Shown piece after piece: positions 1 to 45,136 of a stretch of 45,136 bases of DNA; position 1 is the first letter of the stretch; every line of letters starts with the position of its first letter. Below the pieces are notes generated by a model that worked only from the letters and a program-made list of their open reading frames with translations, ran no database searches and had not been told where the DNA came from. The position numbers and the translations under genes were made by a program. Source of the stretch: a virus; IMG/VR virus record IMGVR_UViG_3300032323_001184, positions 1 through 45,136 of that record. One strand, given 5' to 3'.

Positions 1-224
1 CTGCAAAAACAGTAACTATTCCAACTAACGCCAACGTAGCCTATCCAGTAGGAACCACTATCGATATCATTCAAACTGGAACTGGTCAGGTAACTATTGC
101 TGGAGCAGTTGGAGTAACTGTGAACGCAACCCCTGGTCTAAAACTTAGAACCCAATGGTCCTCTGCTACACTACTCAAGAGAGCCACAGACACTTGGTTA
201 GTATTTGGTGACTTGACAGCGTAA
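1..224 (+). CDS. Tail fibre/appendage protein, C-terminal fragment
   Basis: The gene enters from the left edge and is open in the frame that ends with TAA at 222-224, giving about 73 residues. It contains TIPTNANVAYPVGTTIDIIQ, then QVTIAGAVGVTVNATPG, and it ends near WLVFGDLTA. This pattern, in which a beta-rich segment follows the words P-VGT-I-IIQ-G-GQVTI, is a recurrent C-terminal module of phage tail-fibre and appendage proteins in aquatic phages. I recognise it from that family but cannot name the gene. It lies 15 bp upstream of the next structural gene on the same strand, so the two are probably co-transcribed. The start is outside the window. Confidence 0.75.
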   Translation, partial: AKTVTIPTNANVAYPVGTTIDIIQTGTGQVTIAGAVGVTVNATPGLKLRTQWSSATLLKRATDTWLVFGDLTA

Positions 225-239
225 TACGGGAGAAATTAG

Positions 240-956
240 ATGTCCAAAAGAGCAGGAAGAAAGTCGCAACAACAAAACGACTTTCTACAGCCATCAGCGC
301 CAACTAGCGTATCCGCTACTGACGTCGGAACTGGTAGGGCGTTTGGAAACGCTGCCGCTACTGTTTCCTTTTCACTACCAGGCGGCTCACCAGCAGCGAC
401 TATTTATTACGTAACTTCCGACCCAGGTAGCATAACCGTAAACGGCACGTCTTCTCCAATTACGGTAAATGGACTTAGTTCGAACACTGCTTACACTTTT
501 ACAGTAATTGCTGGAAACACTAGCGGAAACTCGTCTCCGTCTTCTCCATCTAGTTCTATTACAGCAACCACTGTTCCAGCGGCCCCATCAGCCCCCACCG
601 CATCTTCCTCGGTTGCCGACCAAGACTCGGTAACTTGGTCACCACCTGCAGACGGTGGAAAAGCAATCAGTACCTATTTTTGGCAGTGCGATGACGGCAA
701 GAGCGGTTCAACGGCTTCTACGTCAGTAACCGTAACCCAAGAAGGTGCGGGAAACTCTACCAATGCTTATAGAGTTTTGGCACAAAACGCCAACGGAAAC
801 TCTACTTTCTCTGCTTACTCTAATTCTGTGGATACAGTGGCACCATTTTTCCCGCCGTTCTTCCCACCGTTCTTCCCGCCATTTTTCCCACCATATTTTG
901 CTCCGCCATTTTTCCCGCCTTTCTTTCCACCATATTTTCCAGGCGTGTTTGAGTAA
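240..956 (+). CDS. Fibronectin-III tail appendage protein with PFFP repeat tail
   Basis: This 238-residue protein starts at ATG 240 behind a clear GGGAG ribosome site. Residues 1-15 are basic. Two fibronectin type III-like domains follow, at about 18-112 and 115-200, with typical words such as NGLSSNTAYTFTVIA and VTWSPPADGG. Residues 202-234 are a low-complexity tail of Pro-Phe-Phe-Pro units that ends in PGVFE. FN3 domains on phage structural proteins are thought to bind carbohydrate or host surface, so a virion adhesion or fibre-tip role is likely but inferred. The only other PFFPPFFP run in the window is in the Ig-like tail protein at 28752-30926 on the opposite strand. The gene sits directly upstream of the oxygenase operon, which suggests its Pro-rich tail as a possible substrate. 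Confidence 0.8.
   Translation: MSKRAGRKSQQQNDFLQPSAPTSVSATDVGTGRAFGNAAATVSFSLPGGSPAATIYYVTSDPGSITVNGTSSPITVNGLSSNTAYTFTVIAGNTSGNSSPSSPSSSITATTVPAAPSAPTASSSVADQDSVTWSPPADGGKAISTYFWQCDDGKSGSTASTSVTVTQEGAGNSTNAYRVLAQNANGNSTFSAYSNSVDTVAPFFPPFFPPFFPPFFPPYFAPPFFPPFFPPYFPGVFE
843..941 (+). repeat. Degenerate 12-bp tandem repeat encoding Pro-Phe-Phe-Pro
   Basis: In-frame copies of CCN-TTY-TTY-CCN run from 843 to 941 with a 12-nt period. Phe is replaced by Tyr in two places and one Pro by Ala. Third codon positions vary between copies (ccg, cca, cct; ttt, ttc), so the peptide is being conserved rather than the DNA simply slipping. Confidence 0.85.
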
Positions 957-1012
957 TCATTAAAATTTAGTTTTTGTGATAGCATTTTTTCATCCAACAA
1001 GACGGAGTAAAA

Positions 1013-1723
1013 ATGGACAAATCAGATATTGAAACTCAAAGTCAAAGAATCCAAGATTATTATAAAATTGAAGAGCAGACTTGGTCTTCCGTAGAAGAAC
1101 TTGGATTTGGCATATATGTTTATAGAGACGTAATTCCAGAGTCTTTAGAAGTTGCTAAAAGACTGGAAGATGTAATTCTCAATCCAGATATTAAGTATTC
1201 CTATCAAGAAGCCTTAGTTGGCTATAAACAAAAGATGCCAGAATACCGCGACTGCTACGACTTCAAGATTAAAAAATCAGACTTAGCGCGAGACACTAGC
1301 GACGCCTCTATAAAACTACAATCACTCTGGCAAGATGTTTACGACCGACAAATCAATCCATTAAAGGACTACTCACGTCGACTAAACATCGGCGAACTCC
1401 GCTACTGGGAAGCGATGAACTTCATCAAATACGAGAAGAATCAGCACTTTATGGAGCATCACGACCACGGCTACTCATATAACTGCGTAGTTTCGATGGT
1501 TGCTTATCCAAACGATGACTATGAAGGCGGAGAACTTTACTTTAGATTGCTAAATCTAAAAATTAAGCCTCGCGCTGGAGACTTGTATATTTTCCCATCG
1601 AACTTTATGTATCCGCATCAAGCGATGCCAGTTACTAGTGGCACTAAGTATTCGATTGTCACCATGACCGACTACTCAGACAAGTACCACAAGCCAGAGT
1701 TTCTTACTGAAACAGGAAGTTAA
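1013..1723 (+). CDS. Prolyl-4-hydroxylase-like 2OG-Fe(II) oxygenase (first of four)
   Basis: This 236-residue protein starts at ATG 1013 with GGAG 9 nt upstream. It has the double-stranded beta-helix core of the Fe(II)/2-oxoglutarate dioxygenases of the prolyl-4-hydroxylase type. The iron ligands are H149-x-D151 (in MEHHDHG) and the distal H202 (in YPHQAMP). K212 (SGTKYSIV) is in the position that binds the 2-oxoglutarate carboxylate. The signature NDDYEGGELYF, shared by all four paralogues here, lies at about 167-177. Such enzymes couple 2-oxoglutarate decarboxylation to hydroxylation of a peptide side chain or small molecule, and the substrate cannot be read from sequence. The stop codon overlaps the next start as TAATG, indicating translational coupling. 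This copy may have its own promoter in the 56-bp gap at 957-1012, but I see no convincing boxes. Confidence 0.88.
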   Translation: MDKSDIETQSQRIQDYYKIEEQTWSSVEELGFGIYVYRDVIPESLEVAKRLEDVILNPDIKYSYQEALVGYKQKMPEYRDCYDFKIKKSDLARDTSDASIKLQSLWQDVYDRQINPLKDYSRRLNIGELRYWEAMNFIKYEKNQHFMEHHDHGYSYNCVVSMVAYPNDDYEGGELYFRLLNLKIKPRAGDLYIFPSNFMYPHQAMPVTSGTKYSIVTMTDYSDKYHKPEFLTETGS

Positions 1724-2445
1724 TGCCAGAAATAAAGGTGCTAAGGGCAGACACAGGAAAAGAAGCATCAGACATAAGGCAACTACCAGTTACTAGAGAC
1801 TGGATGGACGCCACTGACATTAAACACGCTTACCATTGCTTTCCCATAACCCTCACCAACCGAATGGGCTGGGGTATTTCATTTCCCGAAGACATAACCT
1901 TTATTTGGGACGGCATATCCAACTCATCTGGCGAGCATGTAAAGATTTTGTCTGGTAGCCAATACTGCTCAACTAATAGAAGAAATGCCACAATAAGTTT
2001 TCACTGCAACCTGTATTTTAAGACAGATGAAAATACAACTATGTTGGTTATGCCAGTGCCTAATCAATTTATTGATGGTGTCCAGTGCTTCACTACACTA
2101 ATTAGCACTTCTTTTTTAAACAGTGAACTTCCCCTTGCTTGGAGAATAACTAGACCTAACGTTGAAATAACTATTCCAGCAGGAACGCCCGTAGCATCAG
2201 TGATTCCTATGTCAGTTAGTAATTTAGAAACTTACGAAATTGTAGTCGAAGATGCTAATTTCACCGAAGAGCACTGGGACGCAAAAAGAAAATACGGAAA
2301 CGCAGTTCATCAACACAACTTTCAAGGCGAATGGTCAAATTTCTATAAAAACGCCACTGACGAAAATCGTGTGAAGATTGGTAGCCACGAAGTCAAAAAC
2401 ATAAATCTAAAGACTACGGACAACACTAAGAATGCCAGAAATTAA
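1723..2445 (+). CDS. Unknown protein, first of two related (DUF6065-like)
   Basis: This 240-residue protein is coupled to the oxygenase before it (TAATG) and overlaps the next gene by 14 bp. It opens with MPEIKVLRADTG and has an all-beta look, with words such as FPITLTNRMGWGISFP, FIWDGI, ISFHCNLYFKTD and the turn TIPAGTPVASVIPM. The next gene has equivalents of several of these (MPEIKF, ITWKG-like, VLPAGTPYAQLIPF), so the two are distant homologues. I believe this matches the family of unknown function DUF6065, but that is from memory and not checked. The PAGTP-A-IP turn resembles cupin-like or dUTPase-like beta-barrels. Its position between oxygenases suggests a partner or accessory role in the same modification pathway. 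No catalytic residues are evident. Confidence 0.72.
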   Translation: MPEIKVLRADTGKEASDIRQLPVTRDWMDATDIKHAYHCFPITLTNRMGWGISFPEDITFIWDGISNSSGEHVKILSGSQYCSTNRRNATISFHCNLYFKTDENTTMLVMPVPNQFIDGVQCFTTLISTSFLNSELPLAWRITRPNVEITIPAGTPVASVIPMSVSNLETYEIVVEDANFTEEHWDAKRKYGNAVHQHNFQGEWSNFYKNATDENRVKIGSHEVKNINLKTTDNTKNARN

Positions 2446-3160
2446 ATTTATATCGAACCGACCTTGGTTGGACGAAAATAGCATTTCAAAGCCAGAGCCA
2501 GTTATAAAAACCATACCTGAGTGGTATAAAAATGCTGACCGAAACTACAAACATCCGCACACAGGTGAAGATTTTATTGGACAAGACGGCGGAAAGATTG
2601 TCACTTGGAAGGGCTGTCCTGCCATCTACGACGTTATGGGCTCTGGTTATGTTTACAAAACCCCCTGCGACATAGAGTTTTTTATTGACGAAAAAGACAA
2701 CCCAGACGTAAGAGTTAGCGACCCTAACTATCAAGATTTTTGCACAAAAAGAGACCCCCTACCTCAATTTAGACACCCAGACGGTTACTCAGAACAGCAC
2801 TTTGCTTGGTGGGCTGATTGGGCAGTAGAAGTCCCAGAAGGCTACAGTGTTCTCTACACCACTCCGCTAAACAGATACGAGTTGCCGTTCATCACCACTA
2901 ACGGAATTATTGACAACGATAAGGTAAATCTGCCCGGAACAATGCCATTCTTTCTAATCAAAGGTTTTACAGGAGTCCTACCTGCTGGAACTCCATACGC
3001 CCAACTAATCCCCTTCAAAAGAGAAAATTGGGAATCAAGTGTTATAATCGAACCAGCAGAGTTGCTATACGAAAAAAATATGGATAACGCCAAGAAATAT
3101 AGAGTCCCCAACGGTGGCGTTTATCAAAGAGAAGTCTGGGAGAGAAGGACATACAAATAA
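2432..3160 (+). CDS. Unknown protein, second of two related
   Basis: This 242-residue protein starts at ATG 2432, inside the end of the previous gene. It begins MPEIKFISNRPWLDENS and contains KTIPEWYKNADR, a phrase typical of phage proteins annotated as hypothetical beside 2OG-Fe(II) oxygenases. It also has GKIVTWKGCPAIYDVMGSG and VLPAGTPYAQLIPFKRENW. The C-terminal beta-turn matches that of its upstream neighbour, so the pair looks like a tandem duplication that has diverged. It ends in TAATG coupling with the next oxygenase. It could bind the small-molecule or peptide substrate of the oxygenases, but nothing in the sequence proves a function. No signal peptide or membrane segment is visible. 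Confidence 0.72.
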   Translation: MPEIKFISNRPWLDENSISKPEPVIKTIPEWYKNADRNYKHPHTGEDFIGQDGGKIVTWKGCPAIYDVMGSGYVYKTPCDIEFFIDEKDNPDVRVSDPNYQDFCTKRDPLPQFRHPDGYSEQHFAWWADWAVEVPEGYSVLYTTPLNRYELPFITTNGIIDNDKVNLPGTMPFFLIKGFTGVLPAGTPYAQLIPFKRENWESSVIIEPAELLYEKNMDNAKKYRVPNGGVYQREVWERRTYK

Positions 3161-3825
3161 TGCAAGATGTGACAAACAACGAGCAGGAAAAGCCAGTTTC
3201 CATAACTCCGTCTGGATTTTTTGGGGATTCTAAAGACAACATCGTTGAGTTAGAAAACTTTATGACTGAAGAAGAGCATAGGACTTTGCTCGACTTCATT
3301 AGAACCAACGAGGCTTGGGACAAAACCGAGACCCACTACAACGAAGACGGAGTGGTTATTTATGAGTCAGAGTATTGGAAAGACCGAGTAGCAACTGGCA
3401 GAACTTTGTATGATGCTAACCCAGAGATTCCAAAAATAATTGACACTTTGGTTGCCAGACTTAAGCCGATAATCCAAGATTTCTTTAAAGTCGAGGCTAA
3501 CCCCACCAGCCCAGCGATGGTTAGATGGTTGCCAGGTCAATTCCAGCACCCACACGCCGACAAAGAATTGCACGAAGGCGACAATCGAGGAAAGCCAAAT
3601 GACTTTCCTTATTACGATTTGGCAAGTCTTTTCTACATAAATGACGACTACGTCGGTGGAGAACTTTATTTTCCACTACAAGGCATAACTATCAAGCCCA
3701 AGCCACGCGCCGCATACTTTTTTCCAGGCGATATGAATTACGTTCACGGAGTAACAAAGATTGAGTCTGGTATTAGATATACCTGCCCGTTTTTCTGGCA
3801 CATAACTAAGCACAGGGGAGAGTAA
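3160..3825 (+). CDS. Prolyl-4-hydroxylase-like 2OG-Fe(II) oxygenase (second)
   Basis: This 221-residue protein is translationally coupled on both sides (TAATG at 3160 and 3825). The metal-binding residues are H132-x-D134 (QHPHADKE) and H196 (NYVHGVTK), with R206 (SGIRYTC) as the 2-oxoglutarate anchor. The family word NDDYVGGELYFP lies at 161-172, followed by a GITIKPKPRAAYFFPG strand pair typical of P4H catalytic domains. An N-terminal stretch (about 25-110) with LENFMTEEEHRTLLDFI is the usual helical lead-in. All residues for catalysis are present, so the enzyme should be active. The target is unknown; peptidyl proline is the family default. Confidence 0.88.
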   Translation: MQDVTNNEQEKPVSITPSGFFGDSKDNIVELENFMTEEEHRTLLDFIRTNEAWDKTETHYNEDGVVIYESEYWKDRVATGRTLYDANPEIPKIIDTLVARLKPIIQDFFKVEANPTSPAMVRWLPGQFQHPHADKELHEGDNRGKPNDFPYYDLASLFYINDDYVGGELYFPLQGITIKPKPRAAYFFPGDMNYVHGVTKIESGIRYTCPFFWHITKHRGE

Positions 3826-5240
3826 TGGAAACTGTAGTTTTTAAGCACGACATAGTTGGCTATAAGAACTTTGTCCCCAAAGAAGACATACAAAAAATAA
3901 TTGACTACTTTGAGTCAATGGGACATCTTTGGAACGACGTTGCGTTTTTTGAATCCTACGGGATGGGAATTTCACCGATTGACAAGTTAGCCACTAACTA
4001 CGGGCTAACAGAAAACTACTTCGGAGACATCAAAAGTAGATATCAAAGTGCTGTGGAAGAAACCCACGGGAGAGCAGTTAGACCGAACACTTCTCACGCT
4101 CAAAAATGGGAAGTCGGAGCGTACGCCAACCCGCACTCAGACAACTCAGACCACGATGGCAACCCTAATGCTTTTGAAATCAATAAGTATGTTGGAATTC
4201 TTTATTTGAACGACAACTACGAAGGCGGAGAACTTTACTTTCCTGACCACGGCATCAGCATTAGACCAGAGGCTGGGATGTTTATAACTTTTCCAGGTGG
4301 ACACGAAAACATTCACGGCGTAACCGAGATAACTAGTGGCACCAGATACACAATGGTTTCTTTTTGGGACTACGCAGATGCCGAGTATTCGGAAGAGCGT
4401 AAAGCCGAGTGGGAAGAGGAAATCAAAAAAGTAAGAGAGCAACAGGCTGAGCAAAAGGAAAGAAACGAAAAAGAAAAAGCCCTAAAGCCTATAAAAGAAG
4501 TTCAGTCTGGTGAAAAAAGAATCTATTTCCTACATATCCAAAAAACTGGTGGCAGAGAACTAAAGCAAAGACTCGTCTATGATGACCGCATACTTGGGAG
4601 CCACCTATCAGGGCATAAAGAATCGCCTTTCGAGGTCGAGCATTTTGGGTTTAGTTCAGAAAAAATTACAAAAAACTCTTATGTATTTACAACTTTAAGA
4701 GACCCGATAGCCCGAGGAATTAGCCAGTATTGCCACTTAATCTGCTTAGACCCCAACGGACTTCTAAAATCAGATGAACAAATAGACCAGTCGTTACTCA
4801 CATTTGATAAAGCGTGGGACTACTTTGTGTCCAGAAAAAACTTTGGAAAATTTATGACCATTAGTTTGTTTGAAGACGGGGTTGACAATATAAACAAAGC
4901 AGTAGATTCAGAATATGACTACTACAAAACTCCAGCCGAGATAGACGCACAACTCGCTAAGTTCAACAAAATAATAAAACTAGAAGAATTTTCACAAGAA
5001 AAATTTGCCATCTTGAGAGAAGAACTCCACTACTACATAGGCACTGAAGACACTTATCCAGATGTATTAGATGTAAATGACACAAATCACTACAATAAAA
5101 GCCTAAAAAACCACCCACCAGAAGTATTCACTAATAAATACTCTAAGGAACTATACGAATCTTTGACCGAAGAGCAGTTAGAGCAACTAAGAAACTACTT
5201 TGAGTTTGATTACTACGTATACAGTAAGACTAATTTTTAA
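3825..5240 (+). CDS. 2OG-Fe(II) oxygenase fused to a sulfotransferase
   Basis: This 471-residue protein has two domains. Residues 1-182 form a P4H-like oxygenase with H104-x-D106, H164 and R174, and the NDNYEGGELYFP word at 129-140. Residues 185-225 form a charged helical, probably coiled-coil, linker rich in Glu and Lys. Residues 230-471 form a sulfotransferase of the kind that uses PAPS. FLHIQKTGGREL (235-246) matches the 5'-phosphosulfate loop and TTLRDPIARGISQY (289-302) matches the 3'-phosphate-binding loop. Sulfotransferases move sulfate from PAPS to a hydroxyl or amine, so a hydroxylase on the same chain could make the acceptor hydroxyl. That coupling is inference. The gene follows its neighbour with TAATG overlap. 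Full reading frame with no frameshift. Confidence 0.87.
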   Translation: METVVFKHDIVGYKNFVPKEDIQKIIDYFESMGHLWNDVAFFESYGMGISPIDKLATNYGLTENYFGDIKSRYQSAVEETHGRAVRPNTSHAQKWEVGAYANPHSDNSDHDGNPNAFEINKYVGILYLNDNYEGGELYFPDHGISIRPEAGMFITFPGGHENIHGVTEITSGTRYTMVSFWDYADAEYSEERKAEWEEEIKKVREQQAEQKERNEKEKALKPIKEVQSGEKRIYFLHIQKTGGRELKQRLVYDDRILGSHLSGHKESPFEVEHFGFSSEKITKNSYVFTTLRDPIARGISQYCHLICLDPNGLLKSDEQIDQSLLTFDKAWDYFVSRKNFGKFMTISLFEDGVDNINKAVDSEYDYYKTPAEIDAQLAKFNKIIKLEEFSQEKFAILREELHYYIGTEDTYPDVLDVNDTNHYNKSLKNHPPEVFTNKYSKELYESLTEEQLEQLRNYFEFDYYVYSKTNF

Positions 5241-5248
5241 GGATAAAG

Positions 5249-5845
5249 ATGCCTAATTTAGAAGTTTTTGCAGACAAGATTTTCTACTACAAAAATGTAA
5301 TAGTAAATTGTAAAGAATTAGTAGATTTGCTAGAACAAATCCAACCAACTTTAGGCGAAGGTAATTTACTTACCCAGTGGGAGCATTGGACTGCATCAGA
5401 CGATAAAGACTTTCACCTAGGTTGGAAAATGAGTACTAACTCAAAGATGTATGACGTTGCTACGGTAGACGCCAAACTTATCTACGACATTTTTTACACT
5501 TCACTACTGTTTGTCGGCAACGACTACGCTAGAAAAAACGGTCTCGGCATATCTAAACCAAGTGCGCTAAGTATTTCTAAGTACGCAGAAGGCTCCAGCA
5601 TGGGGGAACACGTAGATGATTACGGCGACAACCCAAGAGTAAAACCGATTATGTCAGCGGTTCTTTACCTAAACGACGAATATGAAGGCGGGGAACTACA
5701 CTTCGAATATCAAGGTGTCACCATAAAGCCAGAGGCTGGAAGCGTAGTAATTTTTCCGTCAGTAGAGCCGTTCTACCACGAATCTCGACCAATCGTATCT
5801 GGCAATAAATATATGTGTCCAGCGTTTTGGAGAGAAATAGTCTAA
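5249..5845 (+). CDS. Prolyl-4-hydroxylase-like 2OG-Fe(II) oxygenase (fourth)
   Basis: This 198-residue protein starts at ATG 5249 behind AAGGAT, 8 bp after the previous stop. It has H121-x-D123 (GEHVDDYG), H177 (FYHESR) and K187 (GNKYMCP), plus NDEYEGGELHF at 142-152. It is the shortest and most divergent of the four paralogues, with its own N-terminal helical half. The catalytic set is complete. It ends the oxygenase operon. Its stop codon overlaps by 4 bp the end of a convergent small gene on the other strand. Confidence 0.87.
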   Translation: MPNLEVFADKIFYYKNVIVNCKELVDLLEQIQPTLGEGNLLTQWEHWTASDDKDFHLGWKMSTNSKMYDVATVDAKLIYDIFYTSLLFVGNDYARKNGLGISKPSALSISKYAEGSSMGEHVDDYGDNPRVKPIMSAVLYLNDEYEGGELHFEYQGVTIKPEAGSVVIFPSVEPFYHESRPIVSGNKYMCPAFWREIV

Positions 5846-6015
5846 GCAGCGTCTTTGACTGACCTAAGTTCTGGTTTATGCCTATCTATGGCCTTTACCA
5901 CCACGACACCAGCGTGCTTCATTTCGCACACTCTGGCTAGAGAATCCACCACAAACACCTCCAAACAGTCTTGACATACGTTGCTGTTATTGGTGTTTTG
6001 GCTATTCTGTTTCAT
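5842..6015 (-). CDS. Small Cys-containing protein, 57 residues
   Basis: This is a short gene on the minus strand in the gap between two plus-strand genes. ATG is at 6015-6013, preceded by TAAGGAACTTG, a good ribosome site, and TAG ends at 5842. The product starts MKQNSQNTNNSNVCQDCLEV and holds VCQDC, a further Cys at 30 and two His (34 and 46), so it could form a small metal-binding knuckle. It ends with a basic tail. It converges with the oxygenase operon, overlapping its stop by 4 bp. No homologue is recognised. The ribosome site and uninterrupted frame filling the gap make it likely real. Confidence 0.5.
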   Translation of the reverse strand: MKQNSQNTNNSNVCQDCLEVFVVDSLARVCEMKHAGVVVVKAIDRHKPELRSVKDAA

Positions 6016-6037
6016 CAAGTTCCTTAGAAAGCAAGGT

Positions 6038-6065
6038 TTTACATAGTAATTGTCGCACCTAAAAT
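6038..6065 (+). promoter_or_regulatory. Sigma-70-like promoter for the ATPase-GNAT gene
   Basis: TTTACA at 6038-6043, a 16-bp spacer and TAAAAT at 6060-6065 make a good match to the vegetative -35/-10 consensus. The -10 box ends 14 bp before ATG 6080, so the transcript would start only a few bases before the start codon. There is no Shine-Dalgarno sequence in that stretch, which fits leaderless or near-leaderless translation, a common mode in Actinobacteria. Confidence 0.5.
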
Positions 6066-6079
6066 GCTAGGCTATTTCT

Positions 6080-7183
6080 ATGACAGAAGACTGGAAACCG
6101 CTAAAACGCTCGGACACACCGCTTACTTCTAAGGTAGAGATGGACGAGATTACTAGCGAATTGATTCGCCCCTTCGACTACCAATCAGATGGAACTGAAG
6201 AGTTCTATCCATACCTGCTTCCAGAAGACCTGCCAAAGTCTTGGGGAATTGGCGTAATCGTGGGCGCTTCTGGCACTGGTAAATCTAAACTTCTTGCTCA
6301 GTTTGATGGCGAGATAACACCAAAGCCACAGTGGAAGCACGAAATGTCTATCGCTTCTCACTTTGATAACTCTGTAGACGCTAGTGAAAAACTTTCTGCT
6401 GCTGGGCTTATGTCAGTGCCAGAGTGGGTAAAACCATACTCAGTCCTATCTAATGGACAACAATTTAGAGCAGACCTAGCACGCTCACTTCACGACTTCG
6501 CGCACATCGACGAGTTCACTTCTGTTATTGATAGAAACGTTGCTAAGGCTGCTTCTAATGCCGTGGCTAGATACGTAAGAAAAAACGAGATTGAAGGTAT
6601 CGTGTTGGCAACTTGCCACCGAGACATTCTTGAATACTTGGAGCCAGACTGGATTATCGACACTGACCGTGGCGAGTGGACGTCTGGGAGGTATCTTCGG
6701 CGACCTGAATTGGTACTCGAAATTCATCCTTGCTCAAACCAGATTTGGCAACACTTCGCTCAATATCACTATCTCTCCGAATCGCTCAACAAAAGCGCAC
6801 GATGCTATTTGGGCGTCTGGGACGGACAAGTAGTAGGTTTTGTTGCGACTATGGCATATCCATCTGGCACAGTGCAGAACTCATTTAGAGAGCATCGCCT
6901 AGTAATCCACCCTGACTACCAAGGGCTTGGGCTAGGACCTAAACTATCTGAAGCCGTTGCTCAGCACTACATTGATAACGGCAAGCGTTATTTCTCAAAG
7001 ACTAGCCACCCCCGACTAGGTGGATACCGAGACCAGTCGACTGTTTGGAAGCCTACGTCTAAGAACCATATGAAACGTCCAGACGGCTCGGACAACAAAC
7101 GCATAATGCGCTGGCAGATAGACCCTAACCGCTGGAGTTATTCTCACGAATACATAGGCAACAGTCAGTGTAAAATTATATAA
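6080..7183 (+). CDS. ABC-type ATPase fused to a GNAT acetyltransferase domain
   Basis: This is a 367-residue, two-domain protein. Residues 50-205 are an ABC-class ATPase with Walker A GASGTGKS (62-69), a signature-like LSNGQQFRADLARSL (123-137), Walker B ending HIDEFTS (142-148) and a switch His in TCHRD (H180). Residues 215-345 are a GNAT fold, with YLGVWDGQVVGFVATMAYP (243-261) and the acetyl-CoA loop EHRLVIHPDYQGLGLG (271-286). The architecture resembles the ABC-ATPase/acetyltransferase class known as COG2401. The GNAT half, with HYLSESL near 230 and a Pro-rich tail, also recalls Mom-type GNAT enzymes that modify phage DNA bases. Either protein or nucleic acid could be the target. It has no ribosome site and probably uses the promoter at 6038-6065. 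Confidence 0.8.
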   Translation: MTEDWKPLKRSDTPLTSKVEMDEITSELIRPFDYQSDGTEEFYPYLLPEDLPKSWGIGVIVGASGTGKSKLLAQFDGEITPKPQWKHEMSIASHFDNSVDASEKLSAAGLMSVPEWVKPYSVLSNGQQFRADLARSLHDFAHIDEFTSVIDRNVAKAASNAVARYVRKNEIEGIVLATCHRDILEYLEPDWIIDTDRGEWTSGRYLRRPELVLEIHPCSNQIWQHFAQYHYLSESLNKSARCYLGVWDGQVVGFVATMAYPSGTVQNSFREHRLVIHPDYQGLGLGPKLSEAVAQHYIDNGKRYFSKTSHPRLGGYRDQSTVWKPTSKNHMKRPDGSDNKRIMRWQIDPNRWSYSHEYIGNSQCKII

Positions 7184-7205
7184 GACTACCTAGAAAGACC
7201 AACCA

Positions 7206-9638
7206 ATGATTAATGATGGCGCTAATAAAGGGGCTTGGCGTCGCCAACTAAGAGACCGACTCGGCAAATGGGTAGAGATGTATGGTCCAGTGAAATTTGA
7301 CATACAAATTCCGGGGGTAAAAAATAAGTCAATTGGCTATGGAATATTTATAGGCAGCGACCGCTATGGCTGGTCAAAGATTCGAGTAGACGATGATAAA
7401 TATATCCCTAAGGGTGTCTACGAAATAGAGAATAAATACATTACTGGCGTAAAGGCAGTAATCGGTTTGGACGTGTCAAAATCTAAAGCAACCGAACAGC
7501 CCAAGGCAAAACCACTACTCAAAGAGATTACTGGCGAGCAAGCACTAGTAGAAATAAAAAAATCGATTGCCAAATACACTAAAAGTCAAGGAAGATTTCC
7601 TATTGCTAGAAATCAAAACGACGTAACGCAAGCAGCCAAAACTCAGTATCAGTCTATATTTCCGCAAATGAAGGCCGAGTACCCAGAACTAATGTCAAAA
7701 TACAAAACTCCAGAAGAGTTTTGGGAAGGCATAAAGGTTTACGGACTCCGCACCAATGACAGATGGGCAAATAGCGTTGATGATATAGACCCAATGAATA
7801 AGGCTTTAAATAAAGTTTATGCTAGGGATATTTTAGGTCTAGACCCAGAAAACGGACTTATTACTTACTACAGAAACTCGATAAATCATCACAACGATTT
7901 AGCCACTGCTGCCGCTGGTTATCTATCCCTAGATAGCAGAATGGCTTGGGACTACAACTCTTACCTTAGTAAGTATCCAAACAGCCTTACTCCATTTGAT
8001 GGTCGTTACAAAGTTAAAGTAAAGCCAAGTGAAGTAATTGGTCTTATTGGTTTTTCTAATATGCAAGATGAGTATGCAGTAGTAGTAGGTCCTGACGTAA
8101 CTTCTCTACCAAACCGTGCCGAACGAGTCGGTGACTTAGAAATACAAAAGCCCACAGATTGGATTGACGACAGCAATACGTTCGATAGGACTAATGGAGG
8201 CAGTCCTTGGAGAAATTTCAGCACACTATCTAATTTTGATTATTATCCATTGGAATCTGACCCATTGCCAGGTGAATCTTTCTCTGACTTTAGAACTGGG
8301 TTAGGTCTGCCAGACGACGCAATATCAAAAAAGTATCAAGAACTTTATGGAAAAGATATCAATGAAGCCCTAAGTAAGGCTGGTATGAGGGGCGGGCTAT
8401 ACCAAGGTCTACAATCAATGTTTATAAAATTTAAGGGGCAGGACGGTAAAGATTATTGGGGTCTAGACCCTAGAGTATTAGACCAAAGATATAGATATCG
8501 CGGTGGTGGCAACATTGAAGTAGCAGAGGACGATGGCTATGACGTAGCAATCAAGGTGTTATCTACAATCCAAGAACTTATAGGGAAACCATTTATGGTC
8601 AACCGTGGGCACGATATGTCTGACCCTAGGTTGGAAGACGCTCCTAATGTATTACCTGCCGTCGAGCCAACTGTTGAAGAAAAAGATTCGACTAACTCAA
8701 ACTTTAAAGATTTAGCAAAAGAAATGAATTCTTGGAAACCGACTAATGAAATACCCGAACCAGCAAGGAATGGTGGCGGTATGACAGCAAAAACTTGGTG
8801 GGCGTGGGAAGTCGGTCCTGACGGCAATCAATATATTGACTATATGCGCCAACAAGCGTGTGCGTTAACTGGATTACCTGTGCCAACAACGGATTACGAC
8901 CCAGGGGGTTCTTCAGCGTTTTACCTTGAACGAGGCTGGGGTGCGCCGAATCAGAATGCCATAGCCGGTATGGTGAACTCGATAGAGCGTTCTGGCAAGC
9001 AACCAGAACTTTGGCGCGGTGTTTCTGTCAAAGACGAAGAATATGCGGCGTTGCTTGCCAATTTGAAATCTGGTGATGTTATGGATATGCCGTTAGTTTC
9101 CACTAGCCGCAGCCTTGGCGTGGCGCAATGGTACGCAAACGAGCGCACAACTGGCGAACCTGTGCTTATGCGTATCGAGGCTGGTGCTAACGGTACCTCT
9201 CCAGGTGAGAAATCTTATTACAAAACAGATTATGAAACAGTTATCAACGGCAAATTTGAAGTTGTCAGTAATGATATTGTGGAAACAAGTTATTGGTCAC
9301 GCGCGAGTGTCAGTATTGAAGGTGGACCTGGTCAATTTGGCCGTTATGATGCTGACAGAAACTGGGTTCCCAACGAAAACCCTGTTGGCTGGGTAGGACC
9401 AAACAGCGCAAATGAACCTGATAACGCAACAGTTTACGAAATTTATAAATACGCTCGCGACGGTGGTACAGATTTCTCGCGTTTCGACACAGATAAAACA
9501 AAATATACAATAAACGCCGCTTCCCCAGGGTTTAAAAACAACAGAATAACTTTGCACCAATGGGATGTCAAAGAACCGCGCGGTATGCGTATTATTACGC
9601 TACGCCAAAAAGAAGTATATAAGGTGGAAAATAAATGA
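7206..9638 (+). CDS. Large protein with C-terminal ADP-ribosyltransferase domain
   Basis: This 810-residue protein starts at ATG 7206. The N-terminus has RDRLGKWVEMYGPVKF, a motif I associate with actinophage proteins that accompany MuF or capsid genes. The middle (about 100-500) is unassigned. Residues about 540-810 match ADP-ribosyltransferases of the exotoxin (R-S-E) type: R604 in LWRGVSV, S632-T-S634 in STSRS, and E677 in DYETVING, followed by the strand GKFEVVS. Such enzymes transfer ADP-ribose from NAD+ to protein, as T4 Alt and Mod do to host targets. Arginine codons change sharply along the gene: about 16 AGA/AGG to 11 CGN before 8820, but 2 to 14 after it. The transferase part therefore looks acquired. 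The stop overlaps the next start (ATGA). Confidence 0.78.
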   Translation: MINDGANKGAWRRQLRDRLGKWVEMYGPVKFDIQIPGVKNKSIGYGIFIGSDRYGWSKIRVDDDKYIPKGVYEIENKYITGVKAVIGLDVSKSKATEQPKAKPLLKEITGEQALVEIKKSIAKYTKSQGRFPIARNQNDVTQAAKTQYQSIFPQMKAEYPELMSKYKTPEEFWEGIKVYGLRTNDRWANSVDDIDPMNKALNKVYARDILGLDPENGLITYYRNSINHHNDLATAAAGYLSLDSRMAWDYNSYLSKYPNSLTPFDGRYKVKVKPSEVIGLIGFSNMQDEYAVVVGPDVTSLPNRAERVGDLEIQKPTDWIDDSNTFDRTNGGSPWRNFSTLSNFDYYPLESDPLPGESFSDFRTGLGLPDDAISKKYQELYGKDINEALSKAGMRGGLYQGLQSMFIKFKGQDGKDYWGLDPRVLDQRYRYRGGGNIEVAEDDGYDVAIKVLSTIQELIGKPFMVNRGHDMSDPRLEDAPNVLPAVEPTVEEKDSTNSNFKDLAKEMNSWKPTNEIPEPARNGGGMTAKTWWAWEVGPDGNQYIDYMRQQACALTGLPVPTTDYDPGGSSAFYLERGWGAPNQNAIAGMVNSIERSGKQPELWRGVSVKDEEYAALLANLKSGDVMDMPLVSTSRSLGVAQWYANERTTGEPVLMRIEAGANGTSPGEKSYYKTDYETVINGKFEVVSNDIVETSYWSRASVSIEGGPGQFGRYDADRNWVPNENPVGWVGPNSANEPDNATVYEIYKYARDGGTDFSRFDTDKTKYTINAASPGFKNNRITLHQWDVKEPRGMRIITLRQKEVYKVENK

Positions 9639-9763
9639 CCGATTATGGAATGATGCTATTGTCTGGCATCAACGATTCAGTTGCGTTGAAAACTGATGAA
9701 GATAAAGAAACAGTAGTTGAAGCAGTTGAGACAATGTTGACAAAATCAGAGAATAATGAATAA
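9635..9763 (+). CDS. Small acidic protein, 42 residues, coupled to the ART gene
   Basis: ATG at 9635 overlaps the stop of the ADP-ribosyltransferase gene as ATGA. The TAA at 9761-9763 overlaps the recombinase start as TAATG, so the ORF is locked between two genes by translational coupling. AAGGTGGAAA upstream provides a ribosome site. The product begins MTDYGMMLLSGINDSVALKT and ends with an acidic helix-like stretch of Asp/Glu/Val. No family is recognised. Its place right behind a possible toxin-like enzyme makes an inhibitor or accessory role possible, but this is a guess from position only. Confidence 0.55.
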   Translation: MTDYGMMLLSGINDSVALKTDEDKETVVEAVETMLTKSENNE

Positions 9764-10464
9764 TGGAACCGCTAGCGGACCTAGGCACTGCTTTATTATA
9801 CGCACGCGTGTCTACTCAACTTCAAGTAAATGATGGCGTCTCTCTAGATGTCCAAGAACGTCAACTACAGCACGCCGCTGAGTTGGCTGGGTACACCAGC
9901 ATCGAACTTGTTAGAGAAGAAGGTCGCTCAGGTAAGTCCATTTCAGGGCGTCCCGCGCTCACAGAAGCCCTAAAGAGACTAGACAGCGGAGAAGTCAAGG
10001 CTCTTTTCGTGACCCGCATAGACCGCTTAGCACGCTCTACAAAGGACTTTTTGAGCATCATAGATAGAGCCAATACAAACGGCTGGCGTCTAATTATGCT
10101 GGACCTAAACCTAGACACTGCCACCTATCAAGGTCGCTTTGTGGTCACCATTATGTCTGCGCTCGCGGAGATGGAGCGTGGCATCATTGCTTCGCGCCAG
10201 AAAGAAGTTCACAAGGACCGTCGCGACAGGGGAATCGTTTGGGGCGTAGATATGGGTCCAAAAAATAAAGCCCCCCAAGAATTGAAGGACTTTATCATTT
10301 CACTTAGGAAGTCAGGAAAGACCTTTCAGGCTATTGCTGATTCCCTAAACGAGAGCGGGGAACCTACTCAGAATGGTCGTCAGTGGTATCCGACGACAGT
10401 TCGGAATCTACATCAACTTGCTCTAGCGGAGCAGGGTCTGCCTCCAACTGAGAGCGCAGAATAA
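9763..10464 (+). CDS. Small serine recombinase (resolvase/invertase type)
   Basis: This is a 233-residue protein. The N-terminal catalytic domain (10-150) has ALLYARVSTQ with nucleophile S17, then RPALTEALKRLDSGEVKALF, TRIDRLARS and an EMERGIIASRQKE helix. These are all landmarks of the resolvase/invertase family. The C-terminal 80 residues look like a short DNA-binding region (FIISLRKSGKTFQAIADSLN; NGRQWYPTTVRNL). It is far shorter than large serine integrases, which usually exceed 450 residues, so resolution or inversion is more likely than integration. No crossover sites were identified. Its last 101 bp overlap the 3' end of a convergent glycosyltransferase gene. Confidence 0.88.
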   Translation: MEPLADLGTALLYARVSTQLQVNDGVSLDVQERQLQHAAELAGYTSIELVREEGRSGKSISGRPALTEALKRLDSGEVKALFVTRIDRLARSTKDFLSIIDRANTNGWRLIMLDLNLDTATYQGRFVVTIMSALAEMERGIIASRQKEVHKDRRDRGIVWGVDMGPKNKAPQELKDFIISLRKSGKTFQAIADSLNESGEPTQNGRQWYPTTVRNLHQLALAEQGLPPTESAE

Positions 10465-11176
10465 CAGTCTGAGCAAAGTTGCCTGGGAAGTTATAGTCTC
10501 CAGCGTGAGTAATGTTTACCCAAGGCGCTGCGTAAACCTTGTTGCCTAGGTCTTGCCACTTACGGCAGAAGTAGTAGTCTTCAGAAAGAAGAATTCCGTT
10601 TTCGTCAACTTCAGTAGCAAAGTATTCAGTAACTTGTTGGCTAAAATCAATTGCCCCAGTGTTTCCGTGGTGAGCATAAGTTTTACAGTGTGGCTTCATA
10701 GCCTCAAAAACATTACGTCTAATAAACATCATTCCAGTAGCAACGTTCACCACTTCAAGTGGCTCGTCTAGTTTGATAGTTACTTGACCCTTGGGTAAGT
10801 TAGCAGAGAAGAATCCACTATAGAGACTTAGGTCTTCCTTGCCTTTGACAGCAGCATTACGAACCATATCCCAGTTGATGTTTTTCATTGGATAGATGGC
10901 ACCGATAAGGTCTACGCCAGACTCAATCATTTTTACAACGTGGTCAGCGTCAAACCAGTGGTCCGCATCGATAAACAAGAGAGCATCGCAGTCGGTTTTC
11001 TCAAACTCATAAGATAAAGCATTACGCGCCCTAGTGATTAGGCTCTCGTTGTAGACCTTAGAGTAGACAGTTTGGTGTCCCTTATTAGCCAAGGCAACAA
11101 TCAAGTTGATAAGGCTTTCTGTATAGATACCTTTACAGTTTCCACCATACATAGGAGTCGCAATAAAAATCTTCAT
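10364..11176 (-). CDS. GT-A type glycosyltransferase-like protein
   Basis: This 270-residue protein starts at ATG 11176 behind AAAGAAAGAAG. It begins MKIFIATPMYGGNCKGIY and has LLFIDADHWFDADHV around residue 68, where the DAD acts as the metal/nucleotide-sugar DxD motif. The strand order and words ARNALSYEF and DLIGAIYP fit small phage GT-A enzymes. It would move a sugar from a nucleotide donor to an unknown acceptor such as phage DNA, virion protein or host envelope. The acidic C-terminal tail (SELSSDTTDDHSE) is encoded inside the end of the convergent recombinase gene. A strong hairpin lies in its leader at 11200-11234. Confidence 0.75.
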   Translation of the reverse strand: MKIFIATPMYGGNCKGIYTESLINLIVALANKGHQTVYSKVYNESLITRARNALSYEFEKTDCDALLFIDADHWFDADHVVKMIESGVDLIGAIYPMKNINWDMVRNAAVKGKEDLSLYSGFFSANLPKGQVTIKLDEPLEVVNVATGMMFIRRNVFEAMKPHCKTYAHHGNTGAIDFSQQVTEYFATEVDENGILLSEDYYFCRKWQDLGNKVYAAPWVNITHAGDYNFPGNFAQTVILRSQLEADPAPLEQVDVDSELSSDTTDDHSE

Positions 11177-11199
11177 TTCGTATCTTCTTTCTTTATTTA

Positions 11200-11234
11200 G
11201 GGAGGACTAGAGCACAAGGAACCCTAGTCCCCCC
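11200..11234 (-). other. Leader hairpin upstream of the glycosyltransferase
   Basis: Read on the minus strand, GGGGGGACTAG pairs with CTAGTCCTCCC over 11 positions, one of them G-U, around a 13-nt loop. On the plus strand the same position would be an A-C mismatch, so the structure fits minus-strand RNA. It stands 24 nt before the start codon and is not followed by a T run, so it is not a standard terminator. It may protect the message or control translation. The remaining gap, 11177-11277, shows nothing else. Confidence 0.45.
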
Positions 11235-11277
11235 GCCTGTGATGCTCTCCCGCAACACATCTTTAATCTATCACTAT

Positions 11278-13908
11278 TTATAGTGAACCAAATCGTGTGG
11301 CGTAAGCCCAGTTTACGTCCGTGTTTTGTGGCACAGCCCTAGGCACTAACATACGACCTTGGATTTCAGCGTTAGTTCCCTGACCAATAATTCCTAGACC
11401 ACGGTCTGAAAGTTTGCGCTGGAAAGCAATTTGAGTCATAGCCTTCTCACCGCGGTCTTCAGACCAAGCGCGGTAAATCTGATACAGTTCCTTCACCCTA
11501 AGGATTGCGCCTTCGCTTTCCTTGCTCTCTTCGTTCAAGAACATACCGATACGGTCTTCGTTCTTTCGATAGATGTCAGCAGCCTCGGACACAGCGGTGC
11601 ACCAACCAAGCGGGTCGCGAGCACTAGAGCCAAGATACTTGATAGCGCCTTCGACAGCCCAAGAAAGAATTGCTGGAAGCGCACCCTCAGGGTCAAACAA
11701 GTATGCCTTTAGGTCTGGGTCTGGCGACTCAGGGACATTGCTCCAAGGAATCGGTCGTAGACGACGCCACATAGCATCGTCAGTAATCATAGGTCGGTGG
11801 TTTGTTGTGACCCACAACTTAGCCATAGCCTTGAAAGTAAACGGCTTCTCACCTGGAGAACGAGCAGAAATTTCAGACGAACCTGTCAACTTCTTTACTG
11901 CGTTCTCTTTTAGACGCTCGGACTCAGGCAACTCGTCCACCCAAACCATACGACGCCCGCGCAACTCAGCCCAGTGGTAAAGGTCAGTAGAAGAGGACTG
12001 TCCGTTAGCATCAGCAAGAATGTTTGAGTCCAAAGGCCACGCATACTGAGCAGTGCCCAAAGCCTTGACTATTGCTTCAACAAACGTGTTCTTACCAGAA
12101 CCAGGTGGACCATAAACCAAGAACATAACGTCTTGAGTGTTTAGACCAGTGAGAGTGTAGCCAGCAGCACGCTGTAGCCAATCCTGAAGTTCTTTATCCC
12201 CGCCAGTGGCATAGTCAACAAACTGTTCCCATCGAACGTTACGCATACCTTGGGTATAACCGACTGGAGCACGCTTGGTAATAAATAGGTCAGGACGACC
12301 TTTCAGCAGTTCACCAGTTTTTAGGTCCACTACACCGTTAGAAACACCAAGCAAATATTCATCGCCATCCCAACGTTCTACGGGAGTAACGATTCGCTCG
12401 TCTGAGTTTGCGCTCTCGATGGCAGACTTCAAACGTGAGTTTGATTTAGCCTGACTAGACCACTTCACAACTTCTGTCTGCTTATCTGGGTCGTCATAGT
12501 GAACGACTTCAGTAGCAATAATTGGCGCAAGTTTTTTACATAGTTCTTGCATACCTAAGTCTTCAGCATCTGGACGCCAATAAGTTCCGTCCCAAATAAA
12601 CCAGCCAATGCCAGGTGTATATCGAATAGAAGAACCAAAGGTATCTACTAGACGTCTACCGTTTCCAGTGTCCGATAGCGAACGCTTACCTGGAGTTCCA
12701 CCTTCGTTTTCAGATATGGCGTCAGGGTCTTTAGGCAAATCTACGTTTCCAGAACTAAAAGCCTCAGAGATAGACATACCGCTACGAGCAGCCTCGGTCA
12801 TATCTCCGCCCAAAGTTCCAGGCAGGTAAGAAGAATCCTCTATGTCGTCAGGGTCTGAAGTGCTAGGTCTAGGTTCATAATTATTTACAGTCTTCTGAGC
12901 GTTTACTTGAGCCTGCGCTTTATTCTTTTCAGCCCACTCTTGTAGACCTGGATAAATCAGTTCAGTAACTGGGTTCTCGGCAACGAAATCCATAGCGCGA
13001 CGAGTGTGCATAAGCAAAGAGTTAGGTCCCTCTAGTTCCATAGGTGGACGCACTTTTTCGTGATTGAAACGCATCATCATTGTCTCAATCATTAGACGCT
13101 TTTCTGGGGTATCTACACCAAACTTGTTTGAGATAGCGCAAGCCAACTTGTAGATATCTACAGCGCGAGAGCCTTCATCAATACCTTCTTCAAGCATTTT
13201 CGCAATATCAACACGCTCGCCTTTGAAATCTAAATCTCCAAGCCAACCCCACTCGCCTTCACCGAGCGAAGTAGAAGATTTTCTACTGCCTTTTCTCAAG
13301 ACATTTAGCAGGCTATCTGGGGCGTCCGCCATCTGTATTTGCCAAGGTGCTTTGCCATCAGCCCACTCATAGTCAACGCCAGAGCCGTGGCGTGAAGGGG
13401 CGAGCATTACGTAGCCGTTGTGCTTGATATCAATACCTGGCAAGCCAGAAGCCTTTAGATTTCCAATAAGTTTTTCGTCAGCATCGCACTTGAAGAAGAT
13501 GTGGCGACCGCGAGATTGTCTACCGTTGTAGGTGTAAGCGCCAGTGTAGGCTTCGACAGTTTCTGGAAGGTCATACTCCAAAAGTTCTAAGAATTTATCC
13601 CAAGAATCTAAACCGCCAGAGCGCGGGTCGACATCGATTACTAAAAATCCAGATTTTTGACAGACAACGCCGATGTTGTTGGCAGGAGAGTTCTGCCACC
13701 AGTTGTGAATGATTAGTTCATCGTCAGTAGCGCGAACATTCCAATCGCCAATCGTTGGGTGCTTACCTACGTCTTTAGGCTCACTGTGCTGACCATTACA
13801 GGTGCAACGTCCAGAGTCATTGATTCCGTAGCAAGGAAGTATTTTCCAGCCAGTAGTTGCGTACCAAGCCGATGCTTTTTGTAGTTTTTCTTGGTGGGGA
13901 GAGTTCAT
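11278..13908 (-). CDS. Primase-polymerase fused to D5/SF3-type helicase
   Basis: This 876-residue protein combines two replication activities. Residues 10-200 are a bifunctional primase-polymerase domain. A Cys pair and GKHP lie at 35-51, the catalytic acids are D92 and D94 in LVIDVDPRSGG, and H136 lies in RGRHIFFK. A linker of low complexity follows (about 340-410). Residues 420-800 are a D5-N region and superfamily 3 helicase with Walker A GPPGSGKN (K606), MVWVDELPE as Walker B and AKLWVTTNHRP as the sensor/motif C. This is the layout of P4- and phage-type primase-helicases that open the origin and prime replication. GGAGAGG lies about 15 nt upstream of ATG, further than usual. Confidence 0.92.
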   Translation of the reverse strand: MNSPHQEKLQKASAWYATTGWKILPCYGINDSGRCTCNGQHSEPKDVGKHPTIGDWNVRATDDELIIHNWWQNSPANNIGVVCQKSGFLVIDVDPRSGGLDSWDKFLELLEYDLPETVEAYTGAYTYNGRQSRGRHIFFKCDADEKLIGNLKASGLPGIDIKHNGYVMLAPSRHGSGVDYEWADGKAPWQIQMADAPDSLLNVLRKGSRKSSTSLGEGEWGWLGDLDFKGERVDIAKMLEEGIDEGSRAVDIYKLACAISNKFGVDTPEKRLMIETMMMRFNHEKVRPPMELEGPNSLLMHTRRAMDFVAENPVTELIYPGLQEWAEKNKAQAQVNAQKTVNNYEPRPSTSDPDDIEDSSYLPGTLGGDMTEAARSGMSISEAFSSGNVDLPKDPDAISENEGGTPGKRSLSDTGNGRRLVDTFGSSIRYTPGIGWFIWDGTYWRPDAEDLGMQELCKKLAPIIATEVVHYDDPDKQTEVVKWSSQAKSNSRLKSAIESANSDERIVTPVERWDGDEYLLGVSNGVVDLKTGELLKGRPDLFITKRAPVGYTQGMRNVRWEQFVDYATGGDKELQDWLQRAAGYTLTGLNTQDVMFLVYGPPGSGKNTFVEAIVKALGTAQYAWPLDSNILADANGQSSSTDLYHWAELRGRRMVWVDELPESERLKENAVKKLTGSSEISARSPGEKPFTFKAMAKLWVTTNHRPMITDDAMWRRLRPIPWSNVPESPDPDLKAYLFDPEGALPAILSWAVEGAIKYLGSSARDPLGWCTAVSEAADIYRKNEDRIGMFLNEESKESEGAILRVKELYQIYRAWSEDRGEKAMTQIAFQRKLSDRGLGIIGQGTNAEIQGRMLVPRAVPQNTDVNWAYATRFGSL

Positions 13909-14029
13909 CAGTTACTACTAAAACCTCTCCGAATTTGTTTGTCGTTTCATATTTGCCTTTCAAGGATGAGCCCAATAGTAGCATCTGGGGACACCAAAAT
14001 TAGCCAACTTAAGTGGTGTTTCTCTCAAA

Positions 14030-14058
14030 TTGACTAAGTTTTTTTGGGATACAATAAT
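14030..14058 (+). promoter_or_regulatory. Candidate promoter in the divergent intergenic region
   Basis: The 192-bp gap 13909-14100 separates the primase-helicase (-) from a membrane protein gene (+). TTGACT at 14030-14035 and AATAAT at 14053-14058 with 17 bp between them are a plausible plus-strand promoter; TACAAT at 14050 is an alternative -10 with a short spacer. No Shine-Dalgarno precedes ATG 14101. I see only a weak inverted repeat (ACACCA/TGGTGT, 13991-14019) elsewhere in the gap. Confidence 0.4.
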
Positions 14059-14100
14059 AAAAGACTAATCGCCCACTTTATTGGATTACTATTCTAACTC

Positions 14101-14427
14101 ATGGCTCAAGAACTTATTTTCACAATAGCAGCGATGATTACTGCCACAGGCGTAATCATTGGCTCTCTAGTTGCCATATATAAATTGGCTAGAAAAATTG
14201 GCGACTCGATTGGCTTGGATAAAAGCGGTCGCACTCTTTCAGAACGCCTAGACAGAGTAGAGCACCAACTTTGGGAGAACGGCGGTTCATCTCTTGCTGA
14301 CCGAGTAAACAGCATCGAGTCTCACGCAGTAGCAACTACAGCAAAACTTGAACTAATCGAAGCCCTTCTTGTGAGAAATGAAAAAGACTCAATTCCTACA
14401 ATAAAAAAATCTCGTATAAAAAGGTGA
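14101..14427 (+). CDS. Single-pass membrane protein with coiled coil (holin-like candidate)
   Basis: This 108-residue protein starts at ATG 14101. A hydrophobic segment spans about residues 4-27 (FTIAAMITATGVIIGSLVAI), followed by basic YKLARKIG. A heptad-like helix (SERLDRVEHQLWENG, then ADRVNSIESHAV) and a Lys/Arg-rich end complete it. One transmembrane helix, a coiled coil and a basic tail are seen in some phage holins and in other small phage membrane proteins. There is no endolysin next door, so holin is only a candidate. No leader ribosome site is visible, and translation may depend on a short leader. Confidence 0.6.
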   Translation: MAQELIFTIAAMITATGVIIGSLVAIYKLARKIGDSIGLDKSGRTLSERLDRVEHQLWENGGSSLADRVNSIESHAVATTAKLELIEALLVRNEKDSIPTIKKSRIKR

Positions 14428-14498
14428 GTTAGAGCCAGTTTTTTAGCCGCGATACAGTATCATAAAGACACAATCGACATACGAAAGAGAGACCTATC

Positions 14499-14768
14499 GT
14501 GTCGCTATCTGACCAAATAAAAGCAGAGTCAACTAAGGTCATTACTAAGCGATGTAAAATCGGAGTTATTCTTTTGGACTTAACTCAAGAAGATAGGGAT
14601 TCTCTAATCCAAGCATTCGACAAACCAGCGCACTCTCTGGGCGGACTATCTAATACTAAAATTCACAAAATCTTGATATCAGAAGGTTTTGAAATAGCAC
14701 TAAGCACTGTAGACAGACACAGAAACAAAGACTGCGGTTGCTTTATGGCTGCCAGAATAGGTAAATAA
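14499..14768 (+). CDS. Small HTH-like DNA-binding protein
   Basis: This 89-residue protein starts at GTG 14499, placed by GAAAGAGAG a few bases upstream. It ends 2 bp before the metallophosphoesterase gene, so the two form an operon. The C-terminal half, LSNTKIHKILISEGFEIALS followed by TVDRHRNKDCGC, reads like a helix-turn-helix in which the recognition helix is STVDRHRNK. The Cys-Gly-Cys end is notable. Small proteins like this precede Mre11-like phosphoesterases in actinophages. It could be a regulator or a DNA-binding subunit for the neighbour. Confidence 0.6.
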   Translation: MSLSDQIKAESTKVITKRCKIGVILLDLTQEDRDSLIQAFDKPAHSLGGLSNTKIHKILISEGFEIALSTVDRHRNKDCGCFMAARIGK

Positions 14769-14770
14769 AA

Positions 14771-15970
14771 ATGGGCATATCTGACAAACTCAAAGAGTTT
14801 AGCGAACCTGGTAATTCTGGTTCTGATGTCAAGTCACTAAACACTCCAGAAGACTGGCGTCCTAGGCTAGACGTAGATGAATCCAAAGGCGGATTTGTTG
14901 TTTCTACCCCCAGACCAGCGGGGCAACTCCCAGATACAAAAGAAGTTTTAGAAGAGTTTGGGCTAGACCCAGATGCGTGGTCAGTTTCATCTTTACGTCG
15001 CTCTAGATGGCAAACGTATAGTGGAGAGTGGCTTGAGTCAGTTCGTGTTAGCCTAGCGCCAATCGGGACAACAATCGCTAATCAATTAGACGCAGAAAAA
15101 CTAATTGATGAAATTAAAAAGTGGCGACCAGAGCGCGGAATTAAGCAAGCAACTGGTAGCGGTTATTATTCAGTATTTCCTAGCGACCAACAAATCGGTA
15201 AAAAGACTGGTTCTGGCGGAACCGAGCAATCTATAGAAAGACTTTTATATCTAACTGGAGCCTCGGTTGAAAGATTCAAGGGGCTTAGAAAAATGGGTCT
15301 AGACCTAGGCGGAATTGTTTTAGGTCTTCCAGGCGACCACGTCGAAGGTAACGTATCTCAGAACGGAAGACTACAAGGTCTAGCATCTTCAGACCTTGGA
15401 CTAACCGAGCAGGTGCGCGTCGCGCGTCGCTTGCTTATGGCTCAAATCAAGGCACTTGCCCCGCTAACAGAGCGTCTAATCGTTCCAGTGGTGAACGGAA
15501 ACCACGACGAAGTAACGCGTCAAGTAGCAGCAGACCCTGCTGACGGCTGGAACGTAGAAATCGCATCTGCCGTTCAAGACGCTTGCGCGGAGAATCCAGC
15601 ACTCTCTCACATCGAGTTCCGCTTTCCATCATCTGGACACCAAACTCTAACGGTAAACGTTGGCGGAACTATGCTGGGTCTGTTCCACGGACATCAAGCA
15701 AATCAAAATAACGTTATGAAGTTCTTGTCTGGTCACGCCGCTGGTCAGACCGCTCTAGGTAACGCTGACGTTTGGGTTTCAGGACACTTCCACAACTTCA
15801 GAACTATGGATGTTGGAGAGCGACTTTGGCTACAGTGCCCAACCACAGACCCAGGCTCAGAATGGTTCCGCGACCGCTCAGGAATGGAATCAAAGCCAGG
15901 ACTTCTGACTATGGTTATGGGCGGAGACTTTGACCCTAGGGAACACATTAGCGTTTTACCGGTGAAGTAA
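14771..15970 (+). CDS. Calcineurin-like metallophosphoesterase (phage nuclease type)
   Basis: This 399-residue protein has the metal-binding words of the family in order: LGLPGDHVEG (GDxxEG), VVNGNHDEVTRQ (GNHDE), GLFHGHQ (GH) and VSGHFHNF (GHFH). These residues coordinate two metal ions for phosphodiester hydrolysis, so the enzyme may act on DNA ends as Mre11/SbcD does, or on another phosphodiester. The N-terminal 150 residues include a helix-rich region with SLRRSRWQTYSGEWLESVRV that may hold the DNA-contact part. It starts 2 bp after the HTH-like gene and is coupled to the next gene by TAATG. Confidence 0.85.
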   Translation: MGISDKLKEFSEPGNSGSDVKSLNTPEDWRPRLDVDESKGGFVVSTPRPAGQLPDTKEVLEEFGLDPDAWSVSSLRRSRWQTYSGEWLESVRVSLAPIGTTIANQLDAEKLIDEIKKWRPERGIKQATGSGYYSVFPSDQQIGKKTGSGGTEQSIERLLYLTGASVERFKGLRKMGLDLGGIVLGLPGDHVEGNVSQNGRLQGLASSDLGLTEQVRVARRLLMAQIKALAPLTERLIVPVVNGNHDEVTRQVAADPADGWNVEIASAVQDACAENPALSHIEFRFPSSGHQTLTVNVGGTMLGLFHGHQANQNNVMKFLSGHAAGQTALGNADVWVSGHFHNFRTMDVGERLWLQCPTTDPGSEWFRDRSGMESKPGLLTMVMGGDFDPREHISVLPVK

Positions 15971-16788
15971 TGACAAGTAGTAAGACCTACGTTGTTGCTT
16001 GGGACGGAGCAATAGATAATTGCTTAGATATAAGTCAGCAACTAACGAACGGCGATGTCGCTCATAAGTTCTACAACGTATCTTCCATAGAAAATCAAAC
16101 TCAAAATTGGCACACTGCCGATGATGTTAGATACTACGGTCATTTCTTCAACGCAGTAAAAGATTTCTTAGCAACAAATCACGATGTTTTTATCTTCAAC
16201 GCTGGGGATATGAAATATGAAAACTATCCTGAATACACTAAACGCATAGAAAAAATGTTCCAAGACAATTACAACTTGGCTTTATTTGCCCCCGACTGCA
16301 CAAATGACGTATTTGTTGGTAACGCATCTACCATCTCTAAGTCAGAGAAATATCCAGAACTATATTTATCCACCAACACCAACGGCATTTACGTAGCGAT
16401 GTCTAGAGATATGGCTGGTTATGTTTCTTTGTTCCAAGACTGGTCAATAGAGACGGGCGAAATAGATTTTACGAAGATGCGCTCAGGGTGGGGACTAGAT
16501 ATCGCCTACTGCGCCTTAGCCATATTCTTGAATAAAATTATTTATAGAGACAGTTCAGTAACTATGTTTCACCCAACCAGCCAGTCTTACAGTCAAACCC
16601 AAGGCTTAGAGGAGTTCTATATGACAATAAATGCCTTCAACAAGTTCGCGATGGACGTGCTAATGGTTAGACCTGAACGTCTAAAGCATATAATAGATAA
16701 AACTTTAGAAAAAGTAAGACAACAAAACTCGGTGCTTCTTTCTAAAGAAATTATGTATACCAATCCGAAAGCAGTAGAAAATGCCTAA
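15970..16788 (+). CDS. Putative glycosyltransferase-like protein
   Basis: This 272-residue protein begins MTSSKTYVVAWDGAIDNCLD and is coupled to its neighbours on both sides (TAATG at 15970, 8-bp overlap at 16781). HDVFIFNAGD occupies the place of a GT-A DxD region, and the later GWGLDIAYCALAIFLNKIIY has the WGxD word common in GT-A enzymes, followed by DSSVTMFHP. These make a glycosyltransferase fold plausible, but the canonical DxD is not clear. It lies in an operon with a cytidylyltransferase and a GT2 enzyme, which supports sugar transfer by context. Confidence 0.6.
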   Translation: MTSSKTYVVAWDGAIDNCLDISQQLTNGDVAHKFYNVSSIENQTQNWHTADDVRYYGHFFNAVKDFLATNHDVFIFNAGDMKYENYPEYTKRIEKMFQDNYNLALFAPDCTNDVFVGNASTISKSEKYPELYLSTNTNGIYVAMSRDMAGYVSLFQDWSIETGEIDFTKMRSGWGLDIAYCALAIFLNKIIYRDSSVTMFHPTSQSYSQTQGLEEFYMTINAFNKFAMDVLMVRPERLKHIIDKTLEKVRQQNSVLLSKEIMYTNPKAVENA

Positions 16789-17209
16789 AGTTTATACCGG
16801 TGGTTCTTTTGATTTGCCACACCACGGGCACTACAGGTTGCTAGAAAGAGCGTCAAGACTAGGCTCTGTAACGGTTGCCCTAAACCTAAATGAGTTTTCT
16901 AAGCAATACAAAGGAAAAACTTTGATTATGTCTTATGAAGAACGTAGAGAAGTTTTATTGAACTGCAAGTGGGTAGACGAAGTAATTCCAAACTTTGGCG
17001 GGGCTGACTCTAAGCCAGCAATCGAATTAGTGAAACCAGATTTTATTGTTATCGGTTCCGACTGGGCAACTAAGGACTATCACGCCCAGATGGGATTTAC
17101 TCAAGATTGGCTAGACAAGCGCAACATTATTTTGGCATACGTCCCTTACACTGACGGTGTAAGTAGCACTGAACTACGTAAACGTATTTTGGAGAGCAAT
17201 CAGAAGTGA
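16781..17209 (+). CDS. Cytidylyltransferase-like nucleotidyltransferase
   Basis: This 142-residue protein matches small TagD/RfaE2-type nucleotidyltransferases. It has the starting strand VYTGGSFDLPHHGHY with the HxGH motif (HHGH), MSYEERREVLLNCKWVDEV in the middle, FIVIGSDW, and SSTELRKRI at the end as the second nucleotide-binding signature. These enzymes join CTP or ATP to a phosphorylated polyol or sugar, making an activated donor. Here it could supply the flanking glycosyltransferases. Its length is normal for the family. The start overlaps the previous gene and the stop overlaps the next as GTGA. Confidence 0.87.
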   Translation: MPKVYTGGSFDLPHHGHYRLLERASRLGSVTVALNLNEFSKQYKGKTLIMSYEERREVLLNCKWVDEVIPNFGGADSKPAIELVKPDFIVIGSDWATKDYHAQMGFTQDWLDKRNIILAYVPYTDGVSSTELRKRILESNQK

Positions 17210-18249
17210 AGATAGCAGTCTACGCAATTGCTAAAAACGAAGAGCAGTTTATTGAAAGGTGGGCTAAATCCTGTGAAGAAGCAGATTACAGATTTATATT
17301 GGACACTGGTTCTACAGATAAGACTGTGGAACTGGCGAGGAGCGCAGGCGTTGAGGTTACTGTGGCTAGTATTGGTCCTTGGCGTTTCGATGACGCTAGG
17401 AATGCTAGCCTTGCTCTTCTTCCTGACGATATCGATATTTGTATTGCCTTGGACATTGATGAAGTCCTCGTTGATGGATGGCGTCAAGAAATTGAGAAAA
17501 TAAAGCCAGAGACAACTCGTCCTAGGTATCAATACACTTGGTCGTGGTCTGAGGGCGGTTCGCCAGGTCTTCAATACGGTGGAGACAAAATCCACAGACG
17601 ACACGGATACCGCTGGAAGCACCCAGTCCACGAAGTCTTAGTCGCCGACCGAATTGAAGAAGTCCAAGAGTGGATTGGACTAGAAATTCACCACCATCCA
17701 GACGATACAAAAAGCCGTGGTCAATACTTTCCCTTGCTAGAACTGGCTGTCTTAGAAGACCCAACGAATGACCGTAATCAGTATTACTTAGCCCGCGAGT
17801 ATTACTTCAACAAAATGTATGACAAAGCCACCAATATGTTTATCAAGCACTTGGAGAACCCAAACTCTAAGTGGGGTCCAGAGCGTGCCGCGTCTTGCAG
17901 GTATCTCGCTAAGTGCAATCCAGACTCAGCCGAGCATTGGCTAGTAAAAGCAAACCTAGAAGCACCTAATAGGCGTGAGTCCGCCGTAGAACTATCTCAG
18001 TATTACTATGAACAACAAAACTGGGAAGAATGCTTGGACTGGGCAAAAATATCTTTGCTTGCTAAAGAAAAGCCACTTGACTATCTGTGTGAAGAATTTG
18101 CTTGGGGCGCACTTCCGTATGACCTTGCCGCTATTGCTTCATACAACTTAGGAGACAAAGATAGCGCCTATAAATATGGAGCCACTGCTCTTGAGTTAGA
18201 CCCAAAAAACGAACGTTTGGCAAAAAATATGGAGTTTTACAAACCCTAA
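17206..18249 (+). CDS. Family 2 glycosyltransferase with helical-repeat C-terminus
   Basis: This 347-residue protein starts at GTG 17206, coupled to the cytidylyltransferase stop, with GGAGAG upstream. The N-terminal GT2 domain reads VYAIAKNEEQFIERW, then FILDTGSTDKTVELA and ALDIDEVLVDGW, where DID is the DxD motif. The C-terminal half (about 185-347) has paired helices resembling TPR repeats (DPTNDRNQYYLAREYYFNKM; YKYGATALELDPKNERL), as in the SunS-like and similar GT2 enzymes that act on peptides. A protein acceptor is thus possible. It ends directly against the convergent WhiB gene, with no gap. Confidence 0.85.
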   Translation: MKIAVYAIAKNEEQFIERWAKSCEEADYRFILDTGSTDKTVELARSAGVEVTVASIGPWRFDDARNASLALLPDDIDICIALDIDEVLVDGWRQEIEKIKPETTRPRYQYTWSWSEGGSPGLQYGGDKIHRRHGYRWKHPVHEVLVADRIEEVQEWIGLEIHHHPDDTKSRGQYFPLLELAVLEDPTNDRNQYYLAREYYFNKMYDKATNMFIKHLENPNSKWGPERAASCRYLAKCNPDSAEHWLVKANLEAPNRRESAVELSQYYYEQQNWEECLDWAKISLLAKEKPLDYLCEEFAWGALPYDLAAIASYNLGDKDSAYKYGATALELDPKNERLAKNMEFYKP

Positions 18250-18729
18250 CTAAGACTTTTTGTTTTTCTTGTCTGACTTTTGATTGTGATAAGCATTTAC
18301 AGCGTTAGCACTGGTCCTACTTCTCCAAGCAAAGTTACAGTCAGTGCATTCGACCATTCTGGCTGTGGTCCAACGACCGCCACCCGGTAGGTCAATTATG
18401 TAAGTTTTTAGTTTGCTTGTTCTAGCAGAGCAGTATGGACACTGAGGATATCTGTTTCTGCGATACTCGTCCCCATTGGCATCGACTGATAGAGCCCTAC
18501 GAATTTCGTTTTCATCTTTACCGCCCCACACGCCCCATATTTTTTTAGTCTCAAGGGCATACTTGATGCAGTCTCTACGAACTGGACAAGCAAAGCATAA
18601 GTTTTTTACAGCATATTTTTCGTCGGTTTCTTCTGAGAAAAACCAGTCAATCATATACTTATTTTCTTTTTTAGCGCATAAGGCTCTGCTTTGCCAATGT
18701 GCTTCATCTTTATTTGATTCAAATAACAC
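18250..18729 (-). CDS. WhiB-family regulator with C-terminal zinc ribbon
   Basis: This 159-residue protein starts at GTG 18729 with GGTGG upstream. Residues 8-80 are a WhiB domain: C18, then C45-x-x-C48 and C54 as the four [4Fe-4S] ligands, followed by the GVWGG turn (66-70) and basic residues. WhiB proteins bind the principal sigma factor and act as transcription regulators in Actinobacteria. Residues 95-135 add a CPYC ... CTDC pair (97-100, 128-131), the pattern of a zinc ribbon, which makes this longer than usual phage WhiB proteins. The last residues are Lys-rich. It is expressed with the gene at 18719-19066, whose stop overlaps its start. Confidence 0.9.
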   Translation of the reverse strand: MLFESNKDEAHWQSRALCAKKENKYMIDWFFSEETDEKYAVKNLCFACPVRRDCIKYALETKKIWGVWGGKDENEIRRALSVDANGDEYRRNRYPQCPYCSARTSKLKTYIIDLPGGGRWTTARMVECTDCNFAWRSRTSANAVNAYHNQKSDKKNKKS

Positions 18730-19066
18730 TTATATCTACCACCGTGATTGGAATAATTTCATCCACTATGTCTTCGTGAAGTGTCATTCCATTTTCATCA
18801 CAGGCAGTGTATTCGTTGTCGCCGTCGATGTAACCAGCGTAGATATGTAAAGGTTGGCAAATTTCTACAATCCTGAAAGCCTGAGCCAAAGAGTCAACGG
18901 AGCCATCTCTTTGGATGGCAGAAGCCAACGCTCTCTTTACTATCTCGTTAGTTATGTCAATGTGTCCCTCGGTATAAAAAGAGAAATCCGAGCCTTGTGC
19001 AGAGGGCGAGTGCCCAAAGCCAGTCCACTCACTCCAAAGGAGTTCGCCAATTCTAGAATCTTTCAA
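18719..19066 (-). CDS. Unknown protein, 115 residues
   Basis: The start is TTG 19066, set by AGAGG 8 nt upstream; no ATG in the frame would keep the length. The product begins MKDSRIGELLWSEWTGFGHS and has an acidic C-terminal half (YIDGDNEYTACDENG). I recognise no domain. It overlaps the WhiB start by 11 bp, so they form an operon, with a promoter probably at 19084-19089. It may be a regulator partner, but nothing shows this. Confidence 0.6.
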   Translation of the reverse strand: MKDSRIGELLWSEWTGFGHSPSAQGSDFSFYTEGHIDITNEIVKRALASAIQRDGSVDSLAQAFRIVEICQPLHIYAGYIDGDNEYTACDENGMTLHEDIVDEIIPITVVDISVI

Positions 19067-19083
19067 TGTATAACCTCTATAAG

Positions 19084-19089
19084 ATTATA
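19084..19089 (-). promoter_or_regulatory. Perfect TATAAT box for the WhiB operon
   Basis: On the minus strand TATAAT lies 18 nt before the TTG start at 19066. I find no good -35 at the usual distance, so the box may depend on an activator or an upstream TG. The 68-bp gap 19067-19134 is otherwise AT-rich without other features. Confidence 0.4.
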
Positions 19090-19134
19090 CATTACTATAA
19101 ATAGAAATTAGCCCTTACGACAAATTAATTATAT

Positions 19135-19629
19135 TTATGGATTAGGCCAGACGTATTCGTAGGTTTCTGGATACCACTCAGTATCTTCTTCCCAACCTTT
19201 GTTGTGATACCACTCATAGTTCTTGACCAAAAGGGCACGCCTGTGGCTAGATATGACCTTACTCATAATCTCGTCATTGAGCCACCAAGATGGTTCGTTG
19301 ATGCCTCCGCCTATATTGATAATACCTTTTTTATCGGCAGCCAATACAGTGTTCCACAACTTAGTTCTAAGAGTGCTTTTGAAGCCACGCTTGTTCCACT
19401 CGTCGAGCATATTGCAGGCATAGTAGTAGAGGTAGTATTCGCTACCGCGCCACATCTTGACGGCAGGGTGGTTTGCCCAGCCTTTAGGCTTACGTTCGTT
19501 GCCCTCAGGGTCAACTTCACAGAGCACCATCAAAATCTGCCAAGCCTCTAGAGCCTGCTTGTGTAGGCGCTTATTGTCTAAGTCTCTAGCAATATCAGTA
19601 CTGTACTTACTTGTTATGAATGTTTGCAT
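19135..19629 (-). CDS. Pyrimidine-dimer glycosylase-like protein (MSMEG_6728 type)
   Basis: This 164-residue protein starts at ATG 19629 with TGAGGA upstream. It opens MQTFITSKYSTDIARDLDNK and continues KRLHKQALEAWQIL, WANHPAVKMWRGSEYYLYYY. This sequence is characteristic of the MSMEG_6728-like family, common in actinobacteria and their phages, which is related to the T4 endonuclease V fold (Pyr_excise). That fold cuts the glycosyl bond at UV dimers, with the N-terminal amine as nucleophile. The catalytic details of this branch are uncertain to me. A repair role or a structural DNA-binding role are both possible. Confidence 0.68.
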   Translation of the reverse strand: MQTFITSKYSTDIARDLDNKRLHKQALEAWQILMVLCEVDPEGNERKPKGWANHPAVKMWRGSEYYLYYYACNMLDEWNKRGFKSTLRTKLWNTVLAADKKGIINIGGGINEPSWWLNDEIMSKVISSHRRALLVKNYEWYHNKGWEEDTEWYPETYEYVWPNP

Positions 19630-19675
19630 TGTTCCTCATTTTGTCTTTGTGTCATTTACAGAAATAATAACAGAT

Positions 19676-19894
19676 TTACTTGATTCTTGCAAATACATTT
19701 CCTATATAATCTTCCAAGTGTCCTTCAGGGGTAGGTTCGGATAGGGACTTTTGAGTCACCTGTATTTCTACGTCTGCTAGGGATGAAACCTCTTCGGCTG
19801 GGCAATCTAGATAGTCAGCCAGAACCTGATTGGCTCTTCTTATTATATTACTATTGGTAGTGCCACTTACCGTGAACGACAACTTTACTTTCAC
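19676..19894 (-). CDS. Unknown small protein, 72 residues
   Basis: The GTG start at 19894 overlaps the upstream gene's TAG by one base, so it is translated after the 141-residue neighbour. It begins MKVKLSFTVSGTTNSNIIRR and has an alpha-beta look with an Ala-rich helix (RRANQVLADYLDC). No family recognised. It is more likely real than not because of the coupling. Confidence 0.5.
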   Translation of the reverse strand: MKVKLSFTVSGTTNSNIIRRANQVLADYLDCPAEEVSSLADVEIQVTQKSLSEPTPEGHLEDYIGNVFARIK

Positions 19895-20319
19895 TATCTA
19901 ATCTTTTTCTCTAGTTTCGAGGCTTGATAGTGAGCACCATCTATTAATGGCTCTACGTCATCTGTGGATTTAAAAATAATATCTCCAGAGCGGATTGCTA
20001 CAATCTTTCCAACCCTGCCGTTGTGTAGGCTACCTAGTTCGCCATCAAAAGCGTCATACTTTACTCTAACTACGTCAGCCACTTTGATAAAGCCAGGCAT
20101 TACTTCTTGCCATACTTCGCTAGCAACCGAGTCTTCAACTAAGGCGTGCCCTAGTGAAACCTTAGAGAATATCTCTACTGCCTTTTTTGCTGATTCTAAA
20201 TCTGCTGGCGCTGACTTTTCCCAAACCTTAAGCAAGTCAAGGACGGCATTACCCACTCCTACAGTTACTGAAGTTTTAGAAAACTGCTCTTTTACCCAGT
20301 TGTAATTTACTTTTTTCAT
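19894..20319 (-). CDS. Unknown protein, 141 residues
   Basis: This protein starts at ATG 20319, overlapping the GT-B gene stop (TAATG). The N-terminal 90 residues are helical (VKEQFSKTSVTVGVGNAVLD). The C-terminal part, VADVVRVKYDAFDGELGSLH then NGRVGKIVAIRSGDIIFKS, reads like a small SH3-like or KOW-type beta barrel. I cannot assign a function. Its operon spans 21323 to 19676. Confidence 0.58.
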   Translation of the reverse strand: MKKVNYNWVKEQFSKTSVTVGVGNAVLDLLKVWEKSAPADLESAKKAVEIFSKVSLGHALVEDSVASEVWQEVMPGFIKVADVVRVKYDAFDGELGSLHNGRVGKIVAIRSGDIIFKSTDDVEPLIDGAHYQASKLEKKIR

Positions 20320-21323
20320 TATTTGACTCCTAAAATATTTTTTAACTTGTCGGTTGATTTTTTCTTGCTGTCTATGGATGCTACATAAAGTTCTTTTTGA
20401 GCGGTTGCTAACAGGTCTTTTTTCTGCTGAGACATGCTTTCAATAGATGAAGCCAAAATAGTCCACTCAAAACCCAGACTTTGACTGTCTTTCCAATCAG
20501 TAACAATCGGTGTATTAGAGTTTAGTGCCTGTATGTACCTATAAGACCACCAAGTGCCGTCTCTTTGGTCTGGGCTTATGATTGCTCCCACAGACCTACT
20601 GACTTGGGACATAACTTGCTCGTCAGTCCAACCCTTACTCCACTTCATAGGAGAGTGCGGGAGTGTCAGGCTAGATACTACTGACTTTGACCACTTAGAC
20701 GAGTAAGAATCAACGCACCATTTTTCTGCTTTTTCATTAGAAGTTGGCTGATTGATAATTAGGTGAGCATCTAAGTTGACTAATTCCAAGTTTGACTTAG
20801 CATTTTTACTAAGTTTTATATGCTCAAACTGAGTCCAAGGTAGCGACGGCACAATGGTAGTGACCCAATCTTCATTCAACAGCAGTTCAATGCCATTCAT
20901 AATTCTTGATTGAATATCTAAGTCAGATGATACATTTGAGTATTCTTTTCTATAAGAAAAGAAAGATTTAACAATGCTTTGCGGGTTAGATAGTGAAGAT
21001 TTAAGGGACACTTCTATCTGAGACTGGCTAGGTCCATCAACGAATAATCTGAGTTTATTGCTACCCCAAAGCAAACTAATAACACTTAGTGCTCCGTAGA
21101 CCCTGTTAGCACCGACGCTGGTGATAGGGCAGACCCCAACTAAGACGACATCATAGGCATCTAGTGATTCTTTAGTCATATAAACGCTTGGGCTAGCCCA
21201 AGTCACTTCGTGACCAGATGACTCAAGTACGCTACTTACGACACCAGCAAAGTTTAGGTTTTTTTGGTTGGAACTAGGAGATGCGTGCTGAGCAGACATT
21301 CCAGTAATAAAAATTTTTGACAT
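20319..21323 (-). CDS. GT-B-like glycosyltransferase, putative
   Basis: This 334-residue protein starts at ATG 21323 with GAGAG before it. It begins MSKIFITGMSAQHASPSSNQ and has two Rossmann-like halves: HEVTWASPSVYM and DVVLVGVCP in the first, WWSYRYIQALNSNTPIVTDW in the second. The latter has the look of a GT-B donor-site helix. Similar proteins appear in aquatic phages. The acceptor is unknown; phage DNA or an envelope glycan are options. It sits behind a strong terminator (21335-21376), which ends only 11 nt before the start codon. Confidence 0.55.
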   Translation of the reverse strand: MSKIFITGMSAQHASPSSNQKNLNFAGVVSSVLESSGHEVTWASPSVYMTKESLDAYDVVLVGVCPITSVGANRVYGALSVISLLWGSNKLRLFVDGPSQSQIEVSLKSSLSNPQSIVKSFFSYRKEYSNVSSDLDIQSRIMNGIELLLNEDWVTTIVPSLPWTQFEHIKLSKNAKSNLELVNLDAHLIINQPTSNEKAEKWCVDSYSSKWSKSVVSSLTLPHSPMKWSKGWTDEQVMSQVSRSVGAIISPDQRDGTWWSYRYIQALNSNTPIVTDWKDSQSLGFEWTILASSIESMSQQKKDLLATAQKELYVASIDSKKKSTDKLKNILGVK

Positions 21324-21334
21324 ATACTCTCGCT

Positions 21335-21376
21335 AAAAAGGTTGGACACCGCCTACCAAAATAGTAGGCGATGTCC
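21335..21376 (-). terminator. Rho-independent terminator after the SSB-like gene
   Basis: On the minus strand GGACATCGCCTAC pairs with GTAGGCGGTGTCC over 13 positions, including one U-G, around the 7-nt loop TATTTTG. AACC and then five T residues follow the stem. The stop of the SSB-like gene is just upstream. It would end transcription of the recombination operon before the GT-B-like gene, unless readthrough occurs. Confidence 0.75.
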
Positions 21377-21394
21377 ATCCGTCATTTTTACCTT

Positions 21395-21940
21395 TTAGAA
21401 AGGCGCGTCCGCTGGGGCTGATGCCACAGGTGGAGCAGGTGGTGCTGGTGGAGCAGGTGGTGCTGGTGGAGCAGGTGGAACCGATGCTTCTACTGGAGCA
21501 GAGGCTGGTGCTGGAGAACCCGCTGGCACGCCAACGTAGTACTTCTTGATTTCGTTGCGACGGTCTCCCTGCCACACGCGAGAACCAATGTTAGCGCGGA
21601 AAGACTTACCGCTGATTGATGCCTCAATCTGAGCGTTAGTCGGGTTGTTGTTTGAGAAAAACTCACGTGGCACACCTAGTGCTGCCATCTTCGCGAAGAA
21701 GATACCAAGTGCGTTCTTGTTCTCTGGTGAGATAACTAGGTTATCCCAGACGAGACGCTTGCTGTAAGCGCCTCCCTGAACTTCAGCCTTAATCTTGAAC
21801 ATGGTCTTGCCAGTCGAAGTTACGCTAGAAGTTGCCTCAAGTACCTTGAGGTCGTAGTCGCCGTCGGGCAACGGCTCGTAAGAACCACTAGCAGATTCGC
21901 CAGCATCCTTAACTAAATCGCCCCAGTTGAGTGAACTCAC
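21395..21940 (-). CDS. DUF669-like single-strand DNA-binding protein
   Basis: This 181-residue protein starts at GTG 21940 with AGGAA 8 nt away. Residues 1-135 (PLPDGDYDLKVLEA, MFKIKAEVQGG, YSKRLVWDNLVIS) match phage DUF669-type proteins found beside Sak4-like ATPases and thought to bind single-stranded DNA. A flexible Pro/Ala linker (about 150-172) leads to a final DAPF. This resembles the acidic, Phe-ending tip by which SSB proteins recruit partners, though it has only one acidic residue. It is followed by a terminator. Confidence 0.72.
   Translation of the reverse strand: MSSLNWGDLVKDAGESASGSYEPLPDGDYDLKVLEATSSVTSTGKTMFKIKAEVQGGAYSKRLVWDNLVISPENKNALGIFFAKMAALGVPREFFSNNNPTNAQIEASISGKSFRANIGSRVWQGDRRNEIKKYYVGVPAGSPAPASAPVEASVPPAPPAPPAPPAPPAPPVASAPADAPF
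21429..21478 (-). repeat. 9/18-bp tandem repeat encoding Pro-Ala-Pro linker
   Basis: GGTGGAGCA and GGTGGTGCT units alternate on the plus strand from 21429 to 21478 inside the SSB-like gene. They encode the PAPPAPP linker. The high identity between copies suggests recent slippage and therefore length variation. Confidence 0.85.
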
Positions 21941-21973
21941 TGTTGTTTTCCTGTCTATTCGTTAACGAATCGT

Positions 21974-22747
21974 CTAGGCGGTTGCCGTTGACGACTTCTT
22001 CTTTGATTCAGTTTTCTGACCAAAAATCATATCGAGCATACGCTCGACTCCCAAGTCCTGTTGCTCAACAATAGAACCGAGACGTCCCTGAACGCGCTCT
22101 CCAGCCTCGATGTCGTCGGTACGCTCTACATACATACGACGAGCCTTGTAAGGCAACTGGGTAGGGTCAGGATTTGGAATAGTCTCCATAGAGATGTATC
22201 CCAAGACATCGTAGAAGTACGGTGCTTGAACAGCCAACTGACCCTGTAGATAAGGGTGCATACGGTTGTCCTGACCACGCTTTGCCATAGCAGTCAACAC
22301 TACAGCCTCGAGTGCCTGAGTCGGGTGCATAGTTAGGTCACGAAGGTCGCGAAGTAGCGCACCCATGTGGCGAAGTAGTTCGCCCCACTGTTGCATCTTC
22401 ATCTGTTCGGTTCCTGCGATGTTGTCCATACACTTGACCTGCAACTCAGAGATTGAGTCGATGATTAGTGACTTGAACTGGTGCTTACCTGACTGTAGCC
22501 ACTGGAACGCTTTTAGGACTACATCGTAGTCGCGAACCTGAACAACAACAGTGTCCCAAGTGCCGTCAGCCACTGGTGGCTCCTCGCGCATAGGGTCCCA
22601 ATACTTTACGTTGATTGGTAGGAAACGGTGTCCACCTTCAACGTCGAGCATTAGGCGTGGGTATGGTGCTGTAACTGCAAAGGTTGACTTACCAACCTTT
22701 GACTCGCCATAGACCATAAGAGTTAGTGAACGCTGTACATCTGACAT
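21974..22747 (-). CDS. Sak4-like RecA-fold ATPase (recombinase)
   Basis: This 257-residue protein starts at ATG 22747. Walker A GESKVGKST lies at 14-22 and Walker B (SLIIDSISEL) at about 95-105. The segment PRLMLDVEGGHRFL just after the P-loop is typical of the phage AAA_24/Sak4 group. These proteins resemble the RecA core and promote single-strand annealing together with an SSB, which is encoded just downstream. The gene is preceded by the nuclease and helicase genes on the same strand, with gaps of 2 bp, so it forms a recombination operon. Confidence 0.82.
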   Translation of the reverse strand: MSDVQRSLTLMVYGESKVGKSTFAVTAPYPRLMLDVEGGHRFLPINVKYWDPMREEPPVADGTWDTVVVQVRDYDVVLKAFQWLQSGKHQFKSLIIDSISELQVKCMDNIAGTEQMKMQQWGELLRHMGALLRDLRDLTMHPTQALEAVVLTAMAKRGQDNRMHPYLQGQLAVQAPYFYDVLGYISMETIPNPDPTQLPYKARRMYVERTDDIEAGERVQGRLGSIVEQQDLGVERMLDMIFGQKTESKKKSSTATA

Positions 22748-22749
22748 GC

Positions 22750-23724
22750 TTACTCACTACCTTTCTTTTCTTCGTCTTTTCCGTAATATCCATATGGGTC
22801 GGCGACCTCATACATCTCACTGATTGCTGCTTCGGCGGCGCTTCCGTCGTCGATTAGCGGGCAAATAGTGTAGAACTGGCACTTCCATTTGCAGTCTTTA
22901 CCCGGACGTGGGTAAGCAAGGAAGTTAGGGTCTCCACCTTCGTCGAGACCTTTCTTTACAGCAAGCAAATCCGAAATGGTTCCGTGGATTCTTTGCCAGA
23001 AAGAACGCATTGTAAAAATGTTGTGGCGAACTTCAATCTGCTCGTAGAAAGGAGGTCGAGCGTTGGCAGTGCGCTTTACCTTTTTGAGCATAGTAAAGAT
23101 ACCGCCCTCGGAGCGTTCACCCGGCTCCTTGTTTTGGGCAGACTCCAAAAGCATATAAGTCATAATCTGCTCATTCATTTGAGCCTGATTAGCAAAGTCC
23201 GAGAAAGAACCTCCAACAGTCTTGAAGTCGCGGAACATACGAACTCCGTCGTTCTTACGACGAACTCGCATATCCAACTTGCCTTGAAGAATCACCTTGC
23301 CGTCAAACAATGGCATAGAGATAATCTCTTCGTTAGAAATCTTCTCTAGGTTAGAGTCGATACCTTCTTCGTCCATCCACTGTAGGTAGCCCTCCAGCAT
23401 AATTCGACCAAGTTCAGCCTCAGCCTCGAGGTCGTGGGTATCACGAAACTCCTCAATCATCTTTGCCATATCGGTAGCAACCAACTGAGCGTGAACTTCT
23501 AGTAGGTCTTTAGTCATGTCTGACGAGTAATACTGGTCTAGAGCCTCGTGGATACGAGAACCTAGAGCAAGAGCACCTGTGTAGTCCTTCTTGCGTGGCA
23601 TAAGACGTCGGTAATAGTTGAGCCACCACTTGCGACGGCAGTCCTTGAATACCTGAATCTCTGAGTTAGACAGAGTGTATGGGAGTTCTGCCTCAACCTC
23701 TGGTGTAGTAGTTACGTCATTCAT
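22750..23724 (-). CDS. PD-(D/E)XK exonuclease with probable Fe-S cluster
   Basis: This 324-residue protein is RecB/Cas4-like. LSNSEIQVFKDCRRKWWLNY carries C29. GSRIHEALDQYY provides the first motif, GKLDMRV the Asp, and MFRDFKTVGG the DxK (DFK) site. Near the C-terminus, CKWKCQFYTIC gives C-x3-C-x5-C, so with C29 there are four Cys as in the AddB/Cas4 [4Fe-4S] clamp. It should cut or resect DNA in partnership with the Sak4-like ATPase and the helicase next to it. The 2-bp spacing on each side supports joint action. Confidence 0.87.
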   Translation of the reverse strand: MNDVTTTPEVEAELPYTLSNSEIQVFKDCRRKWWLNYYRRLMPRKKDYTGALALGSRIHEALDQYYSSDMTKDLLEVHAQLVATDMAKMIEEFRDTHDLEAEAELGRIMLEGYLQWMDEEGIDSNLEKISNEEIISMPLFDGKVILQGKLDMRVRRKNDGVRMFRDFKTVGGSFSDFANQAQMNEQIMTYMLLESAQNKEPGERSEGGIFTMLKKVKRTANARPPFYEQIEVRHNIFTMRSFWQRIHGTISDLLAVKKGLDEGGDPNFLAYPRPGKDCKWKCQFYTICPLIDDGSAAEAAISEMYEVADPYGYYGKDEEKKGSE

Positions 23725-23726
23725 AA

Positions 23727-25547
23727 TTACAGATTACCTGCCTTGTCGTCTTTTAGCAACTGGAGCAAACGAGATTTATCGTTAACAATTTGCTCAAAGT
23801 TTTCTGCTTTAGTTTCCAATACTTGAATCACGCGCTCTTCGATAGTTCCCTCGGTGACATAGTCAATGATAAGAATAGAGTCGTGAATCTCGGAGCCAAT
23901 ACGGTGAACGCGGTCCAACGCCTGCTTGTGGTCAACAAGTGACCAAGGGCGCTGAAGCATAACCAATTGACGTGCCGCTGTCAGGGTGACACCGACACCA
24001 CCAGCCTTGTCAGTGAACAGAATCCACTTGATGCGACCAGACTGGAAATCGTCGATAGCCTTTTGGCGCTCGTCTTCATTCTGGGCACCAGTAATCATTC
24101 CGTGAGGAATTTTGGCTTTCTCAAGTCGAGCACTCAGAAGTTCTAGCAACTGGCGAGACACAGCACAAACCGCCACCGAGTCGTCACCGAAATCGCCGTT
24201 ATCAATATCATCCATAAGAGCATCGATTTTACAAGAGGGGTCTGACAAAATAGCCTTCTGGTCGCCAGTCAATTCGTCGATAACCATTTCCGCATATGAA
24301 CTAGCGAATTGGTGTAGGCGAGTAGTCTGGGTGAGAACGCTAGGCGCTACTACTGGACCGCTGCCTTCAAGTTCAGCAATCATGTGGTCACGCATCTGCT
24401 CGTAAGCCTTCTTTTGCTTAGTAGACATTTCTACGTCGCGACGTTCGTTGACTACAGGAGGCAACCAAGGCAGAACGTTTGCCTTGAGCATACGTCTCAT
24501 GTGTGGGTCAACCGTAGCGTGGAATTCGGCTTCCATCTCTGGCTTGAGACCAAGAACCATCATTCCGCCAAAGGCATTGAGCATAGTGCTAACCATTCGG
24601 TCAATCCACTTAGTTTTGCTAGGCCAGTTCTTTGGAGAAATCCAGTGAAGAATTGCCCATAGGTCCAGCACGTTGTTAGCGATTGGAGTTCCAGTTAGGG
24701 CAAATCTAATTTCAGCGTCACCTGACGCAGCCCACAAAGCGCGAGTCTGCTTTGACTTTGGGTCTTTTGAGCGGTGCATCTCGTCAGCAACCACAGCCTT
24801 GAAAGGAATCTTATTTAGTTCGCGTTCGTGTACTTCACACTTGTTGATTGTGACACGCTCGTCGTGACCTTTACACTCTGGGCAACGTGCCAAAGCAATA
24901 GAACCATAAGGAGCGAGACGCGAGTGAGTGCGTAGTGACTCCCAGTTGATTACGTAGACATCTACGCCTTCTTCTTCAAACTGCTTGCGACGCTGTATAG
25001 GCGTGCCCTTGATTACCTTGACGTTTACTTCAGGCCACCACTTGTTGAACTCGCGTTGCCAGTTCTTTTTTAGAGTGTTCGGGCAAACAATTAGAACAGG
25101 GAATACATCTTCTCCAGCGTCTTTGATTGCTTTGATACCTCGAATAGCCTGAGCGGTCTTACCAAGACCCGGCTCGTCAGCCAGCAAAGCACGCTTAGCA
25201 GTGGCTAGAAACTTTACGCCAGCACGCTGGTGTGGGAATAGGTCAGCATCGCCTTCACCGTCTGGCAAGTGCTCTACGTTGCGAAGCGCCATCGCTGGCT
25301 CTACAAACTCTGTTTTTAGTGCTCCAGCCCATTGCTTTAGCACCTCGCCCAACTCAAGGTCGCTTTTGAATGTAGACCTTAGGGCTAGACAAGACGACCA
25401 AGACGCTGGCACAGACCAAGACTGAGTGGTTCCATCGTAGGAAGACCCTGGCAAACTCTTACATAATTCTTTGAAACGCCAATCGGCGCTGATAACGATA
25501 CGCTCGCCATCTTGGTCAAGTTCTACATTTACTGGCACTGGTGCCAT
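23727..25547 (-). CDS. SNF2/SF2-type helicase with Cys-rich insert
   Basis: This 606-residue protein has the SF2 motifs in order: LLADEPGLGKT (Walker A, K130), FKAVVADEMHRSK (DEMH at 255-258), FALTGTPIANN, and a second RecA lobe ending VMLQRPWSLVDHKQALDRVH then RIG. Residues 1-80 (ADWRFKELCKSLPG; SYDGTTQSWSVP) resemble the HARP-like N-terminal domain seen in annealing helicases of the SMARCAL1 group. Between motifs Ia and II an insert bears CPEC (222-225) and CEVH (237-240), a likely zinc knuckle. ATG 25547 has the ribosome site AAAGGA touching it. GTG at 25538, nine bases inside, has the same site at about 8 nt and may be the true start. Confidence 0.87.
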   Translation of the reverse strand: MAPVPVNVELDQDGERIVISADWRFKELCKSLPGSSYDGTTQSWSVPASWSSCLALRSTFKSDLELGEVLKQWAGALKTEFVEPAMALRNVEHLPDGEGDADLFPHQRAGVKFLATAKRALLADEPGLGKTAQAIRGIKAIKDAGEDVFPVLIVCPNTLKKNWQREFNKWWPEVNVKVIKGTPIQRRKQFEEEGVDVYVINWESLRTHSRLAPYGSIALARCPECKGHDERVTINKCEVHERELNKIPFKAVVADEMHRSKDPKSKQTRALWAASGDAEIRFALTGTPIANNVLDLWAILHWISPKNWPSKTKWIDRMVSTMLNAFGGMMVLGLKPEMEAEFHATVDPHMRRMLKANVLPWLPPVVNERRDVEMSTKQKKAYEQMRDHMIAELEGSGPVVAPSVLTQTTRLHQFASSYAEMVIDELTGDQKAILSDPSCKIDALMDDIDNGDFGDDSVAVCAVSRQLLELLSARLEKAKIPHGMITGAQNEDERQKAIDDFQSGRIKWILFTDKAGGVGVTLTAARQLVMLQRPWSLVDHKQALDRVHRIGSEIHDSILIIDYVTEGTIEERVIQVLETKAENFEQIVNDKSRLLQLLKDDKAGNL

Positions 25548-25565
25548 CCTTTCGTCATTACATAC

Positions 25566-25611
25566 ATACTATCAGAAAAAGTGAAAGATTATCTACTTTT
25601 TCCAATAGTAT
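25566..25611 (-). other. Long AT-rich hairpin between RuvC-like and helicase genes
   Basis: ATACTAT (25566-25572) and GAAAAAGT (25575-25582) are mirrored by ACTTTTTC (25595-25602) and ATAGTAT (25605-25611). The result is a 7-bp and an 8-bp stem with one 2x2 internal mismatch and a 12-nt loop. It fills most of the 70-bp gap. No T run follows on either strand. It could be a protein-binding palindrome, a processing site or an attenuator. Confidence 0.5.
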
Positions 25612-25617
25612 CTCCAA

Positions 25618-26088
25618 CTACTTAAGAAGTCTAGTCGGATTCCAACCTTTTTTTACCATATATAATAAAGCGTGTCTGATTGCGTCAAGTGCGTGTCCTT
25701 CGCCACCCTTGTGCCAATATTCTAATTTTCTAATTTTTTCGTTAGAGAACATAGCCTTAGCATCGGCTGGAGACTGGAAAGAGATGTCGTCCATAGGATA
25801 ACCAGCATCAAGCAAGCACTGCCTCAAAATACCAATCTGCTCCAACGAGTATGGCGCTTGAGAATTTCTTACGGTCTGGGCATTGATAGTAAATCGCTCG
25901 CACACTACTTCTACTTTGATGCCAGCAGATTGCGAAGAGCGAATAGCCAAACGAATAGCCTCGGCATACTGGTGCTGTAAATACTCACCAGCCCACACCA
26001 ACTCAGGCTCTTCACTTCGGTCCCAACTAAACAAGCAGATACCGCTAGCCTTGCCAGGGTCCACAGCCAGAATCATTCTTTTACTCAT
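25618..26088 (-). CDS. RuvC-like Holliday junction resolvase
   Basis: This 156-residue protein starts at ATG 26088, within the last 8 bp of the polymerase gene and behind GGGGA. A start 30 bases further upstream at 26118 is possible but deeper inside the polymerase and lacks a site. Catalytic acids are in AVDPGKASG (Asp), VVCERFTI (Glu) and HALDAIRHAL (Asp), the usual RNase H-fold pattern of phage RuvC-like resolvases. It would cut branched DNA formed by replication and recombination, before packaging. Confidence 0.8.
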   Translation of the reverse strand: MSKRMILAVDPGKASGICLFSWDRSEEPELVWAGEYLQHQYAEAIRLAIRSSQSAGIKVEVVCERFTINAQTVRNSQAPYSLEQIGILRQCLLDAGYPMDDISFQSPADAKAMFSNEKIRKLEYWHKGGEGHALDAIRHALLYMVKKGWNPTRLLK

Positions 26089-27904
26089 ATTTTTGTCCCC
26101 AGTTCTCGAATGGACCATCTACACCAGCAGTAAGAGGCACTGCCCAACCCTCGCGAGTTGTCATACACTCACGAACAGTTTCCATAACTTCTTTCACATT
26201 GTCTTTAGGAACGTTCAAAACAATTTCATCGTGAACAGGAACAATCAAAAGTTCAGTCAAATCGGCATTGTCTAGTTTTACTAAGTTCTGCTTAAAGATT
26301 TCAGCGGCACTAGCCTGAATCAAATAGTTAGTTAGCGAGTAAACACGGTCATCGTCACAAGGCAGTCGACGTCCAGTCTTAGTCTTTACATATCCAGCGC
26401 CTTCAGCACGTAGGCGTTTCATACCGATGTCCTCAATAGCCTGAGCCATAAGTTTTACACCTGGGTAACTGCCATCAAATGCGTCTACTACTGACTTCAT
26501 CTGCGCGTCAGAAACACCAGCGGTCAAAGCCATAGTTGCAACACCAGCGCCATACAACTTTCCGTAGACGACACCCTTGATAAGTTTGCGTCGGTTGTCG
26601 GACTTTTGAGCAGTTGGGTCTTGATAGACCTGACGCATAATCTCAGTAAATACGTCTCCACCAGTTCTGTCAGATTCGTTGAACAGATTGATTAGGTCAG
26701 GGTCTTGACTCAAATTAGCGGTCAGACGAAACTCAACTTGGTCAAGGTCGCTAGAAACAATTACGTGGTCTTCGTCTTTCGGGATAAAAGCACGACGGAC
26801 TGTTGCGTCACCAGACGGCAAGGTTTGAAGCGCAGGGTCTGTGATAGACATACGACCAGTGCGAGCGCCCATAGTTCTAACGGAAGGATGCATAATCCCA
26901 TCGATGTTGCCCTCGAGAAAGTTTTTGAAGTAAGTGTTAGCCAACTTGTCGGCTTTTCTCTGCTTGAGAACGATGTCCGCCAATTGCTTGACTTCATCGT
27001 TGCCATCGCGCAACAACATCTTTAGTTGGTCTTTAGATGCCGACTTCTGACCACTTGGGGTAGTTTCGGTAATCTCAGCGCCAAGTTTCTCCATCAATCT
27101 AACCAACTGGATGTTGCTAGTAATAGAGGTGCCGTAAGTATCAAAGCCCCACTGTCTAACACTTTCTCCATAAGCATTTAGTTCGTCAAACTTCTTCTGA
27201 GAATAATCAAGGTCAACGCGAGCGCCATTTAGTTCCATACGAGTAACAATCTTGCGCGTAGCCATCTCGAGTTCGTAAGGAATGGAATAAGGAGCGTTTG
27301 GTCCACACTGCTTCCAAAACTGCTCGAATAGCCGCATAGTAAGAACGGTGTCCAAAGCGCCATAAGCCCAGTAAGGCTCAAAGTTGGTAGGAACAGTACC
27401 CCAAGTCCAACCGTTTTCGGCAAGCGAGTTATCTAAGTGAGTTTGTAAGGCAGCAGCCTTAGGGTCAACATACTGAGAAGTCAGTTTCTTCAGTGCCGCC
27501 GAACCCAATGGGTCAATAATCTGCGACATAAGCATCGTGTCGTGGGCGCGGTGCCAAGGAATAGACCAGCGCGACTGGACCTCAAACCATCTTGCCTCAA
27601 ACGCAATGTTGTGGCAGACAACAGGACCATGAAAACGCTCCATTGCCTCGTAAAAAACTCCAGACCAATCCTCCCAAGGGATTGACCAGCCTTGCTCGCC
27701 GTCTCCGACTTGAACCAAACGCATACGACCGTGCCAAGGAGAGAAAGCGTCCTTGCGAGGATTACCCGGAAGTTCGCCAGTTTCTATGTCTACCGCTATT
27801 GCATCGTGAGGTCTGCGCTCACCTAACCAGCGCAAAAAATTCTGAGCCTTATCTACGTTGTCAACTAGATGTAGTTGAACGTTTTCCAAGCCACCAGATG
27901 TCAT
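26081..27904 (-). CDS. Family A DNA polymerase with 3'-5' exonuclease
   Basis: This 607-residue protein joins a DEDD exonuclease domain and a family A polymerase domain. Exo I is D39/E41 (AVDIETG), Exo II D122 (RAHDTMLM) and Exo III around D185 (YGALDTVL). Polymerase motif A is SDLDQVEFRL (D386), motif B is RRKLIKGVVYGKLYG (K443, Y447) and motif C is VHDEIV (D559, E560). Tyr447 is at the position of E. coli Pol I Phe762. It lacks the 5' nuclease part of bacterial Pol I, as is normal for phage enzymes. It should be the main replicase, next to RuvC and helicase genes. Confidence 0.94.
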   Translation of the reverse strand: MTSGGLENVQLHLVDNVDKAQNFLRWLGERRPHDAIAVDIETGELPGNPRKDAFSPWHGRMRLVQVGDGEQGWSIPWEDWSGVFYEAMERFHGPVVCHNIAFEARWFEVQSRWSIPWHRAHDTMLMSQIIDPLGSAALKKLTSQYVDPKAAALQTHLDNSLAENGWTWGTVPTNFEPYWAYGALDTVLTMRLFEQFWKQCGPNAPYSIPYELEMATRKIVTRMELNGARVDLDYSQKKFDELNAYGESVRQWGFDTYGTSITSNIQLVRLMEKLGAEITETTPSGQKSASKDQLKMLLRDGNDEVKQLADIVLKQRKADKLANTYFKNFLEGNIDGIMHPSVRTMGARTGRMSITDPALQTLPSGDATVRRAFIPKDEDHVIVSSDLDQVEFRLTANLSQDPDLINLFNESDRTGGDVFTEIMRQVYQDPTAQKSDNRRKLIKGVVYGKLYGAGVATMALTAGVSDAQMKSVVDAFDGSYPGVKLMAQAIEDIGMKRLRAEGAGYVKTKTGRRLPCDDDRVYSLTNYLIQASAAEIFKQNLVKLDNADLTELLIVPVHDEIVLNVPKDNVKEVMETVRECMTTREGWAVPLTAGVDGPFENWGQKYE

Positions 27905-27941
27905 TGTTTGTCCAATCGTCTTTTTGAGTCTAACTCATTTG

Positions 27942-28214
27942 CTAAATAAAATCTTCGTCATCTAAGTCGTCTGGACCTAGATAATCTTCGCCTTCTAGTT
28001 CTAGTTGCACCTGAGGGTCTGTTAAGTTGGGTCTGTATAATTCCATAAATCCAGAAGATATCAGATGTCCAACTAAGGTTAGAGCGTCTTGGCTAGTAAA
28101 TCCACTTCTCTGTAAAGAAGAAAATATCTCGTAAGCATGGATTGCCTGACCATCCAACTGGCTGATGTCTCCGTTGAAATCTATCTCTGCTGGAGATTCT
28201 GGCACTTCTGACAT
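27942..28214 (-). CDS. Small acidic unknown protein, 90 residues
   Basis: I chose ATG 28214 because AGAAAGAG lies at the right distance. A GTG two codons upstream would sit on top of it. The product has SSLQRSGFTSQDALTLVGHL, a helical stretch, and an acidic tail of Asp/Glu ending DDEDFI. No family recognised. It lies between an unknown gene and the polymerase on the same strand. Confidence 0.58.
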   Translation of the reverse strand: MSEVPESPAEIDFNGDISQLDGQAIHAYEIFSSLQRSGFTSQDALTLVGHLISSGFMELYRPNLTDPQVQLELEGEDYLGPDDLDDEDFI

Positions 28215-28231
28215 AGCCACTCTTTCTACAT

Positions 28232-28702
28232 CTAAGGTATTAATTCTATCCTATAAACAGCCTCTATGTCTGAGTCCTTTTCTGAAGCCATCTCTAACAA
28301 ACGCTGAGCAACATTGGTCAAATAGCGTGCTCCGCCATCGTCATATTTGTATAGAGCCTCAAGAACGGCAATAGGCTCTTCGCTAACCTGCGCCCAGTAT
28401 CTTTGCTTTTCTGGAAACACTAAATCTGCTTCTTCAGAAGGTTGGCATTGCTCGCAAGGAATGGAGTCCTTGATTATCTTAGAAAACGATAGTTCTTGTA
28501 GTCCGTATCTCTTAACCAAAGGGCAGGCAGCGCCGTGATAAATAAGAGATATGCCTATTCTAGAAAGAACGTACGAACCACTCTCGGTTCTATACAACTC
28601 AAACTCAATCCAGCGCGTCGAGCCACGCCTCCAAGAAGAAGACTTTCCAAGTAATTCGCCATTAAACTGTAGGGTTCTAGACCCATCTTTTACTTCATGC
28701 AT
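28232..28702 (-). CDS. Unknown protein, 156 residues
   Basis: ATG 28702 is preceded by GGAGA at 9 nt. The sequence has WRRGSTRWIEFELYRTESGS, YHGAACPLVKRYG and IPCEQCQPSEE. The YHGAACPLV word with later CEQC suggests a small domain with metal-binding Cys. I have the impression that similar proteins occur in other actinophages, but I cannot name a family. It starts the early (replication) operon just below the tail module. Confidence 0.55.
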   Translation of the reverse strand: MHEVKDGSRTLQFNGELLGKSSSWRRGSTRWIEFELYRTESGSYVLSRIGISLIYHGAACPLVKRYGLQELSFSKIIKDSIPCEQCQPSEEADLVFPEKQRYWAQVSEEPIAVLEALYKYDDGGARYLTNVAQRLLEMASEKDSDIEAVYRIELIP

Positions 28703-28751
28703 TTATACTTTCTCTCCATAATTGTCGCTAAGAAAATCCTAGCATCTTTCC

Positions 28752-30926
28752 TTAACCCTGAGATAGTTTCCATACGTTATTGCTCTTTATCCAAAGATTC
28801 CCCTGTTTCCAAGTCCCACTTTGGTTGACATATATAGTTCCGACCTTCCAGTCGTCATCTACTTTTACGTGAATTACGCCGTCGGGTAAAACCCCAACTA
28901 CTATGTCTAAAGTCGCAGTGGTCTCAAAACAAGCAATTGTCATAGTTGCAGTAATCGTATAAGTATTATTATTTGACATACCAAATACGGTTATAGTTCT
29001 TTGCTCAAAGGCACCAGCGCTTATCTCGAAAGAGTTATCACTAAAAGTAATAGCAGGATTGCCTACAACTTCTAGTAGTCCGCCAGCCCCACCCTGTGCC
29101 GACTCGCTAGCATCTATCTCTAAAATAAAGTTGGCTGAGTAGAGACCGGGCGAATATTCAGCGGGCTGAGAAGGGCTAAACATAGACAAAACTAGTCCAG
29201 AGTCTTCGGCAACGGAAATTACTATCTGCCTAGCCACCTCTGAATAAAACTGAGAGTTGGTGGCTCTAACTGTGAAGTTGTAAGTTCCTACAGTAGTTGG
29301 AGTACCAGAAACGGTAGCAGAATAAGAAGTGTTGTAGTAAGTAAAGGTGTCAGCAACCGCGCTTCCTAGGCTTAGACCTGGCGGTAGCGAACCACTAACT
29401 ATGCTGAAAGTTGCGGGTGAGTATGAAAGCACCTCAAAATCAAACTCGTTATAGGGGCAGTCGACAGCGTTTGGGTTAGGAGTGCTGGATACGTAATTCA
29501 TTCTCTCAATTACCAGAGTGTCCGTAACTGTAGCCAAATTGCCAGATAAAGTTAGGGTGGCAGTTATTGTATAACGTCTACCGTGGTCCATATTGCTAAG
29601 AGTTTTGAAGTCTGGTCCAACCTCTCCACCGACAGCAGACACTACATAACTACTAGGACCGCTTATTGTTGCGCTTGGAGATACTGACAATGTAAGGGTT
29701 GCGCTAATGTCAGTGTCGTTAGACGCATAGTAACTAAAGTCACAAGACTGAGCCTGAAAAGGGTCATCTAAAAAGTCTGTCAAGTTGAAAAGGTCGACGC
29801 TCATAAGCGTGGTCAGGTCACCATAAACACGAATTGTCAGCGTTCCAGTGTTGGCGGTCCCGCCAGGACCAGTTGCCCGAATTACAAAGTTATAGGTTCC
29901 AATTGTAGTTGGCGTGCCAGTCAGCGCACCTGTCGAAGTGTTTAGATTTATGCCTGGAGGCAAAGAGCCAGAAAAGACCGAGTAAGAAGTAGTGTTAGTG
30001 GCAGAAACTCCGTCGCTATACGCCTGAGTAGTAGTTGCTGAAAAAGCAACAGAACTATCTGTAAAACTTGGGGCTGGAGTTGCGGTAGTTACGAATTCTG
30101 TATCAGTGACAGTGTCTCCACCAGAAGACATACTGAGCGTCAAGGTATAAGTTGTGGCAGCGGATAGACCCGTTACTGTCCTAGTTCCATTATCGACAGC
30201 GCCAGCGTTAACAACAAAAGACGTGGGAGGACTTATAGTTCCAGCAGGTGAAATAGAAAAAGACACGTTTGCTGAACTGGCGTTTTCTTCATTGGTAGCA
30301 AGATAACCAAAAACAAAACTATTTTCGGTGACGTTAGTAATATTTCCAACGCCGATACTGAATGGAACTATTACTTGAATAGATAACGCGGCTGTAATAG
30401 AGCCACCACCATTAGCAGCCTGAACGGTGAAGTTATAAGTTCCTACAGTAGTTGGAGTACCAGTAATTGCACCAGTGGAACTATTGAGAGAAATGCCCGG
30501 AGGCAAGGACCCCGATATTACTGAGTAGGTCGGTGAGTTAGTAGCCGATACCCCATCCGAGTAAGACTGATTTTTAGCAGCAAACCCAAAAACGGTGTTA
30601 TCTGTCCAAACTGGTGGCGCAGGGAAAAACGGTGGGAAAAATGGCGCAGGTCCGCTTTGAGTGCTAAAACTGTAAGAACCACCCTGAATCTCTTGACTGT
30701 CTTGGGCATACCAAGAAAAATCGTAGGCAGTGCCTGGACTTAGTCCAGATATTGTTGCTGACCCGCTGATTGGCTTGCTAGCGCCAAAAGGATAATCAAA
30801 AAGCGTTTGTCCAGCACCAAATCCAGCCGCTTCAGTAAAACTAGAAGTTGTAGTGTTTATGAACCAAGAAACAGTAATACTAGTTGTAGTAGAACTGACA
30901 AAACTTATGGAACCAGTAACTGCCAT
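28752..30926 (-). CDS. Tail fibre/adhesin with FN3 and Ig-like repeats
   Basis: This 724-residue protein starts at ATG 30926, 1 bp after the previous stop. Residues 1-90 resemble an FN3 domain. PFFPPFFP lies at 95-102. Three putative-Ig (He_PIG-like) repeats follow, each with SGSLPPG and GTPTT-GTYNF words, at roughly 106-190, 285-370 and 490-575. Between them are other Ig-like beta segments. The C-terminus has WKVGTIYVNQSGTWKQGNLW and ends with NNVWKLSQG, a pattern of several tail-tip proteins. It is the last gene of the tail module and probably mediates contact with the host surface. Copies of the GTPTT-GTYNF coding region are nearly identical in DNA, for example near 29280 and 30436. Confidence 0.82.
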   Translation of the reverse strand: MAVTGSISFVSSTTTSITVSWFINTTTSSFTEAAGFGAGQTLFDYPFGASKPISGSATISGLSPGTAYDFSWYAQDSQEIQGGSYSFSTQSGPAPFFPPFFPAPPVWTDNTVFGFAAKNQSYSDGVSATNSPTYSVISGSLPPGISLNSSTGAITGTPTTVGTYNFTVQAANGGGSITAALSIQVIVPFSIGVGNITNVTENSFVFGYLATNEENASSANVSFSISPAGTISPPTSFVVNAGAVDNGTRTVTGLSAATTYTLTLSMSSGGDTVTDTEFVTTATPAPSFTDSSVAFSATTTQAYSDGVSATNTTSYSVFSGSLPPGINLNTSTGALTGTPTTIGTYNFVIRATGPGGTANTGTLTIRVYGDLTTLMSVDLFNLTDFLDDPFQAQSCDFSYYASNDTDISATLTLSVSPSATISGPSSYVVSAVGGEVGPDFKTLSNMDHGRRYTITATLTLSGNLATVTDTLVIERMNYVSSTPNPNAVDCPYNEFDFEVLSYSPATFSIVSGSLPPGLSLGSAVADTFTYYNTSYSATVSGTPTTVGTYNFTVRATNSQFYSEVARQIVISVAEDSGLVLSMFSPSQPAEYSPGLYSANFILEIDASESAQGGAGGLLEVVGNPAITFSDNSFEISAGAFEQRTITVFGMSNNNTYTITATMTIACFETTATLDIVVGVLPDGVIHVKVDDDWKVGTIYVNQSGTWKQGNLWIKSNNVWKLSQG

Positions 30927-30927
30927 A

Positions 30928-31455
30928 CTAGTCCGCTATCTTAATCCAAACGTCGCCGTTTGAGCCACCAACAGGATTGGTGTTCGCGACCGCAATAAGT
31001 CTGTAGCCACCCCACCTAACCGAGTTAGAAACGATGACGTTAGCGCCTATGGTTCCAACAGTAATAATGTTTGCGCTTACTCCAGTAGTAGGAAAAACGC
31101 TCACTGATAAAGTTCCAACGCTAATGTTGTTAGCATTTACACCACTACCAACTCTGGTACCAGAAATAGTTCCAGTTATCTTACTTCCATCCACGCTAAA
31201 GATTTTTTGGTCAGTAACAGCGTAGTTTTGAATAGCACTAGTTCCAACAGCATCGGAAGCAATCAAGTCAGAAGTAATTGACTGCTTTTGAATGGAGCCA
31301 GTGCCGACTGCCTCGTTACCAATTACGACAGAATCAACCACACCCTCACCCAAGGTGCTGATAGTTTTGCGCTTTTCTACATCTGCTAAACGATTGTTTA
31401 CGTGAACAATATTTCCATTGAGAGAGTTCTTGCTTCTATATCTACGACTCGCCAA
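30928..31455 (-). CDS. Tail protein with beta-repeat core
   Basis: This 175-residue protein starts at TTG 31455, set by AGGTGG upstream and overlapping the previous gene by 14 bp. A basic start (MASRRYRSKNS) and a short coiled region (NNRLADVEKRK) lead into repeating beta units, such as VGTGSIQKQSITSDLIAS and VGTSAIQNYAVTDQKI, of the kind seen in trimeric fibre stems. The end, NGDVWIKIAD, is a common phage fibre tail. It likely links the tail tip and the Ig-like adhesin. Confidence 0.7.
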   Translation of the reverse strand: MASRRYRSKNSLNGNIVHVNNRLADVEKRKTISTLGEGVVDSVVIGNEAVGTGSIQKQSITSDLIASDAVGTSAIQNYAVTDQKIFSVDGSKITGTISGTRVGSGVNANNISVGTLSVSVFPTTGVSANIITVGTIGANVIVSNSVRWGGYRLIAVANTNPVGGSNGDVWIKIAD

Positions 31456-34400
31456 TTCGGTCCACCTGCCAATCTGCTAATAAGTTTAAAGTAACTCTTT
31501 CAGGGAAAGTAATGCTGTCTGGAACAGAGACAGAGTAAGACTCGATTTTTCTAACTAAAACGTCATCTCTTGGCTCAAGGTCGCTTGATAGACGTAGTTG
31601 GAAGAACGAGTCGTTGATTACTAGGCTACACCAGTCGCCCGGATAGTAAGTTCCAACTATTGGCTCAACCGAGCCGTTCACAGAAACGCTAATTCTGCCG
31701 TCAGGTGGTCTGTTCTCTTTTAGGTATCTTTCAGCGTAAGAATAAAGAGTGGTCTCATCAAAGATATTGCCGTCGTTAGCATCTTCGTCTAGAAGAGGCC
31801 ACGCTCTCTGACCACGCTTTGTTGGATAAAGCAGGTCTTTAGCAGAAGCCACGGCATAGGGCTGGCTAGGGTCGCTTCCTCCGCCTTCCAAACTTCCAAC
31901 CATAAAGAACCTAGTAGCCGAGTTTTCAGCACTTTCTTCTAGTTGGATGTCGCTAATGTTGCCCGGAAATTCAAACACAAATTCGTCTGCGCCAAATGCT
32001 TGGATTGATGCTGGCTGACCGGGGGCGGGCGGATTGGCTGCCAAAGTGTCAATAGGAATCAGAACAAAGGTTCTATTGAAGACTCCAGTAACTGGGTCAA
32101 TCGAACAGTCAATTCGGTAATCAAACCCAGTCAGACCATCTGAATACTTATCTAGCGCCTCACCAACGTTAGTGAGAGAGAATCCGCGATACAAAAAGTC
32201 AGCAGCGTTTACGTTATTGCCAGAATATCCACTGGTGCTAAACCCGAAGTTACCGACGTCAGAGTTCAACGTAAATCCACCGTAAGTTCCATAAATAACT
32301 CTAGGCGTAGAAATAGCGGTGGCGTAGCCAGAAACATTCGCTCTAATAAAGTTATTTGCTAATTTCGAGTAGGTAAATGTCTTTGCCGTGGTGTTGACCG
32401 CAGTAATAGTCAGGTTGTTTCCAGTGACGTCAGCCAAAGATTTTGCAACGCTAGATGGAGATGCTTTTCCATATCCGATGGCAGAAGTGCTGTTTGTGTT
32501 TACGATAAATGCGTTAGTTGAAGGTATGGCATTGATAGTAAAAGTGCCGTTCATCACAGGGCTTAGTACTGTAACTTGACCGCTAGTAGAGGCAGTTGCT
32601 GTGACGTTTACCTTAACGCCCTCGGCGCTCTTAGAGTAAGTGATGCTAGTGCTACTCGGGACAGCAGTCACAGTGGCAGCAGATGAATTAAAAATACTTG
32701 TGGTGTTTATGCTGGCACTAGCCGCTGAGGTTGTGGTTATGTCGTTTTCGAAGCCCTCAAAAGCCACCGAAACAGTGTTAGCAGTCACAGCAGTAATGCC
32801 AGTGTAAGACTTGTTTAGAGGGTTGACGTCTTGCTGGACTGTCATTCCAGCGATGACAGTAGTGGCAACATCAGATACAGAGACAGTAGGTATGAAGGTG
32901 ATGGTAGTGGCGGCAACCTCCGACACTTTGTGAGTTCCGTTTATACCGCCAGTAACAGCGCCACCAAAAACCACCGTTCCCAGTCCAGAAGTATTGTTTG
33001 TATAAGGATTAGTGTTTTGCGAGCCTTGAAAAGAAATAAAAGTAAAGGCCGTAGGAGTTAGGTACGAGCAGATTACGTTATCTCTCTCAAAAGAAGAACG
33101 AGCAAAATCAGGAGGGTTGTTGTCTACCTGAGCGTTGGTAACGTCAATTGTTGCTGTAACCTTACGCTCATCAAACAAACTTTGAGGAATACCGTGGGGT
33201 TCAGCCATTACTACAGTAGTTATGTAGTCTTCCCTAATAATGGCATTGAACTGTCTAGCACCAGATGCCGCGGGGTATCCAGCAACTGTAATCGAGTCAT
33301 TTTCTCTAATGTTGTGTCCACCAGAAACACTCAAGTTCACTATTCCGTTAGTTACAGCAACGTTTGCCACTGGGTAACTAAGAATAGGGATTCCATTTAG
33401 CGTAAAGACAGCCTGAGCATCTGGAGCCATATTGTGGTTAGTGGCGGTAGTTATGGTGAGAGTCTCTGAGGTTTTACTGTATGAATAACTACTAACGTCA
33501 TAGTTGTCATACATTTCAGCAACTGTCAAAGCGCTTCCTACAGAAAGACCGTGAGGAACGCTAGTGGTTACAGTCAAATTACCTACGCCAGGGCTAGTTA
33601 CGGTCAAAGACTTAGAGATAACATTCGAGAAGTCCAAGATTCCAGAAACAATTACTTGATTGTTCACAGTGAAGCCGTGATTAGTAGAAGTAGTGTAGGT
33701 AATTTTTCCATTACTTACTTCCCTAAAGGTTATCTCAGCGATGTCAAATATATTAGTAACGTTTACGTTGTTGCCTACGCTAAAGCCGTGAGGGTCAGCA
33801 GTGGTAAGCGTCACAGCGTTTGCGTAGACATCCCTAACCACCACAAACTGGGTGCTAGCGCCAACAGTTGCCGTGCCGGGAACCAAGTTGATAGTCGGGT
33901 ATTCGCTAGGAGTGCCAACTGAATACTTAAAGGCAGTGTTAGACGTGACGTCAATCACCGAAGCAACGTCAAACACCTGAGACCCAGTTTGGTCTACTCC
34001 ACTGATAGACAGGACCTGACCGTCATAAAAGTTGTGCGCCACATTCGTGGTAAGAGTTGCACTAGCCTGAATAGCAGAAGCGGTATTGATGACTACAGTC
34101 GAGTTAGCAACTGCGGTAACCGCAACGTTTGCGCCGGGTGCGCTATAAGTAAATGTGCTAGACGTGACGTCAATCACGTTGTAGGTTCCATCAAACTCTG
34201 GTCCGACGTTCTCTACAAGAATTTCTTGACCTGGAATTAGTTCGTGAGTGTCAGAAACCGCAAGGGTTACGATGTTATTAGTTTTAGATTTAGAAACTAT
34301 GTAATCTTCTATTCGAAGTTCGGGGTTTATCTCGTCGTTCGCAAAAGAAATGCCAGAAAAGTCCGAAGCAACTGCTGAAACTAAACTTCTAAAGTAGTCA

Positions 34401-35026
34401 TAGGTATCGACTCGAACCGTTACCTGCGCCACTGGGTAGTCACCGTTAGGTATAGTGTAAGTGGTTCCGCTAGCATTTGGCTCTGAAGTGCTACTAGTTG
34501 TGAACGTATAGGTATCGTTATTGCTATTAAAAGAGTCAATTTCATAGTAGAAACCGCTAACAGCCTGAGCGTCTACAAAATCAATTTTTACCTTAGAGCC
34601 AACGGCAAATTCATAAGTAGAACCCAAAGCCAAAGTTCCAGTGCAAATGCTATTTGCTACGGTTAGCGAAGCCTCAAAATCGTGCGCCCAAGTCTTCCAA
34701 ATCTTTCTGTGCTGGAAATAACTTGGAAATTCGTTAGCAGTTACCGAGAGAGTTCTGGTAATTACGTTGTACGACCTTGACCAAATAATGCCTCCCCATA
34801 CGCACACTCCGTCTCTAACTACATAGAGACCAGTGTTGCCAGGCATAGTCGAGTCATACAAGTCGTAGGTGTCAGTCTCAGAAATAACTGGCACGCTACC
34901 AGAGAACCCTCCAGCAGCCTTTAGAGCACGCTCGTATGAAACACTTTTAAAAGGTATTTCTGCCAAAACTTGGTTGGTAAGTAGGTCAGTAGTAAAGTAG
35001 CGATACTGAATGAGGTTATCTGCCAT
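31442..35026 (-). CDS. Large tail-tip protein with many beta modules
   Basis: This 1194-residue protein starts at ATG 35026. The first 130 residues (YFTTDLLTNQVLAEIPF; GLYVVRDGVCVWGGIIWSRS) and the last 250 (DGLTGFDYRID; PGDWCSLVINDSFF) match siphovirus minor tail proteins of the Tal/tip type. Between them sit at least eight modules that follow the scheme TLTT-HGF-VG-V-VTNI then a turn and FTY. Similar modules are in the tail-tube and distal tail proteins. It should form part of the tip and may lengthen it with bead-like domains. No peptidase motif was noticed. Confidence 0.8.
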   Translation of the reverse strand: MADNLIQYRYFTTDLLTNQVLAEIPFKSVSYERALKAAGGFSGSVPVISETDTYDLYDSTMPGNTGLYVVRDGVCVWGGIIWSRSYNVITRTLSVTANEFPSYFQHRKIWKTWAHDFEASLTVANSICTGTLALGSTYEFAVGSKVKIDFVDAQAVSGFYYEIDSFNSNNDTYTFTTSSTSEPNASGTTYTIPNGDYPVAQVTVRVDTYDYFRSLVSAVASDFSGISFANDEINPELRIEDYIVSKSKTNNIVTLAVSDTHELIPGQEILVENVGPEFDGTYNVIDVTSSTFTYSAPGANVAVTAVANSTVVINTASAIQASATLTTNVAHNFYDGQVLSISGVDQTGSQVFDVASVIDVTSNTAFKYSVGTPSEYPTINLVPGTATVGASTQFVVVRDVYANAVTLTTADPHGFSVGNNVNVTNIFDIAEITFREVSNGKITYTTSTNHGFTVNNQVIVSGILDFSNVISKSLTVTSPGVGNLTVTTSVPHGLSVGSALTVAEMYDNYDVSSYSYSKTSETLTITTATNHNMAPDAQAVFTLNGIPILSYPVANVAVTNGIVNLSVSGGHNIRENDSITVAGYPAASGARQFNAIIREDYITTVVMAEPHGIPQSLFDERKVTATIDVTNAQVDNNPPDFARSSFERDNVICSYLTPTAFTFISFQGSQNTNPYTNNTSGLGTVVFGGAVTGGINGTHKVSEVAATTITFIPTVSVSDVATTVIAGMTVQQDVNPLNKSYTGITAVTANTVSVAFEGFENDITTTSAASASINTTSIFNSSAATVTAVPSSTSITYSKSAEGVKVNVTATASTSGQVTVLSPVMNGTFTINAIPSTNAFIVNTNSTSAIGYGKASPSSVAKSLADVTGNNLTITAVNTTAKTFTYSKLANNFIRANVSGYATAISTPRVIYGTYGGFTLNSDVGNFGFSTSGYSGNNVNAADFLYRGFSLTNVGEALDKYSDGLTGFDYRIDCSIDPVTGVFNRTFVLIPIDTLAANPPAPGQPASIQAFGADEFVFEFPGNISDIQLEESAENSATRFFMVGSLEGGGSDPSQPYAVASAKDLLYPTKRGQRAWPLLDEDANDGNIFDETTLYSYAERYLKENRPPDGRISVSVNGSVEPIVGTYYPGDWCSLVINDSFFQLRLSSDLEPRDDVLVRKIESYSVSVPDSITFPERVTLNLLADWQVDRIGES

Positions 35027-35069
35027 AATCTACGACCTTCTGTCTGTTGTCTCTATAAACCATTATAAA

Positions 35070-36947
35070 TTACGCGAGCCAACCCGACTTAAACAAAACT
35101 TCTAAATTACCGTCCCCGTGCCGATGCGCGGTCCCAGTCGAGACAGCAGAAACAACGTTGCTAGCAGTTTTTGCGTAAGTAATAGTTGTTTTGGTCGGGG
35201 CACTAGCAACAGTATAAGTTCCATTGAACGTGGCATCTACACCAGACACGACTATAGAAGCACCCACTGGAAAGTTAGGGTAAGCACTAAAAGTCAGAGT
35301 AGCAACGTTATTGGTCAGAGCCTTATTAGTAACGGTTGCTGGGGTAGGAGTAAGACTCTCTACTAACTGAATTTCATTGTCACCAGGCTGTAGAACTATC
35401 CAATCAACCAAGGTAGCCAACTTAGAGCGATAACCACTAAGACCGATAAAAGCCACTGAACGCTCGTAAGTATCTACTTCTACAAACTCGCCCTGACCCA
35501 AAGCCAGAACTCCAGTAGGAGACGGGACGGTGTTAGCAACGTTGGTGCCAGTGTTGGCATAACTTATAGATATAGTGTCAGCGTCTACGTCTGCCACAGA
35601 AATAATAGTTGCTGCTGTGTTTGTGTTGAACCCAGCGGTGTTTACGTGAAGCACCTGTATCAAATCACCAGCAACAAGAGGGTAGGTGGTGTCAGCAATA
35701 ATAGTGGCTACGTTTCCAGTTCTAGAGACCTGAGTGATGTCGCCAACGTAAGAATACTCACCGTTGATGTCATTGATGAGTTCTATTTCTTGATTGGTTG
35801 TGTTATTTCTAATAACGGTTCCTCCGCTTAGGAATCCATTCAAAGTCAAATACACAGTGACGTTAGTGTTTCCGTTATTAGTCAGAATCGCGTTGCTACC
35901 CACGTTTACAGTTTCAACTTGGTAGCCCTCAGGGTCTCCAACAACCCACTCATACTTCACTGGGTCTACTGCCTTGAGAGATATGTTGAAGTCGATGCGA
36001 CCTCTAGGATTCACTACCTCGATAGAAGGAATACCGTTTAGTCTGACTTTAGAGCCACGGACTGGTTTTTCATCAGTAAGCAACCATCCACTCTTTCGCA
36101 CCAAATCTAGAGTTCTAACCAGTTTGTCTCTGGAAGCAGGAACGAGAGATGGGTCTGGCGGAAGAATTGAACCAGTGAGGGTGATGTTTCTGTAAGCGTA
36201 TCTACCGTTTACATCGTAAGAACCATCGCCTAAACCGCGAGGAATGTCCTGCATTTCTACGTCTGGCATAGTCCACCAACCGTCAATTCCAGTACAGACC
36301 CAAACCACGTTATTTTCATCAACCGTGTTTAGCACTAAGCCGTTCAAAATAACATCGGCATTGAGTTGCATGCCAGTGATGTATGGATTTGGCAAAGGTC
36401 TTAGAGCATCGTTTACAGATTTGTTTTCCTGCTCTTGAGTCAAATCATCCGTGTAGCCATTCAGATAAATGTCCTGCTCGACCATAACTGCGTCTAAGTA
36501 AAATTCGACCACCGTAGCGGTGTCACTGACAACTCCGACTTTCAGTCCGTTAGAGCCTGAAGGAGCGGTCGCTAAATAAGAAAGCCTGAGCCAACCATCT
36601 GAAGGATAGATAGTAAACAGTTCAGAATAAGAAGTAGACCCAACTTGGGTAGCGCCGCTGACGTCTGTATACCAAGCCAAAAGCAGTTTTAGATTAGTTG
36701 CGTCAGCGTCAGCAGGAAGTTTGGCATAAGCCGAAACCATATATTGTCTTGCTGGAGAAACTGCAACTTGGGTAGTAGAAGTTGCTACACCAGTGTTGGC
36801 AGAAGAAGCGGTAGTAACAAATAGCGAGTGCGAGCCGATGAAATATTCATCGGTGCTGGCAGCAATGGTGCCTCCTCCTACCACAGCCCACTTAGTAATG
36901 TCTCCGTTCTTGAATGACGGATTAGGAACAAGATTTATACGAGTCAT
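35070..36947 (-). CDS. Distal tail-like protein with CBM-like N-terminus
   Basis: This 625-residue protein starts at ATG 36947, overlapping the tape measure stop. Residues 1-155 (INLVPNPSFKNGDITKWAVV; a GSHSLFVT strand) look like a family 4/9 carbohydrate-binding module. Residues 185-350 (WWTMPDVEMQDIPRGLGDGS; YRNITLTGSI) are typical of distal tail (Dit-like) proteins. The C-terminal region has a beta module of the shared type (VVSGVDATFNGTYTV). As in other siphophages it follows the tape measure gene and probably anchors the tip complex. The CBM may bind host glycans. Confidence 0.8.
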   Translation of the reverse strand: MTRINLVPNPSFKNGDITKWAVVGGGTIAASTDEYFIGSHSLFVTTASSANTGVATSTTQVAVSPARQYMVSAYAKLPADADATNLKLLLAWYTDVSGATQVGSTSYSELFTIYPSDGWLRLSYLATAPSGSNGLKVGVVSDTATVVEFYLDAVMVEQDIYLNGYTDDLTQEQENKSVNDALRPLPNPYITGMQLNADVILNGLVLNTVDENNVVWVCTGIDGWWTMPDVEMQDIPRGLGDGSYDVNGRYAYRNITLTGSILPPDPSLVPASRDKLVRTLDLVRKSGWLLTDEKPVRGSKVRLNGIPSIEVVNPRGRIDFNISLKAVDPVKYEWVVGDPEGYQVETVNVGSNAILTNNGNTNVTVYLTLNGFLSGGTVIRNNTTNQEIELINDINGEYSYVGDITQVSRTGNVATIIADTTYPLVAGDLIQVLHVNTAGFNTNTAATIISVADVDADTISISYANTGTNVANTVPSPTGVLALGQGEFVEVDTYERSVAFIGLSGYRSKLATLVDWIVLQPGDNEIQLVESLTPTPATVTNKALTNNVATLTFSAYPNFPVGASIVVSGVDATFNGTYTVASAPTKTTITYAKTASNVVSAVSTGTAHRHGDGNLEVLFKSGWLA

Positions 36948-39900
36948 TATGTTGTAGCACCTCTACGCATCATAAGTTGTAGTTGTCGAGAAACCTTCTC
37001 TGCTAGGTCGCGTTCGTCCATTCCAGCACTTGGATAAACGTTTACAGTGACTCCCTGACCACCAACGCCATTGCGCCCGGCCAACAATTCAATCATTGCG
37101 CGGTCACGCTTAGATAGACCGCTAGGGTCTAGTGGCTCTACGCGCTCTGGACGTCCAGCCTCGGCAATTTGAGCAATAGTTCCGCCAGGGCTTGGCATTA
37201 CAGTTCCACCCTGAGCAAGTCTAGGAAGTTTGATTTTGCCAACCTCTGGGATGGTGAACTTGATTTCATTTCCACCAATAAAAGGCACCCAGTCTGGGAC
37301 CTTGAACTTAATCTTATTTACGCCCTTGATTAGGAAGTTTAGACCGTCAATAATTCCGTTTACGAATCCCTCAATACCGCCGAGAATTCCGTTGATGATT
37401 GGCTTGATAAAGTCGATGACTTTCTTAAAGCCTTCCATAAAGAGTTTGAACATACCTGGAAGACGCTTAGCAATCTCACCAATAAACTCGCCGACTGTGA
37501 CCAGAATCGGCGCTAGGAACTTAGCCAACTGCTTCACTATGTCAACAACAAAAGGGATAACGGCAGCGAATACGTCAGCCAAAACTTTGATAATCGGAAC
37601 TAGGGACTGGATAAGAATAGGAATCAAAGGCATAATGGCGTTCATAATTCCCATAAATGCTGGAATCAAAGCCTTTATAACCTGAGCAATTAGGGGTCCA
37701 AGAGTCTTCATTAGGTCAGCAAAGATTGGAGCAAGAGTGGCAAACAAGTCTTTGAAAACTGGCAAAAGGTCATTTACCATTTGCATAAACACTGGAGCGA
37801 GGTCTTTTAGGATGTCAAATAGAGCAGTTAGTCCGTCCGCCACAAAATCAGCAAGCATAGGAAGAAGCGGGGCAATAAATTCTGCAAGTTTTTGGACTCC
37901 CTCGGCAAGGAAAGTAACAATGCCAGTCAAGAAACTTTCTCCACCGCCTTCTCCACCGCCCATCAAACTTTTAATTAGGTCTCCGAAAGCAGTTGCGATA
38001 GTGGTCAATACTGGACCAATTGTTTTCATTGCTTCGCCGAAGGCATCTTGAATTGACTTCCAAGCGGTGTCTACCGCTGCTCTAAATTCCTCGTTTGTAG
38101 CGTACAGAGCGGTGAAAGCGGCAATAATTACACCAAGAATAATCGCAATCTTGCCCCAAGGACCGCTCTTCCAGACTTCGCCAATTTTGCCAAAACCTTC
38201 TTTTACTTTTCCAGCAACTTGCTTGACTTGGTCAAACTTATCGAAGACACCAATTAGGTTTCCAATTACTACGTCAAAGGCTTTTCCGCCAATTTCACCG
38301 ATTAGAGATATGGCACTGGTAAAGGCAAATACCTGAGCAGCACCATCAATAAAACCCTTAACCGTGTCATTTTTTAGAATCGGGTTTAGGAATTCTAGAG
38401 CGCCGTTCAACGTATCGAAGAATGTGCTAGGAGCCTCGGAGTCAGTAAATACAGCAATCAACTCAAGCATATTGACAATAAAGTCAGCCAGAGAAGGACC
38501 CACTGCGCCAAGTTCAGAGACGATGGTTTGGAAGATTGGCAAGCCTTCGGAAGTAAGAGTATTGAAGAACGTAGCAACGTTAGTGTCTACGGCTAGTCCA
38601 CCTAGGGAGTCAATCAAACCTAAAACAAAGTCGCTTATGGCTATGAAGTTGGTAGCCATAGCGTCCATGCTTTCGGTGAAGCCTGGTTGCTCAGCGAAGG
38701 TGGCAAACTTGCCAGTTATCTCATCTAGATAACTAATAATTCTTCCACCCGGTGAATCTATGTCCAAGTTGGTCATAATGATTCCGCCAATGCCCTTGAA
38801 GACATTGCCAAAGACTCCAAGAATCTTTTCAGCCATTAATTCTGATTTGTCGAAGAAAGTTTGTAGAGTTCCGTCCGCCTCAGACGCACCCAAGAAGTCA
38901 GCGAAAACGCCAGTGTTTTTATTTATAAAGTTTAGGAATCGCTCGGTGGCTGGACCAGACGCTTTGAGGAGAGACAAGAAACTCTTAAAAACGTTACCTA
39001 GGATTTCTCCAACAATTGGAAGAATAGTTTTTAGAGAAGCAAAAAACGCGGCTAGGTCTTGTTGAGATTTTGGCTCAGAAAAAGCATCAGCAAGTTTTGT
39101 GACAAATAGCCCCATAGCAACGCCAGCGTCAGTAAAGCCCTGCTTAAGAACGTCGTAAAAACCGTTCTTCATAAGACGGTTCATTTGTTCTTCTAGAACA
39201 GGTAAGAAGCCCTTAGCCGCTGCTTCTTTTAGTTCGTCTAATTTGCCTCTAATGCCAAACAAAAATAAAGCAAAGTCTTTTTGAGACTTGGTCAGTCCAG
39301 CGTAGGGGTCGTTGGCGGCGGCTTGCTTCTTGGCTTCAGCCAATCCTTCTTCAGCATCCTCTACGTTACGCTTGTTTTCGATGACAGTGTCAGTAAGATT
39401 TTTTTCAGCCTCTGCAACTTCCTCGGTGGCAGAAGCAAAACCTTCGTTAGCCTTGATTCCGTCCTTGGCGTATTTATCTTGTTCTTCTGCCAAGTCTCTT
39501 ACTTGGTCTTTTGCTTTACGTAAGTTTAGTTCTGCTTCGGCAAATGCAAGTTCTGCTTCTTTGCGGGCACGTGAGTTAGGTGGTAGGTCTTGTACTCTGG
39601 CTAAAGCGGCTCTCGCATCTTCCAGTTCCATAGCAGCACGTTTTTCGGCAATGGCCGCTTCTTCGGCACTAAAACCAAGTTGCTGTATTTCTTCGTATGC
39701 TTGCCTAGTTGCCTTGGCTAAGTTTGTGTTTGCTTTTGCGAGACGGTTTTCCGCTTGAGCAAGACGTTCAATATTTCCTTCAACCACCCTAGCAAGACGC
39801 TTCTTGGCATCATTAATAGCCTTTTCTCGGTCTGCTGCCTTTGCCGATGCCGCGGCCGCTTGAGAAACCGCCTTTCCAATACCACCTAGGGCAAACTTGG

Positions 39901-40315
39901 CTATCGAACTGGCAACTTTAACAGCAACAAATGCGTTCACTAGCGCCATCAATGATGGAACGGCGGCGAGAACGGAGCCACCTAAAGCAACCAAACCACC
40001 GATAAGGCTATATATAGATTGCCCTAAGATGCTTAGAAGTGGTCCTAGTGCATAACCAACTCTAGTAAGTCGCCTAAATGCTTTGGCAGTTCTTTCGGCT
40101 TCAGGAAAAGCGGTTCTTAGTCCTTGAGCCAACTTACCAAAGATGCTTTTGTCTTTATAAGCGCCGTCGTTGAAACCGCGCTTGAAGGCTTGACCGATGC
40201 TCTCACCAGCGCGTCTACCAGCGGTGCCACCACCGCTAAAGCCACGCTTAATGTCATCTTTTACGCCATCAGTTATGGCGCGAACAATAATGTGCGCTTC
40301 ACCGACTACTGCCAA
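36947..40315 (-). CDS. Tape measure protein
   Basis: This 1122-residue protein is the longest helical protein of the tail module. Its start is TTG 40315, fixed by the perfect ribosome site AAGGAGGTGA five bases upstream. There are long coiled-coil regions (about 165-350: AKKRLARVVEGNIERLAQAE), several hydrophobic stretches (IAIILGVIIAAFTALYATN; PFVVDIVKQLAKFLAPILVT) and a Gly/Pro-rich end (GGTVMPSPGGTIAQIAEAG). The latter is seen at the C-terminus of many tape measures. Its length should set tail length, and its membrane-like parts may help DNA passage. Confidence 0.93.
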   Translation of the reverse strand: MAVVGEAHIIVRAITDGVKDDIKRGFSGGGTAGRRAGESIGQAFKRGFNDGAYKDKSIFGKLAQGLRTAFPEAERTAKAFRRLTRVGYALGPLLSILGQSIYSLIGGLVALGGSVLAAVPSLMALVNAFVAVKVASSIAKFALGGIGKAVSQAAAASAKAADREKAINDAKKRLARVVEGNIERLAQAENRLAKANTNLAKATRQAYEEIQQLGFSAEEAAIAEKRAAMELEDARAALARVQDLPPNSRARKEAELAFAEAELNLRKAKDQVRDLAEEQDKYAKDGIKANEGFASATEEVAEAEKNLTDTVIENKRNVEDAEEGLAEAKKQAAANDPYAGLTKSQKDFALFLFGIRGKLDELKEAAAKGFLPVLEEQMNRLMKNGFYDVLKQGFTDAGVAMGLFVTKLADAFSEPKSQQDLAAFFASLKTILPIVGEILGNVFKSFLSLLKASGPATERFLNFINKNTGVFADFLGASEADGTLQTFFDKSELMAEKILGVFGNVFKGIGGIIMTNLDIDSPGGRIISYLDEITGKFATFAEQPGFTESMDAMATNFIAISDFVLGLIDSLGGLAVDTNVATFFNTLTSEGLPIFQTIVSELGAVGPSLADFIVNMLELIAVFTDSEAPSTFFDTLNGALEFLNPILKNDTVKGFIDGAAQVFAFTSAISLIGEIGGKAFDVVIGNLIGVFDKFDQVKQVAGKVKEGFGKIGEVWKSGPWGKIAIILGVIIAAFTALYATNEEFRAAVDTAWKSIQDAFGEAMKTIGPVLTTIATAFGDLIKSLMGGGEGGGESFLTGIVTFLAEGVQKLAEFIAPLLPMLADFVADGLTALFDILKDLAPVFMQMVNDLLPVFKDLFATLAPIFADLMKTLGPLIAQVIKALIPAFMGIMNAIMPLIPILIQSLVPIIKVLADVFAAVIPFVVDIVKQLAKFLAPILVTVGEFIGEIAKRLPGMFKLFMEGFKKVIDFIKPIINGILGGIEGFVNGIIDGLNFLIKGVNKIKFKVPDWVPFIGGNEIKFTIPEVGKIKLPRLAQGGTVMPSPGGTIAQIAEAGRPERVEPLDPSGLSKRDRAMIELLAGRNGVGGQGVTVNVYPSAGMDERDLAEKVSRQLQLMMRRGATT

Positions 40316-40320
40316 CTATC

Positions 40321-40330
40321 TCACCTCCTT
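40321..40330 (-). promoter_or_regulatory. Full-strength Shine-Dalgarno of the tape measure gene
   Basis: On the minus strand AAGGAGGTGA stands 5 nt before TTG 40315-40313. It is the longest match to the 16S rRNA tail seen in this window and supports the TTG start. A strong site paired with a weak start codon may balance expression. Confidence 0.7.
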
Positions 40331-40347
40331 CACAAATTCCAACAGTG

Positions 40348-40725
40348 CTAGCCGATAGGCGCGTCTAGCACATTTCCGAACGGTAGGGGACTGTCCGCAT
40401 TTAGTTTTGTTGGAGGAGTATATGCCTTGACCTTCTGAGACTCTTTGACAGGGTCAACAGGGACTACAGGCGCATCTTCTTCCATCAATCCTTCGATGTC
40501 TTCAAATCCACTTGCCGTATTCTTTTTTCCAGAACCTCTGTTGTATTTGTAGTCCTTGTGATACAACTCTTTATACAAAGATTTTCTAATTTCAGTTTGG
40601 GCGTCAGCCTGTTCCCCAGTGCTGAACGTCATATCTTCTTCGAAGATGTAGTGCATTACATCCAACATTTCAGACATCTCCATCTGAGTTAGTCGTAATC
40701 CACTCATCAACGCTTTTCCATTCAC
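40348..40725 (-). CDS. Tail assembly chaperone, second ORF (probable frameshift product)
   Basis: The 125-codon ORF begins at GTG 40725 but has no ribosome site. The frame stays open upstream to 40782, where it reads GLAIWALDLWPYVNG across the end of the first chaperone ORF, in the -1 frame relative to it. MSGLRLTQMEMSEMLDVMHY and later a charged segment fit the T-part of siphovirus G/GT tail chaperones. The position between the first chaperone and the tape measure is the classical one. The most likely product is a fusion of the upstream ORF with this one by ribosomal frameshifting in 40757-40782. Confidence 0.72.
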   Translation of the reverse strand: MNGKALMSGLRLTQMEMSEMLDVMHYIFEEDMTFSTGEQADAQTEIRKSLYKELYHKDYKYNRGSGKKNTASGFEDIEGLMEEDAPVVPVDPVKESQKVKAYTPPTKLNADSPLPFGNVLDAPIG

Positions 40726-40754
40726 ATAAGGCCAGAGGTCAAGCGCCCAAATCG

Positions 40755-41096
40755 CTAAGCCCCTGGCTGCGCTTCCGGGCGGTCACCGTACTGCTCCACT
40801 AGCCAGCCAACGATTTCTCCCAGAGTCTCAGTGCTTACGATTCTGTGCTTATCTGTTAGAAGGGCATTGAATCGAACTAGGCTTTCGTCTTCCAAAACCG
40901 AACCAAAGAACATCTCGATGCTCGCGCTCTGCTTTACAGGGTCATCCGAGTTCGCGTCTCTGACTAGGTCAATAAGAAGTTTTCCCTGAACCGCTGGCAC
41001 GGCGTGAAAATCTTCGCCGTGGATTTTGAAAGAAATTTTTGGTAGTGAAGACGTGTCTGGTCCAGCACCAAAGTCCTTGAATTTGTTATCAGTCAT
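40755..41096 (-). CDS. Tail assembly chaperone, first ORF
   Basis: This 113-residue protein starts at ATG 41096. It reads KISFKIHGEDFHAVPAVQGK then LIDLVRDANSDDP and FFGSVLEDESLVRFNALL, and ends VEQYGDRPEAQPGA. This is the usual form of the siphovirus tail chaperone in actinophages, which coats the tape measure protein while the tube polymerises. Its stop is TAG 40757-40755. Programmed frameshifting before the stop probably extends some copies into the next ORF. Confidence 0.8.
   Translation of the reverse strand: MTDNKFKDFGAGPDTSSLPKISFKIHGEDFHAVPAVQGKLLIDLVRDANSDDPVKQSASIEMFFGSVLEDESLVRFNALLTDKHRIVSTETLGEIVGWLVEQYGDRPEAQPGA
40757..40782 (-). other. Window for a -1 (or +2) frameshift in the chaperone genes
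   Basis: The -1 frame is closed by TGA at 40785-40783 and the zero frame by TAG at 40757-40755, so any shift must fall here. The run CCAGGGGC (GGGG at 40763-40760) is the only homopolymer. It is not a canonical X-XXY-YYZ heptamer, so the exact slip site and its mechanism are uncertain. Confidence 0.5.
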
Positions 41097-41170
41097 TTTG
41101 CTGTAGTTTCTCTTTCTCGCTATATGCGTTGTCTTGTGTAGAAAATGAGTATTTCCTCTTTATTATTTTA

Positions 41171-41704
41171 CTAGTCCAGGAAGTGCCTGAGTTGGCTGGA
41201 AAGGTACTTAGTGGTGCTTCTTTGCTGTATTCCAGGGTGATTTACTTGCCTAGTAACAATCAATCTTCCCTTCCTAAAAAACACTAGTTTTCCGTTAGGG
41301 TCTTTAGGTCTTATTACGTGTGGCAAAGCGCCCTCGTGAACGGCAGCAGCGTAAGGTTTTTCTGCTCTAATACCTAGAAACTGACCTTTAGCGTTTCCTA
41401 AGTGATAACTCTTTAGTGAGTTACTAAGTGCTCCAGTTCCATATCCTTTTCTGCCTCTAGCGGCAACGCTCGCACCCTTCATTGCTTTTTCAAGTCGAAC
41501 TTCTAGATACCACCAAAGTGGACCAGAGCGAGTGTTTAGGAAAGAGTTTAATTTAGCGTCGTAGATAATAACTCTTGCAACGGTGTAACTAAACTTGCCA
41601 CCGCCAGCAAAAACGCCCTTTTTAATAGCCTTGCGTCCACCCCTAAGAAGCCTCTGCGCCCCATAAATCCACGGGCTATCTGGAATTAAACCGCCAGCAG
41701 GCAT
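41171..41704 (-). CDS. HK97 gp10-like neck protein
   Basis: This 177-residue protein starts at ATG 41704. The words KPYAAAVHEGALPHVIRP and LVFFRKGRLIVTRQVNHPGI are characteristic of the HK97 gp10-like family, whose members act at the head-tail joint. YAAAVHEG followed by an H-I-P turn is a strong hallmark. It lies between the tail-terminator and chaperone genes, as expected. An extended basic N-terminus (RGGRKAIKKG) is present. A 74-bp gap, 41097-41170, follows and holds nothing I can identify. Confidence 0.83.
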   Translation of the reverse strand: MPAGGLIPDSPWIYGAQRLLRGGRKAIKKGVFAGGGKFSYTVARVIIYDAKLNSFLNTRSGPLWWYLEVRLEKAMKGASVAARGRKGYGTGALSNSLKSYHLGNAKGQFLGIRAEKPYAAAVHEGALPHVIRPKDPNGKLVFFRKGRLIVTRQVNHPGIQQRSTTKYLSSQLRHFLD

Positions 41705-41705
41705 T

Positions 41706-42212
41706 TTATGGGACCGCCATAGTGATGTTTAGAGAGACAGTTTGGAATCCACCCTGAGGCTCTCCTACTTCAGAAGTAGCAATTACTCCGATACCAAATC
41801 CAGTGTCATCCCACTGGTCTAACTCATTGATTGACTGCATCAAAACCCAAGAGTCGATTGCCAGCATCGTAGAGGCTGCTTCGACTTTGTCTGCTGAAGG
41901 TGGTCTACCGTTCTGGCTAACTACGGGAGTGGCTCTAGAGATAGAAATATTTAAAGTTGCGCTTCTAGGAACGTGACACCTCATAGGCTGAGAGATTTCG
42001 GCACCCGGTGTTCCTAGATACATTTGGAGATACGAGACAACCAACTGCTCACAATCCACGGCTGGCTGTCCCATATTCCAATACTGACGCGCTGGTAAGT
42101 TGACATTGTAAGACTGAAAAGTGTTGACAACGCGCTCAAGGACTCCTTCTAGGAATTCCTTGAGGTTCATGGCGTCAGCAGAGACACCCCAGTTATCGAT
42201 TTCAGTCGCCAT
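41706..42212 (-). CDS. Tail terminator-like protein
   Basis: This 168-residue protein starts at ATG 42212 with GGAG 11 nt upstream. It contains LKEFLEGVLERVVNTFQSYN and PARQYWNMGQPAVDCEQLVV. The latter is a signature often seen in actinophage tail terminators. The C-terminal strand block GGFQTVSLNITMAV fits that fold. Tail terminators cap the tube and join it to the head. It sits upstream of the gp10-like neck gene. Confidence 0.72.
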   Translation of the reverse strand: MATEIDNWGVSADAMNLKEFLEGVLERVVNTFQSYNVNLPARQYWNMGQPAVDCEQLVVSYLQMYLGTPGAEISQPMRCHVPRSATLNISISRATPVVSQNGRPPSADKVEAASTMLAIDSWVLMQSINELDQWDDTGFGIGVIATSEVGEPQGGFQTVSLNITMAVP

Positions 42213-42219
42213 TGTTTTG

Positions 42220-42423
42220 TTACTCCGCTACCAAAGATGCGGTGCCACCGCCACCAGTAGTGCGCTTAGCCTCTGGCTTAGCAGGCTTTACTTCTGCTTC
42301 TACCACTGGCTCTACTACAACTGGCTTAGGTTCTGCCTTCTTCACTACTGGCTTCTTTGCTACGGTCTTCTTTGGTCGACCTGGCATGTCTTCAGCGCGG
42401 AAGTTAGTCATAATTCTTGACAT
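42220..42423 (-). CDS. Small Lys/Pro/Val-rich basic protein
   Basis: I place the start at ATG 42423, behind AGAGGAAAAA, giving 67 residues. The longer open frame reaching 42531 runs back into the preceding gene and has no ribosome site. The sequence MSRIMTNFRAEDMPGRPKK is followed by a low-complexity region of alternating Lys, Pro, Val and Glu, like a disordered tether. It lies in the connector operon. The role is unknown; a virion decoration or scaffold is possible. Confidence 0.68.
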   Translation of the reverse strand: MSRIMTNFRAEDMPGRPKKTVAKKPVVKKAEPKPVVVEPVVEAEVKPAKPEAKRTTGGGGTASLVAE

Positions 42424-42440
42424 TTTTTCCTCTTTCTTTA

Positions 42441-43547
42441 TTAGTTGTATAACTTGATGTTTAGGTTCCCAGTAACTACTTCGGAAACAGTGTCTACGTT
42501 TCCCACCGTTTTGGTGGCGTAGAGTGTCCATGTTCCAGGGTCTATGATTCCTAGTGCGTTATAAGCGTCCGCATAAGGAATTGAAAAAGTAATTCTTTCA
42601 CTAGCGTTATTCACCGTGATATTTGAACTGGAGACATTAACTGACTTAGTGCCACCGTAGTTGCTTACAGTCAATTGTGGGGTCCAACCAACTTCGTCAA
42701 AGAAGATGGTCACATCTGCGTTAGCGGTGTTGGAATTCCAAGTTGCTGGAGTGCTCTTTACTACGCTCAGGTCTACGCTGGTGTTTGCGGTCAGAACTGC
42801 GGTCTTAGGAGTGTAGCGACGTGCGCGTGGGACGTCAGGCGAGAACACTTTTGAACGACGCTTGGCTCCGTCAGGGTTTACTGACTTTAGGAATAGGTCA
42901 ACGGCATAAACGCCAGTACGCATATCGTCAATAAAGTCTTGACTGTCTAGAAGCGTGTAAGAAACTCCCTGACGCGAGATAGAAGTGACACGTTGCGGGA
43001 GAGCACAGTCGTCGTCGCCAGACCATAGTCGAGCGAATTCTAAAGCCAAAGTTCTAGCAGCCATACGACCAGCGGCAGGAATTGGAGAACCGTAAGTATA
43101 GGTAATTTCTACGTTACAAGGAGTCCAAGGGACTCCAGCAGTCGCTTGTAGAACCGAGTGGTCTACTAAGTAATAACTAGAAGGGTCAAGAATGTTTCCA
43201 GTTCTGTCTCGGACAGCGTGGATTTTTGTGACATTCTTACCGCGTAGACGAATTCTAGACTCAGGGGCTAGACCGTCGGCGACTAGTTCGGCATAGTTGT
43301 CGAAGTCATTGATTGGGATATTAAAAACTTCTCCGCCAACCAAAATACCACCGTAGTTACGAGAAGATGCGCCAAGGCGGTAGGCACGCTTAGCACATAC
43401 ATAGCGTTCGGTTACGGTAGTGGTGCCAGTGTATTTACGACCAGACAAGGCCCACATCAAAAATGATGCGGTTTCGCAGGCTTCTTGGGCATACTCGGTT
43501 AGTTCGTAGTCACCTAGGTCACTAGGTTGTACCCATAATACGGTCAT
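42441..43547 (-). CDS. Head-tail adaptor protein with Ig-like extension
   Basis: This is a 368-residue protein. Residues 1-235 (LTEYAQEACETASFLMWALS then GRKYTGTTTVTERYVC; YTYGSPIPAAGRMAARTLAL) match actinophage head-to-tail connector/adaptor proteins that attach to the portal. Residues 250-368 form an Ig-like beta-rich add-on (SNYGGTKSVNVSSSNITVNN) that is not usually part of adaptors. The extension may be exposed at the neck. The hairpin at 43573-43616 lies in its leader. Confidence 0.75.
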   Translation of the reverse strand: MTVLWVQPSDLGDYELTEYAQEACETASFLMWALSGRKYTGTTTVTERYVCAKRAYRLGASSRNYGGILVGGEVFNIPINDFDNYAELVADGLAPESRIRLRGKNVTKIHAVRDRTGNILDPSSYYLVDHSVLQATAGVPWTPCNVEITYTYGSPIPAAGRMAARTLALEFARLWSGDDDCALPQRVTSISRQGVSYTLLDSQDFIDDMRTGVYAVDLFLKSVNPDGAKRRSKVFSPDVPRARRYTPKTAVLTANTSVDLSVVKSTPATWNSNTANADVTIFFDEVGWTPQLTVSNYGGTKSVNVSSSNITVNNASERITFSIPYADAYNALGIIDPGTWTLYATKTVGNVDTVSEVVTGNLNIKLYN

Positions 43548-43572
43548 AAATATCTACATCTCTCACTAGTGT

Positions 43573-43616
43573 TACGGGCGACACGCTTTGTATTTCTACA
43601 ACTCGTGCCGCCCGTA
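43573..43616 (-). ncRNA. Two-stage RNA hairpin with GAAA tetraloop
   Basis: On the minus strand TACGGGCGGCACG pairs with CGTGTCGCCCGTA over 13 positions (one G-U). An AG/AG internal loop follows, then the stem TTGTA/TACAA capped by the tetraloop GAAA. Tandem A-G pairs and a GNRA loop are hallmarks of stable RNA folds. It lies 12 nt after the tail-tube stop, 25 nt before the next start, with no T run. It may stabilise or process the tail-tube message rather than end transcription. Confidence 0.6.
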
Positions 43617-43627
43617 TCAACCAACTA

Positions 43628-44752
43628 CTAAGCGGTTGGGTCCTCGTTGGAAACGATTACGCGGTCGATAGCAGCATCAGCATTGAAGGAGACGCTACCT
43701 GGGACGTTGTAGCCAGTGGTTCCGTTAGGAATAGAAGTAACTTCAGTGTACAGAGGAGACTCAGTCGCGCTGTTGAGAACAGTAATGCGAGCAGTGTTTC
43801 CTACGGTAGCAGTTACGTTACCTACTGGAGCGGTGCCAGGGATGGTGTAAGTGATGGTGTTAGCAGCAACGTTGACAGAAGCCAAAGTGACACTGTCAGT
43901 GTTGAAGTCGACACCAAGGTTCTGAACCTTCACAACATCGTTAGCGGTTAGAGTGTGTGCACCCGAGAAGGTGACAACTGCGTTAGTGGTTCCAGCAGCG
44001 ATGGTAGCACCAGAGATGGTGATAGTCGAAGCATCGACAACACCAGCCTTGGTGAAGTACATCGGGTTGGTGCTGTTGTCAGACCAAGTGTAGAAGCCCT
44101 TCAGACCAGTCGGTGCCCAGTCGGTGCGTGCATAAGAGTATGGACGCTCAGCGGCAACTGGGAACTCCCAGCGTCCGTCTGGACCAGAAAGGAACTGAGT
44201 GTTTCCAAGACCGTATCCTTCGAAAGTGGTAGCGAGCATACCGTTCTCAATTACACGGTCACCCGACTGACGCAACTTAGCGTATGGGAATACCCAGTGG
44301 AAGTAAGGAAGGTTAGAAGCCTTCTTACCGTTAGCAATTGCGTGAGACCAAGCCTCAATCGCAACACCGTTACCAGCAGGGTCGTCACCAACACCAGGAG
44401 ATGCCCAACCGACAGACTTTAGGTCTGGGTTAGCAAAGGTTCCTAGGTTCTTGCGAAGCAACAAACCACCTGAAATTAGAGCAGAGATTTCTGGGTCTGG
44501 CTCACAGATGGCAAGTTCCATAGTAATACGCTTTAGGGTGTCTGGAGACTTGTAGGTCACACAAACAACGCCGTTAGCGTTCTTCTCGGTGATTTCGTCG
44601 CCCTCTTCATATTCAGGGGTAAACGAAACACGCATAAATGCAGAAGTGGTGTACGAGTCACCAGGTCCGTTTAGCAAGTTACCGACAGCGTCCAAGCGGG
44701 TGACACGAATTGACACACCCTGGATGCTAGCAGCATATTCTTGAGTAGCCAT
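43628..44752 (-). CDS. Major tail tube protein
   Basis: This 374-residue protein starts at ATG 44752 behind AAGGAG. The N-terminal part (IQGVSIRVTRLDAVGNLL; FMRVSFTPEYEEGDEITEKN) and the later RITMELAICEPDPEISALIS match siphovirus tail-tube proteins of actinophages. The C-terminal part holds a beta module of the shared type (SGAHTLTANDVVKVQNLG), probably projecting from the tube surface. It is separated from the capsid gene by only 18 bp, an unusual placement before the adaptor. The hairpin after the stop could support high-level expression. Confidence 0.8.
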   Translation of the reverse strand: MATQEYAASIQGVSIRVTRLDAVGNLLNGPGDSYTTSAFMRVSFTPEYEEGDEITEKNANGVVCVTYKSPDTLKRITMELAICEPDPEISALISGGLLLRKNLGTFANPDLKSVGWASPGVGDDPAGNGVAIEAWSHAIANGKKASNLPYFHWVFPYAKLRQSGDRVIENGMLATTFEGYGLGNTQFLSGPDGRWEFPVAAERPYSYARTDWAPTGLKGFYTWSDNSTNPMYFTKAGVVDASTITISGATIAAGTTNAVVTFSGAHTLTANDVVKVQNLGVDFNTDSVTLASVNVAANTITYTIPGTAPVGNVTATVGNTARITVLNSATESPLYTEVTSIPNGTTGYNVPGSVSFNADAAIDRVIVSNEDPTA

Positions 44753-44770
44753 TTGGCTGTTCTCCTTAGG

Positions 44771-45136
44771 TTAGGCTGTGAGGTCTATTCTCACAGCAAG
44801 GTGGATGGAGGTGTCAAAGTAAACTGCCGCTGGGCGGATTGCCTTTAGCCTCATGTCATTCGCATTACCCGACACGTCGAACGCTTGCGCGAGACTGTCG
44901 TTCACGACATCGATATCGCCCACATAAGTGCGGACGGTACCTGTGGCGTAAATCCATTTGTTGGTGGCTGACGCAGCAGCGCCAGTCACGGTGTCTGGTC
45001 CAGTACCAGAGTAGCCAGAACCCACGATGATTGGAGTGCCACCGAATGTTTGTAGGTGAGGCTTTCCTTCTTCGTGAAGAAGCATGTTTGAGTTGCTAGC
45101 AAGAAGCGCAGCGACATCGCGAGTGATGTGAATTAC
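44771..45136 (-). CDS. Major capsid protein, C-terminal fragment
   Basis: The frame is open to the right edge and gives 122 residues, VIHITRDVAALLASNSNML and onward. It continues LQTFGGTPIIVGSGYSGTGP, then AVYFDTSIHLAVRIDLTA at the end. The IHI-TRD-AALLAS helix and the later G-TPI-VGSGY loop are typical of HK97-fold capsids of actinophages, and the terminal VRID strand is the P-domain end. The start lies beyond the window. Confidence 0.8.
   Translation of the reverse strand, partial: VIHITRDVAALLASNSNMLLHEEGKPHLQTFGGTPIIVGSGYSGTGPDTVTGAAASATNKWIYATGTVRTYVGDIDVVNDSLAQAFDVSGNANDMRLKAIRPAAVYFDTSIHLAVRIDLTA

Follow-up and report, generated by a model that had tools for sequence, protein, structure and literature searches.

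What does a phage do with a row of prolyl-hydroxylase genes? In a virome survey, a prolyl-hydroxylase gene was among the most abundant viral auxiliary genes, and its viral use 'remains cryptic' (PMC9301287); according to a 2026 study, proteins resembling human prolyl hydroxylases are widespread in phages, and no substrate is named there (PMC12774648). We analyzed 45,136 nucleotides of viral DNA (IMG/VR record IMGVR_UViG_3300032323_001184; hereafter the window), in which four such genes follow a gene whose product ends in Pro-Phe-Phe-Pro repeats. Sequence comparisons and structural models make it quite likely, in our judgment, that this locus is dedicated to prolyl hydroxylation: a multi-enzyme cassette whose target is a phage tail of Pro-aromatic, non-collagen type.

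All genes of the locus lie on the plus strand. At the window edge, positions 3..224 encode the last 73 aa of a tail-fibre protein whose gene is cut at the 5' end; it matches the C-terminus of a 1643-aa collagen-containing tail fibre in a related contig (L006), and its equivalents in other relatives carry an N-terminal Mtd_N domain (PF18454) and tail-fibre PHROG matches. An fn3-domain tail protein of 238 aa follows (240..956; Pfam fn3, 4.6e-11; weak matches to tail PHROGs). This presumed substrate ends in APFFPPFFPPFFPPFFPPYFAPPFFPPFFPPYFPGVFE, and the repeat, seen directly in the sequence, occupies 843..953. After 56 bases comes P4H1, a prolyl-4-hydroxylase-type (P4H) 2OG-Fe(II) oxygenase (1013..1723; PF13640, 7e-14; HHD/H/K), and then a DUF6065 protein (1723..2445; PF19541, 1.1e-32, 113.9 bits against a cut-off of 26.6), a DUF6065-like paralogue (2432..3160; phrog_7084, 1.4e-34; no match in the PF19541 search), P4H2 (3160..3825; PF13640, 1e-5; HAD/H/R), P4H3 fused to a Sulfotransfer_2 domain (3825..5240; PF13640, 3.6e-9; PF03567, 1.5e-5; HSD/H/R) and P4H4 (5249..5845; PF13640, 2.4e-12; HVD/H/K). 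Open reading frames, Pfam matches and intact motifs thus bear out the original prediction of a PFFP-ending protein followed by a P4H cluster. Its further claim, that the oxygenases form one coupled operon, agrees with the tight spacing, as cluster genes overlap by 1-14 bases or lie 8 bases apart; it had missed the interleaved DUF6065 and phrog_7084 genes, and because these sit within the cluster the operon has six genes, not four. The arrangement is not a product of chance, since it recurs in dozens of divergent IMG/VR contigs.

All four window P4Hs pass the curated PF13640 cut-off, P4H2 marginally (26.9 bits in hmmscan against a cut-off of 27, and 28.3 in another search), and each has the complete HxD...H...K/R site that had been predicted, with its HxD...H iron triad and a Lys/Arg for 2OG. 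This strict pattern is present in 1122 of 1237 complete relative domains, and the inspected remainder retain the metal ligands. The solved chains closest to P4H1 are those of Bacillus anthracis P4H (1.7e-7). Fold comparison among the four was made on the P4H3 model, whose P4H domain is predicted with high confidence; the best 50 PDB matches listed are all prolyl hydroxylases, including PBCV-1 vCPH, B. anthracis P4H, PHD2 and P3H1, with target TM mostly 0.5-0.7. By cut-off, active-site motif and the modelled P4H3 fold, the window oxygenases belong to the prolyl-hydroxylase group (PF13640), with predicted activity on peptidyl proline.

The fusion of one P4H to a sulfotransferase is real: both domains occur in 3825-5240, and the PF03567 match is above its cut-off (25.7 bits against 22), with HIQKTGG and RDPIARGISQY present in the sequence as its PAPS-binding motifs. 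Its sulfotransferase half gave a low-confidence structure model. We find the fusion in just five close relatives, the window and L005, L006, L007 and L009, which rules out a sulfotransferase as a core part of the cassette, and the core gene set of the module holds no glycosyltransferase family. The proposal that the tail is also sulfated or glycosylated is correspondingly weak; sulfation within the window's small clade is speculative.

Is the P4H cluster tied to the repeat itself? The fn3-PFFP tail protein has 356 relatives in IMG/VR, and we analyzed 120 homologues with at least 6 kb downstream. Eighty-seven have Pro-aromatic tails; the other 33 end in FGAFGA, FSPFGV or YNFYNY. Pro-aromatic tails are followed by 4-8 P4H genes in 85 of 87 cases, the first at a median of 103 bases, whereas none of the 33 non-Pro tails has three or more. 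In sets not ascertained on P4H, the counts are 38/40 and 0/30. A DUF6065 gene cluster is likewise present at 85 of the 87 Pro loci and at none of the 33 non-Pro loci; the phrog_7084 paralogue occurs at 76/87 and 15/33, respectively. P4H number rises weakly with proline number (rho 0.30, kinship ignored).

Within the fn3 family, the association of tail type with the cassette has a Fisher p of 2e-17, a value that overstates independence because tail type switches only once on the tree. Independent tail architectures were therefore sought. PASTA-like tail proteins, which have an unlike N-terminal architecture, nearly all carry PHFP/PFFP tails; P4H genes are in view at 28/28 of their loci and DUF6065-family genes at most, and the exceptions mainly have short flanks. 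Loci of a further type (L145) also combine the cassette with a Pro-aromatic tail. Across the Pro-aromatic tails, proline is kept and the aromatic residue can be F, Y or H. Every DUF6065-anchored locus with enough flank (39/39) has at least three P4Hs and a Pro-aromatic ORF, an ORF that the same criterion detects at 8 of 110 control loci. Among contigs with a PFFP DNA pattern whose own locus lacks the cluster, 36 of 41 carry P4H genes, mostly 5-12, and five have none in the part of the contig examined. P4H genes occur in 2 of 50 FG-repeat contigs of other families, and PFFPPFFP in none of 30 non-Pro fn3 contigs.

An oxygenase operon without a proline-rich protein had been named, if frequent, as one case that would speak against the prediction. 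We find a Pro-aromatic ORF at 42 of 44 loci, and the other two are contigs that start inside the cluster. This holds for the specific module; the P4H-like family at large is common in cyanophages without PFFP arrays. Scattered P4Hs are also present in non-Pro fn3 contigs, and the family must therefore have other roles. The P4H array, to which DUF6065 is strictly linked as well, almost certainly belongs with the Pro-Phe repeat.

This linkage, seen in fn3 and PASTA-type tails alike, together with the prolyl-hydroxylase fold, strongly supports the central proposal that the phage hydroxylates its own proline-rich tail. Hydroxylation itself we infer, along with the repeat as substrate, the site and stereochemistry of modification, its timing and the adhesive role of the product. 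Might the P4Hs act instead on the neighbouring collagen-like (Gly-X-Y) tail fibre, as Bacillus and chlorovirus P4Hs do on collagen-like peptides, with the PFFP protein a bystander? The nearest solved relatives use collagen-like substrates, and in L006 the collagen-repeat fibre lies immediately upstream and is rich in Gly-Pro-Thr, a sequence that B. anthracis P4H accepts. However, of the 42 Pro-tail loci with sufficient flank, only 7 have at least 10 GXY triplets within 8 kb (0/25 for non-Pro), proline in these stretches occupies X and hardly ever Y, and the cassette is kept where collagen is absent. The locus counts and the near absence of proline at Y rule out collagen as a general substrate, and we consider the bystander reading quite improbable.

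A single tail-type switch would also fit hitch-hiking within one recombining tail or host-range module, in which the oxygenases modify something else, such as a glycan or lipid of the host surface, a small molecule or another tail protein; related oxygenases do lie close to tail genes in cyanophages without PFFP. Yet the same cassette stands behind unrelated N-terminal domains that share the Pro-aromatic tail and nothing more, the closest folds to the P4H3 model are prolyl hydroxylases, and the upstream tail fibre is conserved across both tail types while the cassette alone changes, all of which make hitch-hiking unlikely. The adjacency of enzymes and tail gene, and a repeat in which Phe is as abundant as Pro, could point to hydroxylation of aromatic residues, or of the fn3/Ig domain, in the same tail protein. 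This we regard as highly improbable: non-Pro homologues retain the fn3 domain and a Phe/Tyr-rich tail and lack the cassette, the aromatic positions change to Tyr and His, and we know of no peptidyl Phe hydroxylation by a P4H fold.

Prolyl hydroxylation of the repeat, the reading we favour, has partial precedents. B. anthracis P4H (PDB 3itq, 5hv0), which shares the active-site set of P4H1, is the product of a single chromosomal gene and acts on collagen-like substrates; the phage genes form an array beside non-collagen repeats. Plant extensins and mussel adhesive proteins owe adhesion or stiffness to prolyl hydroxylation of Pro/aromatic repeats in the eukaryotic secretory pathway, an analogy of working that implies no sequence relation. 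The T4-like cyanophage 2OG-Fe(II) oxygenases (phrog_61; P-RSM4, S-RIM50, S-SCSM1) are of the same superfamily, with 8-13 PF13640 genes per genome, some beside tail-fibre genes, but they share 25-41% identity with P4H3 over part of its length and accompany no PFFP array; in P-RSM4, S-RIM50 and ACG-2014b, the oxygenase genes are mostly scattered through the genome. The solved viral collagen prolyl hydroxylase of PBCV-1 (vCPH; PDB 5c5t) is virus-encoded, and its fold is one of those that P4H3 matches best, but it is a single algal-virus enzyme, unlike the 4-8 paralogues that these tailed phages place in an operon directly behind one Pro-aromatic tail gene together with DUF6065. PBCV-1 P4H is active on peptides, and the title of Eriksson et al. 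1999 refers to peptide substrates in viral proteins (cited in PMC9301287, PMC7019647); amino acid analysis of PBCV-1 particles detected no hydroxyproline, according to the statement in PMC7019647 that cites its ref. 162. By analogy, the cassette works like the PBCV-1 or Bacillus systems; its architecture and its partner DUF6065 are new.

The window DUF6065 protein is modelled with a dUTPase-like fold (pLDDT 89.7; TMq about 0.4 and about 10% identity to dUTPases). Its family consensus conserves an AGTP motif, and a dUTPase GxIDxDYxG-type motif was not found in it. DUF6065 was detected in none of 198 bacterial genomes of one phylum, while a Caulobacter control did match. No fn3-PFFP, PASTA-PFFP or DUF6065 match was found among 50,697 phage isolate records; DSL-LC01, the isolate with the closest DNA polymerase, lacks PF13640, and a scan of genome contigs gave weak fn3-type similarity only, mostly in Paenibacillus. 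The carriers are a family of uncultured phages, probably actinobacterial. In the literature covered, we found nothing on PFFP, DUF6065 or phage tail hydroxylation.

We propose that the phage produces a small protein, associated with the tail fibre, whose C-terminus is a flexible Pro-aromatic array. Many prolines of this repeat are probably hydroxylated, before or during virion assembly, by the P4H array encoded just downstream, which would draw on 2-oxoglutarate, Fe(II) and O2 from the host. The need for more than one paralogue may lie in the different proline contexts of the repeat: Pro-Pro pairs, and prolines preceding or trailing aromatic pairs. DUF6065 would be an obligatory partner, perhaps in substrate presentation or organisation, and the product a stiff and sticky, hydroxyproline/aromatic-rich adhesive tail. 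More tentatively, the tail appendage of these phages may belong to an undescribed class: a hydroxyproline-aromatic adhesive made by a cassette with one P4H paralogue per proline register and with dUTPase-fold DUF6065 as a new substrate-organising or Hyp-modifying factor. The FGA, FSPFGV and YNFYNY tails of the same lineage would then represent other chemical routes to adhesion, for which different downstream genes would be responsible.

The locus offers phage prolyl hydroxylases a candidate substrate that is concrete, testable and physically linked to them, with homologous non-Pro tails that lack the cassette as a natural control. If our reading is true, it gives DUF6065 its first functional context, and the receptor-binding apparatus of these phages is modified post-translationally by several enzymes that the phages themselves encode. 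Adsorption would be coupled to host oxygen and 2-oxoglutarate, and the system would be a rare case of virus-run protein modification whose target is the virus's own adhesive tail.

The module of P4H-type 2OG-Fe(II) oxygenases (PF13640), DUF6065 and a Pro-aromatic tail is real and conserved. In the window, from an IMG/VR virus record of 45,136 bases, a 238-residue fn3-domain protein (240-956) carries a C-terminal PFFP array from base 843 and is followed by six overlapping or closely spaced genes: P4H1 (1013-1723), DUF6065 (PF19541; 1723-2445), a DUF6065-like paralogue (phrog_7084; 2432-3160), P4H2 (3160-3825), P4H3 fused to Sulfotransfer_2 (3825-5240) and P4H4 (5249-5845). The array, the HxD...H...K/R sites of all four oxygenases and the P4H3 fusion were as the original prediction described them; its gene content was right for the oxygenases and lacked both DUF6065 genes. 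Upstream, a cut ORF (3-224) matches the C-terminal end of the tail fibre of the relative L006, and the corresponding gene of other relatives has the N-terminal domain of the major tropism determinant and matches to tail-fibre PHROGs, which places the PFFP gene directly 3' of a tail fibre gene. Other window genes include tail, connector, DNA polymerase and WhiB genes; the polymerase, 70% identical to that of Actinomycetia phage DSL-LC01 and 59-63% to those of Microbacterium phages, suggests an actinobacterial host. A GNAT acetyltransferase with an ATPase-like N-terminus (6080-7183; phrog_11143, 5e-105) is of a type found 3' of the cassette at four Pro-tail loci only. Beyond it, an 810-residue protein (7206-9638) without a match in Pfam or PHROG has a C-terminal part (YRGVS...STS...) resembling ADP-ribosyltransferase.

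Relatives were gathered from three queries (P4H3 fusion, PFFP protein and non-Pro homologue), and contigs were added by DNA pattern (PFFPPFFP or FGxFGxFGxFG). Duplicates were removed, 6 kb downstream was required, and P4Hs were counted on the same strand within 7 kb. Four to eight P4Hs lie at 85 of 87 Pro-aromatic fn3 tails, the first at a median distance of 103 bases; in both exceptions, L270 and L313, another Pro-aromatic copy is present that does have a cluster. No non-Pro tail (FGAFGA, FSPFGV, FTPFG or YNFYNY; 0/33) has three or more: 12 of the 32 FG-type loci have none, 17 one and three two, and the remaining locus has none. Similarity to the window's four P4Hs is a median 70 bits near non-Pro tails versus 147 at Pro tails. 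Restricted to sets chosen without P4H, the contrast is 38/40 versus 0/30. DUF6065 is tied to the P4H/PFFP pair as strictly as the P4Hs are (85/87 Pro versus 0/33 non-Pro loci), and its paralogue family occurs at 76/87 versus 15/33. Gene order is kept (e.g. 1d1D24334 and 11Dd234, where digits give the nearest window P4H). Many tail proteins of both types (e.g. L215, L205, L237, L235 and L221) have, C-terminal to the repeat, a domain resembling Hint/intein-type self-cleaving domains (in L237, Intein_splicing 1.7e-4 and Hint_2 0.0037, both below Pfam cut-offs). Tandem fn3 tail homologues in contig L314 (7923-8729 and 8765-9610) bear an aromatic-rich, adhesive-looking repeat, YNFYNFYNYSNFYN, and no P4H cluster accompanies them.

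A tree of 115 fn3 domains has one change of tail type, with 32 non-Pro rows as one group, so the Pro/non-Pro contrast is one evolutionary event rather than 120 independent ones. Judged from the fn3 family alone, the linkage may reflect hitch-hiking of the tail block, but this fails to explain replicates on other proteins. A protein that is short, PASTA-like and not related to fn3 also bears (PHFP/PFFP)n tails, with P4Hs in view at 28/28 loci and DUF6065-family genes at most of them, those without being mainly short-flanked. In contig L145, the cassette stands as in fn3 loci behind yet another N-terminus. Anchoring on DUF6065 only, we found a Pro-aromatic ORF together with three or more P4Hs at all 39 loci with enough upstream sequence; the ORF criterion was positive in 8/110 control loci. 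With P4H3 as anchor, a Pro-aromatic ORF was present at 42 of 44 clusters with upstream sequence, the other two (L035 and L057) being on contigs that start inside the cluster. PFFP-pattern contigs lacking a cluster in the fetched stretch carried P4Hs on the full contig in 36/41 cases; FG-repeat contigs of other families did so in 2/50. Non-Pro fn3 contigs had scattered P4Hs (31/42), and PFFPPFFP in none of 30.

Among solved chains, P4H1 is nearest in sequence to the B. anthracis P4H, then to lysyl hydroxylases and P3H1. The model of the P4H3 domain has high confidence (mostly above 90 by block); in the PDB, each of its 50 best matches is a prolyl hydroxylase, PBCV-1 vCPH among them. The strict catalytic motif is present in 1122 of 1237 complete P4H domains; inspected domains outside it keep the ligands, mostly with DG for GG. 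The sulfotransferase half of P4H3 is over the Pfam cut-off, yet poorly modelled, and besides the window only four relatives have the fusion. Collagen-like tail fibres may be a second substrate in the clade of the window, where L006 has 53 X-position prolines, but such fibres are found at only 7/42 Pro loci and their prolines sit at X, not Y. Prolyl hydroxylation of the Pro-aromatic tail is the likeliest function predicted for the cassette, and we hold it with fair confidence.

The DUF6065 model (pLDDT 89.7) weakly resembles dUTPases (TMq about 0.4, about 10% identity); DUF6065 is likely a protein of this fold, with no evident dUTPase motifs. Homologues of the DUF6065-like protein lie near baseplate genes in the haloarchaeal tailed viruses HRTV-7 and HJTV-3 and, in HJTV-3, close to putative adhesin and tail-fibre genes, which suggests a wider tail-related role.

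Viral use of P4H "remains cryptic" according to a Baltic virome paper (PMC9301287), and the Phold study describes prolyl-hydroxylase-like phage proteins as abundant, giving no substrates (PMC12774648). Eriksson et al. (1999; cited in PMC9301287 and PMC7019647) described the enzyme of PBCV-1 and the peptides it acts on, but no hydroxyproline was detected in PBCV-1 particles by an amino acid analysis to which the review PMC7019647 refers. The literature searched, which most subscription papers lie outside, contained no paper on this phage cassette.

In the nearest isolate, DSL-LC01 (OQ999401.1, 101,148-126,390), several collagen-like genes adjoin a glycosyltransferase and an annotated tryptophan halogenase, which may be a further case of a modification enzyme encoded next to tail proteins rich in repeats. 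T4-like cyanophages have 8-13 PF13640 genes and no PFFP array; thus it is the specific cassette, and not the presence of the enzyme family by itself, that predicts a Pro-rich tail. The isolated cyanophage Synechococcus phage S-SCSM1, which lacks PFFP repeats, has at 213,879-219,702 three 2OG oxygenases shortly 3' of a short tail fibre gene and is a possible cultured system in which to seek the oxygenase substrate.
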